In this document: positions 1 to 33,334 of the stretch, one piece after another
Position numbering within the stretch: the stretch's first letter is position 1
Layout: each line of letters opens with the position of its first letter
Origin: Actinomycetota bacterium
GTDB lineage: Bacteria > Actinomycetota > Acidimicrobiia > Spongiisociales > UBA5794
NCBI GenBank assembly: GCA_030125685.1
Contig: JASJYA010000008.1
Span: 1-33,334, forward strand
Length of the DNA stretch: 33,334 nucleotides
Direction of reading: 5' to 3'
The notes under the pieces: generated by a model
What the model saw: the letters and a program-made list of their open reading frames with translations, nothing else
Database searches by the model: none
What the model was told of the DNA's origin: nothing
Program-made: the position numbers and the translations under genes

Positions 1-2
1 CC

Positions 3-182
3 GACCGGAAGAACAAGGTGCTGCTCGTGCGATCGGCCTGGCGTGAGGATGGCGTTGACTCAGCCCGCGTCGGCGGGGCTCTGGCCCAGGAACTCACCAC
101 GTTCGCCGGGTGGCTCGACCTCGACGACATCGAGGTCGAGCAGAGAGGGAACCTCGCTCAGGAGCTGCGCCGGCGGATGTGA
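3..182 (+). CDS. YcaQ-like winged-helix protein, C-terminal end (partial)
   Basis: The frame is open from the window edge to a TGA at 180-182 and gives 59 residues, starting DRKNKVLLVRSAW and ending NLAQELRRRM. The pattern 'D-R-K-x-x-x-L-x-V ... ALAQEL..FAGWLDL..IEV..RGNLA..LR' resembles the C-terminal end of the winged-helix DNA-binding / YcaQ crosslink-repair glycosylase family (DUF1006-like). In that family this end follows the winged-helix repeats. The start lies outside the window, so domain content cannot be checked. The family call is by recognition of the tail only; that the frame is coding is more secure than the function. Confidence 0.6.
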   Translation, partial: DRKNKVLLVRSAWREDGVDSARVGGALAQELTTFAGWLDLDDIEVEQRGNLAQELRRRM

Positions 183-243
183 CGAAGCTATCCAGCACCT
201 CGGAAATGAGAGGGGTCGGTTCGGTCTGGGTACGTGGCAGGCA

Positions 244-274
244 GTAGTACGAAGTACGTATGACGTAGTACGAC
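244..274 (+). repeat. TACGTAGTACG element, arm 1
   Basis: The element starts GTAGTACGAAG and ends ACGTAGTACGAC. Its reverse complement is closely matched by 389-420, so the two form a large imperfect inverted repeat around a 114-base spacer. Inside the element TACGTA and GTAC palindromes recur, so it can also fold on itself. The final 12 bases (ACGTAGTACGAC) recur exactly at 1733-1744. Confidence 0.7.
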
Positions 275-388
275 AGGAAGCCAACGCGTGGCACGAGTGC
301 CGCGCGGATCCTGATTCCATTTCGGTCGAAGGAATTGCATGAAACGATGCATCGCCGATTCCCCACCTGCCATCTCACCGGCGCAGAA

Positions 389-420
389 GTCGTACTACGT
401 ACTACGTCAATACGTACTAC
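389..420 (-). repeat. TACGTAGTACG element, arm 2
   Basis: Read on the minus strand this begins GTAGTACGTATTGACG and ends GTAGTACGTAGTACGAC, matching arm 1 at 244-274 with small differences. It lies about 65 bases beyond the stop of the minus-strand gene at 484-1725. Confidence 0.7.
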
Positions 421-483
421 ATCTGACTCTCCACACTCACCTCCGAACTCTTCACCACACCCCGCTTCAATCCGAAGAGCAAG

Positions 484-1725
484 CTATCCGAGGTTAATTG
501 CGAGCACGTAGTGTCCGGCCGGTACGTCGAAGCGGTGGGTTCCCCCTGAGCGCCAGCCAAGGAAAAGCAGATCGTTCCCGTCTGCGGTTCTGAGGATGAG
601 GAACGCAGCATCAGAGGTGAACCGAAACGGGGTTGGATCACCCGGGACCTGGATGATCCGCGGAGCGATTAGGTCAGAGCCGATGACCGCGACCGTCGTC
701 CTGTCGAAACGACGGGTGACAGCAGCGAAGATGTTGTTGCTCGACGAAGCAACGATCTGTGTTGAATCCTCCGACGCGTCGATTCCGAATGTATCGAACG
801 ATTCAGCATCTCCGGTCAGGCGATCAAGGAGATACCAACCCGGATGTTCACCTGTTCGACGCAGTTGAGGTACGAAATCCGGCGATGCTGTGGTCGCGCG
901 GCCATCGGCTGACCAGAGCAGCGCCCCGGCGGAGTCGAGTGCGACGGTCTGCTCACCGATCTGGAGGACGAAGCCGTCGCGGTCCCAGCGAACAATGTGA
1001 GGAAGAACGTCGAAAACCGTAATGAGGTCTGATGTTGTCGGAAGCTTCGTCAGCGGGTCGACGTCGGCGATCACCAGCGTGAATGACGAGTTGAGCTCCC
1101 GGACGTACGAGATTCTGGCGACATCGGTCGCGTGCCATTGCGCCGACGAGACGCGGGAGATTCGATACGCTCTCTCGACTTCGTTTGGTGACGCTATCCA
1201 GAGGGATGGAGTGTCTTGCACCGAAGGCGCCTCTTCCTCTCGAACTTCGAGGCCGGTAACCGCGACGAGACGGCCGCTTGTGTCAAACGAGGCGAACGGC
1301 CATGCTGTCGATCGTCGAGCGTTGAACCGTTGCATCTCAGGAAGGCGGAAGGAGGGATCCCAAACCAGGATCCACAGAGCGTGATCTTCCGCCGTGATGA
1401 GCGTCAGCCTGTCGGAAATCCCTGGAATGCTCTCCTCGAGCATGGGAGGGAGTGTGGCGGGCGGTGTGGCGTCGCCGTCGCTGGCGGCGATGGTGAAATC
1501 CCGCGGATCGGTGGCGCGTGCGTCCTGAAACTCGACCGCTCCGACGAACACAACCGATCCGATCAATCCGATGAGAGCGGCCCCCGAAACCAGAAGAGGT
1601 AGCCAGGGTCGCTGTGGTCGAAGACCGCGTTCGGCGCGCGGTGCGCGACCGTCGGAAGTCTGCTCCCCGCCTCGATCCTCGATCGGAATCGGACGAACCG
1701 GTTGTCCGTCGTCCCGGGTTTCCAT
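484..1725 (-). CDS. membrane-anchored protein with large outside domain, unknown function
   Basis: 413 residues. A charged, proline-rich cytoplasmic start (1-40) is followed by one membrane segment at about 41-65 (WLPLLVSGAALIGLIGSVVF) and then about 350 residues that should lie outside the cell. The outside part is rich in short beta-like stretches with repeated small motifs (LWILVWDP, LWIASPNE, LLWSADGR, LLFLGWRSGG). This looks like a degenerate beta-propeller, but that is only an impression from the spacing of hydrophobic and Trp/Asp residues. I do not recognise a named family. The ATG at 1725 is preceded by TACGTT and six bases, the leaderless pattern seen elsewhere in the window. It is divergent from the folate/YbaK fusion gene. 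Confidence 0.75.
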   Translation of the reverse strand: METRDDGQPVRPIPIEDRGGEQTSDGRAPRAERGLRPQRPWLPLLVSGAALIGLIGSVVFVGAVEFQDARATDPRDFTIAASDGDATPPATLPPMLEESIPGISDRLTLITAEDHALWILVWDPSFRLPEMQRFNARRSTAWPFASFDTSGRLVAVTGLEVREEEAPSVQDTPSLWIASPNEVERAYRISRVSSAQWHATDVARISYVRELNSSFTLVIADVDPLTKLPTTSDLITVFDVLPHIVRWDRDGFVLQIGEQTVALDSAGALLWSADGRATTASPDFVPQLRRTGEHPGWYLLDRLTGDAESFDTFGIDASEDSTQIVASSSNNIFAAVTRRFDRTTVAVIGSDLIAPRIIQVPGDPTPFRFTSDAAFLILRTADGNDLLFLGWRSGGTHRFDVPAGHYVLAINLG

Positions 1726-1731
1726 GGAGAA

Positions 1732-1737
1732 AACGTA
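1732..1737 (-). promoter_or_regulatory. -10 box, leaderless, for the 484-1725 gene
   Basis: Read on the minus strand: TACGTT, six bases (TTCTCC), then the ATG at 1725. The sequence fits TANNNT placed so that transcription would begin at the start codon. The box overlaps the 12-base repeat at 1733-1744. No clear -35. Confidence 0.45.
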
Positions 1738-1744
1738 GTACGAC
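1733..1744 (+). repeat. third copy of the ACGTAGTACGAC element
   Basis: Exact 12-base match to the right end of the element at 244-274. It lies just upstream of the minus-strand gene, so that gene has related elements on both sides (389-420 and here). Confidence 0.55.
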
Positions 1745-1771
1745 TGCGTCCCTCTGGGTTGGAGACTGGTC

Positions 1772-1777
1772 TAGTGT
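1772..1777 (+). promoter_or_regulatory. -10 box, leaderless, for the folate/YbaK fusion gene
   Basis: TAGTGT followed by seven bases and GTG at 1785. This decides the start chosen for the fusion gene. An alternative GTG at 1776 would fall inside the box, though it has a GGAG 11 bases upstream. Confidence 0.4.
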
Positions 1778-1784
1778 GACCCTT

Positions 1785-2804
1785 GTGGACGCGCAGAACT
1801 CGAAGGCAGAGTGGCGGGTATGGGCGCGCGAAGTAGATCGAGCAGCGAAGTCAGAGGATGTAACGCTGGCCCTGGCTGGTTGGCCTCCCCTGTACGGGAC
1901 CGTCCTCTCCTACCTCGCGATGCCGGACGAGATCGATCTCAGCAGGGTTCACGATTTGAGCCGTTGCCGCATAGCCGTCACGCGTACGCCTCGGGAAGGC
2001 TGGCTGACTGTTCACGAATACGACGTGGAGAACCTGGAGCGGCACCCCCTCGGATTCGAACAACCAACTGAAGACACACCTGCGGTAGCACTCGATGAGA
2101 TCGACGTTGTATTGGTGCCCGGGTTCGCGTTCGACCGGTCCGGGCATCGTCTCGGGCGTGGAGCGGGGTACTACGACGGGTTGTTGAGGCGACTTCCGCG
2201 AGGCGTCATTCGGGTCGGAATCACCGTTGACGATCTCCTCGTCGATGATCTCCCGACGGAGCCTCACGATCAGCGGATCTCCTGGGTGGTTACGGAGTCT
2301 CGTATCCAGCGGGTCGGCGATCCCATTTCGGACGCGTCGGCCCGAGTGGTGGATCAGGCTGTCGAGGGAGGTGTTGCTCCAAACATCCATCGCTTTCCTG
2401 AAGGCACGAAGACCTCGCAGGAGGCTGCTACAGCCGTGGGCGCTGAGATCGGGGAGATAGCGAAGAGCATCCTCTTTGAGGTTGACGGAGAGCCGGTGCT
2501 CGCGATCTGCTCCGGCGATCGTCGGATCAATGAAGGCAAGCTCGCCCGACACCTTGACGCAGAAGTCGCTCGTATCGCTCCACGCGACGTGGTGAGGGAG
2601 ACCACCGGTTATGTGGCGGGGGGCACGCCGAGCATCGGATTGCCTGAGTCCTTAAAGGTGGTCGCAGATCACGCTTTGGCCCGCTATCGTTGGGTCTGGA
2701 CAGCGGGCGGCACTCCCGACACGGTGTACCCGGTCGCGCTTGAACGCTTGATCGCTGCGAGTGGAGCAAGCTGGGCGGACATAACAGATCAGGGGAACAT
2801 GTGA
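1785..2804 (+). CDS. 5-formyltetrahydrofolate cyclo-ligase fused to YbaK-type aminoacyl-tRNA deacylase
   Basis: 339 residues from GTG 1785 (GTG 1776 is possible). Residues 1-178 are a 5-formyltetrahydrofolate cyclo-ligase (MTHFS), which uses ATP to turn 5-formyl-THF into 5,10-methenyl-THF. The family motif is at 110-132: LVPGFAFDRSG, then HRLGRGAGYYDG. Residues about 200-335 are a YbaK/ProX-type domain that removes wrong amino acids from tRNA. They show EIAKSILF with the expected lysine at K227, ICSGDRRIN, TTGYVAGGTPSIGLP and WTAGGTPDTVYPV. The linker (179-199) is short and there is no stop or internal start between the halves. The MTHFS half is near full length (usual size about 180-200) and so is the YbaK half (about 155). 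The two activities have no obvious shared step. The stop overlaps the next start (GTGA, 2801-2804), so both are probably in one operon. Confidence 0.9.
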   Translation: MDAQNSKAEWRVWAREVDRAAKSEDVTLALAGWPPLYGTVLSYLAMPDEIDLSRVHDLSRCRIAVTRTPREGWLTVHEYDVENLERHPLGFEQPTEDTPAVALDEIDVVLVPGFAFDRSGHRLGRGAGYYDGLLRRLPRGVIRVGITVDDLLVDDLPTEPHDQRISWVVTESRIQRVGDPISDASARVVDQAVEGGVAPNIHRFPEGTKTSQEAATAVGAEIGEIAKSILFEVDGEPVLAICSGDRRINEGKLARHLDAEVARIAPRDVVRETTGYVAGGTPSIGLPESLKVVADHALARYRWVWTAGGTPDTVYPVALERLIAASGASWADITDQGNM

Positions 2805-3358
2805 TCGATTGGAACGGCAGCACGGCGCTTATCGTCGTTGACGTGCAGAAGGGATTTGACGACGTCTCGTACTGGGGTCCCCGGAATAACCCGGATTGTG
2901 AGTCGAACATCGGCTTATTGATCGACGCGTGGCGTGACCAGGATTGGCCGATCGTCTTTGTTCGCCACGACTCGAAGATCCCCTCGTCGCCCCTCGTCGC
3001 GACCGGCAAGGGGAACGAATTCAAAGACGTTGTGTCGGGGAAGCCCGATTTGCTCGTCGTCAAGGATGTGCACTCCGCGTTCAACGGCAGTCCGGATCTT
3101 GACGCGTGGTTGAGGCGCCACGAGGTCACGGGAGTGGCGATCTGCGGAATCCAGACGAACCTGTGCTGCGAGACAACGGCCCGGATGGCGTCGGATCTCG
3201 GATATGAGGTGCTTTTCGTCGAAGACGCCACCCACACCTTCGATATCGTGACCGAGACGAAGAAGGTCTACCGTGCCCGGGAGATCTCGCGCTACAGCCA
3301 ACTCTCGATCGAGGCGAACTTCGGCAAGATCGTAAGGACGTCAGACCTCGTTAGCTGA
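2801..3358 (+). CDS. cysteine hydrolase, isochorismatase-like
   Basis: 185 residues, GTG start overlapping the previous stop by four bases. The catalytic triad of the isochorismatase/nicotinamidase superfamily is visible: D14 in LIVVDVQKGF, K88 in LVVKDVHSAF and C122 in GIQTNLCCETTARMA. A second cysteine directly follows C122. Length is usual for the family (180-210). The fold is shared by nicotinamidases, N-carbamoylsarcosine amidases and isochorismatases, and the substrate cannot be set from sequence. The metal-binding His pair typical of nicotinamidases is not evident, so I would not call it pncA. Its last 18 bases overlap the end of the convergent thiQ gene. Confidence 0.85.
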   Translation: MIDWNGSTALIVVDVQKGFDDVSYWGPRNNPDCESNIGLLIDAWRDQDWPIVFVRHDSKIPSSPLVATGKGNEFKDVVSGKPDLLVVKDVHSAFNGSPDLDAWLRRHEVTGVAICGIQTNLCCETTARMASDLGYEVLFVEDATHTFDIVTETKKVYRAREISRYSQLSIEANFGKIVRTSDLVS

Positions 3359-4318
3359 AACGACGATCAGCGCGTCAACCTCGATGTCGAAGCGCACCTC
3401 GACGCCAGGCGTCGCGGCGAGTGGGGCGCGCATCTCGAGCGAGGATCCTTCAACGCCGAAGGCGACCGCCACGATGTTGCTTCCGTCCTCGAATCGGGAC
3501 GTTGTCACCGGTGCGCTGAACCTGCCGCTCGGGCTCATGGTAACGGCTTCGAGGGGCACGAACACAAGTCCGGCCCCACCGTCGCTTATCATGCTGTGGG
3601 GCACGAGGTTGGACTGGCCGATCGATCGTGCGACGAAGGCTGACTGCGGGTCACGCCATATCTCGTCGGGCGTCCCAACACGCACGACCTCTCCTTTGTC
3701 CAGGATCGCCATCCTGTCACAGAAAGCGAATGCTTCGGCCCGGTCGTGGGTGACGTACACGCTCGTAGCTCCAACAGCTTCCAGGATCGACCGGGTCTCG
3801 GCTAGGAGAGACTCCTTGAGAGAGATGTCGAGTGAGCCGAGAGGCTCGTCGAGCAACACAACCGCCGGTGAGGGGGCGAGGGTCCTCGCGAGGGCGACCC
3901 GCTGCTGTTCTCCGCCGCTCAACGTGGTCGTTCTCCGTTCGGCGAAGCCAGCAAGTCCGACGAGTTCAAGCAACTTTGCGGCGCGTTCATTGCGCTCGGT
4001 CTTCGGCACGCCGTTCATGCGAAGCCCATATGCCACGTTTTCGAGAACGGCCATGTGTGGGAACAGCGCATAGTCCTGGAACATCAGCCCCACCGGTCGT
4101 TGGTGCGCCGGAACCCCTGTCATGTCCGCGCCGTTGATGTGCACCGATCCCGATTGCATTACAGCGAGGCCCGCGATGGCGCGCAGTAGGGTGCTCTTCC
4201 CTGACCCGGACGGACCCATGATCGCGAAGCGCTCGCCGCTCTTCACTTCAAGGGTGACGTCTTTGACCGCATCAGTGTCGGGGTAGCTCACAGAGATATT
4301 TGCGAGGTTGAGGCTCAC
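3341..4318 (-). CDS. thiQ: thiamine ABC transporter, ATP-binding protein
   Basis: 325 residues, the energy-coupling subunit of the importer. Walker A GPSGSGKST is at 35-43, the Q-loop at MFQDYALFP (79-87), the signature LSGGEQQR at 133-140, Walker B VVLLDEP at 153-159 and the switch His in VTHDRAEA. After about residue 235 an extra C-terminal part follows, probably a TOBE-like regulatory domain as in iron and molybdate importers; E. coli ThiQ (about 232 residues) lacks it. The GTG start overlaps the thiP stop (GTGA). The family alone would allow iron or sulfate; the thiamine call comes from the riboswitch, the ThiB-like binding protein and the kinase in the same operon. It is convergent with the cysteine hydrolase, with an 18-base overlap at 3341-3358. 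Confidence 0.88.
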   Translation of the reverse strand: MSLNLANISVSYPDTDAVKDVTLEVKSGERFAIMGPSGSGKSTLLRAIAGLAVMQSGSVHINGADMTGVPAHQRPVGLMFQDYALFPHMAVLENVAYGLRMNGVPKTERNERAAKLLELVGLAGFAERRTTTLSGGEQQRVALARTLAPSPAVVLLDEPLGSLDISLKESLLAETRSILEAVGATSVYVTHDRAEAFAFCDRMAILDKGEVVRVGTPDEIWRDPQSAFVARSIGQSNLVPHSMISDGGAGLVFVPLEAVTMSPSGRFSAPVTTSRFEDGSNIVAVAFGVEGSSLEMRAPLAATPGVEVRFDIEVDALIVVSANEV

Positions 4319-5982
4319 AGTTCCCCCGCCTTCGGCGTTCGTAGCGAATCGATGATGAACACGGCGATCCCTGTGATGAACATCAGAACAACGCTCATGG
4401 ACACCGCAGCCCCGAAAGGCGCCGACCCTGGGCGGCCTAGGAGGCGGAAGATGGCTATGGGGATGGTCGGTGTGTCGGGGCGTGTGATGAAGGACGTTGC
4501 ACCGAATTCACCCATGGAGATAGCAAACGCGAACGCCGCAGCAACGAGAATCGAACGTGACACCAGTCGCAGATCGATCGTCCACCACGCCATCGCCGGC
4601 TTCGCTCCGAGGATGGCGGCAGCTTCACGAAGATGATGCTGGACTGCGCCCATCGACGGACTCGTGGTTCGCACCACGAACGGTATGGCAACCAACGCGT
4701 GGGCTATCGGTATGAGGATCAGCGATGTCCGGAGGTCGACGGGCCGGCCAAGCGCGACGAGGAAGCCGAACCCGATCGTCACGGCCGAGGTGCCCAGAGG
4801 CAGCATCACGAACACATCGAACGTTCTGGCGACTCTTCTGCGAGAGTACGACAATCCTGCACTGGCCAACACCCCGATCACGACAGCAATGAGCATCGCC
4901 ACGAGCGCAAATCCGAGCGAGTTGGCGATGGCTTCTGACGGCGCAACGAAAGCCGCGCTTCTGCCGGGGAGATCGACGAGATTGATGTAGTTCACGAAAC
5001 CGATGCTTCCGTCGGGGCCGACCAATGATCGTGCGATGAGAATCAGAAGCGGCGTTCCGACGAGGACGCCGGACACACCGAGGATCCCCCACACAGCAAG
5101 CCGGTCAGAGGCGGTGATCGGGCGCGGTGGGAGCGCTGCCCGGTGAGCGAATTGGACTGTGGTTCGCCGTTGGTACCTCCCGTACAGGATCAGGATCGCA
5201 CCGACCCCGATGAGCTGAAGAACGGCGAGGGTGGAGGCGACATCGAGTCTGAGGTACGCGGTTGTCTGCCTCCAGATCTCGACCTCGATCGTCGAGTGCG
5301 TGAAGCCTCCGAGCAGGAGAACAACTCCGAACGAGGTGAAGGAGAACAGGAAGACGAGAGCGCTCGTTGACGCAATAGCAGGCCGAAGGAGCGGGAGAGT
5401 CACGGTGAGAAAGGCGCGCACACGTGATGCTCCGAGGCTCCGAGCCGCGTCCTCGATTGATGGGTCGATGCGTTCCCAGTAGGCGCCCACACCTCGCACC
5501 ACGATGGCGTAGTTGTAGAAGACGTGTGCGATCAGGATGATCGCAAGGGTTCCCGTGAGGTCCACTCCCGTGACGCCTCGCGGCCCGATGAGGACGAGGA
5601 ACGCTGTGCCGACGACGAGTGTCGGAAGCACGAACGGCACGAGTGTGGCTGCACGCATTGCCGCCTTGCCGGGGAAATCGAACCGGGCGAACACCCATGC
5701 GGCGGGGAGTCCCGCGACCAGCGTCAGGAGGGTGGACAGGACCGCCTGCCAGACCGTGAAGGCGGCAACCCCTTGAAGGGTTGGATCTGTGAACACGTCG
5801 AGGAAAATGGACGGGTCGAACACGCCGGCGGGTGTCAACCCCCGCACGGTGATCACAACTACCGGGTACAGAAAGAAGTACGTGAGGAACACCGTCGGAA
5901 CGGCAATGATCGCTGCCGTTCCTTTACGGCCGAGAGGGCTCCGCGCTACGAGCGAGCGATCGCTGTCCACTCTTGGATCCAT
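4315..5982 (-). CDS. thiP: thiamine ABC transporter, fused permease
   Basis: 555 residues with about 12 membrane segments in two homologous halves, as in ThiP and FbpB. Each half carries the cytoplasmic EAA loop that docks on ThiQ: EDAARSLGASRVRAF in the first and REAAAILGAKPAMAWW in the second. The size fits the family (about 530-560). The ATG at 5982 lies 37 bases inside the thiB gene, and a GTG at 5970 is a possible later start; either way translation is coupled. Iron permeases share this architecture, so the substrate rests on context. Confidence 0.9.
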   Translation of the reverse strand: MDPRVDSDRSLVARSPLGRKGTAAIIAVPTVFLTYFFLYPVVVITVRGLTPAGVFDPSIFLDVFTDPTLQGVAAFTVWQAVLSTLLTLVAGLPAAWVFARFDFPGKAAMRAATLVPFVLPTLVVGTAFLVLIGPRGVTGVDLTGTLAIILIAHVFYNYAIVVRGVGAYWERIDPSIEDAARSLGASRVRAFLTVTLPLLRPAIASTSALVFLFSFTSFGVVLLLGGFTHSTIEVEIWRQTTAYLRLDVASTLAVLQLIGVGAILILYGRYQRRTTVQFAHRAALPPRPITASDRLAVWGILGVSGVLVGTPLLILIARSLVGPDGSIGFVNYINLVDLPGRSAAFVAPSEAIANSLGFALVAMLIAVVIGVLASAGLSYSRRRVARTFDVFVMLPLGTSAVTIGFGFLVALGRPVDLRTSLILIPIAHALVAIPFVVRTTSPSMGAVQHHLREAAAILGAKPAMAWWTIDLRLVSRSILVAAAFAFAISMGEFGATSFITRPDTPTIPIAIFRLLGRPGSAPFGAAVSMSVVLMFITGIAVFIIDSLRTPKAGEL

Positions 5983-6995
5983 CGCTCGCGGTTCTCGTGG
6001 ATCGTGCCGGGCGCCATGACGGCAGGAGATTCGGGGAGCGTCGTGAAGTCGACGAAGACCTGTGGCAGCACAGCCTCGGTGTTGGCAGGGAACACGAACA
6101 TGTTGAGGGGGATGTCCTCCTGCACCGTCTTCGAGAGCAGGAAGTCGATGAATAGCCTCGCCGTCGATTCATGCTCTGTACCCGCCAGGATGCCGGCGTA
6201 CTCGATCTGCCTAAAGCAGCCTTCAGTCATGACTCCGGTAGGCGCCTCCGAAAGGCCCCCGAAGAACACCTCTGCGGGCGGCGAAGATGCGTACGACACG
6301 ACGAGAGGTTGAGCGCCTCCCGAACGGCTGAACCTCGTGTAGTAGGCGTCGGACCAGTCAGACGCGACCACGACGCCGTTGGCGAACAGGTCCGTCCAGT
6401 AGGCCTGCCAGTCGTACTCAGCCCCGTCAGGGTACGCGGCGATCGTGGCCATCAGGAAAGCGAGACCAGGGGATGACGTTGCCGGATCCTGGACGACCAG
6501 CAACCCCTCGTACTGTGGCAGGAGCAGGTCGTCGAGCGTTGCGGGGGGCGGAACGCCGAGCTCGGCGAGGCCTTCGATGTCGTAATTGATGCATACGTCA
6601 CCGAAGTTGATCGGCGTTGCAGCATCATGTTCGACACGGAGAAGGATGTTGACCGTGTCGATCCCGACCGCCGTATACGGGACGAACAGACCGGCGTTGA
6701 CGGCGCGGGATAGGAACGTGTTGTCTACGCCGTAGATGACGTCAGCGATCGGGTTGTCCATGGTCAGGATCGCCTGGTTGAGCATTGTTCCCGCGTCACG
6801 GGACATTTGGACGTTGACCTTGACGCCGGTCTTTTCTGTGAACTCTTCGAGCACTCCCTCGCTGAGAGCGAACGAATCGTGGGTGAGGAGCGTGATCTCT
6901 TTCGGCTTCGCGTCGGATGCGCAGCCGCTAGCGATGAGAGCTGTTGCAACCAGCGCCATGCCAAGTCGCAGGATCCTTCGGTTCTTCGGGTTCAT
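5946..6995 (-). CDS. thiB: thiamine-binding lipoprotein
   Basis: 349 residues. A signal peptide with a lipobox (LIASGC, lipid on C25) anchors it outside the membrane, where it would capture thiamine for ThiPQ. The mature start, ITLLTHDSFALSEG, and the segment IADVIYGVDNTFLSRAVNAG closely follow the E. coli TbpA/ThiB pattern (VLTYDSF ... ADVVLGLDNNLL). YASSPPAEVFF and the C-terminal VFPANTEAVLP are also typical. The ATG at 6995 overlaps the end of the upstream kinase gene. Together with the riboswitch this makes the substrate call strong. Uptake of thiamine phosphates as well as thiamine is possible. Confidence 0.92.
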   Translation of the reverse strand: MNPKNRRILRLGMALVATALIASGCASDAKPKEITLLTHDSFALSEGVLEEFTEKTGVKVNVQMSRDAGTMLNQAILTMDNPIADVIYGVDNTFLSRAVNAGLFVPYTAVGIDTVNILLRVEHDAATPINFGDVCINYDIEGLAELGVPPPATLDDLLLPQYEGLLVVQDPATSSPGLAFLMATIAAYPDGAEYDWQAYWTDLFANGVVVASDWSDAYYTRFSRSGGAQPLVVSYASSPPAEVFFGGLSEAPTGVMTEGCFRQIEYAGILAGTEHESTARLFIDFLLSKTVQEDIPLNMFVFPANTEAVLPQVFVDFTTLPESPAVMAPGTIHENRERWIQEWTAIARS

Positions 6996-7642
6996 CAGAA
7001 TTCTTCTCCTTCTATGATCACGAGTACGGTGCCTCGGCCGACCTCGATCGATACCTCATTCGTGATCGCCTTGTTGCTTACGCCCCTTGAGACGCCTCGG
7101 GTCAGGGATTCGTCCATGAGGGGCCAACGCAAACCCGAGGTTGTGACGCTGTGCGCGTCTCCGACGGGGAGGAGGGTCACAGTCTGCCCCACAGTGACGG
7201 TCACTGAGAGGGGTTGGCTCGGTGTGACGACCCGCACGACCCCACTCGATGTGTGCCATGCGATTCGCACGTCGCGCCAGGCGGGATTCGTTAGTGAGAG
7301 AGCGGCGCTCAACAGGTGATCGAGCCTCCCTCCTTCGCCGCCGTAGATGTCGATCGAGTCTGCGCCCCTGGTGACCGCGGCGCTAACGGCGAGCTCGAGA
7401 TCCGTCTGGGCTTTCTGTGCTGAGTGCGCTTCGATCTCGACACCCGAGTTCCTGGCGTGGCTGAGGCCTGTGTCGGAGATTGAGTCAAGGTCGCCGATGA
7501 GCAGGTCGACGGAGATCGACCGCGCCATGGCATGGTCATAGCCGGAATCGGCGACGATCACGAAGTCGTCGACGCCGACGTCCGGTTCGGTGTTGAGGTG
7601 GCCGCCGGTGATGACGACTCCCCGGGTCTTCGATGTGGTCAC
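6995..7642 (-). CDS. thiN: thiamine pyrophosphokinase
   Basis: 215 residues. Transfers pyrophosphate from ATP to thiamine to give TPP in one step, so imported thiamine is made active at once. Family motifs are visible: ADSG at 31-34, GDLDSI at 50-55, KAQTDLELA at 77-85 and GGEGGRLDH at 101-109, then a C-terminal beta domain with GVSNKAI. It starts at GTG 7642; a GGAGGGAGGAG run just upstream is both the Shine-Dalgarno and the 3' end of the TPP riboswitch. It is the first gene of the operon, followed without gaps by thiB, thiP and thiQ. Confidence 0.92.
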   Translation of the reverse strand: MTTSKTRGVVITGGHLNTEPDVGVDDFVIVADSGYDHAMARSISVDLLIGDLDSISDTGLSHARNSGVEIEAHSAQKAQTDLELAVSAAVTRGADSIDIYGGEGGRLDHLLSAALSLTNPAWRDVRIAWHTSSGVVRVVTPSQPLSVTVTVGQTVTLLPVGDAHSVTTSGLRWPLMDESLTRGVSRGVSNKAITNEVSIEVGRGTVLVIIEGEEF

Positions 7643-7650
7643 GCCACTCC

Positions 7651-7743
7651 TCCCTCCGCTGGCATTATCCAGCTCAGGTTCTGCGGGTCGGTGGCAGTGC
7701 GGTGCATCGCCACCCTCTCAGCCCGGCCGTTCCGAGCTCCCCG
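7651..7743 (-). promoter_or_regulatory. TPP (THI-element) riboswitch
   Basis: On the minus strand the conserved TPP aptamer parts appear in order: GGGGAGCTCGGAACGG at the 5' side, GGGCTGAGAGGGTGG (CTGAGA core), ACCGACCCGCAGAACCTGA, then GCTGGATAATGCCAGCG and GGAGGGAGG. The 3' strand of the closing stem runs into the purine-rich Shine-Dalgarno of thiN, and there is no room for a separate terminator. Control is therefore most likely at translation initiation: TPP binding would hide the ribosome site and shut off kinase and transporter together. Confidence 0.95.
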
Positions 7744-7759
7744 GTGTGGAAGTGATTTC

Positions 7760-7765
7760 ATGATA
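7760..7765 (-). promoter_or_regulatory. -10 box of the thiamine operon
   Basis: Minus-strand TATCAT about 17 bases before the 5' edge of the riboswitch, so transcription would start just ahead of the aptamer. I see no good -35 at 17 bases. Confidence 0.45.
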
Positions 7766-7789
7766 GCGACATGTGACGCGAAAAGGTGG

Positions 7790-7818
7790 TTGACAATGTG
7801 CCATCAGTGTGACATGAT
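7790..7818 (+). promoter_or_regulatory. promoter of the RHH-DUF4097 operon
   Basis: TTGACA at 7790-7795, a 17-base spacer, and CATGAT at 7813-7818: a perfect -35 and a 5-of-6-like -10. It is the best sigma-70-type promoter in the window. It is divergent from the thiamine operon promoter 25 bases away. Repeats on top of it (next entry) suggest repression. Confidence 0.7.
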
Positions 7819-7828
7819 GACAATGTCA
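7791..7828. promoter_or_regulatory. operator-like repeats over the promoter
   Basis: TGACAATGT occurs at 7791-7799 (on the -35) and again at 7818-7826 (just past the -10), 27 bases start to start. The right copy also forms an inverted repeat TGACAT-N7-ATGTCA at 7810-7815 and 7823-7828. A protein bound here would block the polymerase. The ribbon-helix-helix protein encoded by the second gene of the operon is a natural candidate, since RHH proteins often bind repeated short sites in their own promoters; that link is inference. Confidence 0.5.
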
Positions 7829-7858
7829 GAACGACATCACAGTGACTGAGGAGGCGCT

Positions 7859-7984
7859 ATGTTGTGGTACAACAGTCCCGAGAGCATCAAGGCAATCCAC
7901 GAAGGGCGGTACAGCTCGTTGGTCGGCGAAGGTAATCGACTCATGCGGCTGATCCGAGCTGACTGTCAAGACACTAACCGGTGA
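7859..7984 (+). CDS. 41-residue protein, first gene of the RHH-DUF4097 operon
   Basis: A short open frame from ATG 7859 to TGA 7982-7984, beginning MLWYNSPESIKAIHEGR and ending LMRLIRADCQDTNR. It has a strong ribosome binding site (GAGGAGG at 7849-7855, correct spacing) and lies 41 bases after a near-consensus promoter, which is the main support. The sequence is mixed and probably one or two short helices, with no membrane segment. I do not recognise it. The next gene starts 22 bases after its stop. It could be a true small protein or a leader peptide. Confidence 0.6.
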   Translation: MLWYNSPESIKAIHEGRYSSLVGEGNRLMRLIRADCQDTNR

Positions 7985-8006
7985 AGTCCAACGATTGGAG
8001 ATTGAA

Positions 8007-8456
8007 ATGGACGTTGAGAGCGTTGTCCAGCAATTTCGACGCAGTGTTGAGGGGCAGCTTGCGATCGCGGGCGATGACCCTGCGTTGGCTGCAGCGGGAG
8101 AGGCTGTGCTCATTGCACTTGAGCCGGCGCTGCGTCAGGCCGCTTCCGCCCTCGCCGAGCAGGCTGCCGCCGAGGTCGCGGCTCAGCTTCCGGACAACAC
8201 GGTTGATGTCGTGTTGAGCGATGGAGAGCCGACCCTTGTCGTGAGACGAACTGGGGATTCTGTGGCAATCAATACCGAGGATCTCGATGCCCGGATGACC
8301 GTTCGTCTCCCCGAAAATCTCAAGGATGATCTCGAAGCCGCAGCGTCCGAACTCGGAGACTCAGTCAATACGTTCGTTGTGAAGGCGCTCGCTGGATCTG
8401 CAGAAGTGCTGAAGCGGTCATCTCGATCGACATTTGAAGGAACCATCGAGACATGA
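8007..8456 (+). CDS. ribbon-helix-helix (HicB-like C-terminus) protein
   Basis: 149 residues from ATG 8007, which has GGAG at 7997-8000; an upstream in-frame TTG at 7995 overlaps that site and is less likely. Residues 1-62 are an alanine-rich helical region. The middle (about 65-90) looks like two beta hairpins (VDVVLSDGEPTLVVRR). The C-terminal part, RMTVRLPENLKDDLEAAASE then LGDSVNTFVVKALAGSA, has the strand-helix-helix pattern of RHH DNA-binding domains as in HicB-type antitoxins and Arc. There is no HicA toxin next to it; its partner is the DUF4097 protein, whose start overlaps its stop (ATGA). Probably a transcription regulator of this operon. Confidence 0.7.
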   Translation: MDVESVVQQFRRSVEGQLAIAGDDPALAAAGEAVLIALEPALRQAASALAEQAAAEVAAQLPDNTVDVVLSDGEPTLVVRRTGDSVAINTEDLDARMTVRLPENLKDDLEAAASELGDSVNTFVVKALAGSAEVLKRSSRSTFEGTIET

Positions 8457-9223
8457 GCGACCGCGAGCACACATTCGAAGTCATTGGACCGCCCCGCATT
8501 GACGTGAGAATCCGATCAGGCGATGTGATTATTCGACCGTCTGACGGAGATACCGTGACCGTGCTGCTCTCGGGCGACACCGAGATTGTTCAAGAGGCAT
8601 CGGTTGAAGCGACGCGCGATTCGGTGTCCATACGGTCTCGATCCCAATCGCGACGATGGTTCTCCAGGGCGATGGATGTATCGATATTCGCGCCGCCCGG
8701 AGGATCGCTTCGCGTCAATCTTGGATCGGGTGACGTGATCGTGCGGATCCCGCTGTCGTTGGTGGATGTGCATGCTGGGGCGGGGGATGTGCGCATTGAT
8801 GACTCTGTTGACGATGTGCGAGTGAAGGTGGCCGCCGGGGACGTGACGATTCGGGAGAAGGTGCGTGATGCTGGGATAGCGTCCGCCAGCGGCGACGTTC
8901 GCGTCCAGGAGGTGGGCGACATCTCCGTCAATACAGCATCGGGTTCAATCCACCTTGGCCTGGTTACCGGCACTGCACGAATCAAGTCAGCTTCGGGTGA
9001 TCTGAAGATCCACGAATTCAGCGGACCGGAGCTCAACGTCACCACGATGAGCGGCGACGCGACCATCGGACTCGGTCCCGGCATGGTCGTCGGTGCAAAG
9101 ATCACCACGATGTCCGGGGAATTGCGCAATCGGATCAAGCCTTCGAACGTGGAGAAGACGCGCAGGATATCGCTCACGGTGAAGTCGCTCAGCGGCGACG
9201 TGACGCTCAGGGCACCCTGGTAG
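8453..9223 (+). CDS. DUF4097-type beta-repeat protein
   Basis: 256 residues with repeated short beta units of the form G-D-V-x-I/V: SGDVIIR, SGDVIVR, AGDVRIDD, AGDVTIRE, SGDVRVQE, SGSIHLG, SGDLKIHE, SGDATIG, SGELRNR, SGDVTLRA. These predict a right-handed beta-helix as in the DUF4097 / 'putative adhesin' family. There is no signal peptide or membrane segment, so despite the family label it should stay in the cytoplasm. The start overlaps the previous stop (ATGA), so the RHH protein and this one are made together. Function is unknown; a sensor or scaffold partner of the RHH protein is possible. Confidence 0.85.
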   Translation: MSDREHTFEVIGPPRIDVRIRSGDVIIRPSDGDTVTVLLSGDTEIVQEASVEATRDSVSIRSRSQSRRWFSRAMDVSIFAPPGGSLRVNLGSGDVIVRIPLSLVDVHAGAGDVRIDDSVDDVRVKVAAGDVTIREKVRDAGIASASGDVRVQEVGDISVNTASGSIHLGLVTGTARIKSASGDLKIHEFSGPELNVTTMSGDATIGLGPGMVVGAKITTMSGELRNRIKPSNVEKTRRISLTVKSLSGDVTLRAPW

Positions 9224-9258
9224 CTACAAGATGTCAGGCATGACTAGCGTTCGCGGTC

Positions 9259-9939
9259 ATGACGATTGATATTTCTGAGTTCGTCGCGGAGCACCAGTTC
9301 GGACCGGCCGCGGGGGAGAAGCGCCCGCTCTTCGTCGCCATTGCGGGAGGCTCCGGTTCCGGCAAGACGACGATTGCTCGTTCTGTGGTCGATCTGGTCG
9401 GCCGCGACAAAGTCGTCTATCTCCAACAGGACGCGTATTACCGCGATCAGGCGCATCTTGCGTTTGAGGATCGCCTGAAGATCAACTACGACCATCCTGA
9501 CTCGATCGAACTCGAGTTGCTCGTCGAACACCTCCAGGCTTTGCGGAACGGTCAGGCGATCGAGCGGCCCATATACGACTTCGAGACCCACACGCGCACG
9601 GATGAGACACTCCTGATTGCGCCCGAGCCTGCGGTGATCGTGGAGGGCATTCTGCTTCTTGCGGACCCGGATCTACGTGACTGCTTCGATGTTCGCGTGT
9701 ACATCGACACCGAACCGGATGTTCGCCTGATGCGCAGAATCCAGCGTGACATTGTCGAACGGGGACGCTCGGTGGAGTCGGTGCTCGCCCAGTACGAAAA
9801 GACGGTCCGTCCGATGCATCATCAGTTTGTTGAGCCGTCGAAGCGGTATGCAGATATCATCATCCCCGAAGGCATCAATACCGGCGCTATTGGAACGGTG
9901 TCTTCGATGATCCGCCACTTCCTCGCACAGCGACGATAA
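9259..9939 (+). CDS. udk: uridine kinase
   Basis: 226 residues. Phosphorylates uridine and cytidine with a nucleoside triphosphate in pyrimidine salvage. Walker A GGSGSGKTT is at 30-38; family landmarks LQQDAYYRD, NYDHPDSIELELL, PIYDFETHTRT, VIVEGILLL and RRIQRDIVERGRS follow in order. Length is usual (about 210-230). The ATG has no clear Shine-Dalgarno; a TAGCGT eight bases upstream could serve a leaderless start. It lies 35 bases after the DUF4097 gene, so read-through from that operon is also possible. It converges with the histidine kinase gene. Confidence 0.93.
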   Translation: MTIDISEFVAEHQFGPAAGEKRPLFVAIAGGSGSGKTTIARSVVDLVGRDKVVYLQQDAYYRDQAHLAFEDRLKINYDHPDSIELELLVEHLQALRNGQAIERPIYDFETHTRTDETLLIAPEPAVIVEGILLLADPDLRDCFDVRVYIDTEPDVRLMRRIQRDIVERGRSVESVLAQYEKTVRPMHHQFVEPSKRYADIIIPEGINTGAIGTVSSMIRHFLAQRR

Positions 9940-9985
9940 CTTGTTTCGTTTCGCGCAGTGCAACGGATACTGGACAGGGCACTAT

Positions 9986-11962
9986 CTAACGATCAACAAC
10001 TCTCTGTTGTGCGTCGTGAGGCGTTCGCCGATCGTGGAGAGCCTCGCTGCTCTCGGGAGAGCGTGCGACCGAGGCGGACTCGACCTCGGGATCGACCGAT
10101 CTCCAGGCAGGGAGCGTCAGTTCGAACAGGCACTCTCCGCCTTCGTATCGGTAGGTGAGCTCCCCGCCCATCAATCGGGCGAGAGTCCTTGACACCGCGA
10201 GTCCCAAGCCCATCGAGCCCGGGATCGCCCCGGCGTTGCGAAGGGTTTCGTACGGTTCGAAGATGAGGTCCAATCCCTCGGCGTCGATGCCCTGCCCGTC
10301 ATCTGTCACGAGGACGCTGACTTTCTGTTTGTCGTGGATTCTGACTTCGATATGCGATCCGCCGTACTTGATCGCGTTCGAGATCAGGTTACGTAGGATC
10401 TGGCGGACGCGCATCGGGTCCCCCGTTGCCTGAGCGGATTTTCCGACGAGGGTGATGCCGGTCGACTGCTCGGACTCCAAGGATTCGATCACCTGGGTCG
10501 CTTGTGCTTTCAGGTTGACAGGTACCTCGACCACCACCAGGCTCCCATCCGCTGAACGTGTGGCGACGAGCAGGTCTTGGATGAGGCTGTCGAGTTCGGA
10601 AGCCTCTCGGGCGATGGCGCCGACCATCTCGACTCGCTCTTCTGCGGAGAAGCCCGATACCTCGTCTCGTAGCAGTTCGGAGTAGCCCACGAGCGTCGTC
10701 AGGGGCGTCCGAAGCTCGTGGGATACGGTTGCAATGAACTGATCCCTGCCGGAGATTAATTTCGTGAGATGATCGGCCATGTCGTTGAATGCTCTTCCGA
10801 GGATGCCGAACTCGTCGCGACCGCCGGGGTCTGCGCGCTGGTCGAGGTCACCGTTAGAAATTGCAGTTGCCACTACGGTGAGTGAACGGGCACGTCTGGC
10901 AAGCTGTCCTCCCAGAGCCCATGCGACCACGAGGCCCACGAGGGCGAGCAGGCCGATCATGACGAACTGGGCCAGGTTTACCCGGGCAGCGGTGCGAAGC
11001 AGTAAGTTCTTAGCCACGATATCTTCGAGCAACAGAGTCTCGAGGTCGTCGAGAGCATCTATCCGGAGCGTTGCCGTCATCCACCATTCTCGAGCGTTGA
11101 GATCCGAGAGATTGTCGGAGAGAGCAGTCTCCCGGAACGCGATGATGTTTGATGAGGCATGGTTCTGTAGCAGCCCCCCTGGCGTGGGCGGGTAGCTGAG
11201 CTTCTCTTGGTAGAGCTCTCGGAGTTCGGGAGTCGCATGATGCAGAAACACGTCGAGGTGTGCATTCTGAGAACCGATCAGGCGGGAGAGACGCGCAAGC
11301 CCATCTCGCGAGAGGCGCCCGGCGGCAATGGCGTGGCCGAGAACCGCTCGCTCCAAGCCGGCTGACTCCGTTGCTTTGGCCAGGGAATTGTACGCCCAGA
11401 TCAGGCTGACGATTTCAGCGTCGGGAGACCATCGCGTGAGCTCGGGTACCAGTTTCAGTAACCCCTCGTTGACAGAGGAGTAGAAGATCAGGCTATCCAG
11501 CTCGTCCGAGTCGAGGCCGCGGACATTCGCCCGATGCGCGTCCAGATTCTCGAGATTGGGAAAGATATCGAGCGGATTGGAGGCTTGAAGCAACGGAGTG
11601 CCGTCATGGAGTTCCAGAGGCTCCAGGAACTGCTCGCCGTCTTGCACGGCGTGCAGGAGCGATTTTGTCAGGAGCGCAGCGCTCTCGTCCGTTCGGAGGT
11701 ACTGCTCCTCCAGTTGGTCTCCGAAATCGGTTCCTCCTGAACTTAGAAAGCGTGCGCTGAGCCCACGTTCTGTCTGGATCTCGTGCACCAGGTCGCTCGT
11801 TTGCTTGACGATCGGGATCAACTCCCACAGTTCATGCACGTCGTAGAGCACACTTATCCGACCTGAGATCTGAGTAAACAGGACCGCAAGCAGGACAATG
11901 ACCGGGCCCAAAACCATGATTGTCAGCTTCGAACGGATCCCCACCCGTGCAGATACGGTCAC
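9986..11962 (-). CDS. sensor histidine kinase with NIT-type sensory domain
   Basis: 658 residues. TM1 is at about 12-31. A large outside domain (about 45-320) carries the marks of the NIT (nitrate/nitrite-sensing) family: TSDLVHEIQTERGLSARFLSSGG near the start, and later SAGLERAVLGHAIAAGRLS. TM2 is at about 328-352, then HAMP (ISNGDLDQRADPGGRDEFG), HisKA with the phosphorylated His in TVSHELRTPLTT, and HATPase_c (RNLISNAIKYGG, VTDDGQGID, GSMGLGLAVSRTLA). It ends in a charged tail. No response regulator gene is adjacent, so it is an orphan here. The GTG at 11962 overlaps the stop of a 20-residue leader frame. NIT domains are named for nitrate/nitrite, but the ligand is unproven in most members. 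Confidence 0.9.
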   Translation of the reverse strand: MTVSARVGIRSKLTIMVLGPVIVLLAVLFTQISGRISVLYDVHELWELIPIVKQTSDLVHEIQTERGLSARFLSSGGTDFGDQLEEQYLRTDESAALLTKSLLHAVQDGEQFLEPLELHDGTPLLQASNPLDIFPNLENLDAHRANVRGLDSDELDSLIFYSSVNEGLLKLVPELTRWSPDAEIVSLIWAYNSLAKATESAGLERAVLGHAIAAGRLSRDGLARLSRLIGSQNAHLDVFLHHATPELRELYQEKLSYPPTPGGLLQNHASSNIIAFRETALSDNLSDLNAREWWMTATLRIDALDDLETLLLEDIVAKNLLLRTAARVNLAQFVMIGLLALVGLVVAWALGGQLARRARSLTVVATAISNGDLDQRADPGGRDEFGILGRAFNDMADHLTKLISGRDQFIATVSHELRTPLTTLVGYSELLRDEVSGFSAEERVEMVGAIAREASELDSLIQDLLVATRSADGSLVVVEVPVNLKAQATQVIESLESEQSTGITLVGKSAQATGDPMRVRQILRNLISNAIKYGGSHIEVRIHDKQKVSVLVTDDGQGIDAEGLDLIFEPYETLRNAGAIPGSMGLGLAVSRTLARLMGGELTYRYEGGECLFELTLPAWRSVDPEVESASVARSPESSEALHDRRTPHDAQQRVVDR

Positions 11963-12021
11963 CTCGGCCTCTGTCGGATCGCGGTGGTCCGATCACGGTG
12001 CCGCTGTTTCACCCCGAACAT
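11959..12021 (-). CDS. 20-residue leader ORF coupled to the histidine kinase
   Basis: ATG at 12021 with a strong ribosome site (GAAGGAGG, 5-6 bases before), reading MFGVKQRHRDRTTAIRQRPR and ending in a TGA that overlaps the kinase's GTG (GTGA). The kinase itself has no good Shine-Dalgarno, so its translation probably depends on ribosomes finishing this frame. The peptide is very basic and unlike any protein I know. Alternatively the ribosome site and ATG are by chance and the kinase starts elsewhere, but no other in-frame start lies upstream. Confidence 0.5.
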   Translation of the reverse strand: MFGVKQRHRDRTTAIRQRPR

Positions 12022-12208
12022 CACGCCTCCTTCGTTGCTTGACCAGTCTTTTTCGTGTTCGTTGTGCCTCCCCCGGTATTATCGGCATAACGGTCGAGGG
12101 TCTGAGGTCTTTTTATCGGTTCTGTAGGTGTCGCGAAACCCCTCCCGATCGGTCGAAGGACAGACCCCGGGATCAGGGCTGGTAGCCGAAAACCGAGGTC
12201 CGTCTCTG

Positions 12209-12252
12209 TTCTCAGATCTCATTTCTCAGATTTTCTCCGGCATCCGGCATCT
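12209..12252. repeat. short tandem repeats downstream of ychF
   Basis: TTCTCAGAT occurs at 12209-12217 and 12223-12231 (14-base period), followed by CCGGCAT twice in a row (12237 on). A similar 14-base doublet lies at 30890. The remaining bases between the kinase leader and ychF (12022-12208) show no gene or riboswitch I can recognise. Confidence 0.5.
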
Positions 12253-12254
12253 GG

Positions 12255-13346
12255 CTAAACATTAAATCTGAAGCGGATCAGGTCTCCCTCGGCGACGATG
12301 TACTCCCTACCCTCGACCCGTAGCTTGCCTGCGTCCCTTGTTCCGGCTTCACCGTTGAACTCGATATAGTCGTCGTAGCCGATGACCTCCGCCTTGATGA
12401 AGCCCCTTTCGAAGTCGGTGTGGATGACACCGGCGGCCTGAGGCGCCCTCGACCCCCGGCGGATGGACCAGGCCCTGGCCTCCTTCTCGCTTGTGGTGAA
12501 GAAGGTGAGGAGCCCAAGCAGATCATATGTGGCGCGGATGACTTTGTGAAGCCCAGGTTCGTTGAGTCCATATTCGGTAAGCATCTCATCGCGATCCGAG
12601 GTTGTGAGTGCAGACAGCTCGGCCTCCAACGCACCCGAAATCACGACGAGCCCGGAACCCTCACCGATTGCGAGTTCGCGCACGTCGTCAACCATTGCAT
12701 TGTCATCCAGACCATCCTCGGCGACGTTGGCTATGTAGAGCGTTGGCTTTGCCGTTAACAGAAAGAGGTTCCGCAGGATGCTGTGCTCGGCGTCGTTGTA
12801 CGCGAGCGTGCGGGCGGGAAGGCCGTCAGAGAGGTGCCGTTCGAGACGTTCGAGGATCGGTACGGCCGCCTGGGCAGCCTTGTCGCCCGAGCGAGCCTTG
12901 CGGTTCTGCTTGTCGAGGGAGCGCGTCACGGTTTCGAGATCGGCGAGTGCGAGCTCAGTGGCGACGGTGGTGATATCTTCGACTGGATCGATCCTCCCAT
13001 CGACGTGGACCACGTTGTCATCTTCGAAGCACCGCACGATGTGGGCGATCGCGTCCGTCTCGCGGATGTGACTGAGGAAGCGGTTGCCGAGGCCTTCTCC
13101 CTCTGAGGCGCCGGCGACGAGTCCTGCGATGTCCACGAACTCGACGACGTTCGGAACGGTCCTCTTGGGATGCACGATGTCTGCGATCGCGCCCAGGCGG
13201 GGGTCGGGAACCGTCGCGATGCCGTTGTTCGGATCGATAGTCGTAAACGGGTAGTTCTCAGCAGCGATCGAACCGCCGGTGAGTGCGTTGAACAGCGTCG
13301 ATTTGCCAACGTTTGGCAGGCCGACAATTCCGCACTTGATTCCCAT
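12255..13346 (-). CDS. ychF: redox-regulated ATPase / ribosome-binding GTPase-family protein YchF
   Basis: 363 residues from ATG 13346, exactly the usual size of YchF/OLA1. Obg-family ATPase that binds ribosomes. Landmarks: GLPNVGKSTLFNALT (P-loop, residues 8-22), NYPFTTIDPN (G2 region), VEFVDIAGLVAGAS (Walker B/G3), the family NVAE segment in YIANVAEDGLD, which replaces the usual NKxD and goes with ATP preference, and a C-terminal TGS-like domain ending VAEGDLIRFRFNV. GGAG lies six bases before the ATG. An earlier in-frame start at 13415 would add an unconserved extension. Divergent from the hydratase gene. Confidence 0.95.
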   Translation of the reverse strand: MGIKCGIVGLPNVGKSTLFNALTGGSIAAENYPFTTIDPNNGIATVPDPRLGAIADIVHPKRTVPNVVEFVDIAGLVAGASEGEGLGNRFLSHIRETDAIAHIVRCFEDDNVVHVDGRIDPVEDITTVATELALADLETVTRSLDKQNRKARSGDKAAQAAVPILERLERHLSDGLPARTLAYNDAEHSILRNLFLLTAKPTLYIANVAEDGLDDNAMVDDVRELAIGEGSGLVVISGALEAELSALTTSDRDEMLTEYGLNEPGLHKVIRATYDLLGLLTFFTTSEKEARAWSIRRGSRAPQAAGVIHTDFERGFIKAEVIGYDDYIEFNGEAGTRDAGKLRVEGREYIVAEGDLIRFRFNV

Positions 13347-13415
13347 GGATGACTCCGAACGTAGGTCGCGATGGTCGCGCGACCGGTAGCGTAGGTGGAG
13401 ACTAAAGGAGGTCAC

Positions 13416-14180
13416 GTGGGAGTCACGATTGAACGAAACGCAACGGTGGGAACGGTTGTGATTGACCGACCTGCGGTGAGGAACGCTGTTGACGGGCGTA
13501 CTGCCGAGGCGCTGTACGGCGCATTCTTAGAGCTTGACCACGACGATTCGATCTCCGTGTGTGTGCTGTGGGGGAGTGGCGGAACGTTCTGCTCGGGCGC
13601 GGATATGCGTGCCATCGGTTCTGACCAGACGCACAGGCTCGAAGCCGACGGTCATGGCCCTATGGGGCCGACACGCCTCGCCATGTCAAAACCGGTTATC
13701 GCAGCGATTGAGGGCCATGCTGTTGCAGGCGGCCTGGAATTGGCTCTCTGGTGTGACCTGCGTGTCGGTTCTGAGATGAGCGTGTTCGGCGTTCTCTGTC
13801 GGCGTTGGGGAGTGCCCCTCATTGACGGCGGAACGGTGCGACTACCACAGATAGTCGGCGTTGGGCACGCAATGGACATGATCCTGACGGGCCGCGAGGT
13901 ATCTGCGCGTGAAGCGAAGGACATCGGGCTCATCAACCGCATCGTTCCCGAGGGATCCGCCCGCAAGGAAGCTGAAGCGCTCGCGAGGACTATCGCGGCG
14001 TTCCCGCAGATCTGTCTTCGTTCTGATCGACGTGCGTTGCGCGAAGGCGTCGGAGCACCGACCGATGAAGCGATGCGCCGGGAGTTCGAACTGGGGATGG
14101 AGACGATTGCTTCAGGTGAGACGATGGCGGGCGTTGAGCGGTTCAGAGACGGCCATGGCCGTAACGGAGCGCCCGAGTAG
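13416..14180 (+). CDS. enoyl-CoA hydratase/isomerase family protein
   Basis: 254 residues from GTG 13416, preceded by AAAGGAGG at 13403-13410; an in-frame GTG at 13395 lies ahead of that site and is less likely. Crotonase-fold motifs: ADMRAIG after SGGTFCSGAD (oxyanion hole), KPVIAAIEGHAVAGGLELALWCD, and the C-terminal A-K-D-I-G-L-INRIVPEG. The acid pair of the classic hydratase is not clear: the second site reads FGVLCRRWGVPLIDGGTVRLP, with D in place of the usual glutamate region, as in many uncharacterised paralogues. The substrate and exact reaction cannot be set. Confidence 0.88.
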   Translation: MGVTIERNATVGTVVIDRPAVRNAVDGRTAEALYGAFLELDHDDSISVCVLWGSGGTFCSGADMRAIGSDQTHRLEADGHGPMGPTRLAMSKPVIAAIEGHAVAGGLELALWCDLRVGSEMSVFGVLCRRWGVPLIDGGTVRLPQIVGVGHAMDMILTGREVSAREAKDIGLINRIVPEGSARKEAEALARTIAAFPQICLRSDRRALREGVGAPTDEAMRREFELGMETIASGETMAGVERFRDGHGRNGAPE

Positions 14181-14209
14181 GTCGCGAAAACCGCTCTCTA
14201 ACCCGCGAA

Positions 14210-14215
14210 TATGAT
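14210..14215 (+). promoter_or_regulatory. possible -10 of the Tad operon
   Basis: TATGAT about 140 bases ahead of the first gene of the pilus operon. No good -35. If used it gives a long 5' leader holding the palindrome and direct repeat of the next entry. Confidence 0.35.
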
Positions 14216-14216
14216 C

Positions 14217-14257
14217 CGGTGAGACGCGATTTGTCTCGGTGAGACGCGAATCGCGTC
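14217..14257. repeat. palindrome and direct repeat ahead of the Tad operon
   Basis: CGGTGAGACGCGA occurs twice (14217-14229 and 14238-14250). The second copy continues into a perfect 7-1-7 palindrome, GACGCGA-A-TCGCGTC, at 14243-14257; the first forms GAGAC-N7-GTCTC. TCGCGAAA also occurs on both sides. There is no T-tract, so this is more likely an operator or leader hairpin than a terminator for the hydratase gene, but both are possible. Confidence 0.55.
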
Positions 14258-14357
14258 GCTGTGTCGCGAAACATCTCGGCACATCCCCCTTGCTCCACAG
14301 CCGTCTATCGAGTTCGCTCTGAATAGGGAAGAAGACTGGCGCGACTGAGGGAGCGAG

Positions 14358-14657
14358 ATGGATCCGTTCAGCCACCCCGACCTTGAACAGCTCGGGCGCG
14401 CTCTGCGCGACCGTCTCGATGAGACGCTCGACGCTGAACAGAGCGCAGCCCGATCGGCTGCGCTGCGCAGGCGCACGCTCCGAGATCGGCTCATAGAGTC
14501 TGAGGATCGTGGCGAGGACGTGGTCCTCGGTGGGTCGGATGGCCAAGTGTACCGCGGCGCTGTGACGGCCGTCGGGATTGACCACGTCGTTCTTCGGGAA
14601 TCCGGTCGCGAGCGATTTGTGGCTCTCGCCCACGTCGTGTCGATGGAGGCGCGCTGA
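14358..14657 (+). CDS. small protein at the head of the Tad operon
   Basis: 99 residues. The N-terminal half is a highly charged helix (HPDLEQLGRALRDRLDETLD, then many R/A). The C-terminal half (about 53-95) alternates strands: DVVLGGSDGQVYRGAVTAVG then DHVVLRESGRERFVALAHV. This resembles a small SH3/Sm-like barrel. Similar small proteins are often found ahead of CpaB in actinobacterial Tad loci; I have no function for it. A GGGAG lies before the ATG, and its TGA overlaps the cpaB ATG (TGATG), so it is translated with the pilus genes. Confidence 0.7.
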   Translation: MDPFSHPDLEQLGRALRDRLDETLDAEQSAARSAALRRRTLRDRLIESEDRGEDVVLGGSDGQVYRGAVTAVGIDHVVLRESGRERFVALAHVVSMEAR

Positions 14658-15271
14658 TGGCGCTTCTCGTCCGAGTGAGGGAGATCTCACTTCCAGCGGT
14701 TGACAGGCGGATGATCATCGGCGCCGTCCTGGCCGCGATAGCAGCCCTTGGTGTGCTCCAGTTGACACAACCACCAGAGCGCATCCCGATTCTCGTCGCA
14801 GGTTCCGAACTCGTGGCGGGCAGGCCGCTCGCTGAGCTTGACGTCGAAGTGCGATATGTCGAGTCTGCAGTCGGGCTTGTGATGGGTGACACGCTCGGTG
14901 ATCTCGGCGCATGGTCGCTGCGCGTGCCTCTCCAAGAAGGAGAGCCGCTCGTGGCGTCGCTCCTGCGTCCGCCTGAGCTCGTAGCGTCTCCAAATGTCAT
15001 CGCTCTCTCCCTCGACGGCGCGCATGCCGTTCTCGGAAGGCTCACAGCGGGGGACCGAGTCGACGTGTACGTGACCCACGACACCTTCGACAGTGAGCCG
15101 ACAACTCGACTCCTTGCGGCGAGTGTGTATGTCGTGGATGCGACGGTGTCTGAGCCCAATGTCAACCGAGGTCGCGTCAACATCCTGCTGGCTGTCGACG
15201 GGTCGTTAGCGGCTCAGATCGTGTCTGGTTCGCGTACCGGTGCCATCGACCTTGTGCGGTTGGCGCCGTGA
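14657..15271 (+). CDS. cpaB: CpaB/RcpC-like SAF-domain pilus protein
   Basis: 204 residues. One membrane segment near 19-38 (MIIGAVLAAIAALGVLQLTQ), then an outside SAF domain with the usual order: PILVAGSELVAGRPLAELDVEVR, VPLQEGEPLVASLL, and a long C-terminal part with VIALSLDG..AVLGRLTAGDRVDVYVTHD typical of CpaB. In diderms it works with the secretin; in single-membrane bacteria it probably binds the wall near the pilus. Overlaps the genes on both sides. Confidence 0.82.
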   Translation: MALLVRVREISLPAVDRRMIIGAVLAAIAALGVLQLTQPPERIPILVAGSELVAGRPLAELDVEVRYVESAVGLVMGDTLGDLGAWSLRVPLQEGEPLVASLLRPPELVASPNVIALSLDGAHAVLGRLTAGDRVDVYVTHDTFDSEPTTRLLAASVYVVDATVSEPNVNRGRVNILLAVDGSLAAQIVSGSRTGAIDLVRLAP

Positions 15272-16311
15272 CGATTCGGGTCGCGACGGTGTTGTCTGCT
15301 CGTGACTGGGAGCCGGGGCTGGTCGCCCATGCTCGGGATACGGCATTGCTCCGCGTCGTGCTGCGGGCATACCAACCATCGGACATCGAGGCCCGGGCGA
15401 ACGAGATCGACGTCGTGGTCGCGGGCGGAGAAATTTCGTGGGTGACACCGAGGCAGATCACGACGTGGCGTCGTCTCGGTTTCAGCGTGATCGGAGTTTA
15501 CCCTCACGGAGACACTCCCTCAGCTCAACTTCTCGAGCGTGGAGGAGCGAACGAAGTTGTTCCTGATTCGATTGATGTCGCAGCCCTCGTTCAGGCCATC
15601 CGATTTGTAGCGCCCCGATCGATCCAGCCTGTTGTGCAGGACCGCGGTACCGTCACCGCCGTGACGGGGCCGAAGGGCGCGCCCGGATGTACTGAGGTCG
15701 CCCTTGCCTACGCGTCGACACGAGCCAGACATGCATCGGTCATTCTCATCGACGCTGATCTCGATGCACCTGCCCTCGCGGTCAGGCTTGGCCTGTCTGC
15801 CCGCCCCGACCTCACCGACGCGGCCGACGCCGTGCGTGCAACAGGGACACTCGATGACCAGACGATTCACAGGGTCGGATCCTTGAGACTAATCACCGGA
15901 TCGCACCGTCCGAATGAAGCGCCGTTGCGCGACCAGATGATCAGCGGTGTCATCGAAGCGGCTGCTGCCCGTTTCGATGAGGTTGTGCTCGATGCGGGGA
16001 CCGTCGGATCCGGGACGACGATCGTTGAGGAAGCTGACGCTGTGTTCCTCGTTGTCGACGCGTCTGCTGTGGGTGTCGTCCGGGCCGCGCAGGTTACTTC
16101 CCAATGGACCGGTCCCCAGCCGAGCCTCATCCTCAACCGTGTTTCGCGGGGCGCCGCCGCTCAGGTCGTCGATGCAGCGAGGCGGTGGACGGGCCTGGAC
16201 CCTGTCGCCGTGGTTCCGGAGCGGAGGCAGGTACGCCGCGCGGCGACGGAGGCACGGATGCCTGACAAGCGTTTCATACGTGCTGTGGCTTCGGCAGGTG
16301 CACGACGATGA
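15268..16311 (+). CDS. tadZ: TadZ/CpaE-like localisation ATPase
   Basis: 347 residues. N-terminal part (1-125) is receiver-like (IDVVVAGGEISWVTPRQ, GFSVIGVYPHGD) without clear phosphorylation residues, as known for TadZ. The C-terminal part is a MinD/ParA-type ATPase: the deviant Walker A is altered to GPKGAPGCTE (134-143), where the last lysine and threonine pair of KGGxGKT is C-T. DADLDAPALAVRLGL (162-176) and LDAGTVGSGTT follow. TadZ places the pilus machine in the cell. The altered P-loop suggests weak or absent hydrolysis, as in some TadZ proteins. Start overlaps cpaB, stop overlaps tadA. Confidence 0.85.
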   Translation: MTIRVATVLSARDWEPGLVAHARDTALLRVVLRAYQPSDIEARANEIDVVVAGGEISWVTPRQITTWRRLGFSVIGVYPHGDTPSAQLLERGGANEVVPDSIDVAALVQAIRFVAPRSIQPVVQDRGTVTAVTGPKGAPGCTEVALAYASTRARHASVILIDADLDAPALAVRLGLSARPDLTDAADAVRATGTLDDQTIHRVGSLRLITGSHRPNEAPLRDQMISGVIEAAAARFDEVVLDAGTVGSGTTIVEEADAVFLVVDASAVGVVRAAQVTSQWTGPQPSLILNRVSRGAAAQVVDAARRWTGLDPVAVVPERRQVRRAATEARMPDKRFIRAVASAGARR

Positions 16312-17324
16312 CCGTGACCTCCGATCCCGTGCGATATGGGTACCTTGCCGAGCTTCTCGACGACCCGATGATCGAAGAGATAATTGTCATCGGTGGACGG
16401 CGCACTTTCATCGTGCGCAACGGCGTCAAGGAACTTGTCAATGTCGTGGTCGACGCTGCGGCCGTGCGCCGCATCGCGGATCAGCTCCTCGCGGGGACCG
16501 GACGGAGGGTGGATCAGGCGAACCCCATCGTCTCGGCCCAGTTGCCCGGCGGCAGCCGTGTGCACATCACGGGTCCGCCCGTGACCCATCCAGACAGGAT
16601 GAACATCCAGATACGCAAGTTCGTCGTCACAGCTTCTGACCTCAGCGATCTCGCTTCACGGGGCACCCTTTCCAAAGAGGCGGCCGGATTCCTCCGCGAG
16701 GCGGTGGAGCAGGACGCAACAATCCTCGTGGCCGGCGCGCCGGGGGCAGGTAAGACGACGCTCGTCAACTGCCTTCTGAAGGAGGTACCGCCTGACCGCA
16801 GGGTCGTGACATGTGAAGAGGTGTTCGAGATCGACGTCGACCTACCGGACATGACCCAGATGCAGACGCGAGACGCAGGCCTCGACGGAGGCGCCGCCAT
16901 CACGTTGCGAGACCTCGTCAGGGAAGCGTTGCGTCAGAGACCCGACCGGATCGTCGTTGGGGAGGTGCGTGGGCCCGAGGCTCTCGACATGCTGATGGCG
17001 TTGAACGCGGGCTGCTCCGGTATTGCGACCATTCATGCGAACTCGGGAAGAGACGCTCTTGAGAAGCTTGTGTCGTACGGTGTGCTTGCGGGTGAGAACA
17101 TCTCGATCCCTTTCTTACGGCGAACGGTCGCGGCAGTCGTGGATCTAGTCGTGTTTATCAAGAGGGATGGGGACGGCAGGCACGTGCACGAGATACTCGG
17201 CGTCCCTGAGCAGCTTGACGCCGAGGTATTCACTGTCGAGCCCCTCTTTACATGGTCGCGTTCGTCCTTGGTGCGCGTCGGCGGTCCGCTCTCCTCTGCA
17301 TCGAACGGGAGTGGATCACAGTGA
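16308..17324 (+). CDS. tadA: Tad pilus assembly ATPase (TadA/CpaF)
   Basis: 338 residues, secretion ATPase that powers Flp pilus assembly. Walker A GAPGAGKT at 143-150, Asp box EEVFEIDVDLPD at 170-181, Walker B RIVVGEVRG at 214-222 and His box GCSGIATIHAN at 235-245. The N-terminal part is shorter than in many CpaF proteins (which reach 400-480), starting close to the GYLAELLDDPMIEEI all-helix region. ATGA overlap with tadZ. Confidence 0.94.
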   Translation: MTVTSDPVRYGYLAELLDDPMIEEIIVIGGRRTFIVRNGVKELVNVVVDAAAVRRIADQLLAGTGRRVDQANPIVSAQLPGGSRVHITGPPVTHPDRMNIQIRKFVVTASDLSDLASRGTLSKEAAGFLREAVEQDATILVAGAPGAGKTTLVNCLLKEVPPDRRVVTCEEVFEIDVDLPDMTQMQTRDAGLDGGAAITLRDLVREALRQRPDRIVVGEVRGPEALDMLMALNAGCSGIATIHANSGRDALEKLVSYGVLAGENISIPFLRRTVAAVVDLVVFIKRDGDGRHVHEILGVPEQLDAEVFTVEPLFTWSRSSLVRVGGPLSSASNGSGSQ

Positions 17325-18124
17325 GAGGTCTCACAGTTCTCGCCGCGAGCGGGGCCGTCTGGGTGTTGGTTGTCGGTAATCTTCCCATCCCTGCTTGGCG
17401 GCTGCCCACGATCCGACCGCGGGTGGTCGCCGGGGCGTTGGTGGCCGGCGTCATCGGGGCGGGAGTTGCGTTCGGAGTCCTCGGCACGATGGCGCCCGCT
17501 GCCGCGATCGGAGTGTTGTGTTCCGCGGTTCCTGCGAGATTCGAACAATCTCGGATCGAGAAGGTGAGGCGTGATCGCACAGACCGGTGGCCTGACTTCA
17601 TAGCCCATGTGCGGTCGTCCGTCGCGTCGGGTACGACGCTCCCCGACGCGTTTATCGACGGTTCTGATCGCATCGGTGGGGACTTCAGCGCATACGGCGG
17701 CAGTGTGCGACACGAGATCATGTACGGCGCGGGTTTCGACGCTGCGCTTACACGATTACGCTCGGATCTCGAGGATCCGGTAGCAGACCGTGTTCTCGCG
17801 ACGCTCACGATCGCGCAGAAAACCGGTGGCCACCGGGTCGGAGACGTCCTTGCTGCGCTCGGAGTCTCGGTCGCGGACGAAATCCGATTGCGCAGGGCGC
17901 ACGATGCGGCTCTGACCGAGCAGCGTTGGACCGCGACCGTAGCGCTGGTCGCGCCCTGGGTGCTTCTCTCGCTGTCGATAGCGACCAACCCGCAGGCAGC
18001 CGAGGCGTTCGACACCGTCGAGGGGATGGTGGTCGTCGGTGGAGGCCTCATTGCGACGGGACTCGGATGGCTGCTCGCTATGCGCGCCAGCATGCTGAGT
18101 TCACCCCCGAGGCTGTTCACATGA
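17321..18124 (+). CDS. tadB: Tad inner-membrane platform protein TadB
   Basis: 267 residues from GTG 17321, which overlaps the tadA stop (GTGA). N-terminal membrane segments at about 3-22 and 33-60, a cytoplasmic T2SSF domain (RRDRTDRWPDFIAHVRSSVASG ... TLTIAQKTGGHRVGDVLAALG, the conserved 'TGG' turn), then two C-terminal membrane segments. The size is somewhat short for TadB (usually about 290-320) but all parts are there. Works with TadC to anchor TadA. Confidence 0.9.
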   Translation: MRGLTVLAASGAVWVLVVGNLPIPAWRLPTIRPRVVAGALVAGVIGAGVAFGVLGTMAPAAAIGVLCSAVPARFEQSRIEKVRRDRTDRWPDFIAHVRSSVASGTTLPDAFIDGSDRIGGDFSAYGGSVRHEIMYGAGFDAALTRLRSDLEDPVADRVLATLTIAQKTGGHRVGDVLAALGVSVADEIRLRRAHDAALTEQRWTATVALVAPWVLLSLSIATNPQAAEAFDTVEGMVVVGGGLIATGLGWLLAMRASMLSSPPRLFT

Positions 18125-18897
18125 CCTGGGTGCTCGCCGCGCTCGGCGCAGCAGGAGCGTATCTGCTCATCGTCCCGACGAGGCCTGCCCCTATGGCCGC
18201 CTCACTCGAGCAGTATCTCGCTCCCACTCCAAAAACCGAGGCGCCACCGCGATGGTCGCTATCGCTCCCCACAGGCACACCAATGGCAGCTCTCGGGGGC
18301 GTCTTCGTCGGGCTCCTGGCATCCCAGGGCGACCTGTTTCTTGAAGGGCGGCCGCGCTCCACCCTGGCTCTGGCGCTGCTCGGGGCAGGAGCGGGTGTGG
18401 TATTGCGGTCGATGCGTCAGTCGAATCTGAAGGAACGCAGGGCTCGGCGCCTGAGATATGAGCTGCCCGTTATTGCAGACGCTATGTCGCTCCACATTGT
18501 GGCGGGCGAGTCCATCATCGGAGCGATCCGGTCAGTCGCTGACGAGACCGACGGAGTAGCGACCGGGGAGCTGCGAGCGGTGCTGGAGTCGCACGAGGCA
18601 GGGGAGGGACTCCCCGACGGGCTCGCCACGGCGTCGCGAGTGACCGCTCACCCGGACGCGACGCGCCTGTACGAGACGTTGAGCCATGCCCACACGACCG
18701 GAGGGAGGCTCGCCGGGGCGCTGGGTGACCTCGCCATCGACTACCGGGCCGCTCTTGAACGAGACATCATGTCCGAGGGCGGGAAGCGGGCGATCATCAC
18801 CTACGGACCCGTGCTGGCGCTCATGGTGCCAACGGCTCTCATCTTCTTGATCTATCCGACACTACTGGGCCTCCGCACCCTCGCCGGTGCGCCGTGA
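18121..18897 (+). CDS. tadC: Tad inner-membrane platform protein TadC
   Basis: 258 residues from ATG 18121 (ATGA overlap with tadB). One N-terminal segment (MTWVLAALGAAGAYLLIVP), a weakly hydrophobic pair near 58-95, then the T2SSF domain with ADAMSLHIVAGESIIGAIRSV, LSHAHTTGGRLAGALGDLA and the RAALERDIMSEGGKRAI segment, and a C-terminal membrane helix. An earlier start in the same frame would lie deep inside tadB and is unlikely. Confidence 0.9.
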   Translation: MTWVLAALGAAGAYLLIVPTRPAPMAASLEQYLAPTPKTEAPPRWSLSLPTGTPMAALGGVFVGLLASQGDLFLEGRPRSTLALALLGAGAGVVLRSMRQSNLKERRARRLRYELPVIADAMSLHIVAGESIIGAIRSVADETDGVATGELRAVLESHEAGEGLPDGLATASRVTAHPDATRLYETLSHAHTTGGRLAGALGDLAIDYRAALERDIMSEGGKRAIITYGPVLALMVPTALIFLIYPTLLGLRTLAGAP

Positions 18898-18924
18898 ACC
18901 ACGAATCCCAAGGAGGGATGACTC

Positions 18925-19095
18925 ATGTTAAAGAAAGCCATTATGGAGAGGCAACGAGGAGCGACCACCGTCGAGTGGCTCGGGCTCGCGACGATCGCGA
19001 TCCTGGTTATCGCGGTGCTTCTCCCGCAGGTGCGCGGCACTGCAAACGACATTTGGGGGAACGTGGCCGGCCAGTTCAGCGGATTCTTCGGCTAG
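18925..19095 (+). CDS. flp: Flp-type pilin
   Basis: 56 residues from ATG 18925, with AAGGAGGG at 18910-18917. The leader MLKKAIMERQRG is followed by ATTVEWLGLA and a hydrophobic helix ending IAVLLPQV. This is the class of pilin cut after Gly12 by a TadV-type peptidase, with the conserved Glu at mature position 5. The mature protein would be about 44 residues, usual for Flp major pilins. It overlies a longer frame in another phase that is not a gene over this stretch. The next gene begins at or just before its stop. Confidence 0.93.
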   Translation: MLKKAIMERQRGATTVEWLGLATIAILVIAVLLPQVRGTANDIWGNVAGQFSGFFG

Positions 19096-19451
19096 AAGGA
19101 GGTTCCTACACGATCGAAGGCATCGTTGCCATCGGGGTGTTCTTCATCTTGGTGATGTTGATCGTCCAGATCGGGTTCTTGATCCTCGCGAGGGGGGTAG
19201 CAGCGACAACTGTCGAGGCTGCGCTTCGGAGGGCCGTGGTGTCCAATGTCGACGTCGACGCGGTGAGAGCCGGCCTTGAGCGTGATGTGATGGCGGTGGT
19301 TCCCGGTGCAGAGAGCCTCGCGGTGGACGTCAGTGAGGATCCCGAAGCGCTGCGTGCCGTCGTCCGATTTCGGTGGTTGCCGCCAGGCCCCGACTTCCTG
19401 CCGATTACCGTGACTGTCGAGCGTGTCATCGTTCGGGTGGTGCCGCCTTGA
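19083..19451 (+). CDS. TadE-like pseudopilin, start unclear
   Basis: The coding body is clear: GGSYTIEGIVAIGVFF, a hydrophobic helix to about 19185, then a small domain ending RFRWLPPGPDFLPITVTVERV. Glu lies five residues after the GG cut site (S-Y-T-I-E), as in TadE. But no ATG, GTG or TTG lies in frame where the leader should start. I list an ATT at 19083, which would give the leader MLRLEGG and overlap the end of flp; that leader has the right length and charge. The first ordinary start, GTG 19137, would remove the leader and half the helix. A good ribosome site (AAGGAGG, 19096-19102) sits right after the flp stop but no start codon follows it. The end at TGA 19449-19451 is certain. Confidence 0.7.
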   Translation: MLRLEGGSYTIEGIVAIGVFFILVMLIVQIGFLILARGVAATTVEAALRRAVVSNVDVDAVRAGLERDVMAVVPGAESLAVDVSEDPEALRAVVRFRWLPPGPDFLPITVTVERVIVRVVPP

Positions 19452-19786
19452 GGAGGCAGCACGGCACCGCGCTCATGGAGATCATCATCATCGGCTTTGC
19501 GGTGATGATGATGGTTCTGCCGGTGATCTCAATGGTTGCGCGCCTTACCGAGGCGAGCGGGGAGGTGCACGCTGTAGCACGTGACACTGCTGTGTGGGTG
19601 GCACGGCACGGGTCTGATCCGCAAATCGGTGGCGAGGTCGATGTTCGGCTGGTTGAGCGCGCCGGCACGATCGAAGTCGTTGCAAGCCGCGACGTTCAAC
19701 TCATCGGTGTCGGCGGTACGGCGATCAGTTGGACGGTTCGATCGCGTGTCGAGATTCCGGTTAGCTTGTACAGGAGCCGACCGTGA
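19448..19786 (+). CDS. TadE/TadF-like pseudopilin
   Basis: 112 residues from TTG 19448, which overlaps the previous stop (TTGA). The leader MRRQHG is followed by TALMEIIIIGFAVMMMVLP: cut after Gly6, Glu at mature position 5, and a hydrophobic helix, a complete class III prepilin start. The rest (AVARDTAVWVARHG ... ISWTVRSRVEIPV) is a small outside domain. An upstream in-frame ATG at 19373 would spoil the leader. Probably a minor pilin or initiation complex part. Confidence 0.82.
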   Translation: MRRQHGTALMEIIIIGFAVMMMVLPVISMVARLTEASGEVHAVARDTAVWVARHGSDPQIGGEVDVRLVERAGTIEVVASRDVQLIGVGGTAISWTVRSRVEIPVSLYRSRP

Positions 19787-20181
19787 ACAACGAACGAGGT
19801 TCGATGCTGCCGATGACGGCAGGGCTGATCTTCGTTGCGTTCGCCACCATTGCCCTCGTTGTCGAACTCTCGCTGCTCGGAGCTGCGTATCGGGATGTCG
19901 CAACCGTCGCGGATCTCGCGGCAGAGTCGGGCGCCGCGATGTTGTCGAATCCGGGGGCGTACGACGCTGCAACATCCCTTGATGAAGCTGCGGCGATACA
20001 TGAGGCTCGAAGAGTTGGCGCCATGTGGGGGAGTGGGAGCACACGGGTCACCGTCGATACCGAGCCGGGGAGGATTTGTGTCACCGTTTCGGACGCGTAC
20101 CACCCGAAAACTCTCGTGTTCATCGGCGTCCGAGAAATCGATATTCACGTGACCGGCTGCGCATCCCCGATCGCAGGATAA
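19783..20181 (+). CDS. TadG-like pilus-associated protein
   Basis: 132 residues from GTG 19783 (GTGA overlap). NNERGSMLPMTAGLIFVAFATIALVVEL resembles the start of TadE/G-like (PF13400-type) proteins: short charged leader, G-S, then a membrane helix. The residue at mature position 5 is Met, not Glu, so peptidase handling may differ. The outside part has AAYRDVATVADLAAESGAA, common in the family, and two cysteines (RICVTV, VTGCASP) that could form a disulfide. Much shorter than true TadG (no von Willebrand domain). Last gene of the operon. Confidence 0.75.
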   Translation: MNNERGSMLPMTAGLIFVAFATIALVVELSLLGAAYRDVATVADLAAESGAAMLSNPGAYDAATSLDEAAAIHEARRVGAMWGSGSTRVTVDTEPGRICVTVSDAYHPKTLVFIGVREIDIHVTGCASPIAG

Positions 20182-20194
20182 CTCGAGGATTCTT

Positions 20195-20230
20195 GCGTCA
20201 GCCAGTCCGATATACCGGACTGATTGACGC
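20195..20230. terminator. hairpin at the end of the Tad operon
   Basis: GCGTCA-GC-CAGTCCG, loop ATATAC, CGGACTG-AT-TGACGC: two paired blocks of 6 and 7 bases with a small internal bulge. It starts 13 bases after the last pilus gene. There is no T run after it, so it may act with Rho or as an RNA end-protector. Confidence 0.65.
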
Positions 20231-20268
20231 TAGAACCTGAGTGGCGACGGGATCCAGCGGTCATGATC

Positions 20269-20274
20269 TAACCT
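20269..20274 (+). promoter_or_regulatory. -10 box, leaderless, for the gene at 20281
   Basis: TAACCT, then six bases, then GTG 20281. The same hexamer and spacing occur ahead of the SixA-like gene at 32515. Confidence 0.5.
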
Positions 20275-20280
20275 GGCATC

Positions 20281-21261
20281 GTGTCTACCGACGCCCTCAC
20301 CGAACTCATCGAAGCTAGCGACGTTGCACGGCTGCTTCAACGTATCGACGATCTCTGTGCGCGGAGCGAGTGGGATGACCTTGTCGGCCTGCGGGATCGC
20401 TGTGAGGAGGCGGTGACGCGAGGGAAGCAGCTTTGGGCGGTCGCCCAATTCGCCGAATACCGGCTCGCTCTCGAAGGACCCGCAGCCCTGGCAGCGACCG
20501 TGATGACGGATGGGAGAGGCAGGTTCGCCCTCGGCCCACTGTGGGAGGTCGCCGCCTCCTCCCACGAATGGACCGACATCGAGCCTCACCTGACAACCTC
20601 GACGATCCGGGCGCTGACAGCCCACGAGCGGTCGATCAGAGGCGACCAGATCGACGAAGCGACGATCGAGTCCGAGGTTCTTGAGATCCCCGCGGCGCTT
20701 CAACCATGGGAACCAACCTATCCCACGGCGCTCTACGCTCCGGAGAGGGCGACGTTCCCTGACGACATCTTCGACATCGAAATGGACTGGATCGATCTCG
20801 GCGAACCTATGGAGCGTCAACGAACCGACGCCGTGACCGATGCGCTGATGGATCTCGTCAAGCCATGGTGGGAGGACTCCCTAGGAAAGGCGGAAGTCGC
20901 CACCGTGGACGGCGCCGTCGAGGACGCGATTCGCACCCTCGGGCCGCATCGTGTTCGCCTTGCTGACGTCTCTCTCCAAACGGCGCTGGAGGCGATGGTC
21001 TGGGCCGGGGCGAGCGGGGGAGGACATGGACGACGCCGTGGAACGCCGGTTGGTCGAGTAGCTGCATGGTGGGTGCTACTCGAACTGCTCGGCTATGACG
21101 ACGTACCGGACGACTTCTTGGCTGTCGGTGAGGAGGCGTCAGATCTTCGGTGGGTTCTCTGGGATCCCGGAGACAGAGTCGGAGGCTGGAACCTCCATAT
21201 CGGTGTCGAGGATCGCGAGCACGGAATCGCCTGGGTATTGAGCGCAGTCGACACTGCTTAG
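20281..21261 (+). CDS. unrecognised soluble protein, 326 residues
   Basis: I do not recognise the family. It is acidic and Trp-rich, with no membrane segment or signal peptide. The N-terminal half (1-75) looks helical and repeat-like (LLQRIDDLCARSEWDDLVGLRDRCEEA); the middle has ALGPLWEVAASSHEWTDIEP and a Pro/Tyr-rich linker (LQPWEPTYPTALYAPE); the end has a small strand-rich part (LRWVLWDPGDRVGGWNLHIG ... HGIAWVLSAVDTA). A short Gly/Arg-rich loop (GGGHGRRRGTP) lies near 247-258. The GTG start is supported by the leaderless -10. The VOC gene follows by about 10 bases and is probably in the same transcript. Confidence 0.75.
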   Translation: MSTDALTELIEASDVARLLQRIDDLCARSEWDDLVGLRDRCEEAVTRGKQLWAVAQFAEYRLALEGPAALAATVMTDGRGRFALGPLWEVAASSHEWTDIEPHLTTSTIRALTAHERSIRGDQIDEATIESEVLEIPAALQPWEPTYPTALYAPERATFPDDIFDIEMDWIDLGEPMERQRTDAVTDALMDLVKPWWEDSLGKAEVATVDGAVEDAIRTLGPHRVRLADVSLQTALEAMVWAGASGGGHGRRRGTPVGRVAAWWVLLELLGYDDVPDDFLAVGEEASDLRWVLWDPGDRVGGWNLHIGVEDREHGIAWVLSAVDTA

Positions 21262-21271
21262 GATGCACATC

Positions 21272-21709
21272 ATGGCACGCAAGATTCAGATCACCTTCGA
21301 CGCAGCCAACGCCCGAACGTTGGCTGACTTCTGGGCGGAGGCGTTGGGGTACGTACGTCAACCCCCTCCATCTGAATTCGATTCGTGGGAGGAATTCGCC
21401 ATCGACAAGGGCATCCCGGCTGAAGACTGGGAGAAGTACGATGCCCTCGTCGACCCGGACGGATCGGGCCCGAGGATTCTCTTCCAGAAGGTTCCCGAGG
21501 CCAAGTCGGCGAAGAACCGCGTACATCTCGATGTGAAGGTGACCATCCGAGGGGCGACGGACGCCAAGCGGAGGGCAGCCATCGACCAAGAGGCGGAACG
21601 ACTCGTCGGACTCGGCGCTACGGAGATCGAGGATTTCGACAACGGCGATTCAGATGGCGTTTGGACCGTAATGCACGATCCCGAAGGCAACGAGTTCTGC
21701 ATCCACTAG
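21272..21709 (+). CDS. VOC-superfamily (glyoxalase-like) protein
   Basis: 145 residues from ATG 21272; an in-frame ATG at 21263 would add three residues. Two beta-alpha-beta units: QITFDAANARTLADFWAEAL in the first half and RVHLDVKVT ... TVMHDPEGNEFCIH in the second. The closing DPEGNEFC is typical of the Glyoxalase_6-like group, often annotated as antibiotic-resistance or dioxygenase relatives. Possible metal ligands are in LDVKV and NEFC, but I cannot give a substrate. Confidence 0.85.
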   Translation: MARKIQITFDAANARTLADFWAEALGYVRQPPPSEFDSWEEFAIDKGIPAEDWEKYDALVDPDGSGPRILFQKVPEAKSAKNRVHLDVKVTIRGATDAKRRAAIDQEAERLVGLGATEIEDFDNGDSDGVWTVMHDPEGNEFCIH

Positions 21710-21715
21710 CTGCAC

Positions 21716-22723
21716 CTACCCAGTCGGCACGAACGGCATGACCTCGGCCGCGAGTCGACCTGCGATTTCGACCTGGCGGTCGTAGCTGATATCGGCGAAG
21801 AAGCTGCGGGCCATCCACTCGATCGGGACACCGACGCTGTCGCGGATCGACGTGAGTGCGTCCAGTATCTCGGCTGGCGAGCCGCCGACGATGCTCTCTG
21901 TGGCCGAGGCGCGCTCGTCCGCGTCTAAGGCCGGTGTGTGTGCGATTCCGGGGCGGTTTGCTGACGCTTCCATGTCGGAGTACTTCCATGTCTGACGCCA
22001 GACGCTCTCGACAATCTCGTCTCTCGGTCCCGGGTACATCACGCTGTAGTAGATCCAGCGGAATGATGTGGGATCGCGTCCGATCCGCTCCATCTCATCC
22101 AATCCGACCTGAACTTGCTGTGCGAACCGACGGGGCGACGCATTCGAGAAGAATCCGTCCGCGTGCTGGGCAGCTCGGAGAACAGCCGCGTCGACTTCGC
22201 CACCGACGATCACGGGGATCGTGTCTCGCGGCGCCGGCCGGATCGCCAACTCGGGATACGAGTACACGTCGCCGAGCCACGTGAAAGGTTCGCCTTTCCA
22301 GGCTTTGGGCAAGAACTGGAGAATCTCCGTCATTGCCTTTCCACGCACGGACATGTCTACGCCGAGCACGTCGTACTCCGTACGCGACCACCCGAGTCCG
22401 AGACCGAGTATGAGCCTGCCATTCGAGATCACCTGGACCGTCGCCGCGTCCTCGGCGAGACGCACCGGCCTGTGGAGCGGTGCGAGTACGACACCGGTTC
22501 CGATGCTGATCGAGGTCGTCGCTGCGGCTATTGCAGCCGATGTGACGAGCAGCGACGGCATGTAGCCGTCATCGACGAAGTGATGTTCAGTTGTCCATAC
22601 TGAGTCGTATCCGAGATGGTCGAGTTCAACGGCGAGTTCAATGGTCTCGCGGTACACATCCTCCCACGACCGGGGATCATCCGCTGTGCGCTGAGCTGAC
22701 AGCAGGCCGAATCCGAATGGCAT
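21716..22723 (-). CDS. luciferase-like (LLM), probably F420-dependent oxidoreductase
   Basis: 335 residues, TIM-barrel flavin/F420 family. Motifs: FGFGLLSAQ at the start, LGYDSVWTTEHHFVDDGY, ISIGTGVVLAPLHRPVRLAEDAATV, ISNGRLILGLGLGWSRTEYDVLG, then IPVIVGGEVDAAVLRAAQHADGF. These fit the LLM class. Actinobacteria commonly use F420 in this class, but FMN is possible. Ribosome site AAGGAGG before the ATG. Convergent with the VOC gene (6-base gap), divergent from dxs. Confidence 0.9.
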   Translation of the reverse strand: MPFGFGLLSAQRTADDPRSWEDVYRETIELAVELDHLGYDSVWTTEHHFVDDGYMPSLLVTSAAIAAATTSISIGTGVVLAPLHRPVRLAEDAATVQVISNGRLILGLGLGWSRTEYDVLGVDMSVRGKAMTEILQFLPKAWKGEPFTWLGDVYSYPELAIRPAPRDTIPVIVGGEVDAAVLRAAQHADGFFSNASPRRFAQQVQVGLDEMERIGRDPTSFRWIYYSVMYPGPRDEIVESVWRQTWKYSDMEASANRPGIAHTPALDADERASATESIVGGSPAEILDALTSIRDSVGVPIEWMARSFFADISYDRQVEIAGRLAAEVMPFVPTG

Positions 22724-22867
22724 GGGTCCTCCTTGGCGTTGAGTGTGCTTCTGCGTCGAGGCTACCCTTGGGAGTGCACGCGGGTAGCGCGACCCCGCTC
22801 TCGACCGTGGAAATGGTCGCGTTCGGGTACCGTTTTACTGATGACCTGTTCGGGAGAACCTCGGATC

Positions 22868-24709
22868 ATGTATCTGGAACACATTGACGGGCCAGCCGAT
22901 CTCCGGCGTCTCGACTATGACGAGCTTGAGGTGTTGTCAGAAGAGATCCGCGCGTTCCTCGTCGAGGCTGTCGACCGGAATGGCGGCCATCTCGGTTCGA
23001 ATCTTGGTGTCGTCGAGTTGACGTTGGCGCTTCATCGCGTGTTCGATTCGCCGCGGGATCGAATCCTGTGGGATACAGGCCATCAGACGTACGTGCACAA
23101 GATTGTGACAGGTCGCAGGGAAGGATTCCAAGACTTGCGAAAGGAGGGGGGTCTGAGCGGATATCCGAGTCGAGCGGAGTCTGATCACGACGTCATCGAG
23201 AACAGCCATGCGAGCACGGTGTTGAGCTACGCGTATGGGATAGCAACGGCCCGGCTGCTCCAGGGCGAGGATGGCGACGGGGGGCGCGTTGTGGCTGTTA
23301 TCGGTGATGGTTCGATGACCGGCGGCATGGCGTTCGAGGGGCTGAACAATCTTGGAAACGGTGGGCGGGACGTCACGATCGTTCTGAACGACAATGGCCG
23401 CAGCTACGCCCCGACTGCGTCGAAGCTCAGTGAGAGCCTGATGAACATCCGCGCGAACCCTATCTACATGCGACGCCAGCGAAGGCTTGAAGAGATTGCT
23501 GCAGGGGTTCCAGGTCTGGGCGGGTTGCTTGGTCGCGGGATCAGCGCTACGAAGGCTGCGATCCGAGATATGTGGGAACCTCCTGCGTTCTTCGAAGCTC
23601 TCGGTCTTCGATACCTTGGCCCCTATGACGGACACGATGTCAAGGTGATCGAGGAAGCGCTCAGAAACGCTGAGCAGTTCGATGGCCCTGTGGTGGTACA
23701 CGTCCTCACACAGAAGGGGCGGGGCCACGCTCCGGCTGAGAACGACAAGATTAAACTGATGCACGATACAGGGTCGATCAAACCCGGCAGTTATACGGCA
23801 GCGTTCTCCGAGACGCTCGTCAAACTGGGGGAGCTGCACTCGAACGTCGTGGCGATCACCGCTGCGATGCCTGACTCGACGGGAGTTCTCACATTCGCCG
23901 AGAGATTCCCGGACCGGTGCTTCGACGTTGGAATCGCCGAGCAGCACGCTGTAGGCGCAGCAGCCGGCATGGCCATGGAAGGCCTGATCCCTGTGTTCGC
24001 GGTCTATTCGACGTTCCTCACCCGGGCGATCGACCAGGTGAACCTCGACGTTGGACTGCACGGAGAACACGTCGTGTTCTGCCTCGACCGGGCAGGTGTC
24101 ACGGGAGACGACGGACCCTCCCATCACGGTGTGCTCGACATGGTGCTGTGCATGAAGGTGCCGGGCATGACGGTCATGGCGCCGTCGTCGTACCAGGAAC
24201 TCGTGGTGATGCTCGGGGACGCGATCGAGATCTGCGATGGTCCGGTCGCTATTCGGTGGCCGAAGACCCAGGCGGTTATCGCCGCCGACGACGAGATCGG
24301 TGCGGGCCTTTACGCACGAAAGGCGAGAGTTGGCGAGGGCCGTGTCTGCTTCATCGGAGCGGGCAAGATGTTGCAAGCCTGTCTCGACGCCGCCGAGATC
24401 CTCATGGGCGAAGGAATCGAAGCAACGGTGTGGGATCCCCGCATTGTCAAACCGCTCGATCCCGAGATGATTGCCGACGCCGCATCCCATGAAGTTGTGG
24501 TCAGCGTCGAAGACGGATATCGAGAGGGTGGTGTCGGGACAGCGATCTCTCTCACACTTGGCGACATGGGCGCCGACGTCAAGGTCGAGGTGCTTGGTGT
24601 GCCGATCGAATACTTTCAGCACGCGAACCCAGATGTCATTCTCAAGCGACTCGGCCTAGACGCCGCGGGAATCGCTGAGTCAACGAGGCGCGCGCTCACG
24701 AAAGTGTGA
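22868..24709 (+). CDS. dxs: 1-deoxy-D-xylulose-5-phosphate synthase
   Basis: 613 residues from ATG 22868, close to the usual 620-640. TPP enzyme joining pyruvate and glyceraldehyde 3-phosphate in the first step of the MEP isoprenoid pathway. Motifs: GGHLGSNLGVVELTLALH (39-56), WDTGHQTYVHKI, the TPP motif GDGSMTGG (146-153) to NDNGRSYAPT (174 on), FDVGIAEQHAVGAAAGMA with the catalytic Glu, and the C-terminal transketolase domain. NDNGRS replaces the commoner NDNEMS. An earlier in-frame start at 22733 would add 45 unconserved residues. It also depends on TPP, the cofactor that the thi operon in this window supplies. Confidence 0.96.
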   Translation: MYLEHIDGPADLRRLDYDELEVLSEEIRAFLVEAVDRNGGHLGSNLGVVELTLALHRVFDSPRDRILWDTGHQTYVHKIVTGRREGFQDLRKEGGLSGYPSRAESDHDVIENSHASTVLSYAYGIATARLLQGEDGDGGRVVAVIGDGSMTGGMAFEGLNNLGNGGRDVTIVLNDNGRSYAPTASKLSESLMNIRANPIYMRRQRRLEEIAAGVPGLGGLLGRGISATKAAIRDMWEPPAFFEALGLRYLGPYDGHDVKVIEEALRNAEQFDGPVVVHVLTQKGRGHAPAENDKIKLMHDTGSIKPGSYTAAFSETLVKLGELHSNVVAITAAMPDSTGVLTFAERFPDRCFDVGIAEQHAVGAAAGMAMEGLIPVFAVYSTFLTRAIDQVNLDVGLHGEHVVFCLDRAGVTGDDGPSHHGVLDMVLCMKVPGMTVMAPSSYQELVVMLGDAIEICDGPVAIRWPKTQAVIAADDEIGAGLYARKARVGEGRVCFIGAGKMLQACLDAAEILMGEGIEATVWDPRIVKPLDPEMIADAASHEVVVSVEDGYREGGVGTAISLTLGDMGADVKVEVLGVPIEYFQHANPDVILKRLGLDAAGIAESTRRALTKV

Positions 24710-24710
24710 T

Positions 24711-25091
24711 TCAGCCTGCGAGAGCCTCGGTGGCGCTGTCTACGTCGGACACCGTGATCGCAAGATGGAACCCCTCGGCGTTGGTGTGGAGCAGGTAGAG
24801 GGAATCGATGTTGACGTCGGCCCGGGCAAGACTCTCAGCGATGTTTGCTAGCCCGCCGGTTCCTCGAGGGACGAACGTGTCGAGGATGTCGCGTTCGTCG
24901 AACTCGACGTCCGCGGCCATGAGCAGTCGGCGTGCTTGTGCAGCGTGCTCGACGACGATCCGGATGTGGGTCTGGCCGTTGTCTGTGACTGCGGCGAGTG
25001 CCTCGATGTCGATCCCCGCATCGGCGAATAGCCGGGCCAGCGTCGCGAGCTGACCGGGGCGATTAGCAAGGCGCACCGAGAACTCGATCAT
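24711..25091 (-). CDS. double ACT-domain protein
   Basis: 126 residues, two ACT domains and nothing else: EFSVRLANRPGQLATLARLF (1-65) and ANIAESLARADVNIDSLYLL (about 66-126). ACT domains bind amino acids or similar ligands. The stop is one base from the dxs stop (tail to tail). The N-P-G-Q-L-A start resembles the small stand-alone ACT regulators. Ligand and partner are unknown. Leaderless -10 ahead of it. Confidence 0.88.
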   Translation of the reverse strand: MIEFSVRLANRPGQLATLARLFADAGIDIEALAAVTDNGQTHIRIVVEHAAQARRLLMAADVEFDERDILDTFVPRGTGGLANIAESLARADVNIDSLYLLHTNAEGFHLAITVSDVDSATEALAG

Positions 25092-25097
25092 GGTCCC

Positions 25098-25103
25098 ACT
25101 CTA
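25098..25103 (-). promoter_or_regulatory. -10 box, leaderless, for the ACT gene
   Basis: Minus-strand TAGAGT, six bases (GGGACC), then ATG 25091. There is no Shine-Dalgarno in the six bases. Confidence 0.5.
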
Positions 25104-25149
25104 CGCCATTCCCAGCACCCATGCCCACCGTCGCGTACCCAGGGTTCTA

Positions 25150-25193
25150 CTCTCCCCTGCGCAGCGGGAGATGTCCCGAGGAACGAGGGAGAG
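25150..25193. repeat. CTCTCCC/GGGAGAG stem, REP-like
   Basis: CTCTCCC (25150-25156) pairs with GGGAGAG (25187-25193), with an inner CTGCGCAG palindrome and GGGAG at 25166-25170. Such G-rich and C-rich stems with a 'GGGAGAGAGGGGG' run are common intergenic repeats in several phyla. It lies between the promoter of the ACT gene and the end of the small acidic gene. Confidence 0.4.
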
Positions 25194-25225
25194 AGGGGGC
25201 TTCCATCTGTGGCCCGGAGAATGGT

Positions 25226-25450
25226 TCAGTCCGAGGGTTCTGCGTCCCGGTCAGAGAGGATGGCACGCAGTCGGGCGATGCGGGCCTTGAGCCCGGTCAG
25301 GTCATCGTCGGGAAGAGCAGGCGCCGGTTCGATCGGTGCAGCTTCCTCACCCGCGTCCGCTGCGGCAGCTTCAAGCTCGCGTAGCTCGATGTAGATCTCC
25401 TCGGTCGGAGGTGCGGTGTCGTGGTCGATTCCTGGTGTGTCGGAGTTCAT
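25226..25450 (-). CDS. small acidic protein
   Basis: 74 residues. The start (DTPGIDHDTAPPTEEIYIEL) and middle are rich in Asp, Glu, Pro and Ala; the end is a helix, DLTGLKARIARLRAILSDRD, with leucine spacing that could form a short coiled coil. A GAGGACAGGG site lies right before the ATG. It has no known domain. A real gene is likely but not certain, as it is short and compositionally biased. Confidence 0.55.
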   Translation of the reverse strand: MNSDTPGIDHDTAPPTEEIYIELRELEAAAADAGEEAAPIEPAPALPDDDLTGLKARIARLRAILSDRDAEPSD

Positions 25451-25536
25451 CCCTGTCCTCTTGGTGTCCTGTTAGACGGTAGCACGACCGGTTCTCAGTA
25501 TGTCTGAACGCTCCATCTTCCTGAATAGGTACGGCG

Positions 25537-25562
25537 CATAGTCGAACATATGTTCGACTATG
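25537..25562. promoter_or_regulatory. LexA (SOS) box, perfect 26-bp palindrome
   Basis: The core is TCGAACATATGTTCGA (25542-25557), which contains GAAC-N4-GTTC, the LexA site of actinobacteria and Firmicutes. The symmetry extends by CATAG on the left and CTATG on the right, 13 base pairs per half without a mismatch. It overlaps the -10 box of dnaE2, so bound LexA would block the polymerase until DNA damage. Confidence 0.92.
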
Positions 25563-25564
25563 AT
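25559..25564 (+). promoter_or_regulatory. -10 box, leaderless, for dnaE2
   Basis: TATGAT, six bases (GAGAGG), ATG 25571. It overlaps the right edge of the LexA box. This decides the dnaE2 start: the earlier ATG at 25550 lies in the middle of the operator and upstream of this box. Confidence 0.6.
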
Positions 25565-25570
25565 GAGAGG

Positions 25571-28500
25571 ATGGCCCAATACGCTGAGCTGCATTGTCAC
25601 ACCAATTATTCGTTTCTCGACGGCGCCTCGTGGGCGGGCGAGCTGGTTGAACGTGCAGCCGAACTCGGTTACGAAGCCCTGGGAGTCACCGATCACGACG
25701 GGTTTCGCGGGGTGGTGCAGGTGCACGCGCATGCATCAGAAATTGGGTTGCCGATCGTCTACGGCACCGAGGTTGGGATGCCTCGTGATCGCACCGAAGG
25801 TACCGAGCGATCAGTCGCCGATGTGATGGCGCCCGACAGCGATGAGATCCCGGAGACGGGGTTCGACGACCTAACCGGACGCAGCCGAATCAGGCGGATG
25901 CACGGAACCAAACCTGTCGATCGAGAGCCGACAGACCATCTCGTGCTTCTTGCTTCTGATCCGGTCGGCTATGGCGCCATTGGCCGGTTCGTCACACGGG
26001 GGCAGTTCCGCGGAGAGAAGGACGCACCCCAATACTCATACCGCGATCTCGCCGAGGCAGCCTCTGATGGTGACCTCGTCGCTCTGTCAGGATGCCGGCA
26101 GGGCGCGGTCCCACGCGCAAGCGCTCAGGGAGACCTCCTCGGCGCCCTTGAGGAAGCAGCGAAGCTCAAGGACGTCTTCGGTGATCGTCTCTATCTCGAA
26201 CTGACACACCACGGCATGCCGGGTGATGACATGCGCAATGACGTGCTCGCTGAAGTCGGGATGCGTCTCAATATCCCCACTGTTGCCACCAACAACGTTC
26301 ACTACGCACACCGCCACGACGCCGATCTCTCGGAAGTGCTTGCAGCCATCTCCGGTCGGAGGAACCTCGATGAGGCTGACGGTTTCCGTCCGGCGACAGA
26401 CCTCAGGCATCTCCGCACACCTGACGAGATGGTTCAACGATTCGCCAGATATCGGGGTGCAGTTGAACGATCCTCAGATCTCGGACGGGCGCTCGCGTTC
26501 GACCTGAACTTGCTCGCACCTGAGCTTCCCGACTTTCCCATGCCTGGATCCTTCACGACAGAGGACGAGTACCTCGCTGACCTCGTGTACAGCGGGGCAG
26601 CAGGCGTGTATCCGGGGAGTGAGGACGGCATCGATCCCAGGGCGCGCAGGCGCCTCGAACATGAGCTTGGCGTCATCAAGGATCTGGGATTCGCAGGCTT
26701 TTTTCTCGTCGCGTGGGACATTGTGCAATTCGCACGGTCACGGGGCATCTACTGCCAGATCAGAGGATCAGGAGCGGACTCTGCGGTGTGTCGCTGCATT
26801 GACCTCACACAAGTTGACCCCATCCGTCTCGGTCTCCCTTTCGAGCGGTTCTTGTCCCACGAACGTGGGAGACCCCCCGACATAGACATCGACTTCGAAG
26901 CCGAACGTCGCGAGGAAGTCATCCAGTACTGCTACCGGCGCTACGGGAGGGAGCGTGCCGCCATGGTCGCCAATGTCATCACCTACCGTGCACGCTCCGT
27001 GCTCCAGGATGTTGGGAAGGCGTTCGGGCTGACTCAGGCGCAGGTGAACGGACTCACCAAATATGTCGATTCTCGCGACCCAAAGGTGTTGAGAGACGTC
27101 GTCGAACTCCCAGTCGGGCTCACTGCCGAGCATATCTATGACGTGTGCCACCGCCTTGACGGCTTTCCGAGGCACCTCGGAATCCACTCGGGCGGCATGG
27201 TCATCGCGCGCCGAGCGCTGTGGGAGACGACACCGATGGAGTGGGGAAGGATGCAGGACCGCTCGGTCATCCAATGGGACAAGACAGACGCCGCCGCAAT
27301 GGGGATCGTCAAATTCGACCTCCTTTCCCTTGGCGCTCTCAACGCGCTACATCTGTCAGTTGACATCATCTCTGATGTGCACGGCATCGATATCGATCTT
27401 GCGACCATTCCTCAGGAACCGGTCGTGTATGACATGCTCACCCGTGCCGACACGGTCGGAATCTTCCAGGTGGAATCGAGGGCTCAGATGGCGACCCTCC
27501 CGAGGATGAAACCGCGAACGTTCTACGACCTTGCCATCGAGGTCGCCCTGATCCGGCCCGGTCCCATCCAGGGTCAGTCCGTGCACCCGTATCTTCGGAG
27601 GCGCAACGGTGAGGAGCCTGTGCGCTATGTCCACCCCGCCGTTGAGCCGATCCTTGCCAAGACGCTCGGCGTCCCCATCTTCCAGGAGCAGCTCATGGAG
27701 ATTGCACGGGTGTGTGCGGGGTTCACACCCGGCCAGTCGGACAGGCTTCGCCAGGCCATGACCCACAAGCGATCCGCAGACGAGATGGCGAAGCTCAGAG
27801 AGGAGGTGTACGAGGGGATGGCGACGAAAGGGATCACGGGCGCGCCGGCGGATGAACTGTGGGAGAAGTTGCAGGGGTTCGCTTCGTTCGGTTTCCCTGA
27901 GTCGCACTCGGTTGCGTTCGCGTACATTGTGTACGCAGCCTCCTGGCTCAAATATCACTGGCCGACAGAGTTCTTTGCCGGGTTGCTCAACGCGCAGCCA
28001 ATGGGGTTCTATTCGCCGAACTCCCTTGTAGCAGACGCGCTCCATCACGGAGTGACGGTGCTCCCTCCTGATGTGAACCGTTCGACCTATGACTGCACGG
28101 TCGAGCCGCACGATGCGGATCGAGATGACCTCGCCGAGTATCTCGGCATGGCTTGGAGACGGGGGAGGGGAGCTGTCGACGACCCTCTCCGCCAGGCAGT
28201 AGCGCTTCGGTTGGGTCTGCGATACGTACGGGACCTGGGTGAGGCGGATATCACTCGGATCGAAGCGGCTCGGATCACCGGCGGCGCATTCGTCACCCCT
28301 GAAGACTTCGCCAGGCGTACAGGATTGTCCGTCGCCGCCTACGAGGGGCTCGCGGCAGCCGGCGCGATGGGATCCGTCGGGCTTGGGAGACGTGACGGCA
28401 TGTGGGCGTCTGGATTGCTTGGAGAACTGGGGCCCGGTCGCCTCGCGTTGGAGGATCGCTCAACGGCGCCGAACCTTCCTGTGATGGATGGGAGCGAGCA

Positions 28501-28894
28501 GATGCAGGCGGACTTGTGGTCCACAGGGATCTCGGTCGTCCACCCGGTGTCGTTCCTGAGGGAGCGCCTCGACGCGCAGGGGGTGGTTGCTATTGTTGAC
28601 GCTCTGAGGCTCAGAACTCACAATTCGAAGGTCAAGGTCGCAGGGGTGGTCACCCATAGGCAGCGGCCTGAGACTGCCAACGGTGTGCGGTTCATCAACC
28701 TCGAGGACGAGACAGGGATCATGAACATAGTCATGATGCCTGGTGTGTGGGACGCCAATTATGAGATTGCGAGGAAGGCGATCGGCATCGTGGTCGAGGG
28801 GGTACTCGAATATCGCGACGGCGTCACGAACCTTGTTGCGCGACGCCTCTCTGAGTGGCCTGCACCCTCGATGCCGTCACGCGACTTCCGTTGA
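25571..28894 (+). CDS. dnaE2: error-prone DNA polymerase III alpha subunit, DnaE2 type
   Basis: 1107 residues from ATG 25571 (1114 from ATG 25550, less likely). C-family polymerase used for damage-induced, error-prone synthesis. N-terminal PHP domain starts AELHCHTNYSFLDG (6-19); GVTDHDGF and ATNNVHYA follow. Palm-domain aspartates are in PPDIDIDFEA (about 436-445) and IVKFDLLSLGAL (D about 582). The end has an OB fold (SKVKVAGVVTHRQRPETANG, about 1020 on). The size and 'TNNVHYA', 'FPRHLGIHSGGMVIAR' and 'PIQGQSVHPYLRRR' features fit DnaE2 rather than the replicative DnaE1. Usually it works with ImuA/ImuB, which are not adjacent here. SOS control by the LexA box. The decayed sulP gene follows at once. 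Confidence 0.95.
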   Translation: MAQYAELHCHTNYSFLDGASWAGELVERAAELGYEALGVTDHDGFRGVVQVHAHASEIGLPIVYGTEVGMPRDRTEGTERSVADVMAPDSDEIPETGFDDLTGRSRIRRMHGTKPVDREPTDHLVLLASDPVGYGAIGRFVTRGQFRGEKDAPQYSYRDLAEAASDGDLVALSGCRQGAVPRASAQGDLLGALEEAAKLKDVFGDRLYLELTHHGMPGDDMRNDVLAEVGMRLNIPTVATNNVHYAHRHDADLSEVLAAISGRRNLDEADGFRPATDLRHLRTPDEMVQRFARYRGAVERSSDLGRALAFDLNLLAPELPDFPMPGSFTTEDEYLADLVYSGAAGVYPGSEDGIDPRARRRLEHELGVIKDLGFAGFFLVAWDIVQFARSRGIYCQIRGSGADSAVCRCIDLTQVDPIRLGLPFERFLSHERGRPPDIDIDFEAERREEVIQYCYRRYGRERAAMVANVITYRARSVLQDVGKAFGLTQAQVNGLTKYVDSRDPKVLRDVVELPVGLTAEHIYDVCHRLDGFPRHLGIHSGGMVIARRALWETTPMEWGRMQDRSVIQWDKTDAAAMGIVKFDLLSLGALNALHLSVDIISDVHGIDIDLATIPQEPVVYDMLTRADTVGIFQVESRAQMATLPRMKPRTFYDLAIEVALIRPGPIQGQSVHPYLRRRNGEEPVRYVHPAVEPILAKTLGVPIFQEQLMEIARVCAGFTPGQSDRLRQAMTHKRSADEMAKLREEVYEGMATKGITGAPADELWEKLQGFASFGFPESHSVAFAYIVYAASWLKYHWPTEFFAGLLNAQPMGFYSPNSLVADALHHGVTVLPPDVNRSTYDCTVEPHDADRDDLAEYLGMAWRRGRGAVDDPLRQAVALRLGLRYVRDLGEADITRIEAARITGGAFVTPEDFARRTGLSVAAYEGLAAAGAMGSVGLGRRDGMWASGLLGELGPGRLALEDRSTAPNLPVMDGSEQMQADLWSTGISVVHPVSFLRERLDAQGVVAIVDALRLRTHNSKVKVAGVVTHRQRPETANGVRFINLEDETGIMNIVMMPGVWDANYEIARKAIGIVVEGVLEYRDGVTNLVARRLSEWPAPSMPSRDFR

Positions 28895-28899
28895 GGAAC

Positions 28900-30342
28900 T
28901 TGTTCTATCCGCCGATCCGTCCGGTCTATCTTCACCGCAGGTGGCTGCCCGGCTACCGCTCGAGGAAGGATCTTCGGTAGGATCTGGCAGCCGGTCTCAC
29001 AGTGTGGGCTTTGCTCGGGTACACGATTGTCGGTTCATCGAGGCACCTGTTCGTGGGCCCGAGTTCGACCGTCGCGATCATGTCGGCATCCGTCGTTGGC
29101 GGCATCGTCGCGTCCTCGGGTGCCGACTTCTGGACGGTCACGTCCTGGCTCGCGATCCTCACAGGGATCGTGGCAGTCGTGCTTGGCCTCGTCCGGATGG
29201 GCTTGGTCGCCAACTTCATGGCTCGTCCCGTGCTCGACGGATTCATCATCGGATTGGCCAACACGGTCGGTGTCAGTCAGCTCGACAAGATGTTCTGCAT
29301 TGAGAAGGAGGTCGCCAACGTCATTCAGGAGCTTGGCTCGATCGCTCGGCAGTTCTCCGACTGGGACCCCGCAACAATGGTCGTCGGCTTTGTGTCTTTG
29401 GCGGCGTTGTTCTTGATGCATGAGTACACGCCGCGCATTCCCGCAGCCTTGACCGTGGTAATTGTGTCGATCATCGTGTCGGCTGCCCTTGGCTTTGCCG
29501 AGAGGGGAATCCACATCGTCGGTGATATTCCTGCCGGATTGCCGTCGATCGGCTTCGGCGTGTGGCCCGACGGCATCCCGCTCACCGAGATGATCGTTGG
29601 GGCGCTCGCCGTGACCATCGTCGCCTATGCAGAGTCGCTCGCAACTGCCCAGCCATACGCAAGGAAGTACGGCGCCGTCGTTGACGCGAACCAGGAGCTC
29701 ATCGCCCTCGGCGTCGCGAACCTCGGCGCAGGGCTCTCGCAGGGATTCAGCGTCGCCGGGTCGCTGTCGAAAACGGCCGCCGGAGATGGCGCCGGCCAGC
29801 GTACTCAGATGACCGGCGTCATCGCGGCCATCGTGACGGTCATCACGATTCTCTTTCTCACCGCCCTATTCTTTGATCTGCCCGAGGCGACGTAAGGCGC
29901 CATTGTTGTTCACGCAGTGTGGAAGCTGGTCGACTTCGACAAGCTGCAACGTATGTGGGGGGTGCGAAGAGCCGACTTCCGGGCTGCACTGTTCGCGCTC
30001 GGAGGCGTTGTGCTCATTGATGTCCTCCTCTCCCTCCTGATCCTGATCTACCAAGCGAGCTTGCCGACAGCGACCGAGCTCGGGCAGGTTGACGTCGGCG
30101 GTAGGGCGACGTTTATCTCTCTCATGGAGCGCCGGGCAACGTCGGCATGGCCGGATCTCGTATGCTGCCCCCGCGGCTGCTAGTAGCGAGTCAGACAAGC
30201 GATGGCCTCCTTCTCGCAGTTCAACGAAGTGATCGCCGGTGTGGGCGAAGCTGCAGGACTCGGGCACGCCCTCGATATTACGGACCAGCTCGGCGCCGAC
30301 GCGCGACGACCGTTGACGGTGACTAGTCACATTGCGGGCTAG
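28900..30342 (+). pseudogene. SulP-family anion transporter, decayed
   Basis: One frame carries SulP sequence from start to end but is broken. WLPGYRSRKDLR (28942 on) is cut by TAG at 28978-28980, then DLAAGLTVWALL continues and skips the family's usual 25-30 residues (QALAYA..GLYAAL) before GYTIVGSSRHLFVGPSSTVA. The main body runs to FFDLPEAT and TAA at 29893-29895, and the same frame continues GAIVVHAVWKLVDFDKLQRM, with further shortening before LLSLLILIYQAS, then double TAG at 30181-30186. A STAS-like remnant (GEAAGLGHALDITDQLGAD) ends at TAG 30340-30342. The longest intact part is 29002-29895 (297 residues); SulP proteins usually have 500-600. TTG at 28900, just after the dnaE2 stop, may be the old start. 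Confidence 0.85.
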
Positions 30343-30433
30343 GCACGGGTCGATCGACTCATTCCTGTGGATCGCTTAATCGTGGAGCGTCGGGAGCCGA
30401 TAGAGAGAGCGAGACAGAAGGAGAGGAGGCGGG

Positions 30434-30889
30434 ATGAGTCAGGTATTTGGCGGGGCAGTGCTGCTGCCGGGCGAGACGGGAAACGGGCTTCACGCGTCCT
30501 TTGAGACGGATGCCGATCTCGTTCGGTTGATCGTAGGCGACGACGAGATCGGATCCTGGAGACGCGAGGAGTGTGATGTGTCTCCGTCAGGGAACAACTC
30601 GTTCCATATGGTTCTCGGGGGTGAAGAACTGACGTTCACACCCTCTTCACCATCGGCATTCGCGGAAGCGATGGAGGTGCCGCTCGCACCGGCGCCGAGC
30701 GCCGACACTGATGATGAGAGGCCGAGGTACGACTACGACGCTGCGATCGACGAGGTCATAGCGAAGGTCAAACCGCTTCGGAATTCGAGCGACGAGGATG
30801 AGATTCTATCGAAGGGCATGCTCGTGGGAATCATCGGGGTATCGACATTCGTGATGGCGGGGCTAGCGGCCGCTTCGGTGATGCTCTGA
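30434..30889 (+). CDS. small tail-anchored protein, unknown
   Basis: 151 residues with a strong ribosome site (AAGGAGAGGAGG). Residues 1-75 look like a small beta domain (FGGAVLLPGETGNGLHASFE, ... NSFHMVLGGEELTFTP). A Pro/Asp-rich linker (80-100) and a helix follow, then one membrane segment at the very end (129-151, GMLVGIIGVSTFVMAGLAAA). That topology is tail-anchored, with the beta domain in the cytoplasm. I do not recognise the family. Confidence 0.72.
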   Translation: MSQVFGGAVLLPGETGNGLHASFETDADLVRLIVGDDEIGSWRREECDVSPSGNNSFHMVLGGEELTFTPSSPSAFAEAMEVPLAPAPSADTDDERPRYDYDAAIDEVIAKVKPLRNSSDEDEILSKGMLVGIIGVSTFVMAGLAAASVML

Positions 30890-30915
30890 CAGATTCCAGA
30901 CACCAGATTCCAGAC
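30890..30915. repeat. CAGATTCCAGAC doublet
   Basis: CAGATTCCAGAC at 30890-30901 and 30904-30915, a 14-base period. It lies between two converging genes. The CAGAT core and the 14-base spacing resemble the doublet at 12209. Confidence 0.55.
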
Positions 30916-30930
30916 GAAAGGTTTGAGGTG

Positions 30931-31965
30931 TTAGAGAGAGGCTGATCGGTGTCTCACGATGTCGGCTGCTCTGGCCCCGTCCTCTGCTGACACATCTAGG
31001 TGGAAGACTGCGCGTACCGTCGTCGGGCCGAGCGCCAACATCGAAACGCCGTCAGTCAGGCACGCATCCACCAAGGCGCTAGCATCGGGCGTCTCGAAGT
31101 AGACAAGGTTTGTCTGCACAGATCCAAGATCAACTTCGATCTTGTCTGCCGCGTTGACCGCCTCTGCAAAGGATCGAGCATTGGCGTGGTCTTCTGCCAG
31201 CCTCTCCCGATGATGCTCTAACCCAAAGAGAGCGCCGGCCGCGAGCATCCCTGCTTGTCGGAATCCTCCGCCGAAGATCTGTTTGAACCTGCGGGCGCGC
31301 GCGACGTGTTTTGCTGATCCGGCGAGCGCAGAGCCGACGGGTGCGCCGAGACCTTTCGAGAAGCACACGTTTACGGTGTCGAACCCGGCGGCCAAGACGG
31401 CCAGGTCGATGCCGGTCGCTGCAGCAGCGTTCCACAGGCGGGCGCCGTCGAGGTGTTTCTTGAGTCCCAGACCGGACGCGGTTTTGAGGACACGCCGCAT
31501 CTCGTCGATGTCCCAGACCGTGCCTCCGGCGTCGTTGTGGGTGTTCTCAAGACACACAAGCGTCACCGGGTCGAAGAGGTGGCTCGGGAGGGCAGGATGG
31601 GGTTCCGGGACCGCGGCAGTCAGTTGTTCCGCGGTGAAGCCTCCGTACCGACCATCGAGCGGCGCCAGAGTGACTCCAGAGTTGTGCGCTGCGCCGCCGA
31701 GTTCGTGGCGTCGGATGTGGGCGGCAGCGTGCACGATGACGGTGTCGCCGGGTTCGGTGTGAACGCGCAGCGCAATCTGGTTCGACATGGTCCCCGTCGG
31801 AACGAAAACGGCGTCCTCTTTCCCGAGGAGCTCGGCGACCGTTCGTTCGAGCTCGTTGACGGTTGGGTCATCGTGGTACACGTCGTCACCGACGTCGGCC
31901 TCAGCGATGACGCGACGCATCTCTGTTGTGGGATTCGTCACGGTGTCGCTGCGAAGGTCGATCAT
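30931..31965 (-). CDS. ltaE: low-specificity L-threonine aldolase
   Basis: 344 residues. PLP enzyme that splits L-threonine and allo-threonine into glycine and acetaldehyde. The start [13 protein letters not shown] is typical. His83 in [11 protein letters not shown], Asp173 in [10 protein letters not shown] and the PLP lysine K204 in [12 protein letters not shown] are in place. Length is usual (330-350). GAAAGG lies before the ATG. Some relatives act as beta-eliminating lyases, but the motifs favour the aldolase. Confidence 0.93.
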
Positions 31966-32023
31966 GGTTGCCTTTCAATCGGTTGAGAGCGAATTTTAAA
32001 AGGCTCGCAGACACTCACCTTCT

Positions 32024-32515
32024 TCAATCAACGAAGAGCTTTGACTGGAGCAGCACTGCGAGCGTGCCGGCTGCTTCGTCAAGGTTCTGCCAGTTGATCG
32101 TCGACAGCTCGATGTCGGCAACGGTGGCTGTGCGCATGGTGACTCGTGCGCCGGTGAGACGCCGGACCGTCATCGACCACGTCGGTTCATGCCCGACGAG
32201 CATGATCCGTTCGTACTCGTTCCCGTGCCGTTCTGCTGCGGCGAGGGTCTCAGGTACGGAGGCGCCGTAGAGATCGTCGTCGAGCACGAGCCTGCTGTCC
32301 CACCCTCCTGTGATCCTTGCGAGTTCAGCGGTTGCACGGGCGCGTGCCGACGTTGAGGACACAACCAGGCCAGGGACGAGTCCGAGTTCCCTGAGGACCT
32401 CACCCATCCGCTCCGCCGCACGCTCACCTCTCGGAGCGAGGGGCCTGCTGTGGTCATCCGGCGCGCCTGCGTCCCAATCAGATTTTCCATGGCGCATGAG
32501 CATGAGGTTGAGCAT
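32024..32515 (-). CDS. SixA-like phosphohistidine phosphatase
   Basis: 163 residues, histidine phosphatase superfamily. Catalytic RHG at 8-10 (LMLMRHGKSDW), LAPRGERAAERMGEVL, and the second His H109 in MLVGHEPTWS. The short size and the 'RHGKSDWDAGAPDDHSRPLAPRG' pattern fit SixA, which removes phosphate from histidines in phosphorelay proteins. Other substrates are possible. Leaderless -10 upstream. Confidence 0.88.
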   Translation of the reverse strand: MLNLMLMRHGKSDWDAGAPDDHSRPLAPRGERAAERMGEVLRELGLVPGLVVSSTSARARATAELARITGGWDSRLVLDDDLYGASVPETLAAAERHGNEYERIMLVGHEPTWSMTVRRLTGARVTMRTATVADIELSTINWQNLDEAAGTLAVLLQSKLFVD

Positions 32516-32521
32516 GACCTG

Positions 32522-32527
32522 AGGTTA
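32522..32527 (-). promoter_or_regulatory. -10 box, leaderless, for the SixA-like gene
   Basis: Minus-strand TAACCT, six bases (CAGGTC), ATG 32515; GTGACG lies 17 bases further up as a possible -35. The hexamer and spacing are identical to those at 20269. Confidence 0.55.
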
Positions 32528-32627
32528 GACAGGGCACAGGGCGACGTCACGTCGAGCTGAGTTCAGGGTTGTGCTTCTCCAGCCACTCCAGGCTCGCAGG
32601 CTCGCAGACCCCCCTGGTTCGCTCCGC

Positions 32628-33283
32628 TCACCCGTCCCCCCTGAAGGGAGGACTGACGACGGTGATTGCGAAGAGGACCTGTGCCGCGTAATAGGTGGCC
32701 AAGCCGACGACGCGGTTGGCGACCTGGGACTTGGCGAACCGTTGGCGTGCGACGAGTACATCTGAGGCGGCGAAGAGCACCGCTGCCATCGGAATGCGTG
32801 GATCGAGTACGGCGCCGCTTGTGCCGAGGGCCGCTATGACCATGACGGCAATGATCAGGATGTAGACGGCGACTCTGGGATGCGTAACTGAACGGGCACG
32901 TGTGGTGAGAGCCATCGCAGGATCAGCACAGCCATAGCCGCCGTCAAGAACGTTGCGAACGCGACCGACGCCACATCCATCGTTGAACGGGCGAAGAACC
33001 CTGCCGTGTACAGCGCGTGCGCGAGCGCGAACGAGACCAGGCCGCCAAGGAACGCCCTTGTTCCCTTGAAGGAGAGCGCGAGATCCCCGAACCACGACGC
33101 AACAAGTCCGGCCGAAATGAACACCGTGTAGCCGTTGATCGCTGGATCGCCGATGATCACTATCGCGACCATTGACGTTGAAGCAAGAATCTTCGTAGCG
33201 CGGCTCCATAGAACCGACCGATTCGTCAGCAGCGCCGAGGCAAGTCCGGCGCTGACCGCCGAGATCGCAAGAACCGTGGTCAC
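32628..33283 (-). pseudogene. YhhN (lysoplasmalogenase-like) protein, frameshifted
   Basis: Two minus-strand frames give one YhhN-type membrane protein. The first part runs from GTG 33283 (MTTVLAISAVSAGLASALLT ... SWFGDLALSFKGTRAFLGGL, AHALYTAGFF) and ends at TGA 32855-32857. The second starts inside it, in the frame one base back, and runs VAVYILIIAVMVIAALG, AAVLFAASDVLVARQRF, GLATYYAAQVLFAITV to TGA 32628-32630. Joined, they give about 218 residues and 7-8 membrane segments, the usual size. The shift lies near 32865-32895. It may be a real mutation or a base missed in the assembly. GTG 33283 overlaps the stop of the next gene upstream (GTGA), so it is coupled to that gene. Confidence 0.78.
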
Positions 33284-33333
33284 AGCCGTTCGACTATGTA
33301 ATCGATGCACGCGGTCAGCGCTTCAACATCCCC
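33280..33333 (-). CDS. C-terminal end of an unknown gene (partial)
   Basis: Seventeen residues, GDVEALTACIDYIVERL, then TGA at 33280-33282, overlapping the YhhN start by four bases. The rest lies beyond the window. Too short to name. Confidence 0.5.
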   Translation of the reverse strand, partial: GDVEALTACIDYIVERL

Positions 33334-33334
33334 G

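Follow-up and report, generated by a model that had tools for sequence, protein, structure and literature searches.

What is the short motif ACGTAGTACGAC, which recurs on both sides of a minus-strand gene in the genome of an Acidimicrobiia bacterium? The window analyzed here is a whole contig (C58) of 33,334 nucleotides from that genome (G000; 1.88 Mb in 181 contigs). An earlier note, made from the sequence of the window, had placed a 31-base arm at 244-274, an inverted 32-base partner at 389-420, and an exact 12-base copy at 1733-1744, and had offered three readings: a REP-type family, a regulator site, or the remains of a small non-autonomous mobile unit. All of these coordinates were correct. 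Sequences with at most 2 mismatches to ACGTAGTACGAC occur 8 times in the window against 1.53 expected, a count reached in 0 of 100 shuffles. The genome-wide search that the note had proposed returned 28 exact copies and none in the reversed control, showing that the repeats are real and present throughout the genome. A repeat with no further copies and no conservation would, according to the note, have been a local duplication; both copies and conservation were found.

The inverted pair turned out to lie inside a longer unit, at 194-481, that the note had missed (Table 1). We followed the sequence outward from arrays of related genomes and derived two conserved end words, A (CTTCGGAAATGAGCGGGGTCGG) and B (CTTCGGATTTGAGCGGGGTGTGG). 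Counterparts of both bound the 288-bp unit, and they begin with A and T in place of G. A check for target-site duplications, also suggested in the note, revealed a perfect 8-bp repeat (8/8 identical) of AGCTATCC at 186-193 and 482-489. The unit contains no transposase gene; only short overlapping chance ORFs of 61 to 99 aa cross it. Between the inverted arrays lies an interior of about 114 bp, for which blastn found similar sequences at other G000 loci (L131, 71% over 106 bp; L027, 78% over 89 bp; L022, 76% over 72 bp), in alignments that include part of the array. Folding of the 288-nt unit is stronger than that of shuffled versions (z = -4.9 and -4.7 as RNA for the two strands and -4.8 as DNA), as would be the case for any unit with long inverted arms.

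Table 1. Features of the window around the mobile unit and the adjacent minus-strand gene
Feature	Position	Strand	Remarks
C-terminal end of neighboring gene, cut by contig start; stop at 180-182	3-182	+	Conserved beside the minus-strand gene in L106-L109
Left copy of 8-bp target-site duplication AGCTATCC	186-193		Identical to 482-489; junction empty in 4/4 syntenic relatives
Complete ISL3-type MITE (very probable), 288 bp, between two convergent genes	194-481		A-type and B-type end, 8-bp duplication; empty site
A-type end AGCACCTCGGAAATGAGAGGGGTCGG, counterpart of ISL3 left end in G010 and G016	194-219	+	2 mismatches in 22 to CTTCGGAAATGAGCGGGGTCGG
Left heptamer array, GTAGT-ACGAAGT-ACGTATG-ACGTAGT-ACGAC	244-274	+	Model R1, E = 7.2e-10
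MITE interior between arrays	275-388		Right part resembles interiors of other G000 array loci
Right heptamer array, inverted	389-420	-	Model R1, E = 1.7e-5
B-type end (reverse complement TGCTCTTCGGATTGAAGCGGGGTGTG), corresponding to the right end of the G010 and G016 ISL3 elements	456-481	-	2 mismatches in 23 to B word
Right copy of target-site duplication AGCTATCC; supplies stop of minus-strand gene (484-486)	482-489		Identical to 186-193
Conserved gene, 413 aa	484-1725	-	Homologs in 6/15 relatives at E <= 0.001
Free minimal heptamer array GTCGTACTACGT, outside MITE	1733-1744	-	No A- or B-type end nearby; ACGTAGTAC likewise placed in G016 (L109)

The same junction is empty in relatives. Four (L106-L109) of the 6 non-self loci with a homolog of the 413-aa protein retain the left neighbor and the folate cyclo-ligase gene in an unchanged order; the element is absent from all 4, and the facing stop codons are 0 to 6 bp apart, as judged by eye. 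Once 194-481 and one copy of AGCTATCC are taken out of the window, the facing stops are 5 bp apart. The A- and B-type ends, the 8-bp duplication, and the empty junction in relatives therefore point to an intact ISL3-type MITE at 194-481, a reading to which we assign a probability of roughly 0.9. The MITE is ordinary in kind. The earlier suggestion of a small non-autonomous mobile unit was sound for the pair, but the word "remains" was not, since both ends and the perfect target duplication are intact.

The 413-aa product of the minus-strand gene matched no Pfam or NCBIfam entry. At 1614-2804, a single ORF combines a 5-formyltetrahydrofolate cyclo-ligase domain (PF01812) with an aminoacyl-tRNA editing domain (PF04073), a joined form that aligns over 331 to 386 aa in L106-L110 too. 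ARAGORN called a tRNA-Ala (GGC) at 1447-1527 on the plus strand, opposite the coding region of 484-1725, which is probably a false positive. Farther into the window, a TPP riboswitch (RF00059, 65 bits) lies at 7633-7753 on the minus strand, upstream of minus-strand ABC transporter genes at 3341-6995.

The unit is one of several with such ends. There are 10 end-like sites in G000, and 18 of 99 relatives have such ends; the reversed control gave none in any genome. Short MITEs of 111 to 143 bp hold one central array between A and B ends (L093, L101, L087, L096, and L089), and longer ones of 282 to 290 bp hold two inverted arrays around an interior. A survey of all fetched loci up to L111 yielded 23 pairs of facing ends. 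Their flanks matched at 6 or more of 8 positions in 13 pairs (11/21 without the two insertion sequences), compared with 8 of 506 control pairings in which the left and right flanks were taken from different elements. With the two insertion sequences included, 5 of the 13 matched at 8/8, 4 at 7/8, and 4 at 6/8. The other 10 pairs, with mispaired or decayed ends among them, matched at 5/8 or fewer and showed no duplication; many copies are therefore old, rearranged, or mispaired. Poor duplications were seen in two further G000 elements, L143 (about 5/8, by eye) and L080 (2/8). In G051, which belongs to another family of the order, 28 ISL3-like ends were found, many of them about 50 bases from contig ends, the pattern expected when a multicopy insertion sequence breaks the assembly.

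Elements that carry both these ends and a transposase are present in relatives. A search with PF01610 (ISL3 transposase) found it in 4 of 18 genomes (G003, G009, G010, and G016). The left end of the G010 element (L069; 1382 bp) is CTTCGGAAATGAGCGGGGTCGG, matching A at 22/22 positions, and its right end, CTTCGGATTTCAGCGGGGTGTGA, matches B at 21/23; the G016 element (L070; 1397 bp) matches the A word at 21/22 and the B word at 21/23. The L069 protein scored 253 bits against the ISL3 transposase model NF033550 (cutoff, 180), 178 bits against PF01610, and 25.3 against the HTH_Tnp_ISL3 Pfam entry, for which the cutoff is 27.4. PF01610 had 0 matches in G000 (181 contigs, 96% complete). The only ISL3 transposase found there is a truncated remnant, L094; an intact copy in the same genome is not strictly a defining feature of such a MITE, and its lack bears on present activity and not on descent. 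This locus, on contig C137, holds the 3' end of the transposase gene together with a B end, near another TACG array. An intact ISL3 transposase was not found in G034, G046, G048, or G039, though MITEs are common in these genomes.

We infer that an ISL3 transposase did the moving. In the proposed mechanism, a MITE that keeps the ISL3 left (A) and right (B) ends, without the transposase and with two inverted arrays in between, would be bound at its ends and moved by an ISL3 transposase acting in trans. Insertion between two convergent genes would then duplicate 8 bp of the target, AGCTATCC. The classical ISL3 target duplication is likewise given as 8 bp (PMC7643977).

The motif that first drew attention is not the mobile end. 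Alignment of 80 copies showed that the TACGTAGTACG motif is a 7-bp tandem array with units ACGTAGT, ACGTATG, ACGAAGT, and variants, closing with ACGAC; the copies were chosen by the exact 12-mer, which makes its invariance among them a product of the selection, and in a few rows a single place is represented again through overlapping loci. A second alignment of the motif comprised 35 sequences. The nested palindromes described in the earlier note arise from these tandem units. Neither of the two ISL3 elements L069 and L070 contains heptamer words. Heptamer arrays are a known and only partly understood class, and those studied here exist independently of the MITE, which probably bears them as cargo.

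A 31-position array model had 51 matches in G000, 41 in G016, 32 in G046, 31 in G034, 30 in G039, 12 in G001, 6 in G048, and 2 in G021; the remaining 7 of the 15 genomes had none. The exact 12-mer occurred in 21 of the 99 genomes of the relatives search and was strong in few besides G000 (17 copies in G034, 14 in G046, 8 each in G016 and G039, and 4 in G048). Among GTDB species genomes, from which G000 records may have been left out, the 19-mer ACGTATSACGTAGTACGAC was found in 18 stretches, only in five Acidimicrobiia/Actinomycetes metagenome-assembled genomes. We scored a 12-mer as MITE-borne when an A or B end lay at most 140 bp away on its outer side, a test that 12 of 1400 random windows passed. 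MITE ends were found in this way for 5/5 fetched 12-mers in G039, 4/4 in G048, 9/17 in G034, 6/14 in G046, 3/28 in G000, 1/3 in G001, 0/1 in G004, and 0/7 in G016. In some genomes, therefore, most arrays belong to MITEs, and in G000 and G016 most are free.

The list of array clusters in G000 has 49 entries, one of which (L012:11-42) duplicates the left array of the window. Most of the 48 distinct clusters lie between ORFs or at their edges, according to simple and crude ORF calls; several of the clusters overlap chance ORFs. Seven clusters were flagged as being near a MITE end; two of these flags (L017 and L024) rest on 7 mismatches in 22 and are probably due to chance. A second, smaller repeated unit was seen at L008:1432-1523 and L026:1432-1512. 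It consists of two inverted TACG arrays without ISL3 ends, has a shared interior of about 40-50 bp, and aligns at 79% over 81 bp.

Some free arrays stand 3 to 9 bases from a start codon (L006, L007, L026, L028, and 1733-1744 in the window). The window's piece, GTCGTACTACGT, precedes the ATG of the 484-1725 gene by 7 bases, and ACGTAGTAC occupies the same position upstream of the orthologous gene in G016 (L109), another genus; it is absent there in L106-L108. G000 and G016 likewise have arrays at one and the same position 3' of rplL, as do G000 and G001 upstream of a pcrA-like helicase gene (both gene names assigned by eye), and at the L019/L044/L159 junction an array is common to G000, G001, and G016. 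Three further pairs proposed by blastn as shared array sites (L001/L154, L014/L163, and L134/L160) were rejected, as the arrays are differently placed. The L016/L066 junction, with arrays in both genomes in opposite orientation and at different distances, was not counted as conserved.

Seven-base periodicity extends beyond the TACG family. In 9.8 kb of G000 non-coding DNA, mostly picked for its TACG arrays, exact 6-mer repeats at lag 7 amounted to 74 per 10,000, and other lags stayed below 13 per 10,000 except 14 and 21, multiples of seven; after masking of the TACG words, 33 per 10,000 remained at lag 7. Stretches unselected for arrays (the window and 20 relatives, about 33 kb non-coding) had 29 lag-7 sites in 9 of 21 genomes, 1 of them the window's own array, compared with at most 7 sites at any other lag from 4 to 12. 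The window itself has two other 7-bp arrays at 12210-12255 (TCTCAGA and TCCGGCA), unrelated to the TACG family.

For 14 free-array sites of G000, we compared the orthologous junctions in G001, G002, and G003 (29 junction-genome pairs), counting a score of at least 9 as an array. Heptamer arrays were present in 7 of the 29 pairs (G002, 5/9; G001, 2/9; G003, 0/11), and most belonged to other families (TCGTCAG/TCGTGTG, CTGTGAA, CAGTTCA, ACGACCT, and GTCTTCA). The count of 7/29 exceeds that in control gene-edge windows, some of them partly coding (15/518; p = 5.5e-5), and the excess is weaker against intergenic gaps of 45-500 bp (6/119; Fisher p = 0.004); in both comparisons, loci from the same genome are not independent of one another, and part of the sites had already been noticed by eye when the count was made. 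Assignment by ORF gaps lost 11 of the 29 site-genome pairs, and the 7/29 count instead draws, for every pair, on the 180 bases that follow the aligned flank. On these small numbers, the arrays seem to keep their place and change their sequence across sister species. A tentative and on balance unlikely extension is that heptamer arrays renew themselves at certain gene edges over genus-level time, with the family being replaced by each genome's dominant heptamer, and that the ISL3 MITE with captured TACGTAGT serves as a vehicle that seeds new genomes and junctions.

One rival holds that the TACGTAGTACG arrays influence neighboring genes as binding sites or as RNA hairpins, with the window pair as a bidirectional terminator between the convergent genes. 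It draws on the free arrays at gene edges and on the junctions that bear arrays in more than one species (3' of rplL, L019/L044/L159, the pcrA-like helicase gene, and the 12-base piece). The window pair, however, belongs to a transposed unit that is absent in 4/4 relatives. Consensus scanning of 100-1900 found 0 terminator-like and 0 promoter-like sites, and Rfam had no match there at E <= 1. Moreover, the presence of unrelated heptamers at the same junctions in sister species argues against a sequence-specific site. We consider this explanation improbable. The note's regulator site is likewise improbable for the pair; the free 12-base piece may be one, with the same motif and position at an orthologous gene in another genus. 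The placement of that piece on a -10 box was unsupported by the scan, which is weak evidence in an actinobacterium. The pair and the piece do lie on either side of the gene, but the arrangement is incidental, as they are two different things.

A REP/REPIN-type origin, in which two inverted REPs fold into a hairpin that a REP-associated tyrosine transposase (RAYT) mobilizes, would account for the inverted pairing of a short palindromic repeat, for its many, apparently intergenic copies, and for the strong hairpin (z scores as above). The search for such a transposase that the note had called for found Y1_Tnp (PF01797) in 0 of 12 genomes (G000 and close relatives), compared with 5 of 14 control genomes. 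The window unit has ISL3 ends and an 8-bp target duplication, and its repeat is a heptamer tandem array rather than a REP palindrome; we rejected this origin, which is very improbable with RAYTs absent from 12/12 genomes. Least probable of all, to the point of being negligible, is an immobile low-complexity patch born by slippage, a local duplication or chance product that the 7-bp tandem units and the several array sequences in G000 might suggest and that, for the inverted pair, is refuted by the 28 exact copies against 0 in reversed controls, the shared ends, the 8-bp duplication, and the empty sites.

Heptameric intergenic repeats are familiar from cyanobacteria as STRR. Heptameric repeats are reported to be over-represented in many bacteria and to be intergenic in Xanthomonas (GGGAATC) and Nostoc (GGGGA(T/C)T), with polymerase slippage proposed (PMC4692102). 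Like those, the arrays described here are imperfect 7-bp tandem units, apparently intergenic, at many loci, and variable in length and sequence between relatives; they differ in sequence, in that one family also lies inside a MITE, and in that several families seem to alternate at the same junctions in sister species. Marine Beggiatoaceae are described as having TAACTGA heptamer arrays, many just before start codons (PMC4679880). Both are sets of 7-bp repeats, and some free arrays here are 3-9 bases from a start codon, but the sequence is another one and many of our arrays lie at the 3' end of a gene or form inverted pairs. REPINs, reported as inverted doublets of a short extragenic palindromic repeat that occur with RAYTs (PMC3116915), resemble the window pair in being such doublets and differ from it in that RAYTs are found in 0/12 genomes here, with ISL3 ends and an 8-bp duplication instead.

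The ISL3-type MITE of the window shares with ISL3 insertion sequences and IS-derived MITEs the ends, which match those of ISL3 elements of the same bacterial family, as well as the 8-bp duplication (PMC7643977), the lack of an internal transposase, and the presence of several copies. Unlike the parent elements, it bears heptamer arrays, and no intact transposase was found in its own genome. In the literature on ISL3, MITEs, heptameric and small dispersed repeats, and actinobacteria or Acidimicrobiia, as represented by titles and the openings of abstracts and with subscription papers mostly outside, the element is not described.

The mobile part, with its ISL3 ends, can now be told apart from the conspicuous motif, the heptamer arrays. 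Without this distinction, the arrays would be mistaken for REPs or regulator boxes. Heptameric intergenic repeats are an already-known bacterial phenomenon that is presented as unexplained (PMC4692102, PMC4679880). With different heptamers at the same junctions in related species and one family inside a transposon, the arrays offer a small comparative system for the old question of what makes 7-bp repeats so frequent in the intergenic DNA of bacteria.

Follow-up and report, generated by a model that had tools for sequence, protein, structure and literature searches.

Proteins of the Toastrack (DUF4097) type abound, and what they do has been proposed rather than shown. RHH proteins read DNA through alternate residues of a beta-strand, and the repressors MetJ, CopG and Arc use such a strand on short (pseudo-)palindromic boxes that form arrays over the promoter. 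Omega of pSM19035 is a further RHH repressor that occupies arrays of short repeats over the promoter by beta-strand reading (PMC4803016). The two kinds of protein have been linked before: an actinobacterial RHH-Toastrack-ABC operon is mentioned by Ravi et al. (2024, mSystems, PMC11237479), who also propose that Toastrack domains build complexes beneath the membrane for the sensing of stress. The LiaFSR/LiaG and YvlB-PspC systems of Firmicutes tie Toastrack to envelope-stress regulation, and in two-hybrid tests the B. subtilis DUF4097 protein YvlB showed interaction with PspA and LiaH (PMC9239133).

The locus described here lies in a window of 33,334 nucleotides, the whole stretch of DNA that was analysed, which corresponds to contig C58 in a draft genome of 1.88 Mb and 181 contigs. 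We consider it fairly likely that this locus is an RHH-Toastrack module for efflux or envelope stress that represses itself and has a small protein as an independent member of its regulon. On the forward strand, the gene of a 41-aa small protein of the [WF]YNNPE family (7859..7984; MLWYNSPESIKAIHEGRY...) is followed by that of a 149-aa RHH repressor (8007..8456; ATG at 8007, ribosome-binding site GGAG at 7997-8000) and by that of a 256-aa Toastrack beta-helix protein (8453..9223). The initial annotation had described a 41-aa ORF with a perfect ribosome site, a protein with a C-terminal RHH domain and a DUF4097 protein coupled to it by ATGA, and all three descriptions were borne out: AGGAGG stands at 7849..7854 on the same strand and the ORF is kept in all 30 family loci, the RHH domain (residues ~95-137) is recovered by Pfam HicB and AF2, and the DUF4097 protein matches Pfam PF13349 (70.8 bits, cut-off 22.9), with the ATGA overlap read at 8453.

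Compared with omega, MetJ, CopG and Arc, the window has 8-bp boxes at 11-bp spacing, an extra N-terminal domain in the repressor and a coupled Toastrack gene. HicB antitoxins share with it an RHH domain that exceeds the Pfam HicB cut-off (24.4 bits against 21), but there is no HicA among the neighbours, which are the small ORF and Toastrack, and the N-terminal domain falls outside every family model. Unlike LiaFSR/LiaG and YvlB-PspC, the window operon has no two-component system, PspA or PspC, its regulator is an RHH protein and its Toastrack protein carries no membrane anchor; composed of small ORF-RHH-Toastrack-(udk), it holds none of PspA, PspC or LiaI-LiaF-TM, the components by which a PSP/Lia operon is recognised. 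A likeness also exists to the operon of Ravi et al. (PMC11237479), with Toastrack and RHH genes in one operon and, in some lineages (as at our loci L178, L179, L294 and L296), ABC exporter genes as well. The window operon is without an exporter, and the accessible part of that paper describes no operator, trans exporter regulon, MFS targets or small protein.

The Toastrack protein has a right-handed beta-helix fold (AF2 pLDDT 95; Foldseek 4qrk at E 1.8e-8 and 4opw at 1.6e-5), and no TM segment was found in it by hydropathy. In the RHH protein, an alpha-alpha-beta-beta domain is predicted at residues 1-81, ahead of the RHH domain; the PDB relatives of the latter are KacA, CopG and Arc, with weak E-values, and Foldseek returns AtaR (prob 0.93) and Arc (0.85). 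The N-terminal domain, predicted confidently by AF2, had no fold-search match among solved structures and no family-model match. Full-length relatives of the RHH protein occur at 30 loci among 50 genomes of the window's family; the relatives' records with titles shown are mostly MAGs labelled Acidimicrobiia. The Toastrack gene comes next after the RHH gene at every one of these 30 loci, with the ATGA overlap in 29, and the two genes are probably translationally coupled. Within the family the locus is single-copy and its neighbours are partly conserved. A single-sequence query for DUF4097 relatives gave no match against the genome contigs, but a query with the RHH-protein alignment did find them, and this alignment-based search recovered the RHH-Toastrack pair across the class and the phylum Actinomycetota, including genomes of 6-11 Mb to which we give the inferred label Streptomyces-like. 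Typical acidimicrobial versions of the operon also appeared under non-actinobacterial titles (L036, Armatimonadetes ATM 1323; L065/L066, Acidobacteria N075bin71), records that are probably mislabelled or misbinned.

A uridine kinase gene (udk, 9259..9939, forward strand) begins 35 nt downstream of the Toastrack gene, no terminator was found between the two, and in about half of the family loci udk lies on the same strand 10-111 nt after the operon; it is probably co-transcribed in the window, though not a core part of the module. Upstream, on the reverse strand and divergent from the operon, stand a TPP riboswitch (7633-7753) and thiamine-related genes (ThiP/ThiB-like, thiamine pyrophosphokinase-like; 4315-7642), a neighbourhood that recurs only in part of families f1 and f2. 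One genome of the same genus (G001; locus L211, contig C178) retains the operator and the small ORF but has lost the RHH gene together with roughly the first 214 Toastrack codons; on this single draft contig, residue 3 of the small protein, elsewhere a nearly invariant Trp, is Arg, a change that fits relaxed constraint after loss of the partners.

The operon is preceded by a sigma-70-type promoter (7790..7818, forward strand) that consists of TTGACA (7790-7795), a 17-bp spacer and an extended -10, TGA-CATGAT (CATGAT at 7813-7818), in a layout shared by homologous loci. No other promoter-like site was seen in 7600-10100, but a single one is about what shuffled sequence gives (0.8), so the case for this promoter rests on its conservation. 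In homologous promoters, TTGACA is followed by TGACATCA boxes at each 11 bp, covering the spacer, the -10 and the start site; the usual array has three TGAYRTCA boxes, from the -35 to about +10. The window has four degenerate 8-bp boxes at the same spacing, which form a putative operator at 7799..7839: box 1 TGCCATCA (7799-7806), box 2 TGACATGA (7810-7817), box 3 CAATGTCA (7821-7828) and a weak, inferred box 4 CGACATCA (7832-7839). This copy scores 20/24 and is four mismatches from the consensus. The array is kept in homologues: by computation, the best three-box score upstream of 77 close relatives averages 22.0/24 against 13.6 in shuffled sequence. Periods of 9, 10, 12, 13 and 15 yield about 14-15/24; periods 8 and 14 are higher (18.2 and 17.1), plausibly because the -35 TTGACA sits in that register.

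These results sharpen the initial view of the promoter. Its near-consensus character was confirmed by direct reading of TTGACA, the spacer and CATGAT with the preceding TG, and the two TGACAATGT copies 27 bp apart that had been taken for the operator are indeed present (7791-7799 and 7818-7826). This pair, however, amounts to the -35 hexamer plus part of boxes 2-3 and is not kept as such in homologous loci, so that we rejected it as the operator. The idea of a built-in operator survives in altered form: an array does exist on the promoter, and the conserved element is the 11-bp-period TGAYRTCA array rather than two TGACAATGT repeats. The lack of conservation that would have told against the initial view is clearly not seen: of the features expected to recur next to homologous pairs, the small ORF and the TGAYRTCA boxes are kept and the TGACAATGT pair is not. 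Self-regulation, also part of that view, is supported by an array that covers the -10/+1 region and by box sequences that track the base-reading residue of the RHH protein. As a separate observation, three Streptomyces-like loci (L167, L170, L172) carry further TGGTGCCA-type box arrays 100-300 bp upstream of the RHH gene, which suggests spreading of the repressor.

The predicted base-reading strand of the RHH protein is R96-x-T98-x-R100. Within the window's family neither R96 nor R100 ever changes; residue 98 varies across the phylum together with the operator. Loci with Thr98 have TGAYRTCA boxes (426 half-sites with A, 42 with G), those with Asn98 have TGGYRCCA boxes (13 with A, 54 with G), and the two with Ala98 have TGATATCA. 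In the tree, some Thr-bearing rows are nested within the Asn clade, and their boxes shift back towards A. This computed co-variation of residue 98 with box positions 3/6, reversals included, is strong indirect evidence that the RHH protein binds the array; at the level of sequence, its beta-strand residues thus appear to read short palindromic operator repeats.

How far the regulon extends was assessed by a search of 138 genomes of the order for three boxes with at most three mismatches, with the reversed pattern as control. Arrays were present in 75 of these genomes, and the control gave none. Among 26 extra arrays that were read, two turned out to be RHH loci and the other 24 stand upstream of further genes, directly preceding 17 MFS_3 exporters, four ABC-2 exporter ATPases, one LiaF-TM protein and two stand-alone small-ORF genes. 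Counted by genome across related families, such arrays precede MFS_3 exporters in 17 and ABC-2 exporters in 5. The stand-alone genes (L270, G149:C11; L273, G143:C55) each have their own TGACATCA array and a terminator hairpin at the end. The LiaF-TM case is a point of likeness to the Firmicutes systems: in L283 (G230:C190), a TGAYRTCA array and a small ORF are followed by a LiaI-LiaF-like TM protein, with a P-type ATPase farther along. Arrays outside the RHH gene are rare both in the window's family and in Streptomyces-like genomes. Exporters are met there too: one genome of the family (G006, L293) has a weaker array upstream of an ABC-2 exporter, whose orthologues, 67-69% identical, lie directly behind Toastrack in two others (L294 in G013, L296 in G014), and several Streptomyces-like loci have DrrA/DrrB-like ABC exporter genes after the RHH-Toastrack pair. 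A cis-only operator for the whole order, as a two-box search had indicated, is ruled out by the exporter targets of the three-box search, although it nearly always holds within the window's family; three two-box matches (G000:C147, G028:C259, G002:C7) lie inside coding sequence and were taken as chance. In the window's genome we found no second array within three mismatches (its own operator is four off) and no ABC orthologue; since no exporter target was found there, that genome's known targets come down to the module and perhaps udk.

The small ORF is a gene under purifying selection in its own frame only: pN/pS is 0.14-0.34 between close pairs in frame 0, the other frames lack such bias, and changes concentrate at third codon positions. 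Its sequence in the 30 family loci is mostly M-x-[WF]-[YTAQ]-N-N-P-[ED]..., no family model matched it, and profile searches find one strong copy per genome, at the RHH-Toastrack locus. Across families the architecture is bimodal, with the operator either abutting the RHH start without a small ORF or separated from it by about 100-300 bp. Of the 73 loci with a gap of at least 80 nt, 68 have it occupied by one or two SD-led small ORFs (8.8 expected from shuffles). Small ORFs of different families share a layout of hydrophobic start, short helix-like stretch and basic tail; sequence homology between them was not established, and we do not claim one protein family for WYNNPE and the others. In family f8, two different small ORFs stand in tandem between operator and RHH gene (L046, L048, L053). 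At three loci (L215, G019:C274, with two in tandem; L216, G032:C199; L237, G015:C35), related small ORFs of the form [YF][FI]NNP[EA]A stand ahead of a winged-helix regulator gene of the ArsR type that has a different operator, of TTGAACAT-like repeats.

The position of the small ORF invites the reading that it is a leader peptide or uORF which steers RHH translation (through stalling, attenuation or coupling) without being active as a free protein. Its place in those 68 loci would fit, as would the leaderless form of loci that lack it and the NNPE-type ORFs ahead of the ArsR-type gene. We nevertheless think it unlikely, given that stand-alone copies have their own array and terminator (though their homology to the WYNNPE type is not established), that leader RNA structure gives no signal (z about 0), and that the distance to the RHH start ranges from overlap to 124 nt. 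Moreover, in family f5 (L280-L282) the small ORF is absent from the RHH operon and present in the exporter operon under the same array. The small ORF thus probably encodes an independent member of the regulon and not just a leader. Chance repeats combined with a chance small ORF, conceivable when short motifs are viewed in one sequence, have a negligible probability in the face of conservation in dozens of genomes with clean controls.

Two further readings concern the repressor. The array could belong to another regulator, with the RHH-Toastrack operon merely one of its targets; G149 has arrays on MFS, ABC and small-ORF genes, and the RHH gene was not detected there, which leaves room for a different regulator, or for a contig that is missing, in that genome. 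We regard this reading as quite improbable, as the bases at box positions 3/6 follow the residue in the RHH strand, reversals included, and arrays are nearly confined to the RHH gene in the window's family and in Streptomyces-like genomes. The locus might also be a type II toxin-antitoxin-like pair in which Toastrack substitutes for the toxin and the operator is subject to conditional cooperativity, as matches to HicB/antitoxin-type models, ATGA coupling and an autoregulatory operator would allow. That the DUF4097 protein replaces a toxin, as had been suggested, found no support, while the accompanying remark that the RHH protein lacks a toxin partner proved right: its neighbour is Toastrack, not a toxin fold by Foldseek, and there is no PADLOC or toxin-family match. 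Together with a single-copy locus among partly conserved neighbours, a wider regulon made up of exporters and an RHH domain placed after a structured domain, where antitoxins usually show the opposite order (PMC4803016), this makes a toxin-antitoxin pair very improbable.

Returning to the autorepressed efflux/envelope-stress module, its working can be sketched as follows. RHH dimers would bind TGAYRTCA boxes that succeed each other by one helical turn, form a row across the -10 and the start site and so silence the operon; it is the geometry of boxes over -10/+1 that points to repression. Toastrack, made with the repressor through ATGA coupling, would most likely dock on the N-terminal alpha-alpha-beta-beta domain of the RHH protein, which in the structural model offers a natural docking site, and may relay an envelope or substrate signal upon which the repressor leaves DNA. 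Both the Toastrack-RHH contact and the signal are conjectural here; the relay is proposed on the basis of the sub-membrane stress-sensing role put forward in PMC11237479 and the interactions of YvlB (PMC9239133), and the DUF4097 protein as a sensor, which the initial annotation had offered, is possible. Derepression would then yield more repressor, Toastrack and small protein and, in relatives that possess one, also an MFS_3 or ABC-2 exporter with the same array. More tentatively, small proteins of 25-55 residues may form a class that serves RHH-Toastrack efflux regulons, as independent members or as adaptors, and moves between repressor, exporter and stand-alone units under the same operator; with related NNPE peptides also beside an ArsR-type regulator, such proteins may in Acidimicrobiia modulate repressors or exporters more generally.

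Whether this is an undescribed system, as first supposed, has a divided answer: the RHH-Toastrack-ABC operon already figures in PMC11237479, whereas in the open-access literature searched neither the operator with its residue-box code nor the MFS/ABC regulon nor the small proteins turned up in an earlier account. The analysis exposes very small proteins without an earlier description found, of a kind that short-ORF cut-offs can miss. It also ties Toastrack to a repressor that has a sequence-readable DNA code and exporters as targets, the latter for the most part in genomes outside the window's family. The role of Toastrack becomes directly testable in culturable actinobacteria, e.g., Streptomyces, which appears to possess this pair under a leaderless operator. 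Because pumps that export drugs or lipids appear to be controlled by this DNA switch in related bacteria, the three-gene unit most likely governs the timing of export, helping the cell to decide when to pump things out.
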